Program-made: the position numbers and the translations under genes
The notes under the pieces: model-generated
Seen by the model: the letters and a program-made list of their open reading frames with translations, nothing else
What the model was told of the DNA's origin: nothing
The model's database searches: none
Part shown: positions 1-64,000 of the stretch, in pieces
How positions within the stretch are numbered: the first letter of the stretch is position 1
How the letters are laid out: each line of letters starts with the position of its first letter
Assembly: GCA_029260345.1 (NCBI GenBank)
Contig: JAJDDK010000006.1
Span: forward strand, 496,001-560,000
Direction: 5' to 3'
DNA: 64,000 nucleotides
DNA from: Phycisphaerales bacterium
GTDB taxonomy: Bacteria > Planctomycetota > Phycisphaerae > Phycisphaerales > UBA1924

Positions 1-727
1 CGATCGGGTTCGCGGGACTGTGATTGCCGCTGTACATGAAGACAAACGTATCGCCGAGTTCGTGCTTGGCGCGGAATGGATTGGTCGCGCGATCGACAGG
101 ATCAAGCTGATCTTCGTGCGGCCACGGCGGCAGAATGACGGCTTTGTCCGAAACATCGCGTTTGCGATTGACGCGCTCCAGCATGAAACGGTCCAGCACA
201 ACGACGCGCTTGGAGCGTTTCAGGATCATCCGATTGAGCGCGTTGAAGACGCGAGCGGGGATTGATCGCTCGGTGATGTTGCCCATCTCGATCATCTGAT
301 CGGGGTTGAGGTCCATCACCCAGTACGTGATCGGGGCGCCGCGCAGGAAGCTGATTAGCACTGCCGCGATCGAGCACATCGGGGGCGACGTACTGACGAG
401 GATGCCGTCAACTCGGCGCATGAACAAGCCGCGCACGAGCGCCTGAATCATGAAAAGGCAGCCGCCGAGCAGTCGAATGGCGATGGACTTCTTTCCGAAG
501 CTCGACAGCGGCAGCCGTCGAATCTCAACGCCTTCAATCGTTTCGTGCTTTGGATATTGAACTGAGGGGTCATCGTATCCGCGCGAGGCGGTCAGCACGC
601 GCACGCGGTATCCCCGCGCCGCCATGGACTGCGCAGCGTCCGCCATGTGCTGACCGACGCTGGCCGGGTCTGGCACATAGACCTGGGACAGCACCAGCAA
701 AGTTGGTTTGGATTGACCCGCAGCCAT
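1..727 (-). CDS. Glycosyltransferase, family 4 type (3' part missing)
   Basis: The reading frame opens with ATG at 727 and runs off the left edge, so only the first 242 residues are present. The N-terminus has the WbuB-like pattern of a GT-B donor-independent lobe: a beta strand followed by VYVPDPASVGQHMADAA and GYRVRVLTAS, then SPPMCSIAAV and an ITYWVMDLNPDQ stretch; the last visible residues, FVFMYSGNHSPANP, begin the second, nucleotide-sugar binding lobe. It probably adds a sugar to an exopolysaccharide or lipid-linked repeat at the inner face of the membrane. It starts 27 bp after the stop of the GDP-sugar epimerase gene on the same strand, which suggests one operon. The sugar specificity cannot be read from the sequence. 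Confidence 0.8.
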   Translation of the reverse strand, partial: MAAGQSKPTLLVLSQVYVPDPASVGQHMADAAQSMAARGYRVRVLTASRGYDDPSVQYPKHETIEGVEIRRLPLSSFGKKSIAIRLLGGCLFMIQALVRGLFMRRVDGILVSTSPPMCSIAAVLISFLRGAPITYWVMDLNPDQMIEMGNITERSIPARVFNALNRMILKRSKRVVVLDRFMLERVNRKRDVSDKAVILPPWPHEDQLDPVDRATNPFRAKHELGDTFVFMYSGNHSPANPI

Positions 728-754
728 GCGTCTTGGAAGTGTTGGAGTGTTGGT

Positions 755-1816
755 TCAGCCGCCGGCTTCGACGGAGAGTTCCTTCTTGTGCACATGGGCG
801 CCCTTGGGCGCTACGGCGCGCGGTCCGAGCTTGCCCTTGTACTTGGCCATGTACTCGTCGTAAATCCACTTGTAGGTTTTTTCCATACCGTCGCGGAGAC
901 GAATGGAAGGGGCCCAGCCGAGGCGCTCCTGAATCATCGTGTTGTCGCTGTTACGCCCATTGACGCCTTTCGGGGCGTCGAGGTTGTAGTTGCGCTTCAG
1001 CTTGATGCCGGCGATTTCCTCGACGATGTCCACAAGCTGGTTGATCGTGACAAGTTCATCGGAACCGAGATTCAGCGGCTCAAGACAGTCGCTGTGCAGG
1101 ATCATCTGCGAGCCTTTGAGGCAGTCGTCGATGTACATGAAGGAACGGGTTTGCTTTCCGTCGCCCCAGATTTCGATCGTGTGATCGCCGGAGAGCTTGG
1201 CTTCGATGAGCTTGCGGCACATCGCGGCAGGAGCCTTTTCGCGGCCGCCTTCCCACGTTCCAAGCGGGCCGTACACGTTGTGGAAACGAGCCACGCGCGT
1301 GTGCAGGTTGAAGTCTTCACGGAAGTGGCGGCACATGCGCTCGGAGAAAAGCTTCTCCCAGCCGTAGCCGTCCTCGGGCTGCGCGGGGTACGCGTCAGCT
1401 TCCTTCAGTGCGACGACGTCTTCACTCGTCTGCTTGTCGGCGTTGTAAACGCACGCGGACGAGGAATAGAAGTACTTGCCCACGCCGGCGTCTCGGGCCG
1501 CCATCAGCATATGCGTGTTGATCAGCACCGAGAGCATGCACTCGGCCTTGTGCGTTTCGATGAAGCCCATGCCGCCCATGTCGGCGGCGAGCTGATAGAT
1601 CTCACCGGCGCCTTTGCATGCCTTGTGGCAATTGCCGAGGTCCATGAGGTCCATCTGCAGGTTTTCGACACCATCGAGACATTGGTACCACTCATTGAAT
1701 GGTTTGATGTCCACGGAACGGATGCGGGTGTATCCCTGATCGCGCAGGTTTGCGACGAGGTGTCCACCGATAAAACCGCCGCCACCAGCGACGACGACGA
1801 GTTGGTCCTTGCTCAT
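755..1816 (-). CDS. GDP-mannose 3,5-epimerase type NAD-dependent epimerase
   Basis: An extended SDR enzyme of 353 residues. It has the nucleotide-binding motif GGGGFIGG (residues 11-18), the SSSACVY strand near 118-124 and the catalytic pair Tyr151/Lys155 in YGWEK. The phrases ADMGGMGFIE, EGGREKAPAAMCRK and WGDGKQTRSF are characteristic of GDP-mannose 3,5-epimerase, which makes GDP-L-galactose or GDP-L-gulose from GDP-mannose. The ATG at 1816 is preferred to one 21 bp upstream because GGAGAGAGGA lies just before it. It sits between a glycosyltransferase and a GDP-fucose-synthase-like gene on the same strand, which fits a role in building a surface polysaccharide. A related GDP-sugar epimerase activity cannot be excluded. 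Confidence 0.85.
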   Translation of the reverse strand: MSKDQLVVVAGGGGFIGGHLVANLRDQGYTRIRSVDIKPFNEWYQCLDGVENLQMDLMDLGNCHKACKGAGEIYQLAADMGGMGFIETHKAECMLSVLINTHMLMAARDAGVGKYFYSSSACVYNADKQTSEDVVALKEADAYPAQPEDGYGWEKLFSERMCRHFREDFNLHTRVARFHNVYGPLGTWEGGREKAPAAMCRKLIEAKLSGDHTIEIWGDGKQTRSFMYIDDCLKGSQMILHSDCLEPLNLGSDELVTINQLVDIVEEIAGIKLKRNYNLDAPKGVNGRNSDNTMIQERLGWAPSIRLRDGMEKTYKWIYDEYMAKYKGKLGPRAVAPKGAHVHKKELSVEAGG

Positions 1817-2052
1817 GCTTCCTCTCTCCATCAACAAGCGAGATCAGCGCTTCGATACGCGATTCTGCGGCCTTCATCGACCGCTCGCGGGCGAGTCTAC
1901 ACCCCTGTGGGCCGAAGCGGCGTCGAGTCGCCGTCGCGCCGGCGCCTTCAGGCGAATGCTCCGCAGCCGCCCTGAGACGTCCGAAAATGTGAGTTCCCAT
2001 CTGCCGCACGCTGCGGCTCCCAGGGTCAGTACGCCGCGGGCCAATCACGGGT

Positions 2053-3039
2053 TCAGGTTTCGCATTTCAATCGCGACCGTTCGGCGCGCCGCCAGTCGAT
2101 TGTTCGGCGAAGCCCAGTGTCGAATGAAAACTGCGCTTTCCATCCGAGCTGTTTGGTGGCGCGGGTGACATCTGCAAGCACGAGCGGCGCCCCATCAGGT
2201 TTGCCGGTGTCCCATTCGATGGCGCCTCGGTAGCCCGCGTGAGAGGCGACGACTTCTGCGAGTTGTTTGATGCTGATCGCTTCGCCGGCGCCGAGATTGA
2301 TCGGGTCGGGCGATGTAATTCGTTCGGCAGCGCGGATCACGCCTTCGGCGGCGTCATCAACGAAGAGAAAATCACGTTTCGGTGAGCCCGTTCCCCAGCA
2401 CGTGACGCTTTGTGCTTTTTCATCGACCGCTGAAAGAAAGCGATCAATCATCGCGGCGACGACATTGCTGCGCGTCGGGTCAAATTCGGCGCCGGGGCCG
2501 TAAAGGTTTGAAAGCACAACGTATGAGGATTCCAGTCCGAACTCGCGGTGCGCCGCATCGAGCGATTGCCAGAGCAATCGTTTTGCGATGCCGTACGGCG
2601 CTGTTGGTTGCGCGGGGTAACCATTCCACAATTGATCCTCGGAAATGGGGAGCGTGGCTTCGCTCGGGTACGCGCACATGGAACCGACGCCAACGACGCG
2701 AATGCCGCGGTCCACGAGTCCTGCATCCACAAGTCCGCGGACCAAGCCGAGCGCCATGAGACTGTTGTCGATCAGGGCGGAAGTGGGGTGATCGCGATGG
2801 AAGCCGACGCCACCCGCGACAGCGGCGGCATGAATGATGACGCCGCGCTCGCTCGTGCCGAAGACGTCGTTGAGGAGGTAGCGGCACTGGCTCGGATCGC
2901 GAAGGTCGCAGTCGAGGCTGGACGGGGTCGCAATCATCTCATGGGCGACGCCGCGGGCTCGCAGGCCGCGCCGGATGGCCTGGCCGAGGAATCCGCGACC
3001 GCCAGTGAGAAGGATTCGCTGCTGAGTCAGGTCGGGCAT
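2053..3039 (-). CDS. GDP-L-fucose synthase-like NAD-dependent epimerase/reductase
   Basis: A 328-residue extended SDR protein with GGRGFLG (13-19) for dinucleotide binding. The region GSMCAYPSEATLPISEDQLW followed by PYGIAK matches the layout of GDP-fucose synthases, with Tyr and Lys of YxxxK as the catalytic pair; WGTGSPKRDFLFVDD follows as in that family. The expected product is GDP-L-fucose or another 6-deoxy or epimerised GDP-hexose. A longer frame opens at 3108, but the ATG at 3039 gives the family's usual length and places the first beta strand correctly. No GDP-mannose 4,6-dehydratase is visible in the window, so the substrate supply is not shown here and the exact product is uncertain. 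Confidence 0.78.
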   Translation of the reverse strand: MPDLTQQRILLTGGRGFLGQAIRRGLRARGVAHEMIATPSSLDCDLRDPSQCRYLLNDVFGTSERGVIIHAAAVAGGVGFHRDHPTSALIDNSLMALGLVRGLVDAGLVDRGIRVVGVGSMCAYPSEATLPISEDQLWNGYPAQPTAPYGIAKRLLWQSLDAAHREFGLESSYVVLSNLYGPGAEFDPTRSNVVAAMIDRFLSAVDEKAQSVTCWGTGSPKRDFLFVDDAAEGVIRAAERITSPDPINLGAGEAISIKQLAEVVASHAGYRGAIEWDTGKPDGAPLVLADVTRATKQLGWKAQFSFDTGLRRTIDWRRAERSRLKCET

Positions 3040-3250
3040 GGATGTTTCCGGCGAGAGGTAGGGCGGCCAAGTAGTCGATTCGGGCAGGCAGTCGGATCGG
3101 GCGGGCAAAAATCCCCCAAATCCGGTCGAAATCCAAATGTACTGCCCACACCACGTCGCGGCGCCGAAGCAGAGGCGCCGCTACGCTTCCTGACCCACAG
3201 CAATGGGCTGAAGTACCAAACGGACCTTAGAGAAACGCGGGAGTAAGAAG

Positions 3251-4432
3251 ATGTCGTCGGGATTGATTGAGGCGCACGGCGGAACGTTGGTGAATCGAGT
3301 GGTGAGCGAGAGCGACGCCGCGAAGCTGAAGGCGGAGGCGTCGTCATTGCCGTCGATCGACCTCTCGATGAAGCAATCGTGCGATCTCGAGATGATTGGC
3401 ATCGGGGCGTTCAGTCCGTTAACGGGCTTCATGGGCGAAGCGGATTTCAAGTCCGTGTGCGATTCGATGAAGCTGGCGTCCGGCGACGTGTGGCCGATTC
3501 CGATTCTGCTGTCCGTGGACAAGGCGAAGGCGCCGAAGGTCGGCGAGCGCGTCGCTTTGTACGCGAAAGCGCCGTCCACCGGCGAGCGTTTGCTTCAGGG
3601 CATCATCACGGTGAAGGAAGTCTTCGCGCACGACAAGAAGCGCGAAATTCCGAACGTCTTCCGCACCGAGGACGCCGCGCACCCCGGCGCCAAGCAGGTG
3701 ATGGATGAAGGCGATGTGTGCGTCGCCGGGCCCGTCGATGTGATCCAGCCCTGTGTTGATCCGGACGGACCCGAGGCGTTTCTCGATCACCGCAAGACGC
3801 CCGCACAAACACGTGAAATCTTTAAGAAGCGCGGCTGGAAAACAGTCGCCGCGTTCCAGACGCGCAACCCGATTCACCGTGCTCACGAGTACCTCTGCAA
3901 GTGCGCTCAGGAGATTGCTGACGGCCTGCTGATTCACCCGCTGGTTGGTGAGACCAAGCCCGGCGATATTCCCGCGGGAACGCGTATGGAGTGCTACAGC
4001 GTCCTGATCGACAAGTACTTCGTCCCGGACCGTACGGCGCTGACCGTGATGCCCGCCGCGATGCGTTACGCTGGCCCGCGCGAAGCGGTGCTGCACGCGA
4101 TCATCCGCAAGAACTACGGCTGCACGCACTTCATCGTCGGTCGCGATCACGCCGGTGTGGGTGACTATTACGGCACGTACGACGCCCAGAACATCTTCGA
4201 TGAACTGGACATGGGGAATCTGAAGATTCTGCCGCTGAAGTTCGAGCATTCCGCGTGGTGCAAAGAGTGCGGCGGCATGACCTCCGCCAAGACCTGCCCT
4301 CACGGAGGCGAGCACAAGATCTTCTTGTCCGGCACCAAGGTGCGCGAGATGCTCGCCAAGGGCGAGAAGCCCCCGATGGAGTTCAGTCGTCCGGAGGTTG
4401 CGGAGAAGCTGTTCGGGTGGGCGAAGGGCTGA
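3251..4432 (+). CDS. sat: Sulfate adenylyltransferase (ATP sulfurylase)
   Basis: A 393-residue single-chain ATP sulfurylase, which makes adenosine 5'-phosphosulfate from ATP and sulfate. The signature QTRNPIHRAHE is at residues 203-213 and the second nucleotide-binding segment GRDHAGVGDYYG at about 297-308; a CxxC...C..H cluster near 336-352 resembles the zinc-carrying form found in many bacteria. There is no fused APS kinase and no cysN/cysD, and no APS reductase or kinase lies nearby. It is transcribed away from the GDP-sugar genes and toward the UDP-sugar genes. It could feed sulfur assimilation or sulfation of the polysaccharide; only the reaction is firm. Confidence 0.95.
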   Translation: MSSGLIEAHGGTLVNRVVSESDAAKLKAEASSLPSIDLSMKQSCDLEMIGIGAFSPLTGFMGEADFKSVCDSMKLASGDVWPIPILLSVDKAKAPKVGERVALYAKAPSTGERLLQGIITVKEVFAHDKKREIPNVFRTEDAAHPGAKQVMDEGDVCVAGPVDVIQPCVDPDGPEAFLDHRKTPAQTREIFKKRGWKTVAAFQTRNPIHRAHEYLCKCAQEIADGLLIHPLVGETKPGDIPAGTRMECYSVLIDKYFVPDRTALTVMPAAMRYAGPREAVLHAIIRKNYGCTHFIVGRDHAGVGDYYGTYDAQNIFDELDMGNLKILPLKFEHSAWCKECGGMTSAKTCPHGGEHKIFLSGTKVREMLAKGEKPPMEFSRPEVAEKLFGWAKG

Positions 4433-4529
4433 TCTCTGATCCCTCTCCCTTGGGAGAGGCCAGGTGAGGGCTCATTCTCCTACTCCCTTTTACTTCGCTC
4501 ATTCGGGCGAAGAGTCCATTGCAAGTAAC

Positions 4530-4547
4530 CACTGCTCAAGAGCAGTG
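4530..4547. repeat. Dispersed palindromic repeat, CACTGCTC family, copy 1
   Basis: A perfect inverted repeat, CACTGCTC-AA-GAGCAGTG, followed by GGCACAC. Closely similar copies occur at 4621, 27310 and 27358. No T-tract follows, so it is not an obvious terminator. Confidence 0.85.
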
Positions 4548-4579
4548 GCACACGTTGTTGAAAGCACCATGAACGGTGG

Positions 4580-4598
4580 GACGGGCGTCTCGCCCGTC
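4580..4598. repeat. Dispersed palindromic repeat, GACGGGCG family, copy 1
   Basis: GACGGGCG-TCT-CGCCCGTC forms an 8-bp stem with a 3-nt loop, inside a longer shared unit that also includes the flanking GGTGG. Related copies lie at 6490-6508 and, inside proS, at 38351-38380. Confidence 0.85.
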
Positions 4599-4620
4599 TG
4601 TCGGGCAATGGCCTTCGAAT

Positions 4621-4638
4621 CACTGCTCAAGAGCGGTG
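4621..4638. repeat. Dispersed palindromic repeat, CACTGCTC family, copy 2
   Basis: CACTGCTCAAGAGCGGTG followed by GGCACAC: one base differs from copy 1, which weakens one arm pair. It lies 38 bp before the small gene at 4676. Confidence 0.8.
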
Positions 4639-4675
4639 GCACACCTATTGCGCGGCACATCTAGAATGGGTCTCG

Positions 4676-4891
4676 ATGGACCCGAAGCCGCGGCCGAATC
4701 GTGAGAAGTATCTGGAGACGCTCCGGCGCATGACCGGCGAGGAGCGCGTGCGCAAGGCGTTCGAACTCTCGGAGATGGCCAAACAAGCCATGCTGGACGG
4801 CTTGCGCTCGCGCCACCCGGAGGCAGATGAGGCGACCATCCGCCGCATGTATCTTGCGCGGCTGAGCGAATGTCACAACAGGAATTACTAA
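4676..4891 (+). CDS. Small helical protein paired with a nucleotidyltransferase domain (possible antitoxin)
   Basis: A 71-residue, charged, apparently all-helical protein ([19 protein letters not shown] at the start, ending [12 protein letters not shown]). I do not recognise a named domain. It overlaps the start of the next gene by 22 bp, the usual arrangement of a co-translated two-gene module. The partner begins with a nucleotidyltransferase fold of the kind found in type IV or MNT/HEPN-like toxin-antitoxin pairs, so a partner or antitoxin role is plausible but inferred only from context. Confidence 0.6.
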
Positions 4892-6432
4892 TTCGGGTTG
4901 CCGCGACACTGAATCAACTCGGTGTCGAGTACCTCGTGACAGGTTCCGTTGCTTCGAGTTTTCATGGCGAACCACGAGCGACCCATGATGCGGACCTTGT
5001 CATTGCACTTTCACGCGATTCGGTAGAACGATTGGTGGCGTCTTTTCCCGAATCCGAGTTCTATTTGAGCAATGCTGCAATTCAAGAGGCGATCGCGCTC
5101 GGGGGGATGTTTAACATTCTCAGCGTTGAGTCTGGGGACAAGATCGACTGCTGGATGCTGACCAATACGGGTTTCGACCAATCACGATTTGCCAGGCGAA
5201 TGTCGGTGTCTATGTTCGGATCGACGCTTTCGATTCAGTCCGTAGAAGACACGATTGTGAGCAAGTTGATTTGGGCCAAGGAATCGGGCGGCAGTGAGAA
5301 GCAACTTTCTGATGTTCGCTCAATTCTCGAACTCCGTTCCGGTGACTTGGACCTCGCATACATTCTCCAGTGGGTCAAATTGCTTAACCTCGATGCGCTT
5401 TGGAAACAGTGCCAAAGCAAATTGTCCACGGCAATCGCTATCGTGCTCAGCGTGAATCACTCTGCCCTCGTCACCGGCGGCTCCGGGTTTCTCGGCAGCC
5501 ATCTCTGCGACCGGCTTATGGAGTCCGGGGCGCGAGTGGTGTGCGTGGACAATTTCTTCACCGGTGTGCGCGCCAACGTTGAACATCTGCTCAATCGGCC
5601 GGAGTTCACGCTGATCGAGCATGACGTGGTCGAGCCGCTGGATCCGCAGCGCGTCGGGCCGATCGACCGTATCTACAACCTTGCGTGCCCGGCGAGTCCG
5701 CCGCACTACCAGTACGACCCGGTCTCCACGATGAAGACATCGGTGCTGGGCGCGCTGAACATGCTGGAGCTCGCGCACCTGACCGGTGCGCGCATTCTGC
5801 AAGCTTCCACCAGCGAGGTGTACGGTGATCCGGAAGAGCATCCGCAGCGGGAGAGCTATCGCGGGTGCGTAAATCCGATCGGGCCGCGGGCGTGTTACGA
5901 CGAGGGCAAGCGGGCGGCGGAGACGTTGTTCTTTGACTACCGGCGCACGCGCGGCGTGGACATCCGCGTGGCACGGATTTTCAATACGTACGGGCCGCGG
6001 ATGCATCCATTTGATGGGCGCGTGGTGTCGAATTTCATCCGTCAGGCGCTGGTGGGAGAAGATCTGACAATCTACGGCGATGGCGAGCAGACTCGGTCGT
6101 TTTGTTACGTGGATGATCTGGTGGATGGGCTGATGAGCTTGATGGAGGACGGCGACGATTCGCCAGGCCCCGTCAATCTCGGCAATCCGGGAGAATTCAC
6201 AATTCGTGAGCTTGCGGATCAGGTGCTGAAATTGACCGGCGCCAATTCGAAGATCGTGACGCGGCCTCTGCCGGTGGACGATCCAAAGCAGCGACGTCCG
6301 GATATCGCGCTTGCCGGGAATCGCCTCGGATGGCGTCCGACGATTGAACTGGCGGAAGGTCTTGAAAAGACAATCGCCTGGTTTCGCTCCATCGATGTGA
6401 GCGGCTACAGTCCACCCACGCCTGCGGGCTGA
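4870..6432 (+). CDS. Nucleotidyltransferase domain fused in frame to UDP-glucuronate decarboxylase (UXS)
   Basis: One uninterrupted frame of 520 codons holds two unrelated proteins. Residues 1 to about 185 are a nucleotidyltransferase-like domain ([23 protein letters not shown], then [12 protein letters not shown] and a helical tail). From residue 195 on it is a complete UDP-glucuronate decarboxylase: TGGSGFLG at 202-209, [13 protein letters not shown], catalytic Tyr343/Lys347 in YDEGK, and [11 protein letters not shown] converts UDP-glucuronate to UDP-xylose, using the product of the dehydrogenase encoded next. Bacterial UXS is normally about 310-330 residues and stands alone; an in-frame GTG at 5452 would give 326 residues, but no clear ribosome binding site precedes it. 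So either a true fusion is made, or UXS is translated from the internal GTG after the stop codon of the upstream gene was lost. The first part is A+T-richer than the rest. Confidence 0.85.
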
Positions 6433-6489
6433 GGCGGATGGGCTCGATTGACGTCCGCGCACAGCTCGGAGAACTGTGCCACCGGGACG

Positions 6490-6508
6490 AACGGGCGAGA
6501 CGCCCGTT
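6490..6508. repeat. Dispersed palindromic repeat, GACGGGCG family, copy 2
   Basis: AACGGGCG-AGA-CGCCCGTT with the flanking CCACCGCT, in the intergenic space between UXS and UDP-glucose dehydrogenase. It is the same unit as at 4580 in the other orientation. Confidence 0.85.
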
Positions 6509-6538
6509 CCACCGCTTTCTTTCTTTTGGAGCGACGTA

Positions 6539-7963
6539 ATGCGTATGGCAGTCGTTGGGGCGGGATACGTCGGTCTGGTGACCGGCGCCTGCTTCGCCAA
6601 TACGGGGCACGATGTCACCTTTGTCGATATCGACGAAGACCGCGTGGACTTTCTGCGCCGCGGCGGCTGTCCAATCTACGAGCCCGGATTGCAGGAACTG
6701 ATGGCCCGCAATGTGGAGGCCGGACGCATTCGCTTTACGACAGACGCGATGGCGGCGTATCAGAACGCACAAGTCATCTTCATTTGCGTGGGCACACCAA
6801 CGGGCGATGACGGCGAGCCTGATCTTGGCGCGGTTTGGGCCAGCGCTGATCAGGTTGCTGAAGCGATTGCCGAGGGCGCTCGAACGGGCGCGACGTCGGG
6901 CGCGACGTCGGGCGCACCGAAGATCGTGGTTGTGAAATCGACCGTGCCGGTGGGGACAACGCACAACGTCGCTGAACGAATTCGAGCTCGCGCCGGGAAG
7001 ACGCCGTTCCACATCGCCAACAATCCGGAGTTCTTGAAAGAGGGCGCCGCGATCAACGACTTTTTGCGCCCCGATCGTGTTGTGGTCGGTGTTGAGGATG
7101 ACGTCGCCGGCGAGGTGATGCGCGATATCTACGACCCATTCGTGCGGCAGGGCAATCCGATCCATGTGATGGATGTTCGCTCGAGCGAAATGGTGAAGTA
7201 CGCAAGCAACGCAATGCTCGCGACGAAGATTTCATTCATCAACGAAATGGCGAATTTGTGCGCGGCGCTCGGCGCCGACATCGACGAAGTGCGCCGCGGC
7301 ATGTGCGCGGACAAGCGCATCGGCAATCAGTTCTTGTTTCCCGGTCTCGGATTTGGCGGGTCGTGTTTCCCAAAGGACGTGCTGGCGTGCATGGCCATGG
7401 GGCGGCAGGCGGGCATCGCGATGGATGTCATCGCCGGCGTTCACACCGTCAACCAGCGCCAGCGCGTCGAGTTTCTCGATCGAATCCTCAATCGGTTTGA
7501 TTCTGAGGGCGGGCTTTCCGGGAAGACCATCGCGGTCTGGGGCGTCGCATTCAAGCCATCGACGGACGACATCCGCGAAGCGCCGGCGATCTCGATCATC
7601 CGGGGCTTGGCGGCGGCGGGCGCCCATGTCCGAATCTACGACCCCGAGGCACTGGAAAACGCACAGAACGAGCTCGGTGATTTTGCGGTTCCTTGTGACG
7701 ATCCATACGAAGCCGCGGCGGACGCCGAGGCTCTGGTGGTGTGTACGGACTGGGACGAATTCAAATCACCCGACTTTGAGCGTCTTCGCGATGCGATGGC
7801 GCGACCTATCATCTTTGACGGCCGCAACTTGTATCGACTCTCCACCATGCGGCGTCTGGGCTTTGAGCACCACTCAATCGGCCGGGCAAGTGTCCGAAAT
7901 GGGGAATTGTCGCCGGAAATTGTGGTCCAAGGCGTCTCTGGTGGCGTAACACCAGCTCGTTAG
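6539..7963 (+). CDS. ugd: UDP-glucose 6-dehydrogenase
   Basis: A 474-residue enzyme that oxidises UDP-glucose to UDP-glucuronate with NAD. The N-terminus carries GAGYVGLV (7-14) and YEPGLQELM; the NPEFLKEGAAINDF stretch and the nucleophile Cys276 in GFGGSCFPKD are the catalytic landmarks; the C-terminal domain has GVAFKPSTDDIREAP. The ATG at 6539 is chosen because TTTGGAG lies just upstream; an earlier in-frame start would translate the palindromic repeat. It follows the UXS gene, so the two give UDP-glucose to UDP-glucuronate to UDP-xylose. A 12-bp unit, repeated about 2.5 times at 6886-6915, inserts ATSGATSG into a surface loop. Confidence 0.93.
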   Translation: MRMAVVGAGYVGLVTGACFANTGHDVTFVDIDEDRVDFLRRGGCPIYEPGLQELMARNVEAGRIRFTTDAMAAYQNAQVIFICVGTPTGDDGEPDLGAVWASADQVAEAIAEGARTGATSGATSGAPKIVVVKSTVPVGTTHNVAERIRARAGKTPFHIANNPEFLKEGAAINDFLRPDRVVVGVEDDVAGEVMRDIYDPFVRQGNPIHVMDVRSSEMVKYASNAMLATKISFINEMANLCAALGADIDEVRRGMCADKRIGNQFLFPGLGFGGSCFPKDVLACMAMGRQAGIAMDVIAGVHTVNQRQRVEFLDRILNRFDSEGGLSGKTIAVWGVAFKPSTDDIREAPAISIIRGLAAAGAHVRIYDPEALENAQNELGDFAVPCDDPYEAAADAEALVVCTDWDEFKSPDFERLRDAMARPIIFDGRNLYRLSTMRRLGFEHHSIGRASVRNGELSPEIVVQGVSGGVTPAR

Positions 7964-8167
7964 GCGCCGCCGCAGAAAGAACTTTGGCTTCCGGGCGCGA
8001 AACTTCGCGATCCGCGAAGCGTACAAGGCGGTGAAGCCGAAGAGGGAGATGGCGATCGGTGATTCTTCACCACGCCGCTTCACGACGGATCGACACGCTG
8101 GCATCGGGGAACCGCCCCGGAGGGGTCGGCCGAGGCCAGCAGGAAATTTGGATCAGGAGCACTGCAG

Positions 8168-11062
8168 ATGCCCACGATGCACTTGAGAAGCCTGGCGATG
8201 TTCGCCGGCGCGTGCGCGGTTGGACTCGCCTCAACGGCGGGCACAGCCCAGGCGCAAGAAGAAATTAGCGCGACTGCCGCAGCTCGCGCCGCCGAAATGA
8301 AGGCGGGAAAGAGCAAGAAGGACGATCTCCCATCGTTCGACAAGGTCGGCGAAGGATTTGAGAAGGTCATTTCGTCCGCCGACGGCTCGTCCTCGTTGTA
8401 CACGCTCTACGTGCGAGAGAAGGACGGCCAGATGCTGGCTGAGCTTCCTCGCAATTTTGAGCGCCAGAAGCTGTTCATCGCCACCACGCTCACGGGCGGC
8501 GTCGGCCCCAGCACGAACATTCAGTTCGGCGACACCTATGCGTATTGGAAGCGCTTCGGCGATCGAGTCGCGCTGATGGAATCGCAACTCGTCACACGCT
8601 CGACGGGTGATGAAGAGTCCAAGCTCAGCATGGACGAGCAGTTCACCGATCGCGTCATCCTCGACGTGCCGATCGTCGCCAAGGGCGAGAGCGGCGGCGT
8701 GGTGATTGACATGGACGATCTGCTGGTCGGCAAGGCGCGCGACTTCTACGGCGGTCTCGCCGCGGGCATCAACTCCCGTCTCGCAACGATCGCCAAGGCG
8801 AAGGCATTCCCGGAGAACGTCGAAATCGCGTTCACGGCGCCGGTCGCCGGCAATCAGAATCGCCTGACGACGTTCCACTACTCAATTAGCGTTCTGCCAG
8901 AACGTGCGGATTACAAGCCGCGCGAAGCGGATCCGCGCGTCGGCTTCTTTGTCACGGCGTACAACGATCTCGCCAAGGTGCCGGATGATTCGAACTGGAC
9001 GCGATACATCAATCGCTTCAAGCTCGAAAAGGCGGACCCGAAGCGCAGCATGAGCCCGCCGAAAGAGCCGATCGTGTTCTACATTTCAGACACGACGCCG
9101 ATTCGCTACCGCCGCTACGTGCGTGACGGCATTCTCGAGTGGAACAAAGCCTTCGAGAAGGTCGGCATTATCAATGCGGTCGAGGTGTACCAGCAGGACG
9201 CTCGCACCGGCGCGCACATGGACAAGGATCCTGAAGACCGCCGGTACAACTTCTATGTGTGGAACTCCAACGGCGCTGGCTTTGCCATTGGCCCGTCGCG
9301 CGTCGATCCACGCACCGGTCAGATCATCGACGCCGACGTCGTCATGAACGATGGTTGGATTCGCTTTGCCGCGTCGCAGTGGCAGCGACTCATCCCCGAG
9401 CAGGCGATGGAGAACTTCGGTCCTGAGACGATTGCTTGGCTGAATGCTCATCCGGAAATTGATCCGCGCATTCGCCTGCTTCCAACCTCCGAGCGTGAAG
9501 AGGCCTTGCGCCTTCGCCGCATCGAAAACGCCAACGGCGGTCTGCCGTACGGCGGTCACGCGGCAGCGAATGACTCAACGCGTTTCCTCGGCAACCAGCA
9601 GTACGACGGCCTCAATGGTCGCATCAGCCAGGTCAATGGCTACTGCTCCATGGCGGACATCCGCGGCATGGATCTGACCATGGCCCGTCTCGGCCTGCTC
9701 CCGATCATGGGTGAGGGCGGCGACGACGACAATGGCGACATGCTCGATGGCGCCCCTGAGTGGTTTGTTGGCGCTGTCATCAAGGACGTCACCATGCACG
9801 AGATCGGGCACACGCTCGGTCTGCGTCACAACTTCGCGGCTTCCACCATCTACACGATGGAAGAAATCAACTCCGCGAAGATGAAGAACGAAGCGTTCAC
9901 CGGCTCGGTCATGGATTACAACTCCGTGAATATTCAGTACGGCGACCTCGGCACCGAGCAAGCCGCATACTTCATGCCGACGCTTGGTCCATACGACGTG
10001 TGGGCGATCACGTACGGCTACACCGAGAAGGACAAGGATCTCGAGGACATCCTCGCTGAATCCACGAATCCGCTGTTCGTCTATGCGACGGATGAGGACA
10101 CGTTTGGTCCGGACCCGCGGGCCCGCCGCCGCGACATGGGCCAGGATTCACTGGCGTTTGAAGAGTCAATGGTCGAACTCGCTCAGGACCTGCGTGAAGG
10201 CATCGTTGACCGCATGCTGAAGGAAGGCGATAGCTTCCAGAAGGTGCGCGACGCGTATGGCACGACGTTGGGTCTTCAGTTCCGCGCCGTTTCGAACGCC
10301 GCGAACTGGGTTGGTGGCACGTACCTCAACCGAGATCGCGTCGGAGATTCCGATCGCAATCCCAACGAAGGTGTTGAGCCTGAATTGCAGCGTAAGTCGC
10401 TTGAGTTCGTCATTGCGAATTCGTTCAACGACGATGCATACGGCCTGACGCCTGAACTGCTGTCCAAGATGGGCCTCGACAAGTGGTGGGGCAGCATGCC
10501 GCAGTCCCAGCTCTTTGCGGATGCTCCGTTCGACGTTCACGACACGATTCTCGGCATCCAGTCCACCGCGATGACGATGCTGCTGAATCCGACGACGCTC
10601 AAGCGCGTTTATGACCTCGAGTATCGCGTGCCGGGCAACGAAGACGCCCTGACGCTTCCCGAGGTGCTCTTCACCGTCACGGATTCGGCGTGGTCGGAAC
10701 TCGACACGCGTCCGGACAAGCGCTACACCGCTCGCGAGCCCATGATTTCAAGCTTGCGCCGCAACCTGCAGCGTGAGAACCTCAACCGTCTGATCGATCT
10801 GACGATGCCCGGCAATCTCCCGGGCGCCGCGGGTCAGCCGATTCAGTCACTCGCGGCGTACAAGCTGCGTGAACTGAATGAGAAGATCGCCAGCGTGGTC
10901 AAGCTTGCTGATTCCAAGATTGATCCCTACACCGTGGCGCACCTCGCGGACGCCCAGGTCCGCATCGAGAAGGCGCTCGACGCAACCTACATCTACAACA
11001 CCAACGACTTCGGCGGCGGCATGGGTGGGCGAATGATTATTGGCCAGCCCGCGGGCCGCTGA
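8168..11062 (+). CDS. Secreted zinc-dependent metalloprotease (DUF5117/DUF4953 type)
   Basis: A 964-residue protein with a signal peptide (hydrophobic core after MHLRS, likely cleaved after AQA near residue 29). The metzincin-type zinc site HEIGHTLGLRH is at residues 544-554, followed by NFAAS as in the family of large zinc proteases that carry DUF5117, DUF5118 and DUF4953. It is expected to act outside the cytoplasm on protein substrates that cannot be named. AGGAG precedes the ATG at a good distance. A strong terminator follows 35 bp after the stop, so it is probably transcribed alone. Unlike the next protease it has no dockerin-like tail. Confidence 0.88.
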   Translation: MPTMHLRSLAMFAGACAVGLASTAGTAQAQEEISATAAARAAEMKAGKSKKDDLPSFDKVGEGFEKVISSADGSSSLYTLYVREKDGQMLAELPRNFERQKLFIATTLTGGVGPSTNIQFGDTYAYWKRFGDRVALMESQLVTRSTGDEESKLSMDEQFTDRVILDVPIVAKGESGGVVIDMDDLLVGKARDFYGGLAAGINSRLATIAKAKAFPENVEIAFTAPVAGNQNRLTTFHYSISVLPERADYKPREADPRVGFFVTAYNDLAKVPDDSNWTRYINRFKLEKADPKRSMSPPKEPIVFYISDTTPIRYRRYVRDGILEWNKAFEKVGIINAVEVYQQDARTGAHMDKDPEDRRYNFYVWNSNGAGFAIGPSRVDPRTGQIIDADVVMNDGWIRFAASQWQRLIPEQAMENFGPETIAWLNAHPEIDPRIRLLPTSEREEALRLRRIENANGGLPYGGHAAANDSTRFLGNQQYDGLNGRISQVNGYCSMADIRGMDLTMARLGLLPIMGEGGDDDNGDMLDGAPEWFVGAVIKDVTMHEIGHTLGLRHNFAASTIYTMEEINSAKMKNEAFTGSVMDYNSVNIQYGDLGTEQAAYFMPTLGPYDVWAITYGYTEKDKDLEDILAESTNPLFVYATDEDTFGPDPRARRRDMGQDSLAFEESMVELAQDLREGIVDRMLKEGDSFQKVRDAYGTTLGLQFRAVSNAANWVGGTYLNRDRVGDSDRNPNEGVEPELQRKSLEFVIANSFNDDAYGLTPELLSKMGLDKWWGSMPQSQLFADAPFDVHDTILGIQSTAMTMLLNPTTLKRVYDLEYRVPGNEDALTLPEVLFTVTDSAWSELDTRPDKRYTAREPMISSLRRNLQRENLNRLIDLTMPGNLPGAAGQPIQSLAAYKLRELNEKIASVVKLADSKIDPYTVAHLADAQVRIEKALDATYIYNTNDFGGGMGGRMIIGQPAGR

Positions 11063-11097
11063 TCACTCCACGCCTTGAGAATTGATTGACCTGATCC

Positions 11098-11132
11098 CGG
11101 CCGCTCCCGTTCATTCGGGGGCGGCCGTTTTT
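11098..11132 (+). terminator. Rho-independent terminator after the metalloprotease
   Basis: A 12-bp stem (CGGCCGCTCCCG with CGGGGGCGGCCG, one G.T pair), a six-base loop, then TTTTT. Confidence 0.93.
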
Positions 11133-11265
11133 CATGCGACATTTCGTTCGTCTGCGCGCCGCTGGCGCCGTCGATACAATCCCCACCCCGGTCGGCGCCG
11201 CGAGCGCCGGCGCGTGTTTTCTCTGTTCTCCCATCGACGGCCCATTGCAGGAAGGACCTGGCGCT

Positions 11266-12786
11266 GTGCCCAATCGACACTACGACCTCATCGTCATCGG
11301 CGGCGGCCCGGCCGGATACGTCGGCGCCATTCGCGCGGCTCAACTCGGCATGAAAGTCTGCTGCGTGGAGCGAGCCAAACTCGCCGGCGTGTGCGGCAAC
11401 TGGGGATGCATCCCCACGAAAGCGCTTCTTTCCAATGCAGAGTTGCGCGAGAAGCTCAATCACTCCGACGAGTGGGGGATGGAGTTCCAGAAGCTCGAAG
11501 TCAACTGGGGCAAAATTATCGCGCGCTCCCGCGGCATCGCGGACAAGCAAAACAAAGGCGTTGAGTTTCTCCTGAAGAAAAACAAGATCGACCACGAAGT
11601 GGCGCACGCCAAGATTGTGGCGGCTCGCAAGGGCGATACGCCGTGCAAGGTCGAACTCTTCGACTGTGAAGTTGATGAGGCGTTCACGCCGGCGCCGGCA
11701 ACCCCTGCCAAAAAGGCTCGCGAGACCATCACCGCGACGAATGTGCTCGTGGCCACGGGTTCAGTGGCGCGTGATCTGCCGTTCGCGAAGTTCGACGGCG
11801 ACAAGATCATTGGCGCCCGCGAGGCGATGAATCTCGACGCCATGCCGAAGAAACTCGTTGTCATCGGCGCTGGCGCCATCGGTATGGAATTCGCCTACTT
11901 CTATCACACGTTCGGTACGGAAGTGACTGTCATCGAAATGCTGCCGCGCATTCTGCCGGTTGAGGATGACGACATTTCCGCCGCGCTGGAGCGCGTGTAC
12001 AAGAAGGCCGGAATGAACCTGCGCACGTCCACGACGACGACGGCGATTGAGAAAACCAAGAATGGTGTGAAAGTGACAGTCGCGCCGTTTAAGGACGGCA
12101 AAGCGGATGACTCAAAGAAGGAAACGCTCGAAGCGGACAAGGTGCTGCTCGCGATTGGTGTGAAGGGCCGCTTCGATGGACTCTTTGACGACTCGCTCGG
12201 TCTTGAGACCGTGAAGGATCACATCAAGACGGATTACGTCCCTAACGAACCTGAGACGCGCGCGCTCACTTACGCAACGAATCTCGAAGGCATTTATGCG
12301 GTCGGCGACGTCATCGGGCCGCCGTGGCTGGCGCATGTCGCGAGCGAAGAAGCCGTCTCCTGCGTCGAGCGCCTCGCCGGTCACGATCCAATCCCCATTG
12401 ACTACACCGTGGTGCCGGGCTGCACGTATTGCCACCCGCAAGTGGCGAGCGTCGGCTTTACGGAACGCGCTTTACAAGAGCGCGGACTCAAAAAGGGCGA
12501 AGATTACGAGATCGGCAAGTACTCGCTTCAGGCGCATGGCAAAGCCGTTGCGGCGAGCCAGAACGTCGGCATGATCAAACTCATCAAGGGTGTACCGCGC
12601 GGCGAGATCCTCGGCGCCCACATCGTGAGTGATCAGGCGACGGAACTCATCTCCGAGATGGGGCTGGCGCGTCGCCTCGAAGCGACCACGGAAGAGATCA
12701 TCGTGACCATGCACGCGCACCCGACGATGTACGAAGCGCTGCACGAAGCGGCGCTGGCTGCCGAAGGCCACGCGATTCATTCGTAG
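11266..12786 (+). CDS. lpdA: Dihydrolipoyl dehydrogenase
   Basis: A 506-residue FAD disulfide oxidoreductase that reoxidises the lipoyl groups of 2-oxoacid dehydrogenase or glycine cleavage complexes. GGGPAGYVGA binds FAD near the N-terminus; the redox pair is Cys43/Cys48 in CGNWGC, a variant of the usual CLNVGC with the same spacing; GAGAIGMEFA is the NAD site; the C-terminal HAHPTMYEALHE holds the base. The start is GTG at 11266, preceded by AGGAAGGA; an ATG at 11134 abuts the upstream terminator and is unlikely. The protein is some 30 residues longer than usual because of an Ala/Pro/Lys-rich insert near residues 129-165. No E1 or E2 gene is adjacent. Confidence 0.92.
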   Translation: MPNRHYDLIVIGGGPAGYVGAIRAAQLGMKVCCVERAKLAGVCGNWGCIPTKALLSNAELREKLNHSDEWGMEFQKLEVNWGKIIARSRGIADKQNKGVEFLLKKNKIDHEVAHAKIVAARKGDTPCKVELFDCEVDEAFTPAPATPAKKARETITATNVLVATGSVARDLPFAKFDGDKIIGAREAMNLDAMPKKLVVIGAGAIGMEFAYFYHTFGTEVTVIEMLPRILPVEDDDISAALERVYKKAGMNLRTSTTTTAIEKTKNGVKVTVAPFKDGKADDSKKETLEADKVLLAIGVKGRFDGLFDDSLGLETVKDHIKTDYVPNEPETRALTYATNLEGIYAVGDVIGPPWLAHVASEEAVSCVERLAGHDPIPIDYTVVPGCTYCHPQVASVGFTERALQERGLKKGEDYEIGKYSLQAHGKAVAASQNVGMIKLIKGVPRGEILGAHIVSDQATELISEMGLARRLEATTEEIIVTMHAHPTMYEALHEAALAAEGHAIHS

Positions 12787-13277
12787 CGAAAAAACTCAGC
12801 GCCCAGTGCGACCTCTTGCGGGTCGGTTCGGCGAGATTTTCGGGGCGGACGACCTCGAGGCGGTTGGCGGCGTCCATGGCAGTCGACCGCGCCGTCGCCG
12901 ACCTGAGACGGGCTGATCATCCCGGTGGCTCAGCGAATAAGGCGGAATTGCCTACGAAAGTCACACTGGAACCTGATGTCCCTTTATTGATTTCAGTGCT
13001 TTTCGCTTGATTCATTGCCCTCACTGTGGTCTGATTACAGGTAGATGGGTTCGATCGAGATCGGTTTTCGGACCTTTGATCGTCGGCGCCGTGGCTGCGC
13101 CGGCTTTTGTTGTGTCGTGATGGGTCGGAATATTTCGATCTGCGCGGCGGGCAGGAGGCGACGGATCGCCGGTGATTGCATCGGACCAATGCCTGGATAA
13201 ACACACGAGGATGCTGTGACTCAGCAGACACCGTTTGAGTCACGGCGCGTCGGCGGACGCACGAGAGGATCACACGA
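12787..13277. other. Intergenic region, no gene seen
   Basis: About 490 bp without a convincing coding frame. The last bases before 13278 contain GAGAGGA, the ribosome binding site of the next gene. No clear sigma-70 promoter or terminator was found by eye; the only frames lack recognisable protein features. Confidence 0.5.
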
Positions 13278-14714
13278 ATGACCAGCGGAAAAGCACTCTT
13301 CACGATGACGGCATTGGCGGGACTTGCGGTGGCCGCCGCGAGTGGTTTGGCGATCTCATCGTCAGGCGACACCATGACGCGCGCCACATCAGCAAAACAA
13401 TTTGGCGAACTCACCTTGCCCGTCTCGGCGGTCTTCGCGCCGGACACCACGCCGCGTCAGATGGTTGAAGGCTACAAGCGCATTCTCGAGGTTTACGGTT
13501 TCGGTTATGAGCACATGATCGGCGGCGCCGGTCTTGAACTCCAGCCAACAGCATTTCGCTGGCCATCGCCGGTGAATACGCCCGTCAATCTTGAGTATTC
13601 ATTTGTTCCGGATGGCGTCCAGACGGGCATGGGCCCGAATTCGATTCACGCGACGTTGACCTCATCGATCGGTCCTGAAGTCACTTGGAAGGCCCGTTTC
13701 GCCGAAGCGCTCAATGAGTGGGCTGCGGTCACCGGCTGCACGTACACCGAAGTGAGTGATGACGGCGCGCCTTGGAGCAACTCGTCCGGCAGCGCGACGC
13801 GCGGCGACATTCGCATCGTCGCCGGCCCCTTGGACGGCGGCAGCGGCACGCTCGCCTTCAACAGCTTCCCGACCAATGGCGACATGTTCCTTGATCAGGC
13901 GGAAAACTGGGGCGCCGGCGCGACGGACCTGTTCTTCCGTCAGGTGATCACGCACGAGAACGGCCACGGCATGGGCCTGGCTCACTCCTGCCCGCAGCAG
14001 TCCAACAAGATCATGGAGCCGTTCATCAACACGAACTTCACCGGCCCGCAGCGTGATGATCGTTTGGCCATTCAGTACATGTATGGCGACATGTTTGAGC
14101 CCAACAACACGATCGGCTCCGCTGAAGATCTCGATGCGCTCGGTCTTCAGTCCGATGTGCAGTTGCAGCTCTCCAATCTGAGCTTGCGCGACACGGCCGA
14201 CGGCGACCTCTTCAAGTTTGAGGCGCCGAGCGGTTCGGTCATCAACCTGGCGCAGGCGGCGCCGCAGGGCGTGACCTATCTGGCAGGCGCCCAGAATGGC
14301 AATGGCACCTGCCAACCCGGAGTTGCGTTTGATTCGCTTCGCCAGCTTGACGTCGTCATTGACGTGCTGAACTCCGTTGGCGCCGTCATCACCACGATGA
14401 ACAGTGCCGGCCTCGGTGTTCAGGAAGACATCACAAACTTTGCGCTGACGCAGGGCGGCACGTACTACCTGCGTGTTCGTTCCACTGGCGCCGGCCAGAG
14501 CAGCACGCCGATTCAGGAATACCGTCTTCGCTTCAACGTGACGCTCCAGTCCGTTTCCGGCGATCTGAACGGCGATGGCGTCGTGAATGGCACGGATCTG
14601 GCGATCCTTCTCTCGGTGTGGGGCACGGACGGCCTGGGCACCGGAGCGGACCTCAACGGCGACGGCGTCGTGAACGGCAGCGACCTCGCAACCCTCCTGT
14701 CCTCCTGGACGTGA
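13278..14714 (+). CDS. Secreted matrixin-like metalloprotease with PPC-like domain and dockerin-like tail
   Basis: A 478-residue secreted protein. A signal peptide occupies about the first 27 residues. The metzincin zinc site HENGHGMGLAH is at 226-236, followed by IMEPF in the Met-turn position. From FEPNNTIGSAEDL (about 275) to 420 there is a domain that resembles bacterial pre-peptidase C-terminal modules. The end is two copies of a dockerin-like calcium loop, DLNGDGVVNGTDLAILLSVWG and a near repeat. The same tail occurs on the proteins at 27407 and 35820. It probably degrades or processes extracellular protein and may be anchored through the tail. A terminator follows the stop. Confidence 0.87.
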   Translation: MTSGKALFTMTALAGLAVAAASGLAISSSGDTMTRATSAKQFGELTLPVSAVFAPDTTPRQMVEGYKRILEVYGFGYEHMIGGAGLELQPTAFRWPSPVNTPVNLEYSFVPDGVQTGMGPNSIHATLTSSIGPEVTWKARFAEALNEWAAVTGCTYTEVSDDGAPWSNSSGSATRGDIRIVAGPLDGGSGTLAFNSFPTNGDMFLDQAENWGAGATDLFFRQVITHENGHGMGLAHSCPQQSNKIMEPFINTNFTGPQRDDRLAIQYMYGDMFEPNNTIGSAEDLDALGLQSDVQLQLSNLSLRDTADGDLFKFEAPSGSVINLAQAAPQGVTYLAGAQNGNGTCQPGVAFDSLRQLDVVIDVLNSVGAVITTMNSAGLGVQEDITNFALTQGGTYYLRVRSTGAGQSSTPIQEYRLRFNVTLQSVSGDLNGDGVVNGTDLAILLSVWGTDGLGTGADLNGDGVVNGSDLATLLSSWT

Positions 14715-14742
14715 TCGCAAAGATTGACTGAACCACTTCACG

Positions 14743-14775
14743 CGGCCCGTCGATACCTCGGCGGGCCGTTTTCTT
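14743..14775 (+). terminator. Rho-independent terminator after the matrixin-like protease
   Basis: CGGCCCG pairs with CGGGCCG (14743-14749 and 14762-14768), followed by TTTTCTTTT. Confidence 0.9.
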
Positions 14776-14841
14776 TTCAGGAATCGCCCGTCCGACTTGC
14801 CCCTCAGGCCTCCGCGGCGATATGGTGTCGGGCTCACAATC

Positions 14842-14915
14842 CGGGGTGTAGCGCAGCTTGGTAGCGCGTCTCGTTCGGGACGAGAAGGTCGAAGGTTCAA
14901 ATCCTTTCACCCCGA
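14842..14915 (+). tRNA. tRNA-Pro (anticodon CGG)
   Basis: A complete 74-nt cloverleaf. The acceptor arms CGGGGTG and CACCCCG pair fully, the anticodon stem is TCTCG/CGAGA with loop TTCGGGA giving anticodon CGG, and the T arm carries GGTTCAAATCC. CCA is not encoded. A terminator follows 15 bp later. Confidence 0.95.
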
Positions 14916-14929
14916 CTTTTTGATCGATC

Positions 14930-14965
14930 AAGCCCTTCGACGAGCGCGTCGAGGGGCTTTGTCTT
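14930..14965 (+). terminator. Terminator after tRNA-Pro
   Basis: A 13-bp arm pair (AAGCCCTTCGACG with CGTCGAGGGGCTT, one mismatch or wobble) with loop AGCG, then TGTCTTTG. Confidence 0.85.
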
Positions 14966-15058
14966 TGTTGGGAAAAGACTTGTGCCGTTAAGGGGGAGCT
15001 CGAACAGGTAACGAGCAGCCCCGACTGCGCATTGCAGTTGGCCCGCGGAGAATTGCTG

Positions 15059-15661
15059 TTACCTGATCGGCGTCAATAACTCGAGACCGCTTAAGGGTCC
15101 ATTCAGCTCCATCAGTCGTCCTGCAGTGGCTAGTGAACCAAGCGGGACGGGATGCAACCCAAGTTCTGCGACCAGTTTCTGCACATCGTCCACCGCAGAG
15201 GGGTCATCCCCTGCGAGAAAGAGCACTCGCCGAAAGCCTGTATCACGGGGGGCGAACATTGTATTCATCGGGAGTGTGTTGAAGGCCTTCACCGTGCGAG
15301 CGGACCGGGCCATCCGCGAGACAATCTCACTACCAGAATCATCCCTTAACTCGTCAACTCGGAAATCAGGCTCGTAACTGAGAAAGATGTTGGTTACATC
15401 AACCAGAATGCGCCCACCCCAGTCCATTCCCTTCGGCAATGCCTCTCCGATCTTCGTCCACGGAACCGCAAGGAAAACCATTTCGCAATTACAGGCTTTG
15501 ACGACCGATGATGGAGACAGCCGAGAATCAGCGTACGCCAATCGTTCACTGATACTCTCAGGACCTCGACTGTTCGAGACAAGCACATCGTGGCCCATGT
15601 CTACGAACTTGGCCGCCAGTGTCATGCCGACTTCGCCTGCACCAATGATGCCAATCCTCAT
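15059..15661 (-). CDS. NADP-dependent oxidoreductase, F420 reductase-like Rossmann fold
   Basis: A 200-residue protein starting MRIGIIGAGEVGMTLA, a GxGxxG dinucleotide fold at the very N-terminus, then NSRGPESI and VFLAVPW. This is the family of NADPH-dependent F420 reductase-like proteins, many of which do not use F420. The start at 15661 is chosen because AAGGA precedes it and the Rossmann strand begins at once; a longer frame reaches 15811 but overlaps the next gene. Substrate unknown. It lies 127 bp downstream of the SDR gene on the same strand and may be co-transcribed. Confidence 0.82.
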   Translation of the reverse strand: MRIGIIGAGEVGMTLAAKFVDMGHDVLVSNSRGPESISERLAYADSRLSPSSVVKACNCEMVFLAVPWTKIGEALPKGMDWGGRILVDVTNIFLSYEPDFRVDELRDDSGSEIVSRMARSARTVKAFNTLPMNTMFAPRDTGFRRVLFLAGDDPSAVDDVQKLVAELGLHPVPLGSLATAGRLMELNGPLSGLELLTPIR

Positions 15662-15788
15662 TGCGATTCCTTGTACGTACTCGACAATCCGCAAGGGCTC
15701 CCACACAATTGAATCGAACGCGGAACAATCGCAGTGTTCGCGTGGAGAGCTGGGGTCCGAGGGGCGATTCATCTCTTCGCGGGTTGAT

Positions 15789-16541
15789 TTACACTTGGGC
15801 GTAACCACCATCGACGAACACTTCGCTTCCGGTCATGTTGCTGCTGTCGTCAGAGGCGAGGAATGCGGCTACTGCTGCGGTCTCGGCGGGGTCGGCAAGA
15901 CGCCCGAGCGGGGTGCCCTGAATCAGCCCTTCGACGAGGGCTTGCTTCCCTTCGGGTGTGTCGGCGATCTCCATGAGACCCGGTGTTTCAGTCGCGCCCG
16001 GGGAGAGGACGTTGACGCGGATGCCGGTGCCCCTGAGGTCCAGCGCCCAACTCCGGGCGAGATTGCGAACGGCGGCCTTGGAGGCGCTATAGACACTGAA
16101 TGCGGGTGTGCCCATGATGCCCGTGGTCGAGCCGATCAGGATGATCGAACCGCCTGCACCCAGCAGCGGCAAGGCCTTCTGCACGGTGAGTATTGTGCCT
16201 TTGACGTTGACGCCAAAGGTCTGATCAAATTGCTCAGCGGTGATCTGCCCGAGCGGCGCGACCGATCCGCCGCCGGCGTTGGCGACGAGGACATCGAGAC
16301 GACCACGCTCGGCCTTGACGGTCTCGAAGAGGAGGTCAAGTTCCTCAGCCCTCGCGATGTCGCCCTGCACGGCACGGATGCGAGGACTGTTGATCTGCGC
16401 CACGGCGTCATCGAGGACTCTTTGTCGTCGGCCTGTGATATAAACGAACGCGCCTTCGTCGACGAAACGCTTGGCGGTTGCGAGCCCGATGCCAGAGGCG
16501 CCGCCGGTGATGACGGCTGTTTTTTCCTTCAATTTGCACAT
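15789..16541 (-). CDS. SDR family oxidoreductase
   Basis: A classical short-chain dehydrogenase of 250 residues: TGGASGIG near 13-20, NAG at about 88, Ser-Tyr-Lys catalytic residues in GST and YSASK, and the NVLSPGATETPG segment. It lacks any feature that fixes the substrate. It is divergent from an HxlR-family regulator 86 bp away, a common pairing in which the regulator controls the reductase in response to quinones, aldehydes or thiol stress. That regulatory link is inference. Confidence 0.9.
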   Translation of the reverse strand: MCKLKEKTAVITGGASGIGLATAKRFVDEGAFVYITGRRQRVLDDAVAQINSPRIRAVQGDIARAEELDLLFETVKAERGRLDVLVANAGGGSVAPLGQITAEQFDQTFGVNVKGTILTVQKALPLLGAGGSIILIGSTTGIMGTPAFSVYSASKAAVRNLARSWALDLRGTGIRVNVLSPGATETPGLMEIADTPEGKQALVEGLIQGTPLGRLADPAETAAVAAFLASDDSSNMTGSEVFVDGGYAQV

Positions 16542-16574
16542 GTCGAGGGCTCCTGATTTGGGGTGAAACAGAGC

Positions 16575-16627
16575 ATATCTACCACTTTCCTATTGACAAG
16601 TATGCACCTTTTGGTAAGTATAAAGAA
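16575..16627. promoter_or_regulatory. Face-to-face promoters between the SDR gene and the HxlR regulator
   Basis: This A+T-rich spacer holds TTGACA at 16593-16598 on the plus strand with TAAGTA 16 bp on, and on the minus strand TTGTCA (16594-16599) with TATGCT 16 bp on. The two -35 boxes overlap. The repeated AAGTAT/AAGTATA words are candidate regulator contacts. The plus-strand -10 box is so close to the ATG at 16628 that the regulator mRNA could be nearly leaderless. Confidence 0.55.
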
Positions 16628-17002
16628 ATGTCGCAAAGGAGTACTGCTCAAACAGATTTTGTCTGTGGCCTCGACGCCGCGCTCCGCGTGGTCGGCGGCA
16701 AGTGGAAGCCGTTGATCTTGCATTTTTTGTACCGAGGACCTCATCGTTACGGCGAGTTAAAACGCTGTATCTCGGGCGTCAGCGACAAGATGTTGATCCA
16801 GCACCTCAAAGAACTCGAGGCGCATGGCATCGTTTCACGGAAAGATCATCACGAGGTGCCGCCACGCGTGGACTACGCACTAACGAGGCTTGGCAAGAGC
16901 TTGGCGGAAGCCTTAATGCCGCTTTGCGACTGGGGCGAGCGGAACAGAAAGACCATCGCGTCACGACTTGGAAAAGCCGGAGGGGCAAAAGGGAACGGGT
17001 GA
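16628..17002 (+). CDS. HxlR family winged-helix transcriptional regulator
   Basis: A 124-residue HxlR-type regulator: GLDAALRVVGGKWKPLILHFL, YGELKRCISGVSDKMLIQHLKELEAHGIV and PPRVDYALTRLGKSL are the family's helix-turn-helix and wing. A cysteine at residue 13 lies just before the first helix, the position used for redox or electrophile sensing in several HxlR proteins. It is divergent from the SDR gene and probably controls it and itself. Confidence 0.9.
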   Translation: MSQRSTAQTDFVCGLDAALRVVGGKWKPLILHFLYRGPHRYGELKRCISGVSDKMLIQHLKELEAHGIVSRKDHHEVPPRVDYALTRLGKSLAEALMPLCDWGERNRKTIASRLGKAGGAKGNG

Positions 17003-17170
17003 CCGCCTTTCTAGACTCCACAGACCGATTTGGGCCACGAAAAGTTCCACTGGAGTTCTGTCACCCCGATTCTTAAGAAAGTGTCTTACCGGTTGATGTC
17101 TTACGAAAATTGATTCTTGCGGAGCGCTAATTCCGGATGAATCGGGCACGATGCTAGCGACCGTAAGGCG

Positions 17171-17725
17171 TCAACTGCTGTGATCCAATCCCGGCTGACC
17201 ATGCGTTCCCTTCGCGATTTCCTCCAGCTGTGCACCCTGTAGGCGGCAGATGCGCCAATTGGGCAAGATGGTGGCGCCCAGCCGCTGATAGAAGTCAATC
17301 GCGCGATCATTCCAGTCCAGCACGATCCATTCAAACCGGGCACACCGGCTTTCGATGGCGATACTTGCCAGGTAGGACATCGCAGCGGCGCCGATTCCAT
17401 GGCCGCGAAATTTAGGTTCAATGAACAGATCCTCGAGCCACAGCGCGCGACGGCCCATCATGCTGGTGAATGAGAAAAAGTAGATGAGGTAACCGATCGG
17501 TGATCCGTGTGCGCAGATCAGCACAGCCTGCGCCGCTGGGTCCGCGCCGAAAAGTGATTCGCGAAGAGTCGCTTCAGTGGCCGTGACGTCGAGTTTCTCG
17601 AATGCGGCCATCGATCGGATGAAGGTCATCAAGAGCGGGATGTCGTCTTCGGCGCCGGGTCGAAACTCAACATCCAGGCCGGCATCCGTAGTTCGCGCTG
17701 AAACGCTTTCAAAGTTCGATGGCAT
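17171..17725 (-). CDS. GNAT family N-acetyltransferase
   Basis: A 184-residue acetyl-CoA dependent acetyltransferase. The core reads EFRPGAEDDIPLL at the first strand, LWLEDLFIEPKFRGHGIGAAAMSYLA for the acetyl-CoA binding loop (RGHGIG) and WIVLDWNDRAIDFYQRLGA at the end, which resembles diamine/spermidine acetyltransferases. The acceptor is not known. Its ATG almost touches the stop of the racemase gene upstream, so the two are probably one operon. Confidence 0.87.
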   Translation of the reverse strand: MPSNFESVSARTTDAGLDVEFRPGAEDDIPLLMTFIRSMAAFEKLDVTATEATLRESLFGADPAAQAVLICAHGSPIGYLIYFFSFTSMMGRRALWLEDLFIEPKFRGHGIGAAAMSYLASIAIESRCARFEWIVLDWNDRAIDFYQRLGATILPNWRICRLQGAQLEEIAKGTHGQPGLDHSS

Positions 17726-17726
17726 A

Positions 17727-18491
17727 TCAGCGCCCTTTCACTGGTGTGTCCTCTGCGCCAACCGCGTTCAAATCGAGCCAACCACGGCCTCGCGTGGGTG
17801 CGTTCGTCGACAATGCGTAGCGCACGGCGTACGTCGCGAGCAGACGAGTTGAGTCAAGCACTGGAAGCGGTGAGTTATGGTTGTCAATGATCAGGGGAAT
17901 CTCGGTGCAGCCGAGAATGACACAATCTGCGCCGGCTGCACTGAAGTCTTGAATCACATTGATAAATTGCTCCGTCGTCTTCGGTTGAAACACGCCGCGG
18001 CACAGTTCATCGAAAATGGCTTGGTTGATAAGTCCCCTTGCCGACTCATCGGGGCGCCGCGCCGTCAGGCCGTGCCGGTGAAGCGCGTTTGGATACACCG
18101 ATCCATTCATCGTCCATTTCGTTCCGAGCAAAGCCGCGTCTTTCCATCCGCTCATTTTCATTTGATTTGCGACGACATCAGCGATGTGGAGTCCCGGGAT
18201 CGGTAGCGTTTCTACGATCGCTTCAAGCACGATGTGAGCGGTGTTGTCTGGGCAAATGAAGAAATCCGCACCAGCCGCCGCAACCTGTTCGACACCCCGC
18301 CTGAGGTGATGCGCAATGATCTGATGGTCGCCAGACTCCCACCCAGGCATGCTCAGCCCCATTGGAATAGCGCTGACCACAATTTCCGGGTGTTGATGCG
18401 GACCAAGCAACACTTGACCCTCACGACACACCGTGACGAAACACAACGAACCTCCCTCAGCGCTGTGGGCAACGATTCCGATCCGCTTCAT
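17727..18491 (-). CDS. Aspartate/glutamate racemase family protein
   Basis: A 254-residue protein starting MKRIGIVAHSAEGG. The two catalytic cysteines of the family are visible: Cys80 in ICPDNTAH and a second in LGCTEIPL near 196. The family racemises aspartate, glutamate or related amino acids through a two-base mechanism without cofactor. The length and the GLHIADV segment are like aspartate racemase-type members rather than MurI. It is followed directly by the GNAT gene. Confidence 0.87.
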   Translation of the reverse strand: MKRIGIVAHSAEGGSLCFVTVCREGQVLLGPHQHPEIVVSAIPMGLSMPGWESGDHQIIAHHLRRGVEQVAAAGADFFICPDNTAHIVLEAIVETLPIPGLHIADVVANQMKMSGWKDAALLGTKWTMNGSVYPNALHRHGLTARRPDESARGLINQAIFDELCRGVFQPKTTEQFINVIQDFSAAGADCVILGCTEIPLIIDNHNSPLPVLDSTRLLATYAVRYALSTNAPTRGRGWLDLNAVGAEDTPVKGR

Positions 18492-18572
18492 GTTTTAATG
18501 ATATTTCAAGAGATATTGACCGTCCACAAATTGACTAAAGTGCAATCAACCACCAAGCTTCGGATTGGAAGT

Positions 18573-19514
18573 TCAACTGGCCGATGCGTATGGCGCATTC
18601 ATGGGGTCAATTTCGTTCAATTGCATTTTGCGCGACCGGGCCCACTGAAGCAGCGCGACGCCTCCGAACGCGATCGGGGCGCCGATATAGAGCGACAGGC
18701 TTGGATCGCGCCTGAAGACAATCGAAGCGGAGATGATCCCGAACACTGGGAGCGTATAACCGTAGAGGCTCGCGAATACGGCGCCCGCACGATGCACGAG
18801 CGTGATCATGAGCGCACTTGGGATCGCCGCGCCCAAAATGCCGAGGCCTGCCAACTGAAGCCACGCCGTTTCAGAAAGCTGCAACGACATCGGTGACTCC
18901 AGCGTGAACGCAAGGACCCACAGCATCAAAGACGCCATGAACATTGTCATGCCGGCGACGGCCACGGGAGAGTGAGTTTTGGTCCACGTCTCTATGAGAA
19001 TATTGGACACCGCGCAGCATGTGAATCCGAGCGCGATCATCAGGACGGCCCCGAGCGCCGAAGGTTTGTTGAAAATCTGTTCGGGGCCGATCGCCAGTGT
19101 GAGCCCCAGCGTGGCGATGGCTGCCCCGACCCATGCAGGCCACCAAACGTGAGTGGGCTTTGGTGGAAGAGCCACGATCAGCAAGGTGGCGACCGGAAGG
19201 ACGCAAATCAACAGCGTGGTGAGGTCCGCATCGACGTGTTTGTCGCCCAGCGAGACCATGGCCCACAATATGCCAACCCCGAGCAATCCGATCAGCAACA
19301 TCCGCCACCAGTCCCGTATGACCGGACGAATAGGGCGCCGCGAAATCACACAGAACAACAGGATCAGGATTGAGCCGATGAACGCGCGGCTCGCGGCCAT
19401 CGTCAATGGCGTGACGTCGCTCTCGAGCACCTTCACCAGCACATAGCCCCATGCGGCGACGGAGGACACCAACAGCAACGTGATCACGTTCAATTTCAAC
19501 GCAATGGCTCCCAC
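18573..19514 (-). CDS. EamA family (DMT superfamily) transporter, copy A
   Basis: A 313-residue integral membrane protein with two EamA halves and about ten hydrophobic helices, beginning with LNVITLLLVSSVAAWGYV. The family exports or imports amino acids, nucleotide sugars or other metabolites; no substrate is evident. It aligns without gaps to the transporter at 22261 with roughly four in five residues identical by eye, and flanking bases on both sides also match, so the two are products of a duplication. Confidence 0.88.
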   Translation of the reverse strand: MGAIALKLNVITLLLVSSVAAWGYVLVKVLESDVTPLTMAASRAFIGSILILLFCVISRRPIRPVIRDWWRMLLIGLLGVGILWAMVSLGDKHVDADLTTLLICVLPVATLLIVALPPKPTHVWWPAWVGAAIATLGLTLAIGPEQIFNKPSALGAVLMIALGFTCCAVSNILIETWTKTHSPVAVAGMTMFMASLMLWVLAFTLESPMSLQLSETAWLQLAGLGILGAAIPSALMITLVHRAGAVFASLYGYTLPVFGIISASIVFRRDPSLSLYIGAPIAFGGVALLQWARSRKMQLNEIDPMNAPYASAS

Positions 19515-19576
19515 CGGTTGACTCGGACCATTGCTGTGTCGGGATTTTCAATCGGCCAATTCGCGGGACTTCAGAG

Positions 19577-19768
19577 TTATGTGAACGAATAGCTGGCGGA
19601 CCATGACGTTTTGGCGAGTGTGCGACTCACCAAACGGGTCGATAACGCATTGAGACCTTTGTCCCAAAGGCCAACGAATAGATCGATGAAATCCTCGGGG
19701 AGCTCAGTCGCATCGTCGTCAACGGGTGGGAATTGCCATGCGGCGGAAAGTGACGCAGAAAATTTCAT
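19577..19768 (-). CDS. Small uncertain frame in duplicated spacer
   Basis: A 63-codon frame (MKFSASLSAAW... ending SWSASYSFT) just 18 bp after the stop of the YHYH gene on the same strand. No domain recognised. The bases at its end match the start of the DUF1801 gene beside copy B of the transporter, so this spacer may be a decayed remnant rather than a gene. Confidence 0.25.
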   Translation of the reverse strand: MKFSASLSAAWQFPPVDDDATELPEDFIDLFVGLWDKGLNALSTRLVSRTLAKTSWSASYSFT

Positions 19769-19785
19769 GCCAGCCCAAACGACGA

Positions 19786-20763
19786 CTATCGAGCACCTCG
19801 GTTCGGCGGGCCTGGTCGATTTCGGCGCGGCCGATTTGGCGGACCGTTGTGTCCGCGGAGGTCAAAGCTCGGGTCCGGCTCGCCTCTGAAAAGGCGAGGG
19901 ACATAGGGATAATCGTTGGTCACGACGTAGTAATACGTGCCTTCAGGAAACTCCGGCGTGGGGCCAGTGCGGCCGTTGCACGCGTCGAGGTCGCCTGAGC
20001 CTGCGACATACTCATAGTCCTGGTCATAGGTTCCGTCATACGCGCCAGGCGGCGCGCCCACCGGGCGGTCGCCGGGCCTCAACTGGTAACTCGATTGCAA
20101 CAGCACAATCTCGCCATTGGTGCGGTCGGCGTCTTTGTGGCCGTAGGGGCCATAGATCGGGAAACCATCTGCCGCCCAGCCAATCAGCGTCATGCGCGTT
20201 GTGTCAGTAACAAGCGGGACCGGCACGCCGTGATAGTGATAGGCGCCGTTGGGCTGAACGTGCGCGTGATTGGCGTCGATGCCGAGGCTTCCATGGTTCG
20301 GATCCGCTGCTTCGCGCCAGCCGGAATTTGGATCCTTTTTCCAGAATTCGGCGGTGAACGGATCGAAGAGAACGCCATTGAGCGCGATGCCGAATGGTTG
20401 GCGCTCATACGGCAAGGGTTTGTCGCGCGCTTCGGGCGTGATCGGCACACGAAAGTGGTAGTTCTGAGTCGCAATCGCGTTCGGATTGCCGGGACCGGGG
20501 AAGTGGCCGGTGTCGTGGTTGGGTAGACCGTTGGCGTCTATGTGCCGATAGTCGCCGCGTATTTGAATCGTGACCTTTGATTCGCCAGGAGGCGGAACTT
20601 CCGTCTGAGACATCGCGCGTTGCGGGTTCTGGTTATGGCCAGGATGAGCCGCGCTCTGATTCGAAATCAGGGCAAGGCAGGTCAGGGCCATTCCGGCGCC
20701 GAAGAGGTGGTGGGTCATTGAGAATACATCGGCGTTGAGCGTTCGGATTATTTTATCGTTCAT
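19786..20763 (-). CDS. Secreted YHYH domain protein
   Basis: A 325-residue exported protein. The first ATG is at 20763; a second at 20718 (MTHHLFGAGMALTC) would give a cleaner signal peptide, and no ribosome binding site decides between them. The family signature NGAYHYHGVP is near the middle, followed by GWAADGFPIYGPYG and TYYYVVTNDYPYVPRLFRGEPD, the conserved core of YHYH proteins. The family's function is not known. The C-terminus is a low-complexity Pro/Arg/Gly/Asn tail. The many histidines suggest metal binding, which is inference. Confidence 0.85.
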   Translation of the reverse strand: MNDKIIRTLNADVFSMTHHLFGAGMALTCLALISNQSAAHPGHNQNPQRAMSQTEVPPPGESKVTIQIRGDYRHIDANGLPNHDTGHFPGPGNPNAIATQNYHFRVPITPEARDKPLPYERQPFGIALNGVLFDPFTAEFWKKDPNSGWREAADPNHGSLGIDANHAHVQPNGAYHYHGVPVPLVTDTTRMTLIGWAADGFPIYGPYGHKDADRTNGEIVLLQSSYQLRPGDRPVGAPPGAYDGTYDQDYEYVAGSGDLDACNGRTGPTPEFPEGTYYYVVTNDYPYVPRLFRGEPDPSFDLRGHNGPPNRPRRNRPGPPNRGAR

Positions 20764-20845
20764 ATCATTTTAACGCTGAGGCGTACCTGTTATTGCAGCA
20801 TGATCGCTGAAGGTTTTTGGTCCAATATTCATTCGAGCCGACGTT

Positions 20846-21436
20846 CTATCCATTTTGCAACAATCCAACACGTTGGAAAGTATTGATGAGTACACCACTT
20901 GACGTAGCGTTCGAGCTGATGAGCGCGAATTCGCTTGGTTTGGCAGATTCCGAATAGAATCGCTTTCCCTGACCAAAAAAGAGTGGATACACGCACAGCA
21001 CTACTTCGTCGACAAGGCCTTCGTCGAACAGGATGTGCGTCAGTGTTGCGCTTCCCCAAACGATGAAGTCGGCGGCGCCTTCATTCTTGAGTGTGCGAAC
21101 ACGGCCGACAATATCGGTCCCCAAATCCTTGGCCGGTCCCCATTCCAGACTGTCAGGCCGTTTGGTGGCGACGTATTTGGTCGCAGCGTTCAGCCGATCC
21201 GCCATTGAGCTCGACGGCGCCTTCGGCCAGTAGCCGGACCACAAGTCGTACGTGCGGCGACCAAGCAAGAGGTCAAAGTCGGCGCCTTGTGCTTCGAGCA
21301 CTGCCGCAAACCCGTCCACGCTCCGGTACGGCGCCATCCAACTGCCTTTGGCGAACTCTTCGCTGTAATCGCCCGGCGCGCCGGGCTCGATCACGCCATC
21401 CAGAGAGGTGTGTTCAAAGACTCTGAGTTTTGGCAT
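20846..21436 (-). CDS. Dihydrofolate reductase/RibD C-terminal family protein
   Basis: A 196-residue protein with the fold shared by dihydrofolate reductase and the reductase part of RibD: VFEHTSLDGVIE, LLLGRRTYDLWSGYW, FIVWGSATLTHIL and GLVDEVVLCVYPLFFGQGKRFY. Such stand-alone proteins are common in soil and aquatic bacteria and are mostly uncharacterised; a true folate role is unlikely. A start 18 bp earlier is possible. Confidence 0.85.
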   Translation of the reverse strand: MPKLRVFEHTSLDGVIEPGAPGDYSEEFAKGSWMAPYRSVDGFAAVLEAQGADFDLLLGRRTYDLWSGYWPKAPSSSMADRLNAATKYVATKRPDSLEWGPAKDLGTDIVGRVRTLKNEGAADFIVWGSATLTHILFDEGLVDEVVLCVYPLFFGQGKRFYSESAKPSEFALISSNATSSGVLINTFQRVGLLQNG

Positions 21437-21487
21437 ATCGAGCCCCTGATTCATCGAGCGATCTTCGCAACGGAGACGTCGGGTGCG

Positions 21488-21970
21488 TCACTCGGCGACG
21501 ATTCGCTTGATTGCATCGCCATCAATCTTCACCATCGTCATCATTGCCTGCATCGCTTTGGCGGCGGTGTCGTTGTCATCGCTTGTGATGAATTCAATCA
21601 GCGACTTCGGATCGATCTGCCAGGAGACGCCGAAATGATCGGTGATCCAGCCACAGGCGACGGGTGTCCCGCCGGCTTCGACGAACTTGTTCCAGTATTC
21701 ATCGACCTGCTCCTGCGTGTCGCAGAGCACGGCGATGGAGATGGCGTTTGTAAACGTGAACTGCGGCCCGGCGTTGAGGGCCGTGAACGGGCGACCGTCG
21801 AGTGTGAATTCAACGGTCATGACACTGCCCGTCACAAACGGCGACTCCGGCCCGAGATCAGGGTAGCGTGAGATGCGCGTGATCTCGGAGTTCGGGAAGA
21901 TCGACGTGTAGAAACGCGCCGCTTCCTCGGCTTGATTGTTGAACGTCAGGAATGTGCAGATGTCTGGCAT
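21488..21970 (-). CDS. VOC family protein, PhnB/YdcT type
   Basis: A 160-residue vicinal-oxygen-chelate protein: MPDICTFLTFNNQAEEAARFYTSIFPNSEI at the start and WITDHFGVSWQIDP near the end are typical of the PhnB group (also annotated as 3-demethylubiquinone-9 3-methyltransferase-like). Enzymatic role unknown. It is 51 bp upstream of the RibD-like gene on the same strand. Confidence 0.88.
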   Translation of the reverse strand: MPDICTFLTFNNQAEEAARFYTSIFPNSEITRISRYPDLGPESPFVTGSVMTVEFTLDGRPFTALNAGPQFTFTNAISIAVLCDTQEQVDEYWNKFVEAGGTPVACGWITDHFGVSWQIDPKSLIEFITSDDNDTAAKAMQAMMTMVKIDGDAIKRIVAE

Positions 21971-22260
21971 GGGAGAATTCTATCATTTGCGAACATGAAT
22001 TTTGGCTAATATTTGCTGCTGCGACGGGCGGTGCAGTGAATCCACAACGAGACTCAATTCGCCAGCAATGGAGATTCGCGGCGACGATGTTTTCATTTTT
22101 GTTCAATGACGATGAAGTCTCATTCCGAAACGATGAAGCGACGAATGCTCAATCGGTATTTTATCATTCAGATCGCGCAGAGGTAAGACTCTATGACGAT
22201 CGCACCTCATGGATTCTCCGCTCCGCCAATACCCGCGGTGTGATAAAGCCAAGTCGCATT

Positions 22261-23202
22261 TTAACTGGCCGATGCGGATGGCGCGCTCTTGGGGTCAACT
22301 TCGTTCAATCGCACTTTGCGTGATCGGGCCCACTGAAGCAGCGCGACACCGCCGAATGCAATTGGAGCGCCGATATAGAGCGACCGGCTCGGGGCGCTCC
22401 TGAAGATAATTGAGGCGAGGATAATCCCGAACACTGGAAGCGTGTAGCCATAGAGGCTCGTGAAGCCAGCGCCCGCGCGATGCACAAGCAGAATCATGAG
22501 CACGCTCGGGATCGCGGCGCCAAGAATGCCGAGGGCGGCCAACTGCATCCATGCCTTTCCGGAAGGCTGTAACGAGAGTGGCGACTCCAATGCAATCGCG
22601 AGGATCCACAGCATGACCGACGCCATGAACATCGTCACACCCGCGACCGCTACCGGCGAATGAATCTTGGTCCAGGTCTCCACGAGCACATTGGCCACAG
22701 CGAAGCCGGTGAATCCCAAGGCAATCATCAGGACGGCGCCGCGCGCTGAGGGCTCGTCGAAAATCTCTCCGGGGCCGATCGCAAGGAAGAGCCCCAACGT
22801 GGCCACGGCCGCACCGATCCAGGCTGGCCACCAAATGGGAGAAGACCTTGGCGGAAGGGCGATGATCAGCAACGTGGCAATAGGAATGACGCAAATTAAC
22901 AGCGTGGTGAGATCCGCATCGACATGCTTGTCTCCCAGCGAGACCATGGCCCACAACATGCCGACGCCAATCAATCCGATCAGCAACATTCGCCACCAGT
23001 CTCGGACGAGCGGCATGATCGGGTGGCGCGCAATCACACAGAATGACAGGATCAAGATTGCGCCAATCAGGGCGCGACTCGCGGCCATTGTCAGCGGCGT
23101 AAACTCAGGCTCGAGCAACTTCACCAGCACATATCCCCATGCGGCGGTGAAGGACAGGATCAGCAACATGATCACGTTCGATCTCAAGGCAATGGCTCCC
23201 AT
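22261..23202 (-). CDS. EamA family transporter, copy B
   Basis: A 313-residue membrane transporter that aligns end to end with copy A at 18573. The differences are scattered and mostly conservative, and stretches such as HVDADLTTLLIC and SLYGYTLPVFGI are identical, so both copies appear to be under selection. The 290 bp after its stop (21971-22260) hold no recognised gene and are A+T-rich. Confidence 0.88.
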   Translation of the reverse strand: MGAIALRSNVIMLLILSFTAAWGYVLVKLLEPEFTPLTMAASRALIGAILILSFCVIARHPIMPLVRDWWRMLLIGLIGVGMLWAMVSLGDKHVDADLTTLLICVIPIATLLIIALPPRSSPIWWPAWIGAAVATLGLFLAIGPGEIFDEPSARGAVLMIALGFTGFAVANVLVETWTKIHSPVAVAGVTMFMASVMLWILAIALESPLSLQPSGKAWMQLAALGILGAAIPSVLMILLVHRAGAGFTSLYGYTLPVFGIILASIIFRSAPSRSLYIGAPIAFGGVALLQWARSRKVRLNEVDPKSAPSASAS

Positions 23203-23264
23203 CTGTTGGCGTTGACCCTCTCTGTGTCGGAGATTCTCCTATAGATTCGATAGACTTCTAAATT

Positions 23265-23612
23265 ATGGAAATGAACGACTGGCGGGGCGAGATGCTCGCT
23301 CGCGTCCGCACGCTCATCAAGCAGGCTGACCCTGACGTCATTGAAGAGGTCAAATGGCGGAAGCCATCCAACCCGGCGGGCGTGCCAACATGGTCGCACG
23401 AAGGGTTGATCTGCACGGGTGAGACCTACAAGGACAAAGTGAAGTTGACGTTTGCGAAGGGCGCCGCGCTTGAGGATCCTTCGGGGCTCTTTAATGCGAG
23501 CCTTGAAGGCAAGGCCCGGCGCGCCATTGACCTTTTCGAAGGGGACACGATCGATGCGAAGGCGTTCAAGGCGCTGATCCGCGAAGCGGTGGCGCTCAAT
23601 GCTTCCGTGTGA
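23265..23612 (+). CDS. DUF1801 domain-containing protein
   Basis: A 115-residue protein of the DUF1801 group: VIEEVKWRKPSNPAGVPTWSHEGLICTGETYKDKVKLTFAKGAAL and IDAKAFKALIREAVALN. Small proteins of this fold are widespread and their role is unknown. It is divergent from EamA copy B, 62 bp away; a decayed version of its first codons is recognisable beside copy A at about 19577. Confidence 0.85.
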   Translation: MEMNDWRGEMLARVRTLIKQADPDVIEEVKWRKPSNPAGVPTWSHEGLICTGETYKDKVKLTFAKGAALEDPSGLFNASLEGKARRAIDLFEGDTIDAKAFKALIREAVALNASV

Positions 23613-23745
23613 AACTTTGCGCACTGCACATTGAGCGCCGCGGCCCGATTAGTACTTTTGCCGCTGGCGCTTCGGGCCTGTGGCCGAAGCAATTCAAGCA
23701 AAAGCCGCGACTCAGACCTATGCCAGAACGACGATGAGATGTTTC

Positions 23746-23817
23746 ACCACAGGGGCGCAGAGGGCGCAGAGAATTTCCCTCGGAATTGGAACTCTGCGGT
23801 CGCTGCGCCTCTGTGGT
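23746..23817. repeat. Long imperfect palindrome
   Basis: ACCACAGGGGCGCAG (23746-23760) pairs with CTGCGCCTCTGTGGT (23803-23817) with a single mismatch, and GCAGAG/CTCTGC words continue the symmetry inward. It stands between two plus-strand genes without a T-tract. Confidence 0.75.
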
Positions 23818-23860
23818 AAATCAGTCCCACTTCAATGGGTGTCCGTGAAAGGAGCGAGTC

Positions 23861-24304
23861 ATGCCGCACACCGTTCAATTGCACCGTGTCCTGCGCGCCA
23901 CGCCTGACCGTGTCTACCGAGCGTTCATCGATCCCGACGCCATGGTCAAGTGGATGCCCCCGAACGGCTTCACCGGCACGGTGCATGAAACAGAAGTGAA
24001 AGTCGGCGGCGGCTACCGGATGTCGTTCACGAATTTCACCACCGGGAGCAGCCATTCCTTCGGCGGCGAATTTGTCGAGATCGTTCCGAACGAGCGCCTT
24101 CGCTACACCGACCGATTTGATAGCCCGCACTTCCCCGGTGAAATCCAAGTGACAGTCAATTTCAAGAAAGTCACCGTCGGGACCGAACTCGAGATTCTTC
24201 AGGAAGGGCTGCCGGACGTCATCCCGAATGAGGCGTGCCATCTCGGCTGGCAGGAGTCGTTGAATCTGCTGGCGTGCCTCGTCGAGGCTGAGATTCCGGA
24301 CTGA
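23861..24304 (+). CDS. SRPBCC/AHSA1-like protein
   Basis: A 147-residue START-like (activator of Hsp90 ATPase homologue 1-like) protein: LHRVLRATPDRVYRAFIDPDAMVKWMPPNGF at the start and WQESLNLLACLVEAEIP at the end. These bind small hydrophobic ligands and often accompany stress or detoxification genes. AAAGGAGCG precedes the ATG. Confidence 0.87.
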   Translation: MPHTVQLHRVLRATPDRVYRAFIDPDAMVKWMPPNGFTGTVHETEVKVGGGYRMSFTNFTTGSSHSFGGEFVEIVPNERLRYTDRFDSPHFPGEIQVTVNFKKVTVGTELEILQEGLPDVIPNEACHLGWQESLNLLACLVEAEIPD

Positions 24305-24429
24305 CTCAGCAAAATTGCTCGCGTCGGCTGGGTCAAGTCGGTACTTTCATCGCGAACAGACTGACGGGCTCGGCGCGATGGTCGCCGGCCGTCTGGCTCT
24401 GCACGCATGCAAGCTGGTGAGGGTTCAGG

Positions 24430-25698
24430 GTGGCGGTCACGGACGCAACGACATCGCGCCATGCAGCATTCGTCGCGCGCGACGTGCCGGCGATCCGGTC
24501 ACGCTTCCCGGCCCTGCGCGGCCCGGACGTGCTGCTGGACAACGCCGGCGGATCGCAGGTTCCTGATATCGTCGCTGATCGAATCCGCGACTACATGCTC
24601 ACGAACTACGTGCAGCTCGGTGCGGCGTATGCCACGTCAAAGAAATGCGGAGAGACAGTCGCTGCGGCGCATCGGCTGATTGAACTTTTCTTCAACTGTC
24701 AGGGCGCCGGCGCGGCTGTTCTCGGCGCCTCGTCCTCGGCGCTCCTGAACAATCTTGCGAACGCTTACGCCGCCGATGGGCCGGGGAAGCGCAACGAGAT
24801 CATCGTCTCCGAGGCGAATCACGAGTCGAACATTGGCCCGTGGAAGCGGCTGGAGCGGCGCGGCTTTCGAGTCCACTTATGGCGCGTCGATCCGGCGCGG
24901 CATACGACACCACTTGATGCGCTCGACGAGATGCTTTCGGATCGCACGCTGGTCGTCGCCTTCCCTCATGTCACGAACATCTTTGGCGGCGTTGAAGATG
25001 TGGCAACGATTTGCGCCCGTGTGCGGGACGCCGGCGCGCGGAGTGTGGTGGACAGCGTGGCCTATGCCCCGCATCGGCCGCTGGATGTGCAAGCGATAGG
25101 ATGCGATTGGTGTGTGTATTCGACGTACAAGGTTTTCGGGCCGCACATGGGGGCGCTGTTCGGAACGCACGAGGCGTTTGCGGAGGTCGAGGGGCCGAAC
25201 CATGCTTTTGTTCCGAAGACCGACGTTCCAAGGAAATTTGAGCTGGGCGGCGTCAACCACGAGGGCTGCGCCGGGCTGCTCGGGCTGTGGGACTACGCCG
25301 CGTGGCTTGTGGGCGCTGATGCGTCAGCCGCGCCGGATCGGGAGACCCTTCGGCATGCGTTCGAAGTGATGGACCAATTGGAGCGACCGCTTCAGGAGCG
25401 GTTGATTGGATGGATCGGCTCGCAAAATGATGTTCGTATCGTTGGGCCGGCCACGGCCGGACCGGAGCGTTTGCCGACCATCAGCATGGTGGCGCCGGGT
25501 CGATCTTCGAAAGGCATTGCGGAGTCACTGAACGCTTCCGGGCTTGGAGTTCGCCATGGTCACTTCTATTCGAGGCGGCTTGTGGAGGCGCTCGGGCTTG
25601 TGCCGGAGGACGGCGTCATCCGGGCCAGCTTTGCCCATTACAACACGATGGAGGAGGTCGATCGGCTCATCGAGGCGCTCGAACGAGTCATGAATTGA
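24430..25698 (+). CDS. Cysteine desulfurase-like PLP enzyme (aminotransferase class V)
   Basis: A 422-residue fold-type I PLP protein starting at GTG. LLDNAGGSQVP opens the domain, EANHESNIGPWKRL lies over the cofactor, VDSVAYAPHRPLDVQAIGCDW gives the Asp that contacts PLP, and Lys234 in STYKVFGPHMG is the Schiff-base lysine. The C-terminal part (MVAPGRSSKGIAESLN, GHFYSRRLVEALG) is that of the cysteine desulfurase-like subfamily rather than IscS or SufS; no conserved active-site cysteine loop of those enzymes is seen. The substrate is not established. A terminator separates it from the polyamine genes. Confidence 0.85.
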   Translation: MAVTDATTSRHAAFVARDVPAIRSRFPALRGPDVLLDNAGGSQVPDIVADRIRDYMLTNYVQLGAAYATSKKCGETVAAAHRLIELFFNCQGAGAAVLGASSSALLNNLANAYAADGPGKRNEIIVSEANHESNIGPWKRLERRGFRVHLWRVDPARHTTPLDALDEMLSDRTLVVAFPHVTNIFGGVEDVATICARVRDAGARSVVDSVAYAPHRPLDVQAIGCDWCVYSTYKVFGPHMGALFGTHEAFAEVEGPNHAFVPKTDVPRKFELGGVNHEGCAGLLGLWDYAAWLVGADASAAPDRETLRHAFEVMDQLERPLQERLIGWIGSQNDVRIVGPATAGPERLPTISMVAPGRSSKGIAESLNASGLGVRHGHFYSRRLVEALGLVPEDGVIRASFAHYNTMEEVDRLIEALERVMN

Positions 25699-25735
25699 GC
25701 GGCCGGACCAACCTCGTCTTCAGATTTCATAAAAA

Positions 25736-25772
25736 ACCACTTGCCAGAGGGGGCTAGTGGTGGCTATTTTTT
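25736..25772 (+). terminator. Rho-independent terminator before speH
   Basis: ACCACTTGCC pairs with GGCTAGTGGT (one mismatch) around AGAGGG, followed shortly by TTTTTT at 25767-25772. Confidence 0.8.
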
Positions 25773-25776
25773 CCGT

Positions 25777-25871
25777 CCTTCGCCAGCGTGCGGCGAAGGC
25801 CTGCACTCACCACACGCAGGCAAGGTCATCTCCACACAAGACAAAGCGCTCGGTTCGCCGTTTGACGCTTT
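25777..25871 (+). promoter_or_regulatory. Structured leader upstream of speH
   Basis: Three successive hairpins: CCTTCGCC/GGCGAAGG (25777-25784 and 25792-25799, perfect 8 bp), CCTGC/GCAGG (25800-25804 and 25816-25820) and AAAGCG/CGCTTT (25843-25848 and 25866-25871). The leader lies between a terminator and the speH ribosome binding site. It matches no riboswitch I know. Confidence 0.5.
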
Positions 25872-25903
25872 GCAGGCTTTCAGCTCGGAAAGGGGTTGGG
25901 TCT

Positions 25904-26296
25904 GTGGCAACCATCGGTACACATTGTTTGCTTGAGCTCTACGGATGTCCGCTCGAGCTTCTGAACGATCACGACTACGTCATCGAGACGCTACGTGCGG
26001 CGGCCGAACGCGCCGGCGCCACGTGGCTCAGCCATGCGTCTCACCAATTCACGCCCCAAGGCGTGACGGCCGTCGGACTGCTCTCCGAATCGCACATCTC
26101 GATTCACACCTGGCCCGAAGATGGCTTCGCCACCGCCGACGTGTTTACGTGCGGCGATGTCGCCATGCCTCAGATCGCGTGCGAAATTCTTAAAGAAGCG
26201 TTCCAGTGCACACGCTTCGAAATGAAGACAATCAACAGATCGCAGAATCTGTTTGTGGACTGTCAGCCGCTCGATACGGCGATGGCTCCTGTCTGA
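25904..26296 (+). CDS. speH: S-adenosylmethionine decarboxylase proenzyme
   Basis: A 130-residue pyruvoyl enzyme precursor that decarboxylates SAM to supply aminopropyl groups. The GTG at 25904, preceded by AAAGGGG, is chosen because it puts the self-cleavage site exactly at Glu62-Ser63 (LLSESHISIHTWPE), with His68 and Cys83 in the catalytic places known for the small bacterial enzymes. An ATG 147 bp upstream would add an unrelated Arg-rich tail that covers the leader hairpins. It is followed after 39 bp by speE. Confidence 0.93.
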   Translation: MATIGTHCLLELYGCPLELLNDHDYVIETLRAAAERAGATWLSHASHQFTPQGVTAVGLLSESHISIHTWPEDGFATADVFTCGDVAMPQIACEILKEAFQCTRFEMKTINRSQNLFVDCQPLDTAMAPV

Positions 26297-26335
26297 CGAC
26301 CTCACCGAACCCTTTTTGATTTCCAGGAGGTGCGC

Positions 26336-27283
26336 ATGGCAGGCGCCGAATTAAGAGCAGACGTTTGGATTAACGAATACCTCAGCCCGTGGGACATTTA
26401 TTCACACGGCGTTACGCGAATTCTTGCAGCAGCCCGTACTCAATATCAGGACATGCAGATCGTTGAGAGTGGTCTCTATGGGAAGGGACTCGTCCTCGAC
26501 GGCAAGTGGCAATCCTGCACGGGCGACGAATTTATGTATCACGAGCCGCTGGTTCACGCCGCGTGCGTCTTGCACGGAGCGCCGGAGAGTGTTCTGGTGC
26601 TGGGAGGCGGCGAAGGCGCGACCGTCCGCGAAGCGCTGCGCTGGTCGAGCGTGAAGCGCGTCGTCATGGTTGATATTGACGGCGAAGTGGTGGAGGCGTG
26701 CAAGAAGCACCTTCCCGAGATGCATCAGGGCGCTTTTGACGATCCGCGGACGGAGCTGGTCATTGGTGATGCCTTGGGCTACCTCGATGACACGGCTGGC
26801 GAATGGGATGTCGTCATTTCAGATCTGTCAGATCCGATCGAGGAAGGGCCGAGCTTTGCGCTCTTTACGAAGGAATACTTCGAAAAAGTGAAGAGGGCTC
26901 TGAAGCCGGGCGGTGTGTTCGTTGTGCAGTCGGGCCCGGTGTCGCCGCCGGAGATCGAGGCGCACGCGCGGCTCGCCAGCACCGTGCGCAGTGTGTTCGG
27001 CGCGAGCCGCAGTTATGCGAGTTATGCGCCGAGCTATGGAGCGCCGTGGAGCTTCATCATCGGCGGGCCAGATCCGATTGACGTGCCCGGCGTCGCGGCT
27101 GTCGATCGCTTGCTCAAGGAGCAGGGGGTCACAGGACTGCGCATGTTCGATGGTGAGGCCATGCAAGGCGTGTTCAGCTTGCCGAAGCATCTTCGTGAGG
27201 CAATTGCAAACGAGACGACGGTCTACACGATGGCCAGCCCGCGGAAGTTCTTTGGCAAGAACGAAGTCGGCGCCGCGAACTAA
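26336..27283 (+). CDS. speE: Polyamine aminopropyltransferase (spermidine synthase)
   Basis: A 315-residue spermidine synthase that moves the aminopropyl group of decarboxylated SAM to putrescine. LVLGGGEGATVREAL is the SAM-binding motif, VDIDGEVVEACKKHLPEMH and ISDLSDPIEEGPSFALFTKEYFE the substrate site. The ATG at 26336 follows a perfect AGGAGG. Together with speH it forms a two-gene operon; no arginine or ornithine decarboxylase is in the window to provide putrescine. Confidence 0.95.
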   Translation: MAGAELRADVWINEYLSPWDIYSHGVTRILAAARTQYQDMQIVESGLYGKGLVLDGKWQSCTGDEFMYHEPLVHAACVLHGAPESVLVLGGGEGATVREALRWSSVKRVVMVDIDGEVVEACKKHLPEMHQGAFDDPRTELVIGDALGYLDDTAGEWDVVISDLSDPIEEGPSFALFTKEYFEKVKRALKPGGVFVVQSGPVSPPEIEAHARLASTVRSVFGASRSYASYAPSYGAPWSFIIGGPDPIDVPGVAAVDRLLKEQGVTGLRMFDGEAMQGVFSLPKHLREAIANETTVYTMASPRKFFGKNEVGAAN

Positions 27284-27309
27284 CGAAATGGCTGCCTAAA
27301 TCATTGTGC

Positions 27310-27327
27310 CACTGCTCTTGAGCAGTG
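27310..27327. repeat. Palindromic repeat, CACTGCTC family, copy 3
   Basis: CACTGCTCTTGAGCAGTG preceded by GTGC, inverted relative to copies 1 and 2, between the convergent speE and FG-GAP genes. Confidence 0.85.
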
Positions 27328-27357
27328 ATTCTGCAAAGCAGGTGTACTCAACGGGGA

Positions 27358-27375
27358 CACTGCTCAAGAGCAGTG
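27358..27375. repeat. Palindromic repeat, CACTGCTC family, copy 4
   Basis: CACTGCTCAAGAGCAGTG followed by GGCACACGT, identical over the core to copy 1 and pointing opposite to copy 3, 30 bp away. Confidence 0.85.
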
Positions 27376-27406
27376 GCACACGTCTGCTGAAGTCGGCTGT
27401 TCCGAT

Positions 27407-28903
27407 TCAACTGCAGTTCGTCTGCCAAACGGCCAGCAGTGCGGCGAGGTCGGCGCCGTCGGTTACGCCATCGTCCGTGAGGTCGGTTGCGGCGCCGCCC
27501 CAGTTGCCGAGCAGTGTCGCAAGATCCGAACCATTCACGACACCGTCGCCATTGAAGTCCGCCGGGCAAGGCGCAAGAACCGGCTCGGAAAGGACGACAA
27601 ATGCGCGTCCGGCGAGCGGGATGTCCCTGCTCGCCAGCGGCGCGCCAAGAAACATGTCGCACAGGCCATCTGCGTCGAAGTCTTCACCACCGGCGCACGC
27701 CCAGCCGAGCCAGTCCATCTCGTTCGTGCCCGTCACCGTGCCAATGATTTCATTTCGCGCAATCGAAATCGCGTAAGCGCGGCCGGTGTGATCGATGGGC
27801 GCCGCGGGATCGGCGTCGTTGCCGGGGGCGCCGACGATGAGATCGGGAACCCCGTCGCCGTCGATGTCGCCGCCGCGCGCCACGTTGGCGCCGAACTTGT
27901 CGGCGACGGCTTCGCCGGTGAATGCGGTGATTTCACTTCCCGTCGCGCCGCTGATGACCGCCACGCGACCGGCGTGCGTTCCGGCTTCGCCATTGAATGC
28001 GGCGCCGACTGCAATATCTGGAACGAGATCACCATCGACGTCACCGAGATTCGTCAAGCCAAAGCCGAAAAGTTCGTCGAACTCCAGACCATTGAGCTTT
28101 CGCAGCACGGATCCATCGACGCCGGAGAAAACGGTCACACGACCGGAATCAATTTGCGGACCGTCAAAGCGCGGCGCCGAAACAGCGATGTCTTCAAAAA
28201 TGTCGCCATTCAAATCGCCAATGCAGACGACACGCCAGCCGAAGAGCTCATCCGGCTGAGTTCCGTGAAAACTGTGCAACAACTCTCCATTGGCGCCGGA
28301 AAAGACGTAAGCGCTTCCAGCCGCGGGCGCGCCGACGCTGCTCGTGAGGGCGCCGACAATGATGTCGTCCTGGCCGTCGCGATTGATATCGCCGGCGCCA
28401 TTGACGCTCCAGCCAAATTCGGATGGCGCTGTCAGACCAGTGAGTGTGTGAAGTCGCTCGCCGCTGACAACGTTGAAGACATATGCGCGACCGGCGTCAT
28501 CTCCGCCAGCGTCATTCAAATTCGCGCCGACGACGAGTTCATCAGCGCCGTCGAAGTTCATGTCGCCGGCGTTGCCAACGCAGAATCCGAATTGGTCGCC
28601 AGTCACTTCACCGTCGAAGAACGTTGACCGGGAACCATCGGGACCGAAGTACACATACGCGCGGCCTGCATTGTTTGGGCCTGCGAATTGCGAGCCAACG
28701 GCAAGGTCGCCGAAACCGTCTCCGTCGAAGTCGCCGGCGGTGACACTGTTGCCAAATGCTTCCCCAACGATGGCGCCGCCAACATTGAGGACCGCATCTG
28801 AGGTTGGTCGGTCCGGCGCGGCGCCCATGCCGAGGCACGGAATGAGCAACCCGGTCAGAGCGACCAACGGCGTGACCGATGCGCGGCGACGAAGGCTCGG
28901 CAT
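27407..28903 (-). CDS. Secreted FG-GAP repeat protein with dockerin-like tail
   Basis: A 498-residue secreted protein starting MPSLRRRASVTPLVALTGLLIPCLG. Seven or so FG-GAP/integrin-alpha repeats follow, each with a calcium loop of the form DFDGDGFGDLAVGSQF, together expected to form a beta propeller. The last 60 residues are a dockerin-like pair (FNGDGVVNGSDLATLLGNWG and a more diverged second copy). Such proteins sit at the cell surface and bind sugars, proteins or other cells; the ligand is unknown. GAGGAGAGAG precedes the chosen start; a start 48 bp upstream would break the signal peptide. Confidence 0.88.
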   Translation of the reverse strand: MPSLRRRASVTPLVALTGLLIPCLGMGAAPDRPTSDAVLNVGGAIVGEAFGNSVTAGDFDGDGFGDLAVGSQFAGPNNAGRAYVYFGPDGSRSTFFDGEVTGDQFGFCVGNAGDMNFDGADELVVGANLNDAGGDDAGRAYVFNVVSGERLHTLTGLTAPSEFGWSVNGAGDINRDGQDDIIVGALTSSVGAPAAGSAYVFSGANGELLHSFHGTQPDELFGWRVVCIGDLNGDIFEDIAVSAPRFDGPQIDSGRVTVFSGVDGSVLRKLNGLEFDELFGFGLTNLGDVDGDLVPDIAVGAAFNGEAGTHAGRVAVISGATGSEITAFTGEAVADKFGANVARGGDIDGDGVPDLIVGAPGNDADPAAPIDHTGRAYAISIARNEIIGTVTGTNEMDWLGWACAGGEDFDADGLCDMFLGAPLASRDIPLAGRAFVVLSEPVLAPCPADFNGDGVVNGSDLATLLGNWGGAATDLTDDGVTDGADLAALLAVWQTNCS

Positions 28904-28925
28904 GTCTCTCTCCTCAGCAGCGATC

Positions 28926-28964
28926 AAAAAAAAGACCCGCGGGCGGCCCACCGACCCTCCCGCG
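28926..28964 (-). terminator. Possible terminator or attenuator in the FG-GAP gene leader
   Basis: On the minus strand CGCGGG and CCCGCG (28959-28964 and 28938-28943) can pair and are followed by TTTTTTTT, 22 bases before the start codon. The stem is short with a large loop. It may only insulate the gene from upstream transcription. Confidence 0.35.
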
Positions 28965-29135
28965 AGCCCACTCTCTCATACATCAGAGTAAACCGCACCA
29001 CGCCTTGCGGCAATGAGAAATCGACCAAACTCTGCATGGATTGCCCCACGTATTCTCGCTGGGCGACATAAGTCGGGTATCACAGCCTCAGAACGGCGAA
29101 ATGACCGTTTCCCCGATAGAGTCTGGCCTTTCCCA

Positions 29136-29208
29136 GGGCGGGTAGCTCAGTGGCTAGAGCGTTCGCCTTACACGCGAGTGGTCGTGGGTTCGAATCCCTC
29201 CCCGCCCA
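29136..29208 (+). tRNA. tRNA-Val (anticodon TAC)
   Basis: A 73-nt cloverleaf: acceptor GGGCGGG/CCCGCCC, D arm GCTC/GAGC, anticodon stem TTCGC/GCGAG with loop CTTACAC (anticodon TAC), T arm GTGGG/CCCTC around TTCGAAT. CCA is not encoded. waaA begins 40 bp after it. Confidence 0.95.
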
Positions 29209-29248
29209 TTTTTCTCGAATGCCTCTGGGAACCGTATCCTGCCACTTC

Positions 29249-30535
29249 ATGGGCTTACTGATCGACATGATCTATGTGCTGGTGGCGGCCGTCACTTCGC
29301 CGTTGTGGGCACGCAAGAGCCGCACAGGCTGGTCAGAACGTTTCGGACGGATCGAGGCACTGCCACCGTCGTCGCGGCCCAGAGTGCTGATCCATGCCGT
29401 CTCAGTGGGGGAGGTGGGTCTCACACGTCCGCTCGTGGATCGCCTGCGGCGGGAAGTGGATGTCGTAGTTTCCGCGACGACGGACACTGGGATTGCCAGA
29501 GCTCACCAGTTGTTTGATGAAGCGGACGGCGTCCACGTCGTCCGATATCCGCTTGACGCCTCATGGGCGGTGCGGCGGTTTCTCAACGCGGTGCGCCCGG
29601 ATCTCGTGGCGCTTGTCGAACTCGAACTTTGGCCGAACTTCGCGCGCATCTGCGGGCAGCGCGGCATTCCGATCGGGATCGTCAATGGCCGACTGAGTCA
29701 TCGTTCGGTGGGTGGCTATCGCAAAGCGAGACCCGTACTTGGCCGTTGGTTTCGTTCACTGGCGTTTTGCGCGGTTCAGGATGGGGTGTATCGCGAGCGA
29801 TTTGTTTCCGTCGGGGTGGACCCGGCCCGCTGCGTTGTTGCGGGAACGATGAAATGGGACGCGGCGGAGATCGCTGATCATGTGGACGGTGCGGAGGCAC
29901 TTGCCGCGGACCTCGGCATTGATCGCGCGCGGCCGCTCATAGTCGCCGGAAGCACCGCGCCGGATGAGCACGCATTGCTTCATGAGGCAACTCCGCCGGG
30001 TGTGCAACTCTTGTGTGCTCCGCGCAAGCCGGAGTGGTTTGATGATGCAGCGGCGGCGCTTCCAGGATGCGCTCGCCGAAGCAAGAGCACGAGCGCGATT
30101 CCCGGCGCCGATCGGTTCCTGCTCGACACCATTGGCGAATTGCGCATGGCGTATGCGCTGGCGGACGTGGTGGTCGTGGGGAGGTCGTTCGGTGAGTTGT
30201 ACGGGTCCGACCCCATGGAGCCTGCCGCGCTTGGCAAGCCCGTCGTCATCGGGCTGAGCGTTGCGGACTTCCAGACGACGGTTGACGCGATGCTCGCAGA
30301 TCAGGCCATTGTGCAAGTCGATCGCGATGCACTGCCGCAAGCATTGTCCCAACTCATTTCAGATGAATCGCGGCGGCGCGCGTTTGGTGAACGCGCCCGC
30401 GATTGTGTGCGACAACACCAAGGCGCTACGGAGCGACACGCGCGACTGATTTTTGATCTCATAAGGGCTGCGGACGCGACAGTGGGCCCAGCCGCGAACC
30501 ATCAGAACAGCGAGGCACAGCATGTACGGACATGA
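29249..30535 (+). CDS. waaA: 3-deoxy-D-manno-octulosonic acid (Kdo) transferase
   Basis: A 428-residue GT30 enzyme that attaches Kdo from CMP-Kdo to lipid IVA at the cytoplasmic face. A membrane-anchoring N-terminus (LLIDMIYVLVAAVTSPLW) is followed by HAVSVGEVGLTRPLV with the catalytic Glu at 55, LELWPNF, GRLSHRSVGGYRKAR, and in the second half VVVGRSFGELYGSDPMEPAALGKPVV. ATG at 29249 is chosen; 29267 or 29219 are alternatives. The window also has kdsA (59517), which supports a Kdo-bearing outer membrane. It overlaps the next gene by 14 bp. Confidence 0.92.
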   Translation: MGLLIDMIYVLVAAVTSPLWARKSRTGWSERFGRIEALPPSSRPRVLIHAVSVGEVGLTRPLVDRLRREVDVVVSATTDTGIARAHQLFDEADGVHVVRYPLDASWAVRRFLNAVRPDLVALVELELWPNFARICGQRGIPIGIVNGRLSHRSVGGYRKARPVLGRWFRSLAFCAVQDGVYRERFVSVGVDPARCVVAGTMKWDAAEIADHVDGAEALAADLGIDRARPLIVAGSTAPDEHALLHEATPPGVQLLCAPRKPEWFDDAAAALPGCARRSKSTSAIPGADRFLLDTIGELRMAYALADVVVVGRSFGELYGSDPMEPAALGKPVVIGLSVADFQTTVDAMLADQAIVQVDRDALPQALSQLISDESRRRAFGERARDCVRQHQGATERHARLIFDLIRAADATVGPAANHQNSEAQHVRT

Positions 30536-30875
30536 CGCATTTGGCGCCGCATGGAGGGCAACGGGAGGCATGAGCACCGAGGGCGCCGGGCAGGCTCGGC
30601 GCGCCATCTCACAAGCCGAGGAGCTTGAGGCGCGATGCAACCGCCTTGCCATTTTGTGTGAAGCGATGTGGACGCTGTTGCGTGATCAACTGCAACTCAC
30701 CGATGAGCAGCTGCTCGACCGCATTAATGAGATTGATCTGACGGATGGTCGGCTCGATGGTCGAGTCGAGCGCGGCAGCGCCATTGTCTGCCACTCATGC
30801 AATCGCCGCGTGGCGCGCAAATTTGCGAAGTGCATGTATTGCGGCGAGCCGCTCGCGCACGATCCGTTTGCGTGA
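30522..30875 (+). CDS. Zinc-ribbon protein of unknown function
   Basis: A 117-residue protein with a helical, probably coiled-coil middle (SQAEELEARCNRLAILCEAMWTLLRDQ) and a C-terminal zinc ribbon, CHSCNRRVARKFAKCMYC. It starts inside the last codons of waaA and is likely translated with it. I recognise no named family; a regulatory or scaffold role is possible. Confidence 0.7.
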   Translation: MYGHDAFGAAWRATGGMSTEGAGQARRAISQAEELEARCNRLAILCEAMWTLLRDQLQLTDEQLLDRINEIDLTDGRLDGRVERGSAIVCHSCNRRVARKFAKCMYCGEPLAHDPFA

Positions 30876-30881
30876 ATCAAG

Positions 30882-31748
30882 TCAGCAGCCGAACCGCTTC
30901 AGCGTGGACTCGACGCTTTGGGCGTAGTGGCCCCCGAAGAGCCGCACATGAACGAGCAGGGGGTAGAGGTTGTACACATCGCGGCGTGATTCAAAAAAGC
31001 CTTCGCGAATCGTCCGGCGCTCGTTGTATGCGGCGTAGAACCGATCCCCAAACGTCGAAAACAGCCCGATGAAGGCGAGTTCGATTTCGGCGTCGGCGAA
31101 ATAGATCGCCGGGTCGATGAGCGCCGTGATGCGACCCTTGTCGCTCAGGACATTGCCGGACCAAACATCACCGTGAATGAGTGATGGTTTGTTTGTGGCG
31201 CCCAGAACTTCGTCGAGGTGTTCGGCGAACCTTTCGATTCGCGAAAGCGTCGTAGCGGGCAGCGCGCCATGTTTCATCGCCATTTGTGCCACGAAAAGCA
31301 GGCGGTGTTCGCGGAAGAATTCAATCCATGATTCTGTCCATGGGTTGGGCTGGGGCAGGCTCCCGATCACGGTGTCCCGGTCGAAACCGAACTGTGGCGA
31401 CCCGATGGCATGCAGTGAGGCCAGTATTTCGGCGGCGTGTTCCTCGGCGTTTCCGGAGGCGCCGGTCGATCCCGGCATGTGTTGCATGATCAGTATGCCT
31501 GGCGCCTCGGCAATGACTTCCGGCACGGGCGCCGCTGTCCGCTCCTTCAGGAAGCGCAGCATGAATGCTTCGGTCGCCAGCGTTTGGTATTGAGGGTCAT
31601 CAATCTTTGCCACGATGCGCAAGCCGTCGGGAAGATCGGCGCGCACAACCTGCGCGACACATCCGCCGGACATTGGCGCAAGACGCACCGGTCGAACGCC
31701 CAGCGCTGATTCGATGATGTCAAGAAGGAGGTCGGACATCATCGCCAC
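30882..31748 (-). CDS. Fructosamine kinase family protein
   Basis: A 288-residue kinase-like protein. GGCVAQVVRADLPDGLRIVAKID is the N-lobe, DTVIGSLPQPNPW is a family hallmark, and SLIHGDVWSGN followed by IDPAIYFADAEIELA holds the catalytic and metal-binding aspartates. The family phosphorylates ketosamines such as ribuloselysine and starts deglycation of proteins. It converges on the zinc-ribbon gene and is divergent from polX. Confidence 0.9.
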   Translation of the reverse strand: MAMMSDLLLDIIESALGVRPVRLAPMSGGCVAQVVRADLPDGLRIVAKIDDPQYQTLATEAFMLRFLKERTAAPVPEVIAEAPGILIMQHMPGSTGASGNAEEHAAEILASLHAIGSPQFGFDRDTVIGSLPQPNPWTESWIEFFREHRLLFVAQMAMKHGALPATTLSRIERFAEHLDEVLGATNKPSLIHGDVWSGNVLSDKGRITALIDPAIYFADAEIELAFIGLFSTFGDRFYAAYNERRTIREGFFESRRDVYNLYPLLVHVRLFGGHYAQSVESTLKRFGC

Positions 31749-31783
31749 AGTACATCCCGCGTTCGCGGCGTACCATGTCGGCC

Positions 31784-33559
31784 ATGAGCGTCAACGATGA
31801 CATTGCGCGGCTTCTCGATGAGACCGCTGAAATGATGGAGCTGCTGGGGGAGAACCGTTTTCGCGTCGCCGCGATGGCGCGGGCGGCGCGTGTGATCTCC
31901 GGCATGGGGGATGACATCGCGACGATCGCTGAGGACCGCAAGAATCTCACGGCCATCGATGGCATCGGTGACAAGATTGCGGACAAAATTCAGGAATATG
32001 TGCGCGACGGGCGCATCGAGGAACATGATGAGTATGCCGCGAAGATTCCCGCCGGCTTGCTTCAGATCTTGCAGATCCCGGGACTCGGTCCGAAGACCGT
32101 TCGCGCCATGTGGACGGAGAAGGGGGTCGAGAGCGTTGATGATCTGAAGCGCATCATCGACGACGGGTCAATCCTTGACATTCCGCGCATGGGTCAGAAG
32201 ACCGTCGAAAACATCAAGGCAGCGATGGAATTCGCGGATCACAGCGGGGAGCGCACGGCGCTGGGTCTCGCGCTTCCGTCGGCGGAGCATGTCATCGCGG
32301 CGCTCGAAAAAACAGGCGGTGTGAAGCAGATTGCCTACGCCGGTTCGCTGCGCCGCGGGCGTGACACGATCGGTGACATCGACATCCTCGCGGCGGCGAA
32401 AGACGGCGCCGCGCTGGCGGAGGCGTTTCGTTCGATGGACGGCGTCGAGCACGTTCTTGCCGCCGGCGAAACGAAATCATCAATTCGAATGCGTCTTCCG
32501 GTCGGGAAAAAAGCACGGCAGATTCAGGTGGATCTTCGCATTGTTCCTGAGGAGAGCTTCGGCGCGGCGCTGCTCTATTTCACTGGATCGAAAGATCACA
32601 ACGTGCGCTTGCGCGAGCGCGCCCTCAGGCAAGGCTTGACGCTCAATGAGTATGGGCTGTACCCAGAGGACAAGAAGACGAAGGAGTCGCCGCAGGATCG
32701 TGGCGTCAAGCCTGTCGCTTCCAAGACTGAAGCTGACATCTACAAAGCGCTTGATCTCCTATACATTCCGCCGGAAGTGCGCGAGGATCGCGATGAGTTC
32801 AGCTATGAACCCGGAGATTTTCCGGATCTGATTGAGCGCGAAGACATCGCTAGTGAGCTGCACGCGCATACGACCGCGTCCGACGGGAAACTCAGCATTG
32901 AAGAGCTTGCAATCGAAGCGAAGCGGCGCGGCTTTCACACGATTGCGGTCACCGACCACTCCAAGAGTCAGTCAGTCGCCAACGGACTCTCACCGGAGCG
33001 ACTGCGCGAGCATATCGCGGCGATTCGCGAAGCCAACAAGAACGTGAAGGGAATCACGATCCTCGCCGGCTCGGAGGTCGATATTCACGCCGACGGCTCG
33101 CTTGATTACGACGATGACCTGCTCGCGGAACTCGACATCGTCGTCGCGTCGCCGCACTGGGCGCTGACGCAGAAGCCCGCGCAGGCGACGAAGCGGCTGC
33201 TGAAGGCGATTGAACATCCGCTCGTGAATATCATCGGTCACCCGACGGGCCGTCTCATCGGCAAGCGTGAAGGCACAAGTCCGGACATCAAGGAACTGGC
33301 TGCCGCGGCGAAGGAACATGGCACGGCGCTTGAAATCAATGCCCACTGGATGCGGTTGGACCTGCGCGATACGCACGTGCGCATCGCGATGGAGACGGGC
33401 GCCAACATCGCGATTAACTGCGACGTTCACTTGAGCACGGATTTCGACAATCTGCGGTATGGCGTCATGACAGCGCGTCGTGGCTGGATCACGCCGGATC
33501 GGTGCGTCAACACATGGCCCGCGAAGAAGCTGGCGACCTGGCTGAAAAAGGGCCGCTGA
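31784..33559 (+). CDS. polX: DNA polymerase/3'-5' exonuclease PolX
   Basis: A family-X DNA polymerase with a PHP nuclease domain, about 591 residues. Order: helix-hairpin-helix motifs in the first 150 residues (IDGIGDKIADKIQEYV, IPGLGPKTVRAMW), the polymerase palm at GSLRRGRDTIGDIDIL, and the C-terminal PHP domain at ELHAHTTASDGK, VTDHSKSQSVANGL and AGSEVDI. It fills gaps in base-excision repair and trims 3' ends. An ATG nine bases earlier is equally possible. Confidence 0.94.
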   Translation: MSVNDDIARLLDETAEMMELLGENRFRVAAMARAARVISGMGDDIATIAEDRKNLTAIDGIGDKIADKIQEYVRDGRIEEHDEYAAKIPAGLLQILQIPGLGPKTVRAMWTEKGVESVDDLKRIIDDGSILDIPRMGQKTVENIKAAMEFADHSGERTALGLALPSAEHVIAALEKTGGVKQIAYAGSLRRGRDTIGDIDILAAAKDGAALAEAFRSMDGVEHVLAAGETKSSIRMRLPVGKKARQIQVDLRIVPEESFGAALLYFTGSKDHNVRLRERALRQGLTLNEYGLYPEDKKTKESPQDRGVKPVASKTEADIYKALDLLYIPPEVREDRDEFSYEPGDFPDLIEREDIASELHAHTTASDGKLSIEELAIEAKRRGFHTIAVTDHSKSQSVANGLSPERLREHIAAIREANKNVKGITILAGSEVDIHADGSLDYDDDLLAELDIVVASPHWALTQKPAQATKRLLKAIEHPLVNIIGHPTGRLIGKREGTSPDIKELAAAAKEHGTALEINAHWMRLDLRDTHVRIAMETGANIAINCDVHLSTDFDNLRYGVMTARRGWITPDRCVNTWPAKKLATWLKKGR

Positions 33560-33602
33560 GTGGGGCGGTCCTGCCGCGTGCAACGCGCGTACAATCCTGC
33601 AC

Positions 33603-34061
33603 ATGTCGATGGAATCCGACCAATCGCCGCTGCAGATTCGCATTCATGAGCCTTTGTGCGCTGTGTTTCGCCGGCGGCTCAAGGCCGAAGGCCAGAAATA
33701 CACACCGGAACGGGCCCAGATTCTTGACGCGATCATCAAACTCGATGACGTGTTTGAGGCGGAGCAGTTGCAGGATGAATTGCGCCGCTCTGGGTTCCGT
33801 GTGAGCAAGGCGACGGTGTATCGCACACTGAAGCTCCTGCAGGATGCGGGCATTATTCAGCAGGTGCTGCTGGATGCGGAGCAGGCGCGGTATCAGTTGA
33901 TCTATGGTCGCACGCCGCGCGATTTGCTGATTCGCGTGGACACGAACGAGATCGTTTCCATCGATGCGCCGGAACTGACGGAACTGTGCGAACGTATTTG
34001 TCGCGAGCACGGCCTCGCGCTGCAGGGCCGCCGATTTCAGATTTACGCGGCAGGGGACTGA
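33603..34061 (+). CDS. Fur family-like regulator without recognisable metal ligands
   Basis: A 152-residue protein with the Fur DNA-binding domain: KYTPERAQILDAIIKLDDVFEAEQLQDELRRSGFRVSKATVYRTLKLLQDAGIIQQV. The places where Fur, Zur and PerR have metal ligands differ: the helix that usually reads HxxAEEL is VFEAEQL, and the strand that usually carries HHHH...C..CG reads GRTPRDLLIRVDTNEIVSI, with no His or Cys. The C-terminal CxxC pairs are also absent. It may have lost metal sensing, or sense something else. It follows polX by 43 bp and is convergent with yacG. Confidence 0.85.
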   Translation: MSMESDQSPLQIRIHEPLCAVFRRRLKAEGQKYTPERAQILDAIIKLDDVFEAEQLQDELRRSGFRVSKATVYRTLKLLQDAGIIQQVLLDAEQARYQLIYGRTPRDLLIRVDTNEIVSIDAPELTELCERICREHGLALQGRRFQIYAAGD

Positions 34062-34073
34062 TGCCCAGCGCCA

Positions 34074-34283
34074 TCACGCCGGATCATCGAAATCAGACTC
34101 TTTGATCTCGCGGCTGATCGTGTAATCACCCTTCATCCAGTTTCCGAGATCCACGAGGCGGCAGCGCCCCGAACAAAATGGAAAGTTCGGCGATTCCACA
34201 TCAACCGCACCGTCGCAAATCGGGCATTGGGCGGTCTTTGACTCACCAGCGGGTTGCTCTGATTGCTCAGGCTTCTTGGTCAT
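34074..34283 (-). CDS. yacG: DNA gyrase inhibitor/zinc protein YacG
   Basis: A 69-residue zinc protein with CPIC near residue 20 and FCSGRCRLVDLGNW about fifteen residues on, the YacG signature. YacG proteins bind GyrB and inhibit gyrase in enterobacteria. The ATG overlaps the tsaE stop codon (ATGA), so it is translationally coupled. Confidence 0.88.
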   Translation of the reverse strand: MTKKPEQSEQPAGESKTAQCPICDGAVDVESPNFPFCSGRCRLVDLGNWMKGDYTISREIKESDFDDPA

Positions 34284-34762
34284 CGCTGGAATGGTAGCTC
34301 GCCGAGACGGGCGATCCATGAGTCATCGCCAAGCAGTTGAATTCGCCGCGATTCGGGCTGATCGCCGTCGTGGTGAAACGCAATTCGGAGGGTGGCGTGC
34401 GGCAATTCAGCTTCGATTCGATCCGCCCATTCGATGAGCACGACGGCGTGATCGTCGGCGACGTCCGACCAGCCAAGCGAGGCGAGTTCGTTTGCGTCGC
34501 GCAGGCGGTAAGCGTCCATGTGAACCAGCGTCGGCGTTGCTGGCCCTCCGGATTCGTATTCGTTGACGAGCACGTATGTCGGACTGCTCACGATGGTAGG
34601 ATCAACGCCGATGCCGCTGGCGACGCCGCGAACGAAACGGGTCTTTCCGGCGCCGAGCTCGCCGATCAATCCGAGGACGTCACCAGTGCGCAAACGGGCG
34701 CCGATCAATCGTCCAAGTTCGATCGTTTCCGCTTCACTGGTTGTCACGAAGTCAATGCGCAT
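34280..34762 (-). CDS. tsaE: tRNA threonylcarbamoyladenosine biosynthesis ATPase TsaE
   Basis: A 160-residue P-loop ATPase: GELGAGKT at residues 34-41, SSPTYVLVNEY, HMDAYRLRD and LIEWADRIEAELP, all TsaE landmarks. It supports TsaD/TsaB in making t6A37 of ANN-decoding tRNAs. The start codon overlaps the thiL stop (TAATG) and its own stop overlaps yacG, giving a tight thiL-tsaE-yacG operon. Confidence 0.94.
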   Translation of the reverse strand: MRIDFVTTSEAETIELGRLIGARLRTGDVLGLIGELGAGKTRFVRGVASGIGVDPTIVSSPTYVLVNEYESGGPATPTLVHMDAYRLRDANELASLGWSDVADDHAVVLIEWADRIEAELPHATLRIAFHHDGDQPESRRIQLLGDDSWIARLGELPFQR

Positions 34763-35646
34763 TACGACTCGTGATCCCATCCCATCGCGGCGCCATCAAT
34801 AAATTCGCCATCAGGCGTGCGCACTCGGCAGCCCGATCCGGCATCCACCACACCAACCACTGTGACTGGCGTACCGGCGAGTTCTGCCGGCGCCTCGCCG
34901 CGGAGTGTGAAACATAACTCGTAATCCTCGCCGTCCTGCAAGGCGGATCGCCAGTCCGCGCCTTCGGCGCGCGGGAGCAGCGACGATTCGAGCGTGAGGC
35001 GCACTCCCGAGGCCGCCGCGATCCGGCCGGCGTCGCGTCCGAGACCATCGGAGAGGTCAATCATTGCCCCCAGCTTGTTTCCGAATGCATCACATAGGGC
35101 AGCGCCCTCAAGCAGGCGCGGCTCAAATGACAAATGTCGCCCGGTCGCAAGCGAATTCCCCAGTGAACCGGTCACACAGACGAGATCGCCCGACCGTGCC
35201 TGACTGCGCAACACGGCGCCGCGATCGCGATGCGGCGTGCCGATCACCGTCGTCGTGAGCACCGTCGGGCCGTCGGCAATCGCGATGTCACCGCCCACAA
35301 GCGGGCACGACCATCGCAGCGCCCAGCGGGCCATGGCGTCGAAAAGCTCATTGGCTTGGGTGAACTCCGAATTGATCGTCGCGGCGGCCAGCGCGCACAC
35401 CGGTGAGCCGCCCATCGCGGCGATGTCGGAAATCGAACGTGCAATGGCTTTGCGAGCCACCAGATCCAGCGGCGTATCAGCGTTGTAGTGCCGGCCTTCG
35501 ACAAGCTGATCCGTCGTCAGTAGCGCTGCGGGACCGTTGTCGGTGAGCCGCACGACGGCGCAGTCATCACCCGGGCCGACGACGACGTGTTCGCCAAGGC
35601 TGGTGGACCGCTGGTAGATGTGAGCGAGCAGTTCGGACTCACGCAT
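34762..35646 (-). CDS. thiL: Thiamine-monophosphate kinase
   Basis: A 294-residue enzyme that phosphorylates thiamine monophosphate to the diphosphate. GPGDDCAVV at 24-32 and LLTTDQLVEGRHY are the metal- and nucleotide-binding parts, followed by ARKAIARSISDIAAMGG and IDLSDGLGRDAGRIA. First gene of a three-gene operon; no other thiamine gene is in view. Confidence 0.94.
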   Translation of the reverse strand: MRESELLAHIYQRSTSLGEHVVVGPGDDCAVVRLTDNGPAALLTTDQLVEGRHYNADTPLDLVARKAIARSISDIAAMGGSPVCALAAATINSEFTQANELFDAMARWALRWSCPLVGGDIAIADGPTVLTTTVIGTPHRDRGAVLRSQARSGDLVCVTGSLGNSLATGRHLSFEPRLLEGAALCDAFGNKLGAMIDLSDGLGRDAGRIAAASGVRLTLESSLLPRAEGADWRSALQDGEDYELCFTLRGEAPAELAGTPVTVVGVVDAGSGCRVRTPDGEFIDGAAMGWDHES

Positions 35647-35713
35647 GAGGAGAAAGTACCCGGTAGGCCTGATAGCCGAAACACAAGCTTTGAGAGGCCT
35701 GACCCTCCCTAGT

Positions 35714-35741
35714 ACGTCCGATAATGCATGTTACGTTAAAC
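35714..35741 (+). other. Candidate dif (XerC/XerD) recombination site
   Basis: A 28-bp segment arranged 11+6+11 like bacterial dif: the right arm TTACGTTAAAC differs from the E. coli XerD arm TTATGTTAAAT at two positions, the centre is TGCATG (TGTATA in E. coli), and the left arm ends in ATAA as in the XerC arm. It lies in a non-coding gap between thiL and a protease gene. Chance similarity is possible; the outer left arm matches poorly. Confidence 0.4.
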
Positions 35742-35819
35742 AGGCCCGGATCTGGGAACCCTCAGGCAAGATCCTCAGGCCCTGGTCCCCGGTGGCTGGT
35801 CTCCAGTCCCTCGCGTCCC

Positions 35820-37259
35820 TCAGTTGACCGTCCAGTTCGACAGCAGGAACGCCAGATCAGACCCATTCACTGTTCCATCACCATTGATGTCGGCGCCGGT
35901 GCCCGTTCCGGGGCTGCCCCAGACGGACAGCAGGATGGCGATGTCCGTGCCGTTGATCACGCCGTCGCCGTTGAGATCGCCGGGGATGACGCAGTCATCC
36001 GTTCGGAAGTTGGCGACGATGATGCGTGAGTTATTGATCGACAACGTGTTGTGCGCCGACGTGGATAGTCCAGGAGCAACGCCGGTCGGTTGGCCACTGA
36101 AATTGACATCAGGATTCGAGAAGAATGGGATACGAGGTGCGAAGAGATTCGAGGTTCCCATGACGGTTCGAAAAGCGCCGTTGGGCGCTATGAATCCATG
36201 GGAGTAGTCGAAGGCGCCGTTGCTGCCGTCCGCCGCACGATCGTGACGGCTGCCTTGGTTGTGGCCGAGTTCGTGCGGGAAAGACAGGTTGCCGACGGCG
36301 CAATCGCGACGAACGACATTGAATGCGAGTGATTGAATGCCGGTGTTGGGAAACACAACGGAGAAGTTCGCGACGCCGCACGCGCCGATGTTGTTGACGA
36401 TCATACTGACGACGTCGGCGCCAACCTGATCACGCAGCGCGTGTGCGTCGTCCATGAAACCATCGTTGGGATTGGTCAGGCGATCGCGATCAGTGAATCC
36501 GTCGCCGCTCTCGTTGTACTCCACCATCGCAAAGCCGGACAGAACAGCGCCCGTAACAATGCCGCTGTTGAAATAGGTCTGATTTGTCGTGGAAACGCAG
36601 AGTTGCGCGAACCCCAACATCTGGCTGGAGCCGCCAATGCCTGCGACGGATGCCGGTGTGAAGAGGATGAGGAGCTTTGTTTCGCTGCCGTCATCAACGC
36701 AGAAGACCCCTTCCGTCGGCGCATCGGCCATTTCGATGGGCGCTGCTGCTGCGGGTTCGTCCGGTGTGTCACAGCCTGGGAACTTGGTCATATTCAGTTC
36801 CTGCACAGCGACGCCACCCGGTGTGGTGCGAATTTCAAACGTGCCAGCTTCGCCAGCCCAGATGTTGCCAAGGACATTCTCACCTTCGCGCACCAGGACC
36901 ATGGTTCCGCCGATGACGCCGTCAACTGAAGCGCCAATGGAGTAGCTGTCTTCACCGCGATACTCGATGCGATTGGGTCGCACGGTGAGCGCAACATCTT
37001 CGAATAACGCCAGCGTTGCGGCGTTGGTTTCCTTCGTCGCCAGTGCATCGAGCACTGCACGATTCACCGCAAGCGCGCCGAGGCGCTGCTGCGTGGGCAT
37101 CCACGGGAGATCCACGGCGGCGTCAGTCACTTCAGTGAGCGCCGGAATCAGTGTGACGTCGTTGACGCCCTCGCGGTCAGGGTCAGCGAAGGCGGCGGAG
37201 GCCGCGATCGCGACAAGGGTCAATGAGAGGGTCAGCGGCTTCAATGTCCGATTCAGCAT
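35820..37259 (-). CDS. Secreted reprolysin-like metallopeptidase with dockerin-like tail
   Basis: A 479-residue secreted protease starting MLNRTLKPLTLSLTLVAIAASAAFA, a clear signal peptide. A propeptide-like region runs to about 170; the catalytic domain contains the zinc site HELGHNQGSRHD near residue 327, with FRTVMGT after it as the Met-turn candidate. The last 60 residues are two dockerin-like loops (DLNGDGVINGTDIAILLSVWG and DINGDGTVNGSDLAFLLSNW). The pattern of metzincin plus tail repeats that of the protein at 13278, so both may be handled by the same surface system. A longer frame to 37373 lacks a signal at its start. Confidence 0.88.
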   Translation of the reverse strand: MLNRTLKPLTLSLTLVAIAASAAFADPDREGVNDVTLIPALTEVTDAAVDLPWMPTQQRLGALAVNRAVLDALATKETNAATLALFEDVALTVRPNRIEYRGEDSYSIGASVDGVIGGTMVLVREGENVLGNIWAGEAGTFEIRTTPGGVAVQELNMTKFPGCDTPDEPAAAAPIEMADAPTEGVFCVDDGSETKLLILFTPASVAGIGGSSQMLGFAQLCVSTTNQTYFNSGIVTGAVLSGFAMVEYNESGDGFTDRDRLTNPNDGFMDDAHALRDQVGADVVSMIVNNIGACGVANFSVVFPNTGIQSLAFNVVRRDCAVGNLSFPHELGHNQGSRHDRAADGSNGAFDYSHGFIAPNGAFRTVMGTSNLFAPRIPFFSNPDVNFSGQPTGVAPGLSTSAHNTLSINNSRIIVANFRTDDCVIPGDLNGDGVINGTDIAILLSVWGSPGTGTGADINGDGTVNGSDLAFLLSNWTVN

Positions 37260-37452
37260 TGGTGAATTCCCATCGTTTTTTGGACTGCGGTGAGATCTGG
37301 ATTCTAAACCACCGGCCGCCCTGCTCCCACCATCAACTTGGCGGAACGGGCGAACCGGCTCAAAAATAGGCACATTCTGTCAATCTGGGGCAAGTGAATC
37401 AGCCCATTTTCGGACGAACGGCGCCATCCATCTGACGCCGGCCCTCGGGGAT

Positions 37453-39306
37453 TCAGGCTTCCGTCAGGGCTCGCACGCAGGTGTCGATGACGTCATGCAT
37501 TTTCACGAACTCGCCTTTGCCGGCGTCGCCGCGGTGTTTGTATTCGACGCAGCCTTCGGCGAGGGCTTTGTCGCCGACCGTGAGCCGGATCGGAATGCCG
37601 ATGAGGTCAGCGTCCTTGAACTTCACTCCGGGCCGTTCGTCACGGTCGTCAACGAGCACGTCGATGCCCGCGTGTGAAAGGTCAGTGGCGAGCTGCTCAG
37701 CGGCAGTCATCAACTCCGAACCCGGCTCAATCTTCATGGGCGTGATGAGCACATGGAACGGCGCGATGGCGCCGGGCCAGATGATGCCGTCATCGTCGTG
37801 GCTCATTTCGACACATGCCTGCAGCGTGCGCGACACGCCGATGCCGTAGCAGCCCATGATGACGGGCACGCGATCTTGGTTCGGATCGAGCACATTGAGG
37901 CCCATTGCTTCGGAGTACTTCGTGCCGAGTTTGAAGATGTGCCCGACTTCGATGCCGCGACCTTCTTCGAGGGTGGCGCCCTTGGCTCGCGGCGACGGGT
38001 CCCCCGCCATCGCGTTGCGGACGTCGGCCACCTTTACATAGCTCTGGTTATTCAGGACGTCGCCCATTTCGCGGCGCCAGTTGAAGCGTTTGACGTGGTA
38101 GTCCTTCTCGTCAGCGCCGGTCGCCCAGAACATGGGTTTGCCCTTGGCGGCGTCCATGCCCTGCGCGGCGTCAGGATCGACGATGAGGAGGCAGTCCGTA
38201 CGGCCGACGATCACGCGCGGGCTGACGTAGCCGATGCTGAATCCAGCAGCTTTCGCTTCCGCTTCATCCGCGAGTGCGACGGGTCCACCGGCGGCGGCTT
38301 TGACTTTGCCTTCGTTGACGTCGTGGTCGCCGCGCACGACGGCGAGGATCCAGACAGGCGAGACACCCGCCCCACCGCTGTCGTGTCGTTTGAAAACGAC
38401 GGTCTTGAGCATGTTCGGCGGCTTGACCTTGAGGAACTTCCCTACTTCCTCGATGCCGGGCAGATTCGGCGTGTGAACTTTTTCGAGGTCTCCCGTTGGT
38501 TCGCCATCGAACGACCACGCGCGCTCGCCGGTTTCACACTTTTCGACGTTGGCGGCGTAGCCGGTTTCCGGACAGCGCAGAATGATGTCTTCACCGGCGT
38601 CGCAGTTCACCATGAATTCGTGACTCGCCGAGCCGCCGATGGGGCCGGCTTCAGCTTCGACGCGAGAGAAATCGAGGCCGCAGCGTTTGAAGATGTTGGA
38701 GTATGCGCGATCCATTGCGTCATACGTTTCGCCGAGGCCCCCTTCTCCATCGAGAGTGAGGTGAAACGAGTACGCGTCCTTCATGATGAACTCACGGCCG
38801 CGCAAAAGACCGGAGCGCGGGCGGAACTCATCGCGGAATTTTGTTTGGATTTGGTAGAGCGTGATCGGAAGCTGGCGATAACTCGACACGCCGGATTTCA
38901 TGAGTTCGGTGATGATCTCTTCGTGTGTCGGCGCCAGCGCCGTGATGCGTCCGTGCCGGTCGGTGAGTTTGAAGAGGTTGTCTCCGTAATCGACATCGCG
39001 CTTGGTTTCGGCGAAGAGCTCGATCGGCTCCATTGCGGGCATGAGCATTTCGCTCCCTCCCGCGTCGTTCATCTCTTCGCGCACGATGGCGCAGATCTTC
39101 TGGAGCGTGCGCCACGCCAGCGGAAGGTAGTCGTAAATGCCCGCGCCGACGCGTCGGATGTAGCCCGCGCGGACCAGCAATTTGTGGCTGATCGCCTCGG
39201 CGTCTGCGGGCGGTTCCTTGCTGGTCGGGATGAACGTGCGCGTCCAGCGCTGGATGTCGCCGCGATGGGGCGCCGCGAGGGAATGGGTGTGCGTTTTCGT
39301 GCTCAT
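37453..39306 (-). CDS. proS: Proline--tRNA ligase
   Basis: A 617-residue class II synthetase of the bacterial type with the editing insertion. TSKEPPADAEAISHKLLVRAGYIRRVGAGIYDYLPL, FRDEFRPRSGLLRGREFIMKDAYSFH and GCYGIGVSRTLQA are class II motifs 1-3; the INS editing domain runs from about 225 to 405. The start at 39306 is favoured; a frame to 39357 is longer than usual. Around residues 309-319 the loop SGGAGVSPVW is encoded by a copy of the dispersed GACGGGCG repeat (38351-38380), which looks like an in-frame insertion into the editing domain just before LAVVRGDHDVNE. Confidence 0.96.
   Translation of the reverse strand: MSTKTHTHSLAAPHRGDIQRWTRTFIPTSKEPPADAEAISHKLLVRAGYIRRVGAGIYDYLPLAWRTLQKICAIVREEMNDAGGSEMLMPAMEPIELFAETKRDVDYGDNLFKLTDRHGRITALAPTHEEIITELMKSGVSSYRQLPITLYQIQTKFRDEFRPRSGLLRGREFIMKDAYSFHLTLDGEGGLGETYDAMDRAYSNIFKRCGLDFSRVEAEAGPIGGSASHEFMVNCDAGEDIILRCPETGYAANVEKCETGERAWSFDGEPTGDLEKVHTPNLPGIEEVGKFLKVKPPNMLKTVVFKRHDSGGAGVSPVWILAVVRGDHDVNEGKVKAAAGGPVALADEAEAKAAGFSIGYVSPRVIVGRTDCLLIVDPDAAQGMDAAKGKPMFWATGADEKDYHVKRFNWRREMGDVLNNQSYVKVADVRNAMAGDPSPRAKGATLEEGRGIEVGHIFKLGTKYSEAMGLNVLDPNQDRVPVIMGCYGIGVSRTLQACVEMSHDDDGIIWPGAIAPFHVLITPMKIEPGSELMTAAEQLATDLSHAGIDVLVDDRDERPGVKFKDADLIGIPIRLTVGDKALAEGCVEYKHRGDAGKGEFVKMHDVIDTCVRALTEA
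38351..38380. repeat. GACGGGCG-family repeat inside proS
   Basis: Thirty bases that match the reverse complement of the unit at 4571-4600 at 25 of 30 positions, including the CAGAC start, GGCGAGAC middle and CCCACCG end. The changes keep the proS frame open. Confidence 0.75.
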
Positions 39307-39515
39307 GGAGGGCGGAGTGTACCGGGTGACGCGGGTCCCCGAGCCAAGTGCCCCCAACGATTCATCTGCAAGAGTTGATGTGGAATCTGGTGTGTCGTAG
39401 ACGCTGAGTCTGAGCGCCGCGAAGGCTCGGGCTTCAGAGCTGTGCTGTCCGGACCTTCGCTCGCGGTCGCTCGCTCAGATCCGGCGTCTTGAGATTGTCG
39501 CTTGCACGAAAGTCA

Positions 39516-40757
39516 TCAGCGCGCTGCAGCCGTCTGATTCGGCGCCTGGGATAACTCAAACGCTTCATGCACCGTGCGCAGCGCTTTTTCGCCATCCGCC
39601 TTATCGATGATGCAGGAGATCTTGATCTCCGACGTCGTGATGTTGCGGATGTTCACGTCTGCGTCGCCCAGCGCGCGGAACATCGTCGCCGCGACGCCGG
39701 TGTGGCTCCGCATGCCGACACCAACGACGGAAACTTTGGCGAGGCCGACATCAATGTGGACGGTGCCGTTCCCGAGTTCATCCACGATGCGCTGGGCGCA
39801 CGGGCCGGCGTCGGCGAGTTCGGCGTGCTCAACAGTGAATGAAATGGTCACCAGGCCCGAGCCGATTTCGTTCTGGATGATGTCGTCGACGAAGATTTCA
39901 TCCTCGGCCACTCGGCGGAAAATCGTCTCCGCAGTGCGCGGCGTGTTGGGCACGCCTGCGAGCGTGACACGACCAATGTCGGACTTCAGCGCAGCGCCGG
40001 ACACAACGATCTGTTCCATCTCGGGGGTCTCCGCAACAATCATGGTGCCCTCATCGGGGCGGTGGCTGTGCCGCACGTGAATGGGCACGTTGAAGTTTCG
40101 CCCGCAGAGGACGGCGCGCGGGTGCATGACTTTGGCGCCGAGCGAGGCGAGTTCGAGCATTTGTTCGTAACTGATGCGATCGAGCTTGCGCGCTTCGGGA
40201 ACAATGCGCGTGTCGGTTGTATAGACACCGTCCACATCGGTGTAGATTTCACAAACATCGGCTTTGAGAGCCGCGGCGAGGGCGACGGCGGTGAGGTCCG
40301 ATCCGCCGCGACCGAGGGTCGTGATGTCACCAGTACGGTTCACGCCTTGGAAACCCGCGACGACAACCACTTTGCCTTCATCAAGGTGAGTGCGCATGCG
40401 GTTGGCGTCGATCGAAGCGATGCGGGCGCGGGTGTGTGAATCCGTGGTTGAAACGCCGACCTGTTGACCGGTGAAGGAAATCGCGGGCAAATCCATCGCC
40501 TGAAGCGCCATGCTCATGAGCGCGGCGGAGAGGACTTCGCCGGTGGACAGCAACATGTCGAGTTCGCGCTTGGGAAGGTCCGGGTTGGCCTCGCGCGCGA
40601 GTTCGATGAGTCGGTCGGTCGTCTTGCCCATCGCGGAAACGACGACCACAACGTCATGCCCAGCTTCGCGCGCATCACGGGCGCGCTTGGCGCAGAGGCG
40701 AATCTTTTCGACCTCTGCGACGCTTGAACCACCGAATTTCTGAACAATCAAGCCCAC
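39516..40757 (-). CDS. lysC: Aspartate kinase
   Basis: A 413-residue monofunctional aspartate kinase, the first step to lysine, threonine, methionine and diaminopimelate. KFGGSSV at the N-terminus, FTGQQVGVSTTDSHTRARI, TLGRGGSDLTAVALAAAL and two C-terminal ACT domains (about 265-400, with VSVVGVGMRSHTGVAATMFRAL) that give feedback control. The start codon is GTG, with GGAG eight bases upstream. Confidence 0.95.
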   Translation of the reverse strand: MGLIVQKFGGSSVAEVEKIRLCAKRARDAREAGHDVVVVVSAMGKTTDRLIELAREANPDLPKRELDMLLSTGEVLSAALMSMALQAMDLPAISFTGQQVGVSTTDSHTRARIASIDANRMRTHLDEGKVVVVAGFQGVNRTGDITTLGRGGSDLTAVALAAALKADVCEIYTDVDGVYTTDTRIVPEARKLDRISYEQMLELASLGAKVMHPRAVLCGRNFNVPIHVRHSHRPDEGTMIVAETPEMEQIVVSGAALKSDIGRVTLAGVPNTPRTAETIFRRVAEDEIFVDDIIQNEIGSGLVTISFTVEHAELADAGPCAQRIVDELGNGTVHIDVGLAKVSVVGVGMRSHTGVAATMFRALGDADVNIRNITTSEIKISCIIDKADGEKALRTVHEAFELSQAPNQTAAAR

Positions 40758-40845
40758 GACATGCTCCAGCGTGGCATCTCAGGGAGTGAGGCCGACGGCG
40801 GCCCGAACAAAGTGCAATGTATCGAATTCCCGACGGACTCCGCGA

Positions 40846-42720
40846 TCACGTGGCTGATGCGGTGCGATCACGGGCTGCGCGCTCAGTGCGGCGGCGCTGG
40901 GATTCTTCCAGCACCCGTTTTCTCAGTCGGATCGAGGCCGGCGTGACCTCCACCAGCTCATCGGACTCGATGTACTCGAGGGCGGCTTCCAGCGAGAGCG
41001 TGCGCGGCGCCTTCAGGCCGACAAACGCCTCTTTGGTCGCGGAACGAATATTAGTCAGGTGCTTCATGCGCACCACGTTCGCAATGATGTCAGTCTCGCG
41101 ATTGTGCTCACCGACAATCTGTCCGCCGTACACCTCATCGCCGGGTTTCACGAACATGATGCCGCGGTCCGAGAGTTGCTCCAAGGCGTACGCCGTCACA
41201 CGACCGGCTTCGGTCGCGATGATCACGCCGTTGCCGCGACGCGGCAGATCACCGATCGTGGGTTCATAGCGGCTGAAATTATGGTGCATGATCGCATTGC
41301 CTTGCGTCGCGGTCAGCACGCGGCTGCGCAAGCCGATGAGTCCACGCGCTGTGATGTCGAACACCATGTGCGTGAAGTCTGTGCCGCGCGGCTCCATGTG
41401 CTGAAGCTCTGCACGTCGACCCCCCACCAGCTCCATGACCGGTCCGACAAACTCGGTCGGGCAGTCAATCACCAATCGCTCGATGGGTTCGTGAAGGACA
41501 CTGTCAACGTACTTGGTGACCACTTCGGGTTTGCCAACTGCAATCTCGTAGCCTTCGCGGCGCATGGTCTCGATCAGGACGCCCAAGTGGAGCAGGCCGC
41601 GCCCGGAGACGCTGAACTCATCCATGGATTCGCCCGGCTCGACGCGCAGTGCGACGTTCTTTTCAAGCTCGCGCGTGAGGCGATCGCGAATCTGGCGGCT
41701 GGTTACGAATTTGCCTTCGCGTCCGGCGAAAGGTGAACCATTGACGATGAACGTCATCGACAGCGTGGGCTCGTCGATCGTCACGGCCGTGAGCGCTTTG
41801 GCATTTTCCGGGTCGGCAAGCGTGTCGCCGATTTCGACTTGCTCGCCGCACACGACGGCGCACAGATCGCCGGCGCTCACTTCGTCAACTTCGACGCGAC
41901 CGAGACCCTGAAATCGCCACAATCCGCTGATGGCGGTGTCCACACGCGGATGTTTCCGCCGGAGCTGGGCAATGCGCTGACCCTTGCGAATGGTTCCCTC
42001 GTAGACGCGGCCGATGCCGATGCGTCCGAGGTATTCGCTGTAATCCAGCGTGGTGATCAGCATCTGGAGCGGCGCTTTGCGGTCGCCGCCGGGCGCCGGG
42101 ATGTGCTTCACAATGGAATCAAACACCGGACGCAAGTTCTCGCCAGGCTGATCGGGATCATCACCTGCCCAGCCGGCACGGGCGGAGGCGTAGATCACCG
42201 GGAACTCAAGCGCATCGTCATCGGCGCCAAGTTCGATGAACAGGTCAAGCACTTCATCAACGACTTCGTGCGCGCGAGCGTCGGGACGGTCGCACTTGTT
42301 CACGACCAGCACGAATCGAAGACCGGCTTCCAGCGCCTTGCTCACGACAAAACGCGTCTGCGGCATCGGGCCTTCGAAAGCATCCACCAGCAGGATGGCG
42401 CCGTCCGCCATGCGCAGGACGCGTTCGACCTCGCCGCCGAAATCGGCGTGACCGGGTGTGTCGATGACGTTGATTCGAACGTGCTCGCCGTCGGCGCCGA
42501 CGTAGTCAACGGCGCAATTCTTGGAGAGGATGGTGATGCCGCGCTCACGTTCGAGCGGGTTGGAGTCCATGATGAGGTTGTGCTGCCCGCCGGCGAGCTT
42601 GTCGAGTTCGCCCGTGCGGAACATGCCCGACTGCATGAGCAAGTGGTCCACCAAGGTGGTTTTGCCGTGATCGACGTGCGCGATGATGGCGACGTTTCGG
42701 ATGGCTGCGGGAGCGGGCAT
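40846..42720 (-). CDS. typA: Translational GTPase TypA/BipA
   Basis: A 624-residue elongation-factor-like GTPase. AHVDHGKT (14-21), [21 protein letters not shown] and NKCDRPDAR are G1, G3 and G4; domains II, III and V follow ([38 protein letters not shown]). TypA assists 50S maturation and growth under cold or stress. The ATG at 42720 gives the normal length; a frame to 42825 adds an unrelated tail. Confidence 0.95.
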
Positions 42721-42845
42721 GGCGTTCTCAGAATTGGAGGATTCGTGCGAGCGCGGCGGGACCGAAGCCACCGGCGACGAATCAAGGCGGAGATCATAGC
42801 CGCCACAATGCTCGTCGCGCTGCAACTTTCGATGAATCTATGGAT

Positions 42846-44348
42846 TTAGCGTGATCGGACGCCGGACAGCTTCACCGTGATTTCTCCGCGGAGAAGTCCA
42901 TCGGCGAAGGCGGTGTGCCCGTCGATGGACTCGATCAGCGACAGAATTCGGGACAGCGTCTCGGTGGCCTCCGTGAGAAGACCGGCGTCGGCCAAGGCGC
43001 CTTGAAGCTCGCGTGGCTTCATGTGGAAATAGGAAATGGGCTCATCCACTCCAAGATTCCATGGTGGAGGCACGAACAGCGCTTGGACCGTCTGATCATG
43101 TGTATCTCGATCGCTCGCGAGCACCCACCAGCCACTGCGATCCGGGGCTTTCCGTGTTGATTGGTAGCTCCAGGTCAGGAGCAGTTCAGCCTGGCTCAGC
43201 GGGTTTCGCTGGGCGCGACCATCGGGATCACGACCGCTCAGGGCGATGGTCCTCGCGGCCCCAGGGAATTGACCGTCCAGCGTCGTGAACGATTCGTCGC
43301 TGACCCCGGTTCGATTCGCCGTGGCAATCTCGCGTGCAATGCCGGCAACCATGGCGTCGCCAATCATCGCCATTCGATCGACGTCTGACGTCTCGACGGC
43401 TAGCCCGACCGTGATGCCGCCCTCGGGCGCCTCCGCAACGGTGAGAGCCATGCGGCCGTCGATCGGCAGCGACAGTTGCTCAATCGCCCCTTTGCGGAGG
43501 TGGTTGAACAGCCACGACATTGGCAGATCCAGCGATTTCAGCGGCTCCACGATGGCGACCAGGCGATCATGCGAAAGCATCTTCCACTGCGCTTCGCTGA
43601 AAGGCGTTTTCGGCAAGTCCTCTTCGCACACCGCGGCGGTCAGGTTTGATTCGACCATGGCGCCGTCGACTGAAGCTGAGATGCTCAGCCATTCGGTTTC
43701 TGCGGTGGAAGACCGGACGAAGACAAAAGCGTGCGAGTCTGCCGGCGCCCGTGTCGCAGCCGCTTTGAACCCCGTGCAATCCGCGAGCGAAGGAAGCCTG
43801 TTTTTCGTCATTCGCGCGAGCAATTCGCCGAAGAGCGCATGGCTTTCAGTCGGCGCAAAGAGCAGCGTTGCACCATCGCTACGCCTTTCCGACGTGATCT
43901 GATAACGACCGTTTTCAATCAGTGCGATTGCTTTGTGGTGTCGAATGTCCTGCGGCTTGGCGCCCAGATCCGAAAGCAGTTTCTTGGCGACGCCGGCATC
44001 GACCTCACTCTCGAACGCCCACTCAAAACGATCGTCTTTGCCGCTGCGCCCAATAAACATGACGCGGTTCCCAAGCAGCAACCGGAACGCTTCGTCAGGA
44101 GGAATGTGCAGTTCGCCCGCCAGAGCGCGCCATGCGACCAGCGTCGTTTTGGGGGGAATGATGGTCGTGAGTAGCGTCGTCAGGGTTTCGCCTGAAGCGC
44201 CCTTGCCGAGTTCTGCCGCGTCGCGGACGACAACGAGCACGTCAATGTTCTCAGGCGCCCGGGTGGCCACTTCCGACCACATGTCCCCCGCCGGCGTTTG
44301 AGCGGCGACAGATGCGCACAGGCACAGATTGATCAGGGTGCGAAACAT
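42846..44348 (-). CDS. Secreted protein of unknown function in the sigma-factor operon
   Basis: A 500-residue protein with a probable signal peptide (MFRTLINLCLCASVAAQ). I recognise no domain. The body has alternating strands and helices, with phrases such as LVAWRALAGELHIPPDEAFRLLLGNRVMFIGRSG and PPWNLGVDEPISYFHMKPREL. It follows the anti-sigma gene on the same strand; a start at 44393 would overlap the anti-sigma stop (ATGGTGA), but only the ATG at 44348 puts the signal peptide first. The location suggests an exported product controlled by, or signalling to, the ECF sigma factor. Confidence 0.75.
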   Translation of the reverse strand: MFRTLINLCLCASVAAQTPAGDMWSEVATRAPENIDVLVVVRDAAELGKGASGETLTTLLTTIIPPKTTLVAWRALAGELHIPPDEAFRLLLGNRVMFIGRSGKDDRFEWAFESEVDAGVAKKLLSDLGAKPQDIRHHKAIALIENGRYQITSERRSDGATLLFAPTESHALFGELLARMTKNRLPSLADCTGFKAAATRAPADSHAFVFVRSSTAETEWLSISASVDGAMVESNLTAAVCEEDLPKTPFSEAQWKMLSHDRLVAIVEPLKSLDLPMSWLFNHLRKGAIEQLSLPIDGRMALTVAEAPEGGITVGLAVETSDVDRMAMIGDAMVAGIAREIATANRTGVSDESFTTLDGQFPGAARTIALSGRDPDGRAQRNPLSQAELLLTWSYQSTRKAPDRSGWWVLASDRDTHDQTVQALFVPPPWNLGVDEPISYFHMKPRELQGALADAGLLTEATETLSRILSLIESIDGHTAFADGLLRGEITVKLSGVRSR

Positions 44349-44386
44349 TGGTCTCTGCAATGTAGTGGACAGGGTGGGACGAGGAT

Positions 44387-45148
44387 TCACCATCCGCCGA
44401 CGGTGGATTCTGAATCTTCGGTCTTGGGCGCCGGAGTGGACGGGCGAGCGATGTACACGATCGCGCCAACCTGCTGCTGCGTGGTCAATTGCTTCAGGGA
44501 GCCGTCACGGGCGACCGCGATCGTCAGTTCGATCAACTCGGGTCGAACATTGGAACTGAACGTGCGGCCGCGCCATTCGACCTGCTCCTGCCGATTCGAA
44601 ATCAGCGAGAACAAGCCGGCGTGATTGGCCCCTTCGGCCATTTGCGGGATCGCATTGCGAACGTCATTCAGCCGCGTGACTTCGCCGACCTGGTCAAACG
44701 CGGCAAGAAAGTCGCTCATGCTGCATTTCGTATCGTCGGCGGCGCACTGGGCGACGTCGGTGATGGTCGATGGGCCTTGCGGGAAAATGGCGGCGTCCGG
44801 CGCAAACCGTTTTGCTGTGAGTGTCACTGCGAGGGCGAGCAGCAGGCACGCCGCGATGGCCACGCGGCCCACCGCGACAAATCGCTGCAAACGGGCGCCC
44901 AGCCAGCCGCGCCGACGACCGACCTCGGTAAGAATGCGCGACGAAAGATCCGGCGCTTTCACGGGAGAACGAAGCGCGTCGATCGCGGATTCGGACTCGC
45001 CAAAGAACCTCGCAGCTCGCGCGTCTTGCTCAAGCAAGCGAGCCAGCGCCGCCTCTTCCTCGGGAGGAAGCTCGCGGTCGAAGTAGGCGTTCAACAACTC
45101 CTCGAGTTGGTGAGACGCATTCGGGTTGGTTTCATCCTGTCGCTTCAA
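44387..45148 (-). CDS. Membrane anti-sigma factor
   Basis: A 253-residue protein. The N-terminal part (LEELLNAYFDRELPPEEEAALARLLEQDARAARFF) has the layout of anti-sigma domains but without the zinc-binding HxxxCxxC. A single membrane helix, VAIAACLLLALAVTLTA, is near residues 95-111 and a periplasmic domain follows. Its ATG overlaps the sigma stop by four bases, the normal coupling of a sigma factor with its inhibitor. Confidence 0.82.
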   Translation of the reverse strand: MKRQDETNPNASHQLEELLNAYFDRELPPEEEAALARLLEQDARAARFFGESESAIDALRSPVKAPDLSSRILTEVGRRRGWLGARLQRFVAVGRVAIAACLLLALAVTLTAKRFAPDAAIFPQGPSTITDVAQCAADDTKCSMSDFLAAFDQVGEVTRLNDVRNAIPQMAEGANHAGLFSLISNRQEQVEWRGRTFSSNVRPELIELTIAVARDGSLKQLTTQQQVGAIVYIARPSTPAPKTEDSESTVGGW

Positions 45149-45732
45149 GCCCAGACCTCATCCACAGCGGCCTTGCTGCGATCGCAACTCGAAAGCGCCC
45201 GGCGCAAACGCTGGCGACCTCGGTGCAAATGACTCTTGACCGTTCCTTCGGGCATGTCCAGATGCTCGGCGATGAGCGCGATGCTCCAGCCCTGCTGATG
45301 GAACAGCAGGACGACTTCCTTTTGCACATCGGTCAACGTCTCAAGCGACTGTTGCAACGCGACGTGCACATTGGCGCGGACTTCATCACCGATCGCGGCG
45401 TCCGCGGCGCGGTGTTCGCCATCACCCTTCCACGCATCCACGATCTCGCTGTCATAACGTGGCTTGTGCTTCTGGCACGCGTTCACATAGAGACGCTTGG
45501 CGATCGTGAAGAGCCACGTCGAAAATCGGTAGCGAGGGTCAAATCGATCAAGGTGCGTGAGCACTCGAACAAAGGCGTCCTGCACGATGTCTTCCGCGAC
45601 ATCGGGACGGCCGGAAAGTCGAAGCATGTATGCGTAAAGGGATGGTTGGTGAGCCTTGATCAGCTTTCCGGCGGCGTCTTTGTCGCCGCGGGCGGCTTTC
45701 TCGATCAAACGTTGTTCAGCAGCTCGTGTCAT
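45145..45732 (-). CDS. ECF RNA polymerase sigma factor
   Basis: A 195-residue sigma factor. Region 2 is PSLYAYMLRLSGRPDVAEDIVQDAFVRVLTHLDRFDPRYRFSTWLFTIAKRLYVNACQK; region 4 is VQKEVVLLFHQQGWSIALIAEHLDMPEGTVKSHLHRGRQRLRRAL. First gene of a sigma, anti-sigma, secreted-protein operon. TGCAACC on the minus strand upstream of the gene contains the AAC core common in ECF -35 elements, so self-regulation is possible; this is weak evidence. Confidence 0.93.
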   Translation of the reverse strand: MTRAAEQRLIEKAARGDKDAAGKLIKAHQPSLYAYMLRLSGRPDVAEDIVQDAFVRVLTHLDRFDPRYRFSTWLFTIAKRLYVNACQKHKPRYDSEIVDAWKGDGEHRAADAAIGDEVRANVHVALQQSLETLTDVQKEVVLLFHQQGWSIALIAEHLDMPEGTVKSHLHRGRQRLRRALSSCDRSKAAVDEVWA

Positions 45733-45899
45733 ACCAACCTCTCTTGCGTCAATGGTAGCGGACTGACCCCGCCTGGTTGCACGGAAAGCCCGCCGCAGAA
45801 ACGGTCTCTTCTGCCTAGTCTTTCGAAACCCATCCCGTTACGGTTTCATTCCAATATTATTCGGCTTTTGAGCCGGACGTTCGCCCCAGATGGAGCCAG

Positions 45900-46274
45900 A
45901 TGTCCGAGAACCTGAGCAAATCGCAAGAAACGCCAGCCGCCCTTGATTGGGCCGCTTTGCTGGCTCGCTGGATGGATTTTGCCCGAGCCGCCGTGGCGCT
46001 GCCGTCGGATGCCCAGGGCGATCGCTGGCGGGCGTCAATCTCCCCCATCATCACTCTCCAGGCGGTGACGCTGGCGCTCGGTGAGGTTCCGACTCTGCCA
46101 CGGGACGAACAAGCGGTGGCCATCGACCGGGCAACGTTGCTGATCGAACGCGAAACCGAGGCGCTGGCGAAGGTCTGGGAAGGCGATCTTCCGAGTGAAG
46201 TCGGACTGCTTCTGCGCGATGCGGCGGAAGCGCTGGCGGTGACTCAATCCGGCGAAAACAACATCGATGGTTGA
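45900..46274 (+). CDS. Hypothetical helical protein
   Basis: A 124-residue, mainly helical protein (LDWAALLARWMDFARAAVALP, then AVAIDRATLLIERETEALAKVW). No domain recognised and no signal peptide. It is divergent from the sigma gene and its last 31 bases overlap the convergent MBL-fold gene. Confidence 0.55.
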   Translation: MSENLSKSQETPAALDWAALLARWMDFARAAVALPSDAQGDRWRASISPIITLQAVTLALGEVPTLPRDEQAVAIDRATLLIERETEALAKVWEGDLPSEVGLLLRDAAEALAVTQSGENNIDG

Positions 46275-47140
46275 GCCGGCCGGGTCACCACACGACCGGG
46301 CAACGTCGTAATTGACGGCGATCCGGACGCAGAGACGGAAACCCATCGCGTCGCTTCATGCTGCGCGGAAATCGTCAATTCATACGAAGCATCCTGATGC
46401 TCGCGCGCGGCGAGGTCCGGGCGATTGCACTGACGCGAAAGGTGCAGCAACACGACGTTCTGTCGTGGTTTGGCGCGGCGGACCAGCGTCGCACACTGCT
46501 GATTGCTGAGATGGCCTTTGCCGCCCATGATTCGCGCTTTCAGGAACGCCGGACGATTCGATGCGGCCTGCATTTCCGGGCAGTAGTTCGATTCGACGGC
46601 GAGAAGATCAGAACCGCTGAGATGGTCGATGAGCGGTCCAGTCAGAGCGCCCACATCCGTGGCGAATCCCGCAATGGCGCCGGCGTGTTCGAATCGAAAC
46701 GCCGCGACGCCTTCGTCATCGTGAGCCATCAGCGTGGTGAAGAGCCGCGCCTCCCCCACCGGTGTTTCATCCGGGCCGAGCGCATCGATCTGGCTATTGC
46801 GAAGGCCTAGCCGGCATGCCTCAGTGACATGGCTTTCATGCACATGAACAGTCACTCGGTCATGCAGCATCGACGACCATGTCCGCTTGAAATGATCCGA
46901 ATCGAAGTGCGTGATGAAGACGTGCTCGACGTCCTCCATCGAGAGGCCGGCGTATTGCAATTCGCGTTTCGTGCGTTTGGGCGAAAGCCCGAGGTCGATC
47001 AGGCACACGCGCCGGCGCGTTCCTTCGCGAAGCATCAAGACTGAGCAGTTGCCGGCGCTGCCACTGGCAAGCACACGAAGCGCCGCGACGGGCGCATCGT
47101 CTGTTGTTGGGGCGGGGCCGGCGACGTCCGTGTCGGGCAT
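46244..47140 (-). CDS. MBL-fold metallo-hydrolase, YycJ/WalJ-like
   Basis: A 298-residue metallo-beta-lactamase-fold protein. ASGSAGNCSVLML at the start and GHLSNQQCATLV...VVLLHLSRQCNRPDLA at the end are the hallmarks of the YycJ/WalJ group of phosphodiesterases or 5' exonucleases. The metal motif, normally HxHxDH, reads HFDSDH: the second histidine is aspartate. The fold call is firm, activity less so. The C-terminus runs into the neighbouring gene on the other strand. Confidence 0.82.
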   Translation of the reverse strand: MPDTDVAGPAPTTDDAPVAALRVLASGSAGNCSVLMLREGTRRRVCLIDLGLSPKRTKRELQYAGLSMEDVEHVFITHFDSDHFKRTWSSMLHDRVTVHVHESHVTEACRLGLRNSQIDALGPDETPVGEARLFTTLMAHDDEGVAAFRFEHAGAIAGFATDVGALTGPLIDHLSGSDLLAVESNYCPEMQAASNRPAFLKARIMGGKGHLSNQQCATLVRRAKPRQNVVLLHLSRQCNRPDLAAREHQDASYELTISAQHEATRWVSVSASGSPSITTLPGRVVTRPAQPSMLFSPD

Positions 47141-47238
47141 ATCAGCAGCGTAGCGGATGGCGCCGGCGCGCGAAACACGGGCGATCGTCGATCACCCGTG
47201 TTCCGTTGGTATTCGTGTTCTGACTTTGCGAATCGAAC

Positions 47239-47961
47239 TCAGGCCGCTTTGCTTCGCTTCATGACCTTGTTCTTGCCGACGGTGCGCTGATCTTCGCTGG
47301 CGCGGCGGTCAGGAAACTCGACCATTTCATAGACGAGGTCCGACGGCGCCGTCGCCCAAAGGTCCGCGCCGATTTCTTCCGCGAGGCCGTCTGCCCGGTT
47401 GAAGACGCCGCCGCCAACGACGACCTGGAGTCGTCCTGACGCGGGCGAGCAGGCGCCGATTTCGTTGAGCTTGTCGATCAAGCCGCGAATCTCAGGCAGA
47501 TCTTGCGGCGCCGACGCGAAGAGCAACAGGTGGTCCGGCTTCTGCATCTGAACGCGTGAGAGGATCTCATCCATAGCGATGCCGCCACCGCAGAACTGCA
47601 CGGTGAATCCTGCAGCTTCGAGCAGATCGACCGACATCTGCGCGGCGAGTTCATCGGCGTCTGTCGGGCCGCATGCAGCGAAGACGGTGCGTCCGTTTGA
47701 GGCCTGTCGCTTCAGCTGGAGCGTCGTTTGATCGAGCAGCGTCCGCAGGAGGCGCGTCGCCAGGTGATGGCTCAGCGTCGCGAGGTGGTCGTTGCGGTGA
47801 AACGTTTCGATGCGTTCGTAGGTTGGCCAGAAGAGGTCGGTGACGACCTGTTCGGCGGTGCAGCCGCTTGAGAGGGTCTGGGCGACGATTTCGCGGGCCG
47901 CGCCACGATCGCCACTGGTCAGTGCGTCAAACAGCCGTTCGATAAGGATTTCCTGGCTCAC
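47239..47961 (-). CDS. Cobalamin-binding-fold protein with altered B12 motifs
   Basis: A 240-residue protein with the two-part architecture of CarH/methionine synthase B12 modules: a helical cap (ERLFDALTSGDRGAAREIV to HHLATRLLRTLLD) and a Rossmann-like domain (TVFAACGPTDADELAAQMSVDLLEAAGFTVQFCGGGIAMDEIL to VVVGGGVFNRA). The usual (E/D)xHxxG loop reads TDADELA, without the histidine that holds cobalt, and the cap lacks the W...EH pattern. The start is GTG at 47961 with AGGA eight bases upstream; frames further out are Arg-rich and unlikely. No DNA-binding domain is attached. Confidence 0.72.
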   Translation of the reverse strand: MSQEILIERLFDALTSGDRGAAREIVAQTLSSGCTAEQVVTDLFWPTYERIETFHRNDHLATLSHHLATRLLRTLLDQTTLQLKRQASNGRTVFAACGPTDADELAAQMSVDLLEAAGFTVQFCGGGIAMDEILSRVQMQKPDHLLLFASAPQDLPEIRGLIDKLNEIGACSPASGRLQVVVGGGVFNRADGLAEEIGADLWATAPSDLVYEMVEFPDRRASEDQRTVGKNKVMKRSKAA

Positions 47962-48158
47962 TCGTTGTGTCCTCGCTCGTCCGTGTCGCCTGCTGGCGAT
48001 GGTGATTCGTTGCCCGGGGCCACCCGCGTCCGGTTCGGTCCGACGCCCATCACGTCGGCGAGCGGTGTATCGGGAGGCCATCGCTGAAGCCGCGAATCTG
48101 AGATGAGGAAACATTCACGCAGGTCCGAATATGGAATTCACAGACCGATAACGGTCAA

Positions 48159-48968
48159 TTAGGACACGACACCGCGATGACACGTGCAAACGCCAAACGT
48201 CAGCGACTTCTGAGTGATCGCCGTGAAGCCCGCGTCGCGCAGCAGTTGCGCGAGCTGTTCGCGATCGAGAAAAGTGTCAATCGAGCGCGGCAGGTAGTGA
48301 TACGCCCCGGAACGGTCGCCACTAATCTTCGTGGCGCTCCACGGCATGATGCGACCTGTGTAAAGATCATTCAGTCGCCGGATGAGAGGATTGCGGGGCT
48401 GGCTGAATTCCAGAATGACCAGTCGCCCGCCCGGGCGGAGCACTCGAGCGAATTCACTGATTGCTGTCGCGGGGACCGCCACGTTCCGAATGCCGAACGC
48501 AATGGACACGATGTCGACGGAGTTGTCGCCAAACGGCAGGGCCATGGCGTCCGCTTCGAGATAGTTCACCGGCGTGGCGCCGATCTTGCCGCCGGGCGTC
48601 TTCGAACCGGCCACACCCAGCATTTCGCGACAAAAGTCAGCGCCGATCACCCGCGAAGCCGCGGATTTTGCGAAAAGGCGCGTCAGGTCGCCGGTGCCGC
48701 AGGCAACGTCGAGAACGGTTTCACCAAGTCGGGGCTCCGCGATTCGCACCGCGGCGCGGCGCCATGCCTGATCGCGGCCGAAAGAATGCAATCGATTGTT
48801 CAGGTCATACTTTGGAGCGATCGCCGCGAACATCTGGCGCACGCGGGCGGGCTTGTCCTCGCGAGTATGCGGATTCTCGGCGAGTTCATCTGACGACCAC
48901 GCCGGCGCCGGTGCGGACGGCGCGACAGGCTCACGAGCGTCGGTCGGTTTGGACTGAATCGTCGGCAT
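48159..48968 (-). CDS. menG: Demethylmenaquinone/ubiquinone methyltransferase (MenG/UbiE)
   Basis: A 269-residue SAM-dependent methyltransferase. VRQMFAAIAPKYDLNNRLHSFGRDQAWRRAAV, LDVACGTGDLTRLFA, DFCREMLGVA, SIAFGIRNV and the C-terminal YHYLPRSIDTFLDREQLAQLL are UbiE/MenG signatures; in a planctomycete menaquinone is the likely quinone. The first 35 residues are a Pro/Ala-rich extension. The ATG at 48968 leaves a short divergent promoter gap to the M48 gene. Confidence 0.92.
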   Translation of the reverse strand: MPTIQSKPTDAREPVAPSAPAPAWSSDELAENPHTREDKPARVRQMFAAIAPKYDLNNRLHSFGRDQAWRRAAVRIAEPRLGETVLDVACGTGDLTRLFAKSAASRVIGADFCREMLGVAGSKTPGGKIGATPVNYLEADAMALPFGDNSVDIVSIAFGIRNVAVPATAISEFARVLRPGGRLVILEFSQPRNPLIRRLNDLYTGRIMPWSATKISGDRSGAYHYLPRSIDTFLDREQLAQLLRDAGFTAITQKSLTFGVCTCHRGVVS

Positions 48969-49056
48969 CCGGGCTGATCCTAGCTTCGGAACGGTGCGAG
49001 GTGGACTCCCGGGTTTTCCGCGGTGATGATTGATGCAGAAACGATTGGAGACACGC

Positions 49057-49956
49057 ATGCGTACTCGCACATTCCGGCCATGGCCGTCATTCATCCTGTT
49101 CACACTGACGCTCACCCTGGTTTGCTCAGGGCTCGTCGGCTGCACGACCAACGCCGCCACGGGGAAGAGCCAATTCAACATGATGTCTCGCGAAGACGAG
49201 ATCAAGTTGGGTGAAGAGGCGAAACCCCAACTCATCGACCAGTACGGGGGGCGCATTGATGATGCGTACATGCAAGCGTATGTGACTGAAGTCGGCATGC
49301 GCATGGTGCCATTTATCGAGGGCGACTACGGCGAGCTTCCGTGGGAATTCATCGTGCTCGATTCGGATGTGATCAATGCGTTCGCGCTTCCCGGCGGGAA
49401 AGTGTTCATCACGCGCGGCTTGCTCGTTGAGCTTGAAGACGAGGCGATGCTCGCGGGTGTGCTTGGTCACGAGATTGGGCACGTCACGGCGGAACACGCC
49501 GACAAACAGGTTTCGAATCAAATGATCTTTTCCGGGATCCTCATCGGCGCCTCCGTCGCGGCGGGCTTCTCGGATGACGATCTTGTCCAAGTCGGAGTGC
49601 CGCTGCTGGTTGGTGTCGGCGGGCAAGGATTCCTGCTGAAATTCGGGCGCGGCGATGAGTTGCAAGCGGATTCACTCGGCATGCGTTACATGAGTCGCGC
49701 TGGGTACGATCCGGCGGCGCAGCGCGATGTGATGGTGGTTTTGAAGGAAGCATCGGGCGGAGGTTCCGGCAGCGCCGGCAGCGGCGGACGACCTCCTGAA
49801 TTTTTGAGTACACACCCCTATCCCGAAACACGAATTGACCGCATTAACAAGGCGCTGGAGAAGGACTACCCGCCAAGTGTGCGAGCCTCGCTGGCGCGAG
49901 ATAGACCGGCGTATCAGCAGAACGTGATTGGGCGACTTCCAGACGAAGAGCAATGA
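49057..49956 (+). CDS. M48 family metalloprotease, lipoprotein
   Basis: A 299-residue peptidase with a lipoprotein signal: hydrophobic FILFTLTLTLVCSG and lipobox LVGC with Cys29 as the lipidated residue. The zinc site HEIGH is at 138-142 and the third ligand in GDELQADSLGMRYM. It resembles BepA/LoiP-like proteases that monitor outer-membrane assembly. GGAG precedes the ATG at 49057; earlier starts at 49030-49033 lack a binding site. Confidence 0.92.
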   Translation: MRTRTFRPWPSFILFTLTLTLVCSGLVGCTTNAATGKSQFNMMSREDEIKLGEEAKPQLIDQYGGRIDDAYMQAYVTEVGMRMVPFIEGDYGELPWEFIVLDSDVINAFALPGGKVFITRGLLVELEDEAMLAGVLGHEIGHVTAEHADKQVSNQMIFSGILIGASVAAGFSDDDLVQVGVPLLVGVGGQGFLLKFGRGDELQADSLGMRYMSRAGYDPAAQRDVMVVLKEASGGGSGSAGSGGRPPEFLSTHPYPETRIDRINKALEKDYPPSVRASLARDRPAYQQNVIGRLPDEEQ

Positions 49957-49989
49957 GCGATAATTGATGGGCTCGCTGTTTCAATTGCT

Positions 49990-50652
49990 TCACACGCTGA
50001 TTGCAACCGGCGCCTGATCCGTCAAAATCTCCGCCTCAGTTTTCTCGACGACCTCTTCCTTCGTCACACCTGGCGCCAGCTCCGTCAATCGGAATCGCCG
50101 CTTCTCCGGATCCATCACCAGCACGCACAAATCCGTGATGATCATGTCGATGCACTTCTGACCGGTCAGCGGCAGATTGCATTCCTTGAGAATCTTCGGG
50201 TCGCCTTTCTTTGTGACGTGCTCCATGGCGACGACGACTTTCTTGACGCCGGCGACGAGGTCCATGGCGCCACCCATGCCTTTGACCATCTTGCCGGGGA
50301 TCATCCAGTTGGCGATGTCCCCTTCCTGACTGATCTGCATGGCGCCGAGGATGGCGAGGCCGACGTGTCCGCCGCGAATCATTTCGAAGGAATCTGCCGA
50401 CGAGAAATACGCGGCGCCGGGCACTGCGGTGATCGTCTGTTTGCCCGCATTGATCAGATCCGGATCGACATGGTCTTCGGTCGGGAACGGGCCGATGCCA
50501 AGCAGGCCGTTCTCGGATTGCAGCCACACCTTCATCCCGTCCGGGATGTGGTTGGCGACGAGGGTCGGCATCCCGATCCCCAGATTGACGACCATCCCGT
50601 CGCGAAGCTCTTTCGCGGCCCGTTTCGTGATTTCATCTCGTGAAAGCGGCAT
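49990..50652 (-). CDS. scoB: 3-oxoacid CoA-transferase, subunit B
   Basis: A 220-residue class I CoA-transferase beta chain: [16 protein letters not shown] and [12 protein letters not shown] with the nucleophile Glu47, followed by [27 protein letters not shown]. With subunit A it would move CoA from succinyl-CoA to a 3-oxoacid. The A gene is 2 kb away at 52681 on the same strand, with three other genes in between. Confidence 0.93.
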
Positions 50653-50795
50653 GGCGCCATGATACTGGGTCGCGGCACATCGTCAGCCGGGCCGCGCGCG
50701 ACCCTCGTGGCGCGTGGTGCGCCTCGGATACATTGACGCACCATGCGTCGCTCGTCCGCGTCTAAAACCTTGAACGCCCGGAGCCTTCCTCGCCC

Positions 50796-52235
50796 ATGAT
50801 CGATTGGCGCGCCTTGATTCCGGTGTTGTTTTTCCTGAGCGAGTGGGCCATCCGAATCGGCATGACGCCGGTCGTGATGCGCAACCGGCGTTCGTCCAAC
50901 GCGCTGGCATGGCTCGCCGGAATCTATTTCATTCCGTGGATCGGGTTGTTTCTGTACCTGCTGGTCGGACAGCGTCATTTAGGGCGACGGCGCCAGGGAC
51001 GATACGCGGACGCCAAAAGTCGCATTGAGTCGCCATCATTTCAGGCGTTGTATGAGCCGCACGTTGTGCATCCCAAGGTGCCGGCCGAACAGGATGATTT
51101 GGTGCTGCTGTGCGAACGGCTGAGCGGATTGCCGATCGTCGGAGGCAATTCCGTCGAGTTCCTCAGCGGCGCCAACGACATGATTGAGGCGCTGGTCGCC
51201 GACATCGATCGCGCCGAGCAGCACGTACACGTTCTCTTCTACATCTTTCAGGATGATGCGACCGGCCGGCGCGTGGCGCACGCGCTGGCCAAGGCGGCAG
51301 CGCGAGGCGTCCGATGCCGCGTGCTGGCGGACAGCGTCGGATCGAAACTGCTTTTTCAGTCACTCGCGGCGGAGTTGCGTTCGGCCGGAGTTGAAGTGTC
51401 TGAAGCGCTTCCTTCGGGCATCCTGCGCCGGCGATTCCGTCGAATCGACCTTCGCAATCACCGCAAATTGGCGGTCATCGACGGAAAGATTGGGTACACG
51501 GGATCACAAAACATTGTGGACGCGCATTATGGGCACAAACGCGTTGGCGCCTGGCGCGACTTGACGCTTCGCATCGTCGGGCCGGCCGTGCACGGGCTTC
51601 AGATTGTGTTTCTTGAAGATTGGTGCGCTGAATCGGGCGTGGCCCTCGAAGAGGATGGTCTTTTTCCGTCGCCGGACACCTCGGGTGACATTCCTGTCCA
51701 CATCGTTCCCAGCGGTCCGAACGACGTCGCCGACACGTTTCGCAACGTGACGATCGCGGCGATCAATGAATCGCAAAGCCGCATTCTGATGACGACGCCC
51801 TATTTCATCCCGGATGAATCACTGTTGCTTTCCCTGCACCTCGCCGTGCTGCGGGGCGTGCGCGTGGATCTGATCATTCCAGATCGCTGCGACCAGCGCA
51901 TCGTCGGCGCCGCGGCACAGGCGTATTACAAACCTCTGCTCGAGGCGGGTGTGCATGTGCATTTGCACCAGGACGGACTGCTGCATGCAAAGACGCTGTG
52001 TGTGGATGAGTCGTTCGCGATGATCGGTTCGGGCAATCTTGATTTTCGCTCGTTCTTTCTAAATTTTGAACTGAGTGTGCTCTTGTACGGCGAGCCGATC
52101 ACGAGAAAGCTGCGCGTTGAGCAGGAGCGATACATCGCACAGTCAAGATTGCTGGACGCTGACGCCTGGGGGCGCGAGTCGTTCGTGCTGAATCTGACGC
52201 GCAATCTGGCGGCGCTGTTCAGCCCGCTGCTGTAA
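50796..52235 (+). CDS. cls: Cardiolipin synthase (phospholipase D type)
   Basis: A 479-residue membrane enzyme that joins two phosphatidylglycerols. Two N-terminal helices (LIPVLFFLSEWAIRIGM and LAWLAGIYFIPWIGLFLYLLVG) are followed by two HKD motifs: HRKLAVIDGKIGYTGSQN from His222 and HAKTLCVDESFAMIGSGN from His397. It stands alone on the plus strand between the two CoA-transferase subunit genes. Confidence 0.94.
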   Translation: MIDWRALIPVLFFLSEWAIRIGMTPVVMRNRRSSNALAWLAGIYFIPWIGLFLYLLVGQRHLGRRRQGRYADAKSRIESPSFQALYEPHVVHPKVPAEQDDLVLLCERLSGLPIVGGNSVEFLSGANDMIEALVADIDRAEQHVHVLFYIFQDDATGRRVAHALAKAAARGVRCRVLADSVGSKLLFQSLAAELRSAGVEVSEALPSGILRRRFRRIDLRNHRKLAVIDGKIGYTGSQNIVDAHYGHKRVGAWRDLTLRIVGPAVHGLQIVFLEDWCAESGVALEEDGLFPSPDTSGDIPVHIVPSGPNDVADTFRNVTIAAINESQSRILMTTPYFIPDESLLLSLHLAVLRGVRVDLIIPDRCDQRIVGAAAQAYYKPLLEAGVHVHLHQDGLLHAKTLCVDESFAMIGSGNLDFRSFFLNFELSVLLYGEPITRKLRVEQERYIAQSRLLDADAWGRESFVLNLTRNLAALFSPLL

Positions 52236-52239
52236 TTGA

Positions 52240-52455
52240 CTAGTCGTTCGTTTTTGCGGCGCGTTTTGGCTTGGCGGCAAACAGCAAGCCAAGAACAAAA
52301 CCGATCACAAGGGTGATGAAGAGGAGCAGCGCCCGCGGCATCGTGATCGTGAAGAACAGGATGCGCGTCGGCGCCTGATCGAGATTCTGCATCACGATGA
52401 TGATCACGAGAATCGCAATGATCGCGGCGACGATGAGGCGAGCGTTCTTTTTCAT
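52240..52455 (-). CDS. LapA domain small membrane protein
   Basis: A 71-residue protein with two hydrophobic helices (LIVAAIIAILVIIIVMQNLD and ALLLFITLVIGFVLGLLF) and a basic tail, the layout of LapA/DUF1049 proteins, some of which help control lipopolysaccharide levels. It ends five bases from the convergent cls stop. Confidence 0.78.
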   Translation of the reverse strand: MKKNARLIVAAIIAILVIIIVMQNLDQAPTRILFFTITMPRALLLFITLVIGFVLGLLFAAKPKRAAKTND

Positions 52456-52495
52456 GATTTGGCCCCTTCAGATGTCGATGTTGCGCCAATTCGCG

Positions 52496-52678
52496 CTATC
52501 CGGTCCACCATCGGAATCGCGCCCACATGGCGCCAGTCAGCGCTATGCCGACCACGAGATAGAGGGCGAATTCAGATCGATTGTCGGCGAACCACCAAGC
52601 AAGAACCACTGAGGCGATCGGACCGCCAATGAGGATGAATTTCTCGAACAGGTCTTGAATGTTGTTCGGATCAACCAC
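52496..52678 (-). CDS. Small membrane protein, unknown
   Basis: A 60-residue protein from a GTG start that directly follows the scoA stop. It has two hydrophobic stretches (FILIGGPIASVVLAWWF and FALYLVVGIALTGAMWA). No family recognised; coupling with scoA and lapA in one transcript is likely. Confidence 0.55.
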   Translation of the reverse strand: MVDPNNIQDLFEKFILIGGPIASVVLAWWFADNRSEFALYLVVGIALTGAMWARFRWWTG

Positions 52679-52680
52679 AA

Positions 52681-53394
52681 TCAGGCCTGTCGGACGGTGC
52701 GCTGCTCGATGCGCTTTTCACTCTTCGTCACGACGATGAAGTCAACGTAAGCGCCCGGCGTGTGGACCTGATCCGGATCGATGTCGCCGGTTTCGACCAG
52801 TTCTTCAACTTCAGCGACGGTGACGGCGCCGGCCTGGGCCATCATCGGATTGAAATTGCGCGCGGTCTTGCGATAGACGAGGTTGCCGGTCGTGTCCGCT
52901 TTCCAAGCTTTGACGAGTGACAGGTCGGAACGGAGCCATGTCTCCATGAGATAGGGCTGGTCGCCGAAATCGCGCGTTTCTTTGCCTTCGGCGACGGGTG
53001 TGCCGACGCCGGTGGCGGTGAAGAAAGCGGGGATGCCGGCGCCGCCCGCGCGGATGCGCTCGGCGAGTGTGCCCTGCGGATTGAATTCGATCTCGAGTTC
53101 ACCGGCCAGGTACTGGCGTTCGAACTCGGCGTTTTCACCCACATAGGACGAGACCATTTTCTTGATCTGGCGGGTCTGGAGCAGCAGGCCGAGGCCCCAG
53201 TCGTCCACGCCGGCGTTGTTGCTGATGGCGGTAAGGCCGGTGACGCCGGAGTCGCGGAGGGCGATGAGGAGCTGTTCGGGGATGCCGCACAGACCGAACC
53301 CGCCGGCCATGATGGTGATGTCGTTCCTGAGGACGCCCCTCTCGCGGAGGACGTCCATGACGGCTTTCGGAGATTCACAGACCTTGTCGAGCAT
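52681..53394 (-). CDS. scoA: 3-oxoacid CoA-transferase, subunit A
   Basis: A 237-residue alpha chain: [65 protein letters not shown] and [22 protein letters not shown] are classic for SCOT/AtoD-type subunits. First gene of a minus-strand run with two small membrane proteins, not with scoB, which is unusual. A repeat copy lies in its 5' leader at 53423. Confidence 0.94.
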
Positions 53395-53422
53395 GGGGGC
53401 AGGATACCAGCCGGGGCTGAAC

Positions 53423-53457
53423 GGGGAGAGGGATTGAACGCGGAGGAAGACGGAGGG
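53423..53457 (+). repeat. Purine-rich repeat, copy 1
   Basis: Contains ATTGAACGCGGAGGAAGACG and flanking GGGGAGAGGG. Inverted copies lie at 54181 and 54825. Confidence 0.75.
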
Positions 53458-53628
53458 AAACGGAGGGAGGAGATCTTCTCCACTGGGCGAAGCGGCTGGA
53501 GAATTATGATGATGGCATCATCGGTGGTGACGATCACAGGAATATTTTTCTGCAATGTGATGCGCCATGCAGAATTCTATTTCATGACTCAACTCAAATG
53601 GTAATTGCCTGTGCTAATCACGACGTGC

Positions 53629-54129
53629 ATGCCAAGATCTCAGCGAATGGCTCTGATCGTGTCCCTCATTTTGTGTGGCGTGATCGCATCATTGATTGCT
53701 TCTTCACTGAGCCGTACTGGCGACCAGAAATTAAGCGAGTTGATTTCGAGGATTGGTCCACCTGACTATTGTTCGGATCATTTTGAAACCGAGGATGGGA
53801 GAAAGAGCCTCGGCGTGAAGAGTCTCTTTGCGTCGCCATTGGCGCGATTTTGGAATATTTCTCCTTGGGAACAGGACGCAACGAAAAGAATAGCAATTGC
53901 CATATGGATGGACGATGGATATATGACGGATATTGTGGATGGGTTGATGGATGGGTCCGTTGCTCGATTGGATCGCAATTGGTTTGTTTCACCGAGGCCG
54001 CGCGTGACTCGGATCGTTGTAGTTCGACCCGACGGGACGATTGCGAAACTCGTTGAGGACGAATTCAAATACTTCGAGTTTATGTTTGAAGCTCAAGCAG
54101 ATCTGAATGGATCATCTATCAAGGAATGA
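53629..54129 (+). CDS. Orphan membrane-anchored protein, unknown
   Basis: About 166 residues, with an N-terminal hydrophobic helix (MALIVSLILCGVIASLIASS) and a soluble domain that ends FEFMFEAQADLNGSS. No domain recognised. The ATG at 53629 or 53647 is likely; a TTG at 53605 is possible. It is clearly A+T-richer than the genes around it and lies between repeat copies 1 and 2. Confidence 0.55.
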   Translation: MPRSQRMALIVSLILCGVIASLIASSLSRTGDQKLSELISRIGPPDYCSDHFETEDGRKSLGVKSLFASPLARFWNISPWEQDATKRIAIAIWMDDGYMTDIVDGLMDGSVARLDRNWFVSPRPRVTRIVVVRPDGTIAKLVEDEFKYFEFMFEAQADLNGSSIKE

Positions 54130-54180
54130 TGCCGGGCACCTGATTCGACAATCGAGATCCCGATCAGAAGTCGACTTTTT

Positions 54181-54213
54181 CTCGTCCTTCCTCCGCGTGC
54201 AATCCCCTCCCCG
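54181..54213 (-). repeat. Purine-rich repeat, copy 2 (inverted)
   Basis: Reverse complement of copy 1 with a few changes: CTTCCTCCGCGTGCAATCCC and flanking CCTCCCC. It begins 51 bp after the stop of the preceding orphan gene. Confidence 0.7.
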
Positions 54214-54286
54214 TTGCCATTGAAGTCAAGAACCCGTTTGACGTACTATCGAACAGCCGCTTAGTGCATCACTGAAAGGTCACTTC

Positions 54287-54781
54287 TTGAGCGACTTTCT
54301 GTTCGTCATTATTGATTTGTCTCAGACTGACACGCTCAAACCCTCAGCCATTCGAGAGGTTGTGGTGTCGGAGGCTACGAAGACTCAGCGATTCGTTGCA
54401 CTTACGAGGGAACAGATTCCTGATAGCACTTTTGAAAGCATGGCGAAGGATCATGGCTCCGACCTGGATGTGGGGTATGAAGTGTTTCTCCTGGCGGAAT
54501 CCACAGCGTGTGACACTTCGACGGAACTGCTCAACCCGTGGGCAGGCGATTGGGAAGCGACGAAGCCAGTAATTGTCGACTTTGTTCAATCTGTGATGGC
54601 TTGGGCTGAGTTGCTCTTATCCAAGCTCCGCATAATTGGCATCGAATTCCTATTCGAAGATGGAAGTGATCCAGACATTTCGCCCGAGTATGTGCATTCG
54701 AACGATGTCGTCGATTGGGTCAAGCATTCACTTGAAGCCAATGATTGGATGCCGAGCAAATGGTTCGTCGTCTTGCGTTGA
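54287..54781 (+). CDS. Orphan cytoplasmic protein, unknown
   Basis: A 164-residue acidic protein from a TTG start (FLFVIIDLSQTDTLKPSAIREVVV; ends DWMPSKWFVVLR). No domain recognised and no signal peptide. A+T-rich like its neighbour at 53629, and followed after 43 bp by repeat copy 3. Composition and isolation suggest recent acquisition. Confidence 0.5.
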   Translation: MSDFLFVIIDLSQTDTLKPSAIREVVVSEATKTQRFVALTREQIPDSTFESMAKDHGSDLDVGYEVFLLAESTACDTSTELLNPWAGDWEATKPVIVDFVQSVMAWAELLLSKLRIIGIEFLFEDGSDPDISPEYVHSNDVVDWVKHSLEANDWMPSKWFVVLR

Positions 54782-54824
54782 CGCACTCACTTCAACCGAT
54801 CTTGCCCCTGCTCGCCTCACCTCC

Positions 54825-54857
54825 CCCTCCGTCTTCCTCCGCGTTCAATCCCTCCCC
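54825..54857 (-). repeat. Purine-rich repeat, copy 3 (inverted)
   Basis: GTCTTCCTCCGCGTTCAATC with flanking CCCTCC and CCTCCCC: an almost exact reverse complement of copy 1. Confidence 0.75.
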
Positions 54858-54883
54858 TGATGAGCGCATAAGAAACAAAATGC

Positions 54884-54926
54884 CCAAAAAGCAACAACGC
54901 CCGCTGCCGAAGCAACGGGCGTTGTG
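54884..54926 (-). terminator. Rho-independent terminator of the 16S unit
   Basis: On the minus strand ACAACGCCCG pairs with CGGGCGTTGT (ten bp, 12-nt loop), followed by TGCTTTTTG. It ends transcription about 130 nt past the 16S 3' end, before any 23S gene. Confidence 0.9.
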
Positions 54927-54932
54927 TGTATT

Positions 54933-54951
54933 GCAAACAGTTGGGTCCGTC
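54933..54951 (-). other. 16S processing stalk, trailer strand
   Basis: The bases GCAAACAGTTGGGTCCGTC (plus strand) are complementary in the transcript to the leader segment 56858-56877: 19 base pairs with two G.U pairs and one bulged A. Between here and the 16S end are two more perfect hairpins (54955-54974 and 54977-54990). Confidence 0.8.
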
Positions 54952-55049
54952 TTTGCTGATCGTCACCGATCAGCTATCCGCCGAGGCGGACGAGAGTGCG
55001 TCGAAATTTCCCCGATCCAGATCGCTCTGTCTCGTGGTCTAAGGAAATC

Positions 55050-56547
<1,498 letters not shown>

Positions 56548-56675
56548 AATTCCGGTGATATCCACGCCATTCATCCGAAGATGAACAACATGGCTCGTAT
56601 CGGTGTTGAAGATTCGACCTGTAAACTCGTCGGCAGTCGATCCGAAGATCAAGGCCGACGAGGGTCGCCCACGAG

Positions 56676-56754
56676 TGGTCCGAAGACCAAACGTGGTTCC
56701 GCGGTCGGCTTGACCGCGGAATTTGCTGGACATTCTCAAAGGCACGAGAATGTC
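56676..56754 (-). other. Three hairpins in the 16S leader
   Basis: TGGTC-CGAA-GACCA (56676-56689), TTCCGCGGTC/GACCGCGGAA (56697-56721) and GACATTCTC/GAGAATGTC (56729-56754) are perfect stems in a row within the precursor. Confidence 0.7.
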
Positions 56755-56857
56755 AGCACGCCGACTACTGTGATAGCCGACGCCACTGTTTCATCAGCCC
56801 TGACGTGTCCCGTGGAGGGACGGCGCGTGCACGCCTGTCAGAACTGCACATTCTCGT

Positions 56858-56877
56858 GACAGTACCCAACTGTTTAC
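56858..56877 (-). other. 16S processing stalk, leader strand
   Basis: Bases GACAGTACCCAACTGTTTAC (plus strand); the transcript pairs with the trailer segment 54933-54951. It lies immediately downstream of boxA in the transcript, where RNase III stalks usually start. Confidence 0.8.
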
Positions 56878-56888
56878 TTTTCAAAGAA
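56878..56888 (-). promoter_or_regulatory. boxA-like antitermination element
   Basis: On the minus strand TTCTTTGAAAA, about 55-65 nt after the predicted start of transcription; this resembles the boxA that recruits NusB/S10 on rRNA transcripts. Confidence 0.65.
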
Positions 56889-56948
56889 TCTACAGGGCGA
56901 AAGACACCCTGCCCGGTCAGCGGCTGTTTGTCGCCAGCCGGGGCGGCA

Positions 56949-56976
56949 ACTGTACCAACGCCAAACGGCATGTCAA
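56949..56976 (-). promoter_or_regulatory. 16S rRNA promoter
   Basis: On the minus strand a consensus TTGACA (56971-56976), 16 bp spacer and TACAGT (56949-56954). It predicts a leader of about 395 nt before the mature 16S. No other gene lies between promoter and 16S. Confidence 0.7.
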
Positions 56977-57061
56977 GCCGATGTGAAGCCTGAATTCACA
57001 AGATCTTTTCGGAACCTGACCAAAGCTCGTACGACGGCCCCCCGCCCCGGGTTCGGTCGGC

Positions 57062-57907
57062 TCACTCGTCCCCTTCGGGCGACCGGCGATTTCGCCCCGG
57101 CGTGACGCCCAGCACCCCCACCCAAATCTCGGAGGCGCCCATCCGGCGGAGCGTGCGAGAGGCCTCGGCCAGCGTCGCGCCGGTGGTTCGCACGTCGTCA
57201 ATCAGCAAGACGGTCCAGCCCGTGAAGTCGACGCCGCGCCGCGGCAGGAACGAGCCGCGCACATTCGCGCGGCGCTGACTTGCGGGAACGGAACGCTGGC
57301 TCGGGCGTCGCTTGCGCCGAAACGCATTGACCAGCGGCGCTTTGAGTAGCCGCGCTGCAGGGTGCGCAATCTCGTGCGCATGATCAAAGGGCCGCAGAAA
57401 ACGCCGCGATGGCGCCATGGCGACCGGTGTCACGGCGATGTTCTTCTGAGGCAATCCGGCGCGTTGAACTGACATGGCGAGTTGCGCGCCGAGTGCGTGC
57501 GCCACGTCGCGCCGACCGCGAAACTTCAGGTCTCGTATCCACTCCGCGAATTCATCTTGATACGCATCAAGCCGTGTAAAACGCGTCCACGGAATTGGTT
57601 CGCCGCGGCACTCAGCGCAGCCAAAATCATCGGATTCGAAAGGGCCGATCGAGGCGCCGCAACGATTGCAATAAGCGTCAAACGGATTTGGAGCCCACGC
57701 CAATTCTGCCATGCGCCGGCGCAGCGGGATTGCCGTCGGCGCCAGCCAATACATTTCGCATGATGCGATGGCGTTACATATGGCGCGAGGTCGGCGCGCG
57801 GAGCGCGGTTCAGAAATTGGTTGTTCAACTGATGCCGTCTCAACAACCGGGCGCGGCGGCCAGACAAACGATCGTTGTCCGGTAGCGTTGGCGCCGTCGT
57901 CCGACAT
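57062..57907 (-). CDS. ComF family phosphoribosyltransferase-like protein
   Basis: A 281-residue ComF protein. A zinc ribbon (CNRCGASIG...CAEC) near 80-100 is followed by the type I phosphoribosyltransferase fold with the PRPP loop VLLIDDVRTTGATL near 240. ComF takes part in DNA uptake in competent bacteria. The N-terminal 75 residues are an extension. It follows mcsB by nine bases and is the last gene of the kdsA-mcsA-mcsB-comF run. Confidence 0.88.
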   Translation of the reverse strand: MSDDGANATGQRSFVWPPRPVVETASVEQPISEPRSARRPRAICNAIASCEMYWLAPTAIPLRRRMAELAWAPNPFDAYCNRCGASIGPFESDDFGCAECRGEPIPWTRFTRLDAYQDEFAEWIRDLKFRGRRDVAHALGAQLAMSVQRAGLPQKNIAVTPVAMAPSRRFLRPFDHAHEIAHPAARLLKAPLVNAFRRKRRPSQRSVPASQRRANVRGSFLPRRGVDFTGWTVLLIDDVRTTGATLAEASRTLRRMGASEIWVGVLGVTPGRNRRSPEGDE

Positions 57908-57916
57908 GTGCTGGCC

Positions 57917-58972
57917 TCAATGTGACGCGACGCGATCGCGCATCAGCGCCGCTCGCGCGGCACGTCGTTGTGCCTGATTCAGCTCCGTCCCGATGACTTT
58001 CTGCAAATGCGCCGGTTGCGAAATCAGCATGAGTTCGGCGACGGTCGACAAATCCAGATCTTCGATCATCCCCAGCACCACGCCGAGTCGCACCTGGCTC
58101 AGGAGCCGAATGGCCTCGTCCGCGTTGAGCAATCGTGCATAACGCAGTGTTCCGAGCGCACGATTCACGCGGTCCTCGACGATTTCACGCCGATTTTCCA
58201 TGAGGCGCCGGCGCGCATGACGTTCGTACTCAATGATCTTCGGCATGATGCCGGTTGAGAAACTTGCGAGGATGTCGCGTTCTGTTTTGCCCAGCGTGGT
58301 TTGATTGCTGATCTGATAGATCTCGCCGATGGCTTCGGAGCCTTCCCCATAGAAGCCGCGCACGGCGAGATTCATACTCTTGGCGGCGCGGCGAACTTTG
58401 TCGATTTCCCCGATCAGCTTGAGCGCCGGCAAGTGCAGCATGGCTGAGACACGGATGCCCGCGCCGACATTGGTCGGGCAGGCGGTCAGGTAGCCAAAAC
58501 GCGGGCAAAACGCGTATTCGATGACGGATTCGATTTTGTCGTCGATCGCGTCAATTTCGTCGTAGGCGTCCTCGAGCGCCATGCCGCCGCGCATCATTTG
58601 AATGCGCAGGTGGTCTTCCTCATTCACCATGATCGAAAGGCGCTCGTCCGGTTCAGAAAGAATGACAGCGCGCGGTTCATCACCTTTGGCGTGTTGCTTG
58701 GAGATCAATCGGCGCTCGACCATAACAAGCCGATCCAGTGACTCGGACTTGTCGAGATCAACCCAGACGAGCGAATCAATCAATCCGCTTTGCACGAGGC
58801 GCGACTGCACGATGCGCGTGATTTGTCGGCGGTCATCGCGCGTGGCGCGGGACAAGAAATTGAATCCTGCCAGATTGCGGGCGAGCCGCACACGTGATGA
58901 AAGGACGACGTCCGTCGCTTCGCCCGACGGTTCCTTCCAGACGTCGCCGATGTTTGCGTCGATGCCGTTCAT
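57917..58972 (-). CDS. mcsB: Protein-arginine kinase McsB
   Basis: A 351-residue guanidino kinase-fold enzyme: LSSRVRLARNLAGFNF, VNEEDHLRIQMMRGG, and CPTNVGAGIRVSAMLHLPAL are the McsB landmarks. It phosphorylates arginine on proteins, marking them for ClpCP in Bacillus. Its start overlaps the mcsA stop by four bases. No ctsR or clpC gene is in the window. Confidence 0.93.
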   Translation of the reverse strand: MNGIDANIGDVWKEPSGEATDVVLSSRVRLARNLAGFNFLSRATRDDRRQITRIVQSRLVQSGLIDSLVWVDLDKSESLDRLVMVERRLISKQHAKGDEPRAVILSEPDERLSIMVNEEDHLRIQMMRGGMALEDAYDEIDAIDDKIESVIEYAFCPRFGYLTACPTNVGAGIRVSAMLHLPALKLIGEIDKVRRAAKSMNLAVRGFYGEGSEAIGEIYQISNQTTLGKTERDILASFSTGIMPKIIEYERHARRRLMENRREIVEDRVNRALGTLRYARLLNADEAIRLLSQVRLGVVLGMIEDLDLSTVAELMLISQPAHLQKVIGTELNQAQRRAARAALMRDRVASH

Positions 58973-59502
58973 GTGGCGGCGTCCTCGTCTGCATCAGCGG
59001 TGGCGGAGGAAAGATCAACGCCTGCATCGCGCAACTCATCGCGCAATTCAGCGGCTCTTTCGTAGTGTTCGGACGCGAGCGCATCGGCGAGTTGCTTGCG
59101 AAGCACCGTGAGTTGCCGTTGACGTTTCAAGGCGCCGACAGACCGGTTGGGCGTTTTGCCGATGTGGTCCGTGCCGCCCTCTTGCGCCCGCTCAAGAAGC
59201 GGGAGGAGTTGTTTTTCAAATGTGTGGTAGCAGTCCGGGCAACCGAGCAGGCCGTGCTGGCGAAACTCGGTGTAGGACATGCCACAATTGGTGCAAGATG
59301 GCGAGCGATTGGCTTTTTGGGCTTGCTGGCCTATTCCAACTGTGAATTGCTGCATGAGCGACGGCGGGATGGATTGCGCCGACTGAATCGCGATCCCATC
59401 CTCTTGCGCGCACTGCTCACACAGGTGTTTTTCGACCTTCTGGCCTTTATGGATTGTGACCTCGTGAACCGTCGCCTCGTTGTCACATCGATCGCATTTC
59501 AT
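58969..59502 (-). CDS. mcsA: McsA, activator of protein-arginine kinase
   Basis: A 177-residue protein with two zinc-binding pairs (CDRC...CEQC, then CTNC...CPDC) and a C-terminal UVR motif (LRKQLADALASEHYERAAELRDELRD), the McsA architecture. Six bases upstream there is an alternative ATG. It is followed by mcsB with an ATGA overlap and preceded by kdsA. Confidence 0.9.
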   Translation of the reverse strand: MKCDRCDNEATVHEVTIHKGQKVEKHLCEQCAQEDGIAIQSAQSIPPSLMQQFTVGIGQQAQKANRSPSCTNCGMSYTEFRQHGLLGCPDCYHTFEKQLLPLLERAQEGGTDHIGKTPNRSVGALKRQRQLTVLRKQLADALASEHYERAAELRDELRDAGVDLSSATADADEDAAT

Positions 59503-59516
59503 GGTCACAAATCACT

Positions 59517-60377
59517 TTAGGGGCGTGCGGTCGTCGGGACCAGAGCGGAACGGAGCGCCGCAAGCTCGGCGATGAGGGTCACCGCTTCCTGGAGCGGCAA
59601 CATGGTGGCGGCGTCGCTGAGGGCCTTGGATGGCTCAGGATGACATTCGAGAAAGACCGCGTGGACCCCAGCCGCGACGGCGGCCTTCGCGAGCATTCCC
59701 GCGCGTTCTGGCCGACCGCCGGAGGTGGCGCCGGCGCCAGGGTGCTGCGTGGAATGGGTGCAATCGAAACAGACGGGGCAAGGTCCCCCGCCGGGATCCT
59801 GCTCGATGAGATCGCCGATGCCGACAAAGTCGTTCACGAGGCGGTGGTAGCCGAAAAAGGTGCCGCGCTCGGTGAGGATGACATTGTTACATCCTGCGGC
59901 GGCGAGTTTGCGGACGGGTCCGACCATCTCCGCCGGGGAGACAAATTGGCCCTTCTTGACGTTAACGGCGCGCCCATTGGTTGAAGCTGCGATTGCGCAG
60001 GCATTCAGCAAATCCGTCTGTCGGCAAAGGAATGCAGGAATTTGCAGTGCGTCAACGACGCGGGCGACCGGTTCCGCTTGTGCCGGATCGTGAACATCCG
60101 TGGTGATTGGCGCGCCGAGGCGCTCGCGCACGGCGTTCAGGTCATCGAGGCCGCGATCAAGGCCCGGGCCGCGCGGCGAATCCGCGCTGGTTCGATTGGC
60201 TTTGTCGAAGCTGGCTTTGAAGATGTAGGTCAAGTGATGCGTGGCGCAGGCGTCCTGCAGCGCGGCGCCGATCTCAAGCGCCAGTTCGCGCGATTCCAGG
60301 GTGCAAGGCCCCGCAATGATCGCGAGCGGTCTTTCCGGACCAATCTCGATGTCGCCAATGCGGCAGATACGCGTCAT
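59517..60377 (-). CDS. kdsA: 3-deoxy-8-phosphooctulonate synthase
   Basis: A 286-residue KdsA, which condenses arabinose 5-phosphate with phosphoenolpyruvate to Kdo 8-phosphate. IIAGPCTLESRELALEIG, IFKASFDKANRTS, GAPITTDVHDPAQAEPV, VKKGQFVSPAEM and HPEPSKALSDAATML are all diagnostic. The ATG at 60377 puts the first strand at the usual place; a longer frame to 60566 is Arg-rich and unrelated. It pairs functionally with waaA at 29249. Confidence 0.94.
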   Translation of the reverse strand: MTRICRIGDIEIGPERPLAIIAGPCTLESRELALEIGAALQDACATHHLTYIFKASFDKANRTSADSPRGPGLDRGLDDLNAVRERLGAPITTDVHDPAQAEPVARVVDALQIPAFLCRQTDLLNACAIAASTNGRAVNVKKGQFVSPAEMVGPVRKLAAAGCNNVILTERGTFFGYHRLVNDFVGIGDLIEQDPGGGPCPVCFDCTHSTQHPGAGATSGGRPERAGMLAKAAVAAGVHAVFLECHPEPSKALSDAATMLPLQEAVTLIAELAALRSALVPTTARP

Positions 60378-60555
60378 ATTTGAAGTGTAGTGAGGCGGTC
60401 GCAGCGAAGGCGTCCTGCGAATTTCCCGGACGGCGCGGCACGGTCGGAACCGCTCGGAACCGAACGCCTTGGGACGCGTACGATTCAGCCGATAGGACGC
60501 TTTGCACAGGCGTCGCTGACCGGGCTGTTGGCGGCGTGAAGGAGGATTTGTTCCG

Positions 60556-61347
60556 TTGGCCAACATGCCGAAAGAACCCGAGGCTTTCGCTGAGCAAGTC
60601 CTGAAGATGCTCGCGCGGCATCACCCCGATCTGACGCTTGAACTCGTCGGCCCGGGCGAATTGCTGGTGGATGGCCGGCGCATCGACCTGGAAAACCTGC
60701 GCCGGCTCGTCGCGCAGGCTGGGGATCGGGGCTCCGACATTGTTGAGGACTACCTCGAACAGATGCTCGGTGGTGAAGCGGTCGAAGCGGAACTGCTCCC
60801 GTTTGAATTTGCAAAACGACTCGTCATGCCCCGGATTCATCCGGTGTCGATTTTCGAGCGTTTGTCTGAAGAGCAAGTGGCGCACGTGCCATTTGTGAAT
60901 GACACGGTCATCGTGTTTGTGACCGATCTTCCCCACTGCACCGTGAGTGTGACGGTTGAGCAGATGGTTCGGTGGCGCACGAATCCTGAGGAACTCGAAA
61001 TCCTCGCGCGGAATAATCTTGAAGAGAGCAGCCGCGAAGTTGAATTGCGCATTATTGAGACAGATGAGGGCGGACGAGCCGCGCTTCTGGCGGAGCGCGA
61101 TGGGTATGACGCCGCGCGACTGCTGTTGACTGACTTGTATTCCAATCTGGCGCCCGAGTTCGGCGGCGATTTCCTCGTCGCGACGCCGGCGCGGGATCGG
61201 TTCGTGGCTATCGCTCCCGATCCCTCTCCGTTTGTTGAAAAAGTCCAGCGGCGGGTGCTGAAGGAGTTCAAGCGGCTGCCGTACCCGATCACCACGGACT
61301 TTTTCTACGTGACGCTCGACGGGATCGCCGGCACGCGGGCGGCCTAA
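60556..61347 (+). CDS. DUF1444 family protein
   Basis: A 263-residue protein with the DUF1444 (YtpQ-like) pattern: MPRIHPVSIFERLSEEQ, a central strand set, ERDGYDAARLLLTDLY and GGDFLVATPARDRFVAIAPD. Function unknown. The TTG at 60556 fits the AAGGAGG upstream better than the ATG at 60565. Divergent from kdsA. Confidence 0.75.
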   Translation: MANMPKEPEAFAEQVLKMLARHHPDLTLELVGPGELLVDGRRIDLENLRRLVAQAGDRGSDIVEDYLEQMLGGEAVEAELLPFEFAKRLVMPRIHPVSIFERLSEEQVAHVPFVNDTVIVFVTDLPHCTVSVTVEQMVRWRTNPEELEILARNNLEESSREVELRIIETDEGGRAALLAERDGYDAARLLLTDLYSNLAPEFGGDFLVATPARDRFVAIAPDPSPFVEKVQRRVLKEFKRLPYPITTDFFYVTLDGIAGTRAA

Positions 61348-61430
61348 AGAGATCCAAACTGGAGAGCCTTGCCCGGCCACTCGGTACACTCCGCAGGTCG
61401 AATTTTGCACTCGATCCAAAGGAGTGGGCA

Positions 61431-62216
61431 ATGAGCAAGTTCATCGCATTCGTGCTTCTGGTTTTTGTCGCCGGGTTGATGTCAGTCGGTTGCGCGACCT
61501 ACACCACGCCCGGAGCGCCGGCCGATTTCAGAGCGCTCGGCGTGACGCCCGAGGAAGCTCGGAGCCTGTCTGATGCGTCGATCATCGAAGTGATGGATCG
61601 GAAGCCCGTCGCATCGTTTCCCGCCGCGCTTGCGGTCGTTCGATTGCAGGGACGCGCCTATTCGTCGTACTCCGTTCACAATGCCTATGGCGTCGGTGAA
61701 TACACCGTCGTCACGCTTCGCGATGTCGAGAAAGACACCGATTTTGAGCGGCTGACGGAGTTGCCTCAGCTTCACGGCATTGCGCCGTTGAATCGACTCG
61801 TCATCACGGAAAAGATCACCAACTTGAAAGATTTGCGTCTGGCCGCGGCGAATGTTCATGCTGACATCCTTCTGATTTACACCTTCGACACAAAGTTTGG
61901 CAGCGAGCGCGTGTTGCCGGCGCTTGAAACATTCTCGCTCGGTGTCTTCCCAGCACGCGAGGCGCAGGTGACGACCACTGCGTCTGCCGCATTCATCGAT
62001 ACGCGAACCGGGTTCATCTACGGTTTGGCCGAAGCGACGGAGGCGTCGGATCGATTAACGAATGCATGGAACTCGCGTCAGGCAGTTGAAAAGACTCGCA
62101 ATGCGGCTGAGCGCGAAGCATGGGAGTCACTCGTGGCACAACTCGAGGACACCTGGACGGCCATCGTGGAAGCGTATGGTCCTTCGGAAGAGGAGCTGGC
62201 CTTCGTGGCGCCATGA
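61431..62216 (+). CDS. Lipoprotein of unknown function
   Basis: A 261-residue protein with a lipobox (LMSVGC, Cys21). The body has a repeated strand pattern (ALAVVRLQGRAYSSYS, ILLIYTFDTKFGSERVLPALETFSLGVFP, TASAAFIDTRTGFIYGLAEATE) that recalls GNA1162/LpoB-like periplasmic lipoproteins, then a charged C-terminal helix. AAAGGAG precedes the ATG. Its stop overlaps the start of the next gene. Confidence 0.75.
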   Translation: MSKFIAFVLLVFVAGLMSVGCATYTTPGAPADFRALGVTPEEARSLSDASIIEVMDRKPVASFPAALAVVRLQGRAYSSYSVHNAYGVGEYTVVTLRDVEKDTDFERLTELPQLHGIAPLNRLVITEKITNLKDLRLAAANVHADILLIYTFDTKFGSERVLPALETFSLGVFPAREAQVTTTASAAFIDTRTGFIYGLAEATEASDRLTNAWNSRQAVEKTRNAAEREAWESLVAQLEDTWTAIVEAYGPSEEELAFVAP

Positions 62217-62872
62217 TCCTCCTCATCGACAATTACGACTCGTTCACATGGAATCTGGTGCAGCGCATCGGGGAGCTTGACGCTTCACTCGATGTGCAGG
62301 TTGTCCGCAACGACAAAATCAAACCGGATGACATCGAGTCGATGCGGCCTGAGCGGATTTTGATTTCACCGGGGCCGTGCACGCCGACGGAGGCAGGCGT
62401 GTCCAATGACATTGTGTCGAGATTCGCCGGACGCATCCCGATTTTGGGCGTCTGCCTCGGGCACCAGTGCATCGGATTTTCGCATGGCATGACGGTTCTG
62501 CGGCACAGCCGCATCATGCACGGCAAGACTAGTCAGGTGCACAACGATGGTCGCGGCCTGTTTCAAGGATTGAGCAATCCATTCACGGCGACGCGGTATC
62601 ACAGCCTCGTCGTGCTGCGTGATTCGGTGCCGGCCGAAGGGTGGGAGGTTTCCGCATGGACATCCGACACGCTCGAATCGGGAGAGACGGTTGAGGTAGT
62701 CATGGGGCTTCGCCGCAATTGGGGCGTAGGCAGCGATGCGGCGCCGCTCGAAGGGGTGCAGTTTCACCCGGAAAGTTTCCTGACCACCGAAGGCCCCCTC
62801 CTGCTTGCGAACTTTCTCGGTGTTCCGAGAGAACGAGCCGCAGCGATTCCGGCCGATCACACCAGCAGCTGA
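62213..62872 (+). CDS. pabA: Glutamine amidotransferase, anthranilate/aminodeoxychorismate synthase component II
   Basis: A 219-residue class I amidotransferase: IDNYDSFTWNLVQ at the start, ISPGPCTPTEAG, the nucleophile Cys81 in GVCLGHQ and the His/Glu pair in GVQFHPES. It provides ammonia to a chorismate-using partner for folate or tryptophan; TrpG and PabA are not distinguishable here, and no component I gene is near. The ATG overlaps the lipoprotein stop (ATGA). Confidence 0.88.
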   Translation: MILLIDNYDSFTWNLVQRIGELDASLDVQVVRNDKIKPDDIESMRPERILISPGPCTPTEAGVSNDIVSRFAGRIPILGVCLGHQCIGFSHGMTVLRHSRIMHGKTSQVHNDGRGLFQGLSNPFTATRYHSLVVLRDSVPAEGWEVSAWTSDTLESGETVEVVMGLRRNWGVGSDAAPLEGVQFHPESFLTTEGPLLLANFLGVPRERAAAIPADHTSS

Positions 62873-62958
62873 CGACAACAACGGCGTTGCGTATCTCGGA
62901 CCCCCATGCGACGATTCTGATTCTTTGCGACTGACGCGACTTCAAGGAGTGATTGCCT

Positions 62959-63378
62959 GTGTCCGAGACTGCGACCGCTGGACTGGATCGAGCCGTTGTT
63001 GAAGGCATTGTCTTCGATGTGAATGAAGAGTGGATTTCTCTTTCCATCTCCGGGACCAATTACAGGCTGCACCTGATTCCTCCGGACGGGTTTCACCCGG
63101 CGGTCGGATCGAAAGTGCGCGGGCGCGTGCGAGCGACGGCGCGGCGGATTGACGTTATCGCCGCCGGCGGGCGATACATCGAACCGGTTGAAGGACGGCC
63201 TCGCCGGGTGCAGGGACGCGTGATCTCCGTCGACGAAGTGAATGATTCGATCACGGTGAAGGCGGTCATTCCGATGGTGTGCCGCACCAATGGCTTGCAG
63301 AAGGCCGGCAATTTCAAGGTGGATCAGATGGTCAGCTTTGACGTGGAGCCGGGAGCCCGATTTGAGCCGCAGATGTGA
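62959..63378 (+). CDS. Small beta-rich protein, unknown
   Basis: A 139-residue protein from a GTG start with AAGGAG nine bases upstream. It has two OB-like strand sets (VEGIVFDVNEEWISLSISG; VQGRVISVDEVNDSITVKA). No family recognised. Its stop overlaps the start of the next membrane protein gene (TGATG), so the two are coupled. Confidence 0.6.
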   Translation: MSETATAGLDRAVVEGIVFDVNEEWISLSISGTNYRLHLIPPDGFHPAVGSKVRGRVRATARRIDVIAAGGRYIEPVEGRPRRVQGRVISVDEVNDSITVKAVIPMVCRTNGLQKAGNFKVDQMVSFDVEPGARFEPQM

Positions 63379-64000
63379 TGTTTGAGGATCGTCCGTCCAC
63401 CATCGAAGAACCAACGGAAACGAAGCCGTTGCGTCCGTCGATGTGGTGGCGAATCATTTTGCTTCTGATTGCGATTGGCGCCGGCATTGTGGTTGCGATG
63501 GCGCAATCGGGGTCACTGCGTCGCGGCGGCATCGCTGCCCTCGTGGTGACGGCCGCCATCGTCACAGTCGCGGTCGTGCTGGTGTGGGTGTTCAGTACGG
63601 CGCGGCACGGGCGCGAGAAACAACGCCAAGCGCGAATCGAATTTGCTTCCGAACACCCGGTCATCATCCGCAAATCAGATGCCGGCGAACTCAAACGCCG
63701 GTTTCGACAGTTGCCGGAGATCCGGAACAGCGGAAAGATCAAGCACGTCATCGAGGGGGAGCTCGACGGCCGCACGATGTATGGCTTCGAGCACATGCAT
63801 GTCGTGAACACCGGCAACGCCGTCATCCCCGTGCAGAAGACAGTCTACGCGATTGAGACACCCGCTTGGCCGCGCGTGGACATCAAGCGAACAAGCAGCG
63901 TTGGACGGCTTTTTCGACGAGTCTTCGGGAAGACCGATCTTCAATTTGATCTGCCCGAATTCAATCGGCACATGCGCGTGGCCACGACCGATCCGAACTT
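63378..64000 (+). CDS. Membrane protein, DUF3137-like (3' end missing)
   Basis: The frame opens at 63378 and continues past the window end; 207 residues are visible. Two membrane helices (IILLLIAIGAGIVVAMA and AALVVTAAIVTVAVVLVWVF) near 25-41 and 54-73 are followed by a soluble part with strand-rich text (YGFEHMHVVNTGNAVIPVQKTVYAIETP, LPEFNRHMRVATTDPN) like DUF3137 proteins. Role unknown. Confidence 0.6.
   Translation, partial: MFEDRPSTIEEPTETKPLRPSMWWRIILLLIAIGAGIVVAMAQSGSLRRGGIAALVVTAAIVTVAVVLVWVFSTARHGREKQRQARIEFASEHPVIIRKSDAGELKRRFRQLPEIRNSGKIKHVIEGELDGRTMYGFEHMHVVNTGNAVIPVQKTVYAIETPAWPRVDIKRTSSVGRLFRRVFGKTDLQFDLPEFNRHMRVATTDPN

Follow-up and report, generated by a model that had tools for sequence, protein, structure and literature searches.

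The spread of REPs is attributed to RAYT transposases that work on single-stranded hairpins. By the definition given in PMC6006769, a REP carries GTAG or GTGG 0-2 nt 5′ of its stem, which is 7-20 nt long and closes a loop of 2-5 nt. Intragenic REPs were reported in 2013 from tRNA synthetase genes of three species, from DNA-repair genes, and, in the PVC bacterium Opitutus terrae, from a large number of genes, along with CGTC families that lack any association with flanking of a RAYT gene (PMC3733652). Palindromes in frame within genes of Rickettsia have been known since 2000, and a guanylate kinase containing one has been shown to be active (PMC2229807, PMC3767692).

The locus considered here is proS of a planctomycete of Phycisphaerae. 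The window is the whole 64-kb stretch of DNA that was analysed, C6:496001-560000 of the organism's own 3.4 Mb genome (G000). Very probably, one segment of proS derives from a short mobile hairpin of REP-like type, now degenerate, which entered a turn of the editing domain, or took the place of part of it, and has been retained.

The repeat unit and its distribution

The original prediction described a 30-base palindromic repeat that is dispersed in the genome and translated within ProS. The reverse complement of positions 38351-38380 (CAGCGGTGGGGCGGGTGTCTCGCCTGTCTG) is identical to positions 4571-4600 (GAACGGTGGGACGGGCGTCTCGCCCGTCTG) at 25/30 bases, as had been noted, and the copy at 6490 belongs to the same repeat, with 6488-6517 on the minus strand also matching 4571-4600 at 25/30. 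Elsewhere in the window nothing scores above 20/30 against 4571-4600, and the best scores in 20 Markov-shuffled windows were 19-21/30. The repeat is real, but its conserved unit is 25 nt, and the flanking bases of the 30-mer lie outside it. The unit consists of a CGGTGG foot followed by the hairpin GACGGGCG-TCT-CGCCCGTC. These bounds come from copies aligned with their flanks, in which CGGTGG is kept, the flanks are not conserved, and the 3′ end is the stem end.

Dispersal and palindromy are both borne out across the genome. At up to 3 mismatches, the 24-mer GGTGGGACGGGCGTCTCGCCCGTC has 54 matches in G000 (the proS copy among them, with 3 mismatches) and the reversed-pattern control has 0; the core 19-mer is likewise dispersed genome-wide. 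Among the copies, 35 close the outer end of the stem with G-C, 11 with C-G, and 5 with A-T, and pairing has thus survived base changes. About 32 of the 54 copies were judged to be outside genes or uncertain, and 22 lie in genes.

Nearly all 54 copies have GGTGG immediately 5′ of the stem, the hairpin has an 8-bp stem with a covarying outer pair and a 3-nt loop, and the many copies are mostly between genes. Judged by its sequence, the element fits the published description of REPs. It is called REP-like here, a term that names the sequence class and leaves the mobiliser open. Element copies at 4530-4650, 27310-27380, and 6440-6500 of the window are adjoined by other palindromes whose foot resembles GGTGG (CACTGCTC..GAGCAGTG and CACAGTTCTCC..GAGCTGTG), and such a foot seems to be common to several hairpin families.

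A phylum survey for the GGTGGGACGGGCGTCTCGCCCGTC family at up to 1 mismatch found it in 0 of 391 other sampled genomes. This is a narrow test, because G013, G051, G047, G003, and others carry the family or its variants at up to 3 mismatches.

Table 1. Features of the window, with positions counted from its first letter
Feature	Position	Strand	Basis or remark
proS, prolyl-tRNA synthetase, bacterial type, with editing (tRNA_edit) insertion domain	37453..39306	-	Pfam tRNA-synt_2b + tRNA_edit + HGTP_anticodon; PDB ProRS matches 5ucm, 8w8j, 2j3l
tRNA_edit domain of ProS	38155..38472	-	residues 282-387 of 620; PF04073, 50.6 bits
25-nt REP-like element copy in proS (CGGTGGGGCGGGTGTCTCGCCTGTC)	38353..38377	-	22/25 to genome consensus
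Hairpin part of the proS copy	38353..38371	-	8-bp stem, TCT loop; 3 stem pairs are G.T wobbles relative to consensus (sequence comparison and folding)
Intergenic consensus copy	4574..4598	+	0 mismatches to 24-mer core unit
Intergenic copy, A-T outer-pair subtype	6490..6514	-	2 mismatches, compensatory

The copy within ProS

The PDB entries closest to ProS are solved bacterial ProRS structures. Residue numbers refer to a 620-residue translation whose start lies upstream of the ATG at 39306 by three codons. Positions 38353-38376 read GGT GGG GCG GGT GTC TCG CCT GTC, which encodes GGAGVSPV at residues 314-321, inside tRNA_edit. The AlphaFold2 model of ProS has a mean pLDDT of 85.7, with values below 50 at residues 314-317, and presents residues 311-321 as a low-confidence turn between flanking strands 302-310 and 322-328. 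In this model GGAGVSPV is predicted to occupy a beta-hairpin turn in the editing domain that is disordered. Pfam and the model agree with the earlier placement of an in-frame S-GGAGVSPV-W inside tRNA_edit, in the turn before the VRGDHDVNE strand. Compared with PDB 5ucm, ProS has six additional residues at this turn.

The proS copy differs from the consensus at 3 positions, and two of the three changes are synonymous. As DNA, its hairpin is much weaker than that of the consensus (folding energies of −4.4 vs −10.3 kcal/mol), and because of this decay the copy is likely to be old and immobile.

The loop was compared in 30 genomes (the organism's own plus 29 from the same family) and in more from the order. 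A genome-contig scan for ProS relatives named Phycisphaeraceae and Phycisphaerae, with no closer species. Loop length ranges from 7 to 23 residues, and the loops of relatives include poly-Gly (e.g., L043, L037), KYGEE-type, and simple-repeat ones. An insertion of 9-12 residues confined to some members, which the original prediction had anticipated, was not seen in this comparison; at 13 residues the loop is unremarkable, and given the natural variation its length alone is no proof of insertion. Taking 8 codons out leaves 5 residues, below the shortest relative, so part of an existing loop may have been replaced instead of a pure insertion having occurred.

A GC-rich, variable loop, Gly-rich in several relatives, might come to resemble the repeat by chance or convergence. 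The sequence of the loop argues strongly against this, since it matches the element at 21/24, and none of 34 other ProS loops, poly-Gly ones included, exceeds 16/24. A distant bacterium with this loop but without the repeat, which would have told against a mobile origin, did not turn up in this set. The 54 genome matches against none in the control and the occurrence of the same peptide in many other genes of the genome also stand against chance, which is extremely improbable as an explanation and is already largely refuted.

The element-like loop is thus absent from the ProS of the sampled relatives, all from outside the genus, in keeping with the claim that the repeat entered an essential gene in frame and was kept, but this does not separate pure insertion from partial replacement. 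An insertion or loop replacement in proS is what the sequence comparison suggests, a reading helped by clean insertions of the element in MurD, RdgB, and BioF. In relative G009, the same ProS loop holds CCCTCTCCC-CCT-GGGAGAGGGCAGGGTGAGGG, a different palindrome that is dispersed in 17 copies through that genome; one and the same turn has therefore received repeats of two unrelated families in two genera. The ProS of relative G001 (L294, G001:C21:500-2900) has an insertion of tens of residues at this editing-domain loop.

Copies in other genes

The search for further in-gene copies proposed with the original prediction was productive. Codon usage of the 150-nt flanks was scored in all six frames, and this coding call, which is the analysis's own and not curated annotation, places 22 of the 54 copies within some 20 open reading frames. 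Pfam domains were found in 17 of these: E2 acyltransferase, MmgE/PrpD, DPPIV, SPP1-like portal, Ham1/RdgB, FabA-like, squalene-hopene cyclase, DUF58, terminase, NuoG (two copies), Ada, MurD, BioF, pseudouridine synthase, MetH (an inverted pair), DsbH-type thioredoxin, and ProS. Three tandem zinc-ribbon paralogues that bear the element have no Pfam match. Each of them (L110:4062-8631) has the element at the same site, between two cysteine pairs, and the insertion is therefore older than the duplications. In the NuoG-like gene (L011:2-1753, +), the two copies are 162 codons apart and both are in the GGTGVSPV frame.

Alignment to relatives reveals clear lineage-specific insertions in three enzymes, of about 26-30 residues in MurD, about 13 in RdgB, and about 7-9 in BioF. 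The MurD insertion comprises the element and a second repeat read QSPERKRG; in this MurD-like gene (L016:274-2481, +) the second repeat, CAGAGCCCCGAGCGCAAGCGAGGGGTT, adjoins the element. A similar string, QSPERERG, is found beside the element in L097, and composite insertions therefore occur. Relative G003 carries a copy within its own MurD at a different site. The BioF-like gene (L018:1545-3017, −) has a further insertion of ~56 residues, absent from relatives, that is SSQLPLPPGEGRGEG-like twice and derives from two CCCTCTCCC-NNN-GGGAGAGGG palindromes. The element sites in squalene-hopene cyclase and MetH are variable linkers.

Reading register

The element is free of stop codons in all six frames. 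The 22 in-gene copies are read as GGTGVSPV-like peptides (13), DGRDARPT-like (6), TGETPVPP-like (2), and VGRASRPS (1). One codon register is common to 19 of them (binomial p about 4e-7 against one third), and when the duplicated zinc-ribbon genes are counted once, 17 of 20 share it (p about 3e-6). The plain reading of this bias is that selection purged copies whose peptides were less well tolerated; a target-site effect could also produce it.

The favoured register and predominant peptide, together with the retention of G.U pairing in RNA by all three changes of the proS copy, might be taken to mean that genes retain the element for a function, for instance as a hairpin in the mRNA, as a linker in the protein, or as a site of regulation. 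This is very unlikely. The host genes are unrelated (MurD, RdgB, BioF, NuoG, E2, DPPIV, phage portal, and others), the element sites resemble loops or linkers, and relatives have homologues that lack the element. Selection against other peptides explains the register equally well, and wobble-keeping transitions at three of three positions have about a 1/8 chance, which is not significant as a sign of a conserved mRNA hairpin in proS.

Tolerated mobile DNA is the preferred explanation of the in-gene copies. A broader view, unlikely although conceivable, is that the family has adapted to in-gene life, with a stop-free hairpin and in-gene copies almost all in one codon register; several palindrome families of unrelated sequence would then have given essential enzymes small loops time and again at shared permissive positions (the ProS editing turn, MurD, BioF) across Phycisphaerae.

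Mobilisation and retention

Past movement of the element is well supported. The claim that it moves holds as history; present movement and the responsible enzyme are a separate matter. In the proposed mechanism, a trans-acting HUH transposase of RAYT type would copy the element through a single-stranded hairpin intermediate. A hairpin with the conserved GTGG foot, 8-bp stem, and 3-nt loop would have entered the ProS turn or replaced part of it. Selection would remove disruptive insertions, and this copy would have been kept because it offers an open reading frame and a small flexible peptide, GGAGVSPV, at a site where length varies freely. The effect on ProS is probably neutral or near-neutral.

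One gene of the genome has the RAYT motifs EHVH, WQ, and YIHANP (C6:148490-149080). REP systems are also recognized by a RAYT gene flanked by repeats; here, no element copy lies within about 4 kb of the gene. Among 61 genomes compared, RAYT presence has no clear relation to element copy number. For both reasons the genome's RAYT is treated as a presumed mobiliser.

A mobiliser other than a canonical RAYT is possible, if somewhat doubtful. Besides the RAYT, which is without a flanking element copy, the genome encodes several Y1 transposases, including a class-3-like one (NHVH, Y...Q; G000:C2:282112) and an IS200-like TnpA (C5:684044), and an enzyme since lost could also have acted. Class 3 occurs mainly in Planctomycetes, Acidobacteria, and Proteobacteria according to PMC6006769, but the same paper reports these genes with a CnGA foot, not GTGG, and the class-3 Y1 transposase was set aside as a candidate on that account. 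The class-3-like gene is moreover ~2 kb from the nearest element copy, and the IS200-like gene is adjoined by hairpins of other sequence. Near an IS200-like Y1 transposase (L108:7952-8488) are copies of a further hairpin, GGTGGCATGCCCACG..CGTGGGCATG.

Implications

Taken together, the copies form a genome-wide collection of loops inserted naturally into essential enzymes, and one permissive turn has been hit independently by different mobile hairpins. Such a collection makes it possible to ask directly where proteins tolerate mobile DNA and whether the added peptides are neutral. The addition of small loops to working, often essential, proteins by short mobile DNA is a route that is known but little studied. 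There is also a warning for annotation, in that strings such as GGTGVSPV, DGRDARPT, and TGETPVPP can, in planctomycete proteins, reflect the translation of a repeat and not a conserved motif.

Comparison with known systems

The closest described systems are the GT[AG]G-tagged REPs, which, according to PMC3733652 and PMC6006769, are likewise short GT[AG]G-footed hairpins with dozens of dispersed copies, stem covariation, and some copies translated in genes. The family with the GGTGGGACGGGCGTCTCGCCCGTC consensus is not named in the consulted passages of either paper. It differs also in its high in-gene share, about 41% by the codon-usage census, and in that no element-flanked RAYT gene was seen in this genome. 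REPINs, in which two inverted REPs and a short spacer form one unit, have a counterpart in the in-gene inverted pair of MetH (L021), whereas the element copies here are mostly single.

The Rickettsia palindromic elements (RPEs) resemble the element in being palindromic repeats in frame within conserved protein genes (PMC2229807, PMC3767692), here MurD, RdgB, BioF, ProS, and others. RPEs are reported at about 100-150 bp and belong to Rickettsiales, whereas the present unit is 25 nt and 8 residues in a planctomycete of Phycisphaerae. Sequence and foot differ as well, the short R. conorii RPEs being CGTC-tagged according to PMC3733652. The CCCTCTCCC-NNN-GGGAGAGGG palindromes are similarly dispersed and translated in genes, with two copies in the organism's own BioF and one in the ProS loop of G009, but they are unrelated in sequence and number 17 in G009 against 3 in the present genome by strict pattern.

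A literature search for the element's peptide strings returned nothing bearing on them. In-gene REPs and Rickettsia palindromes are already published, and the element is a new family that provides new cases of a known phenomenon. What stands out is its high in-gene share, its register bias, and the ProS loop that it shares with an unrelated palindrome.
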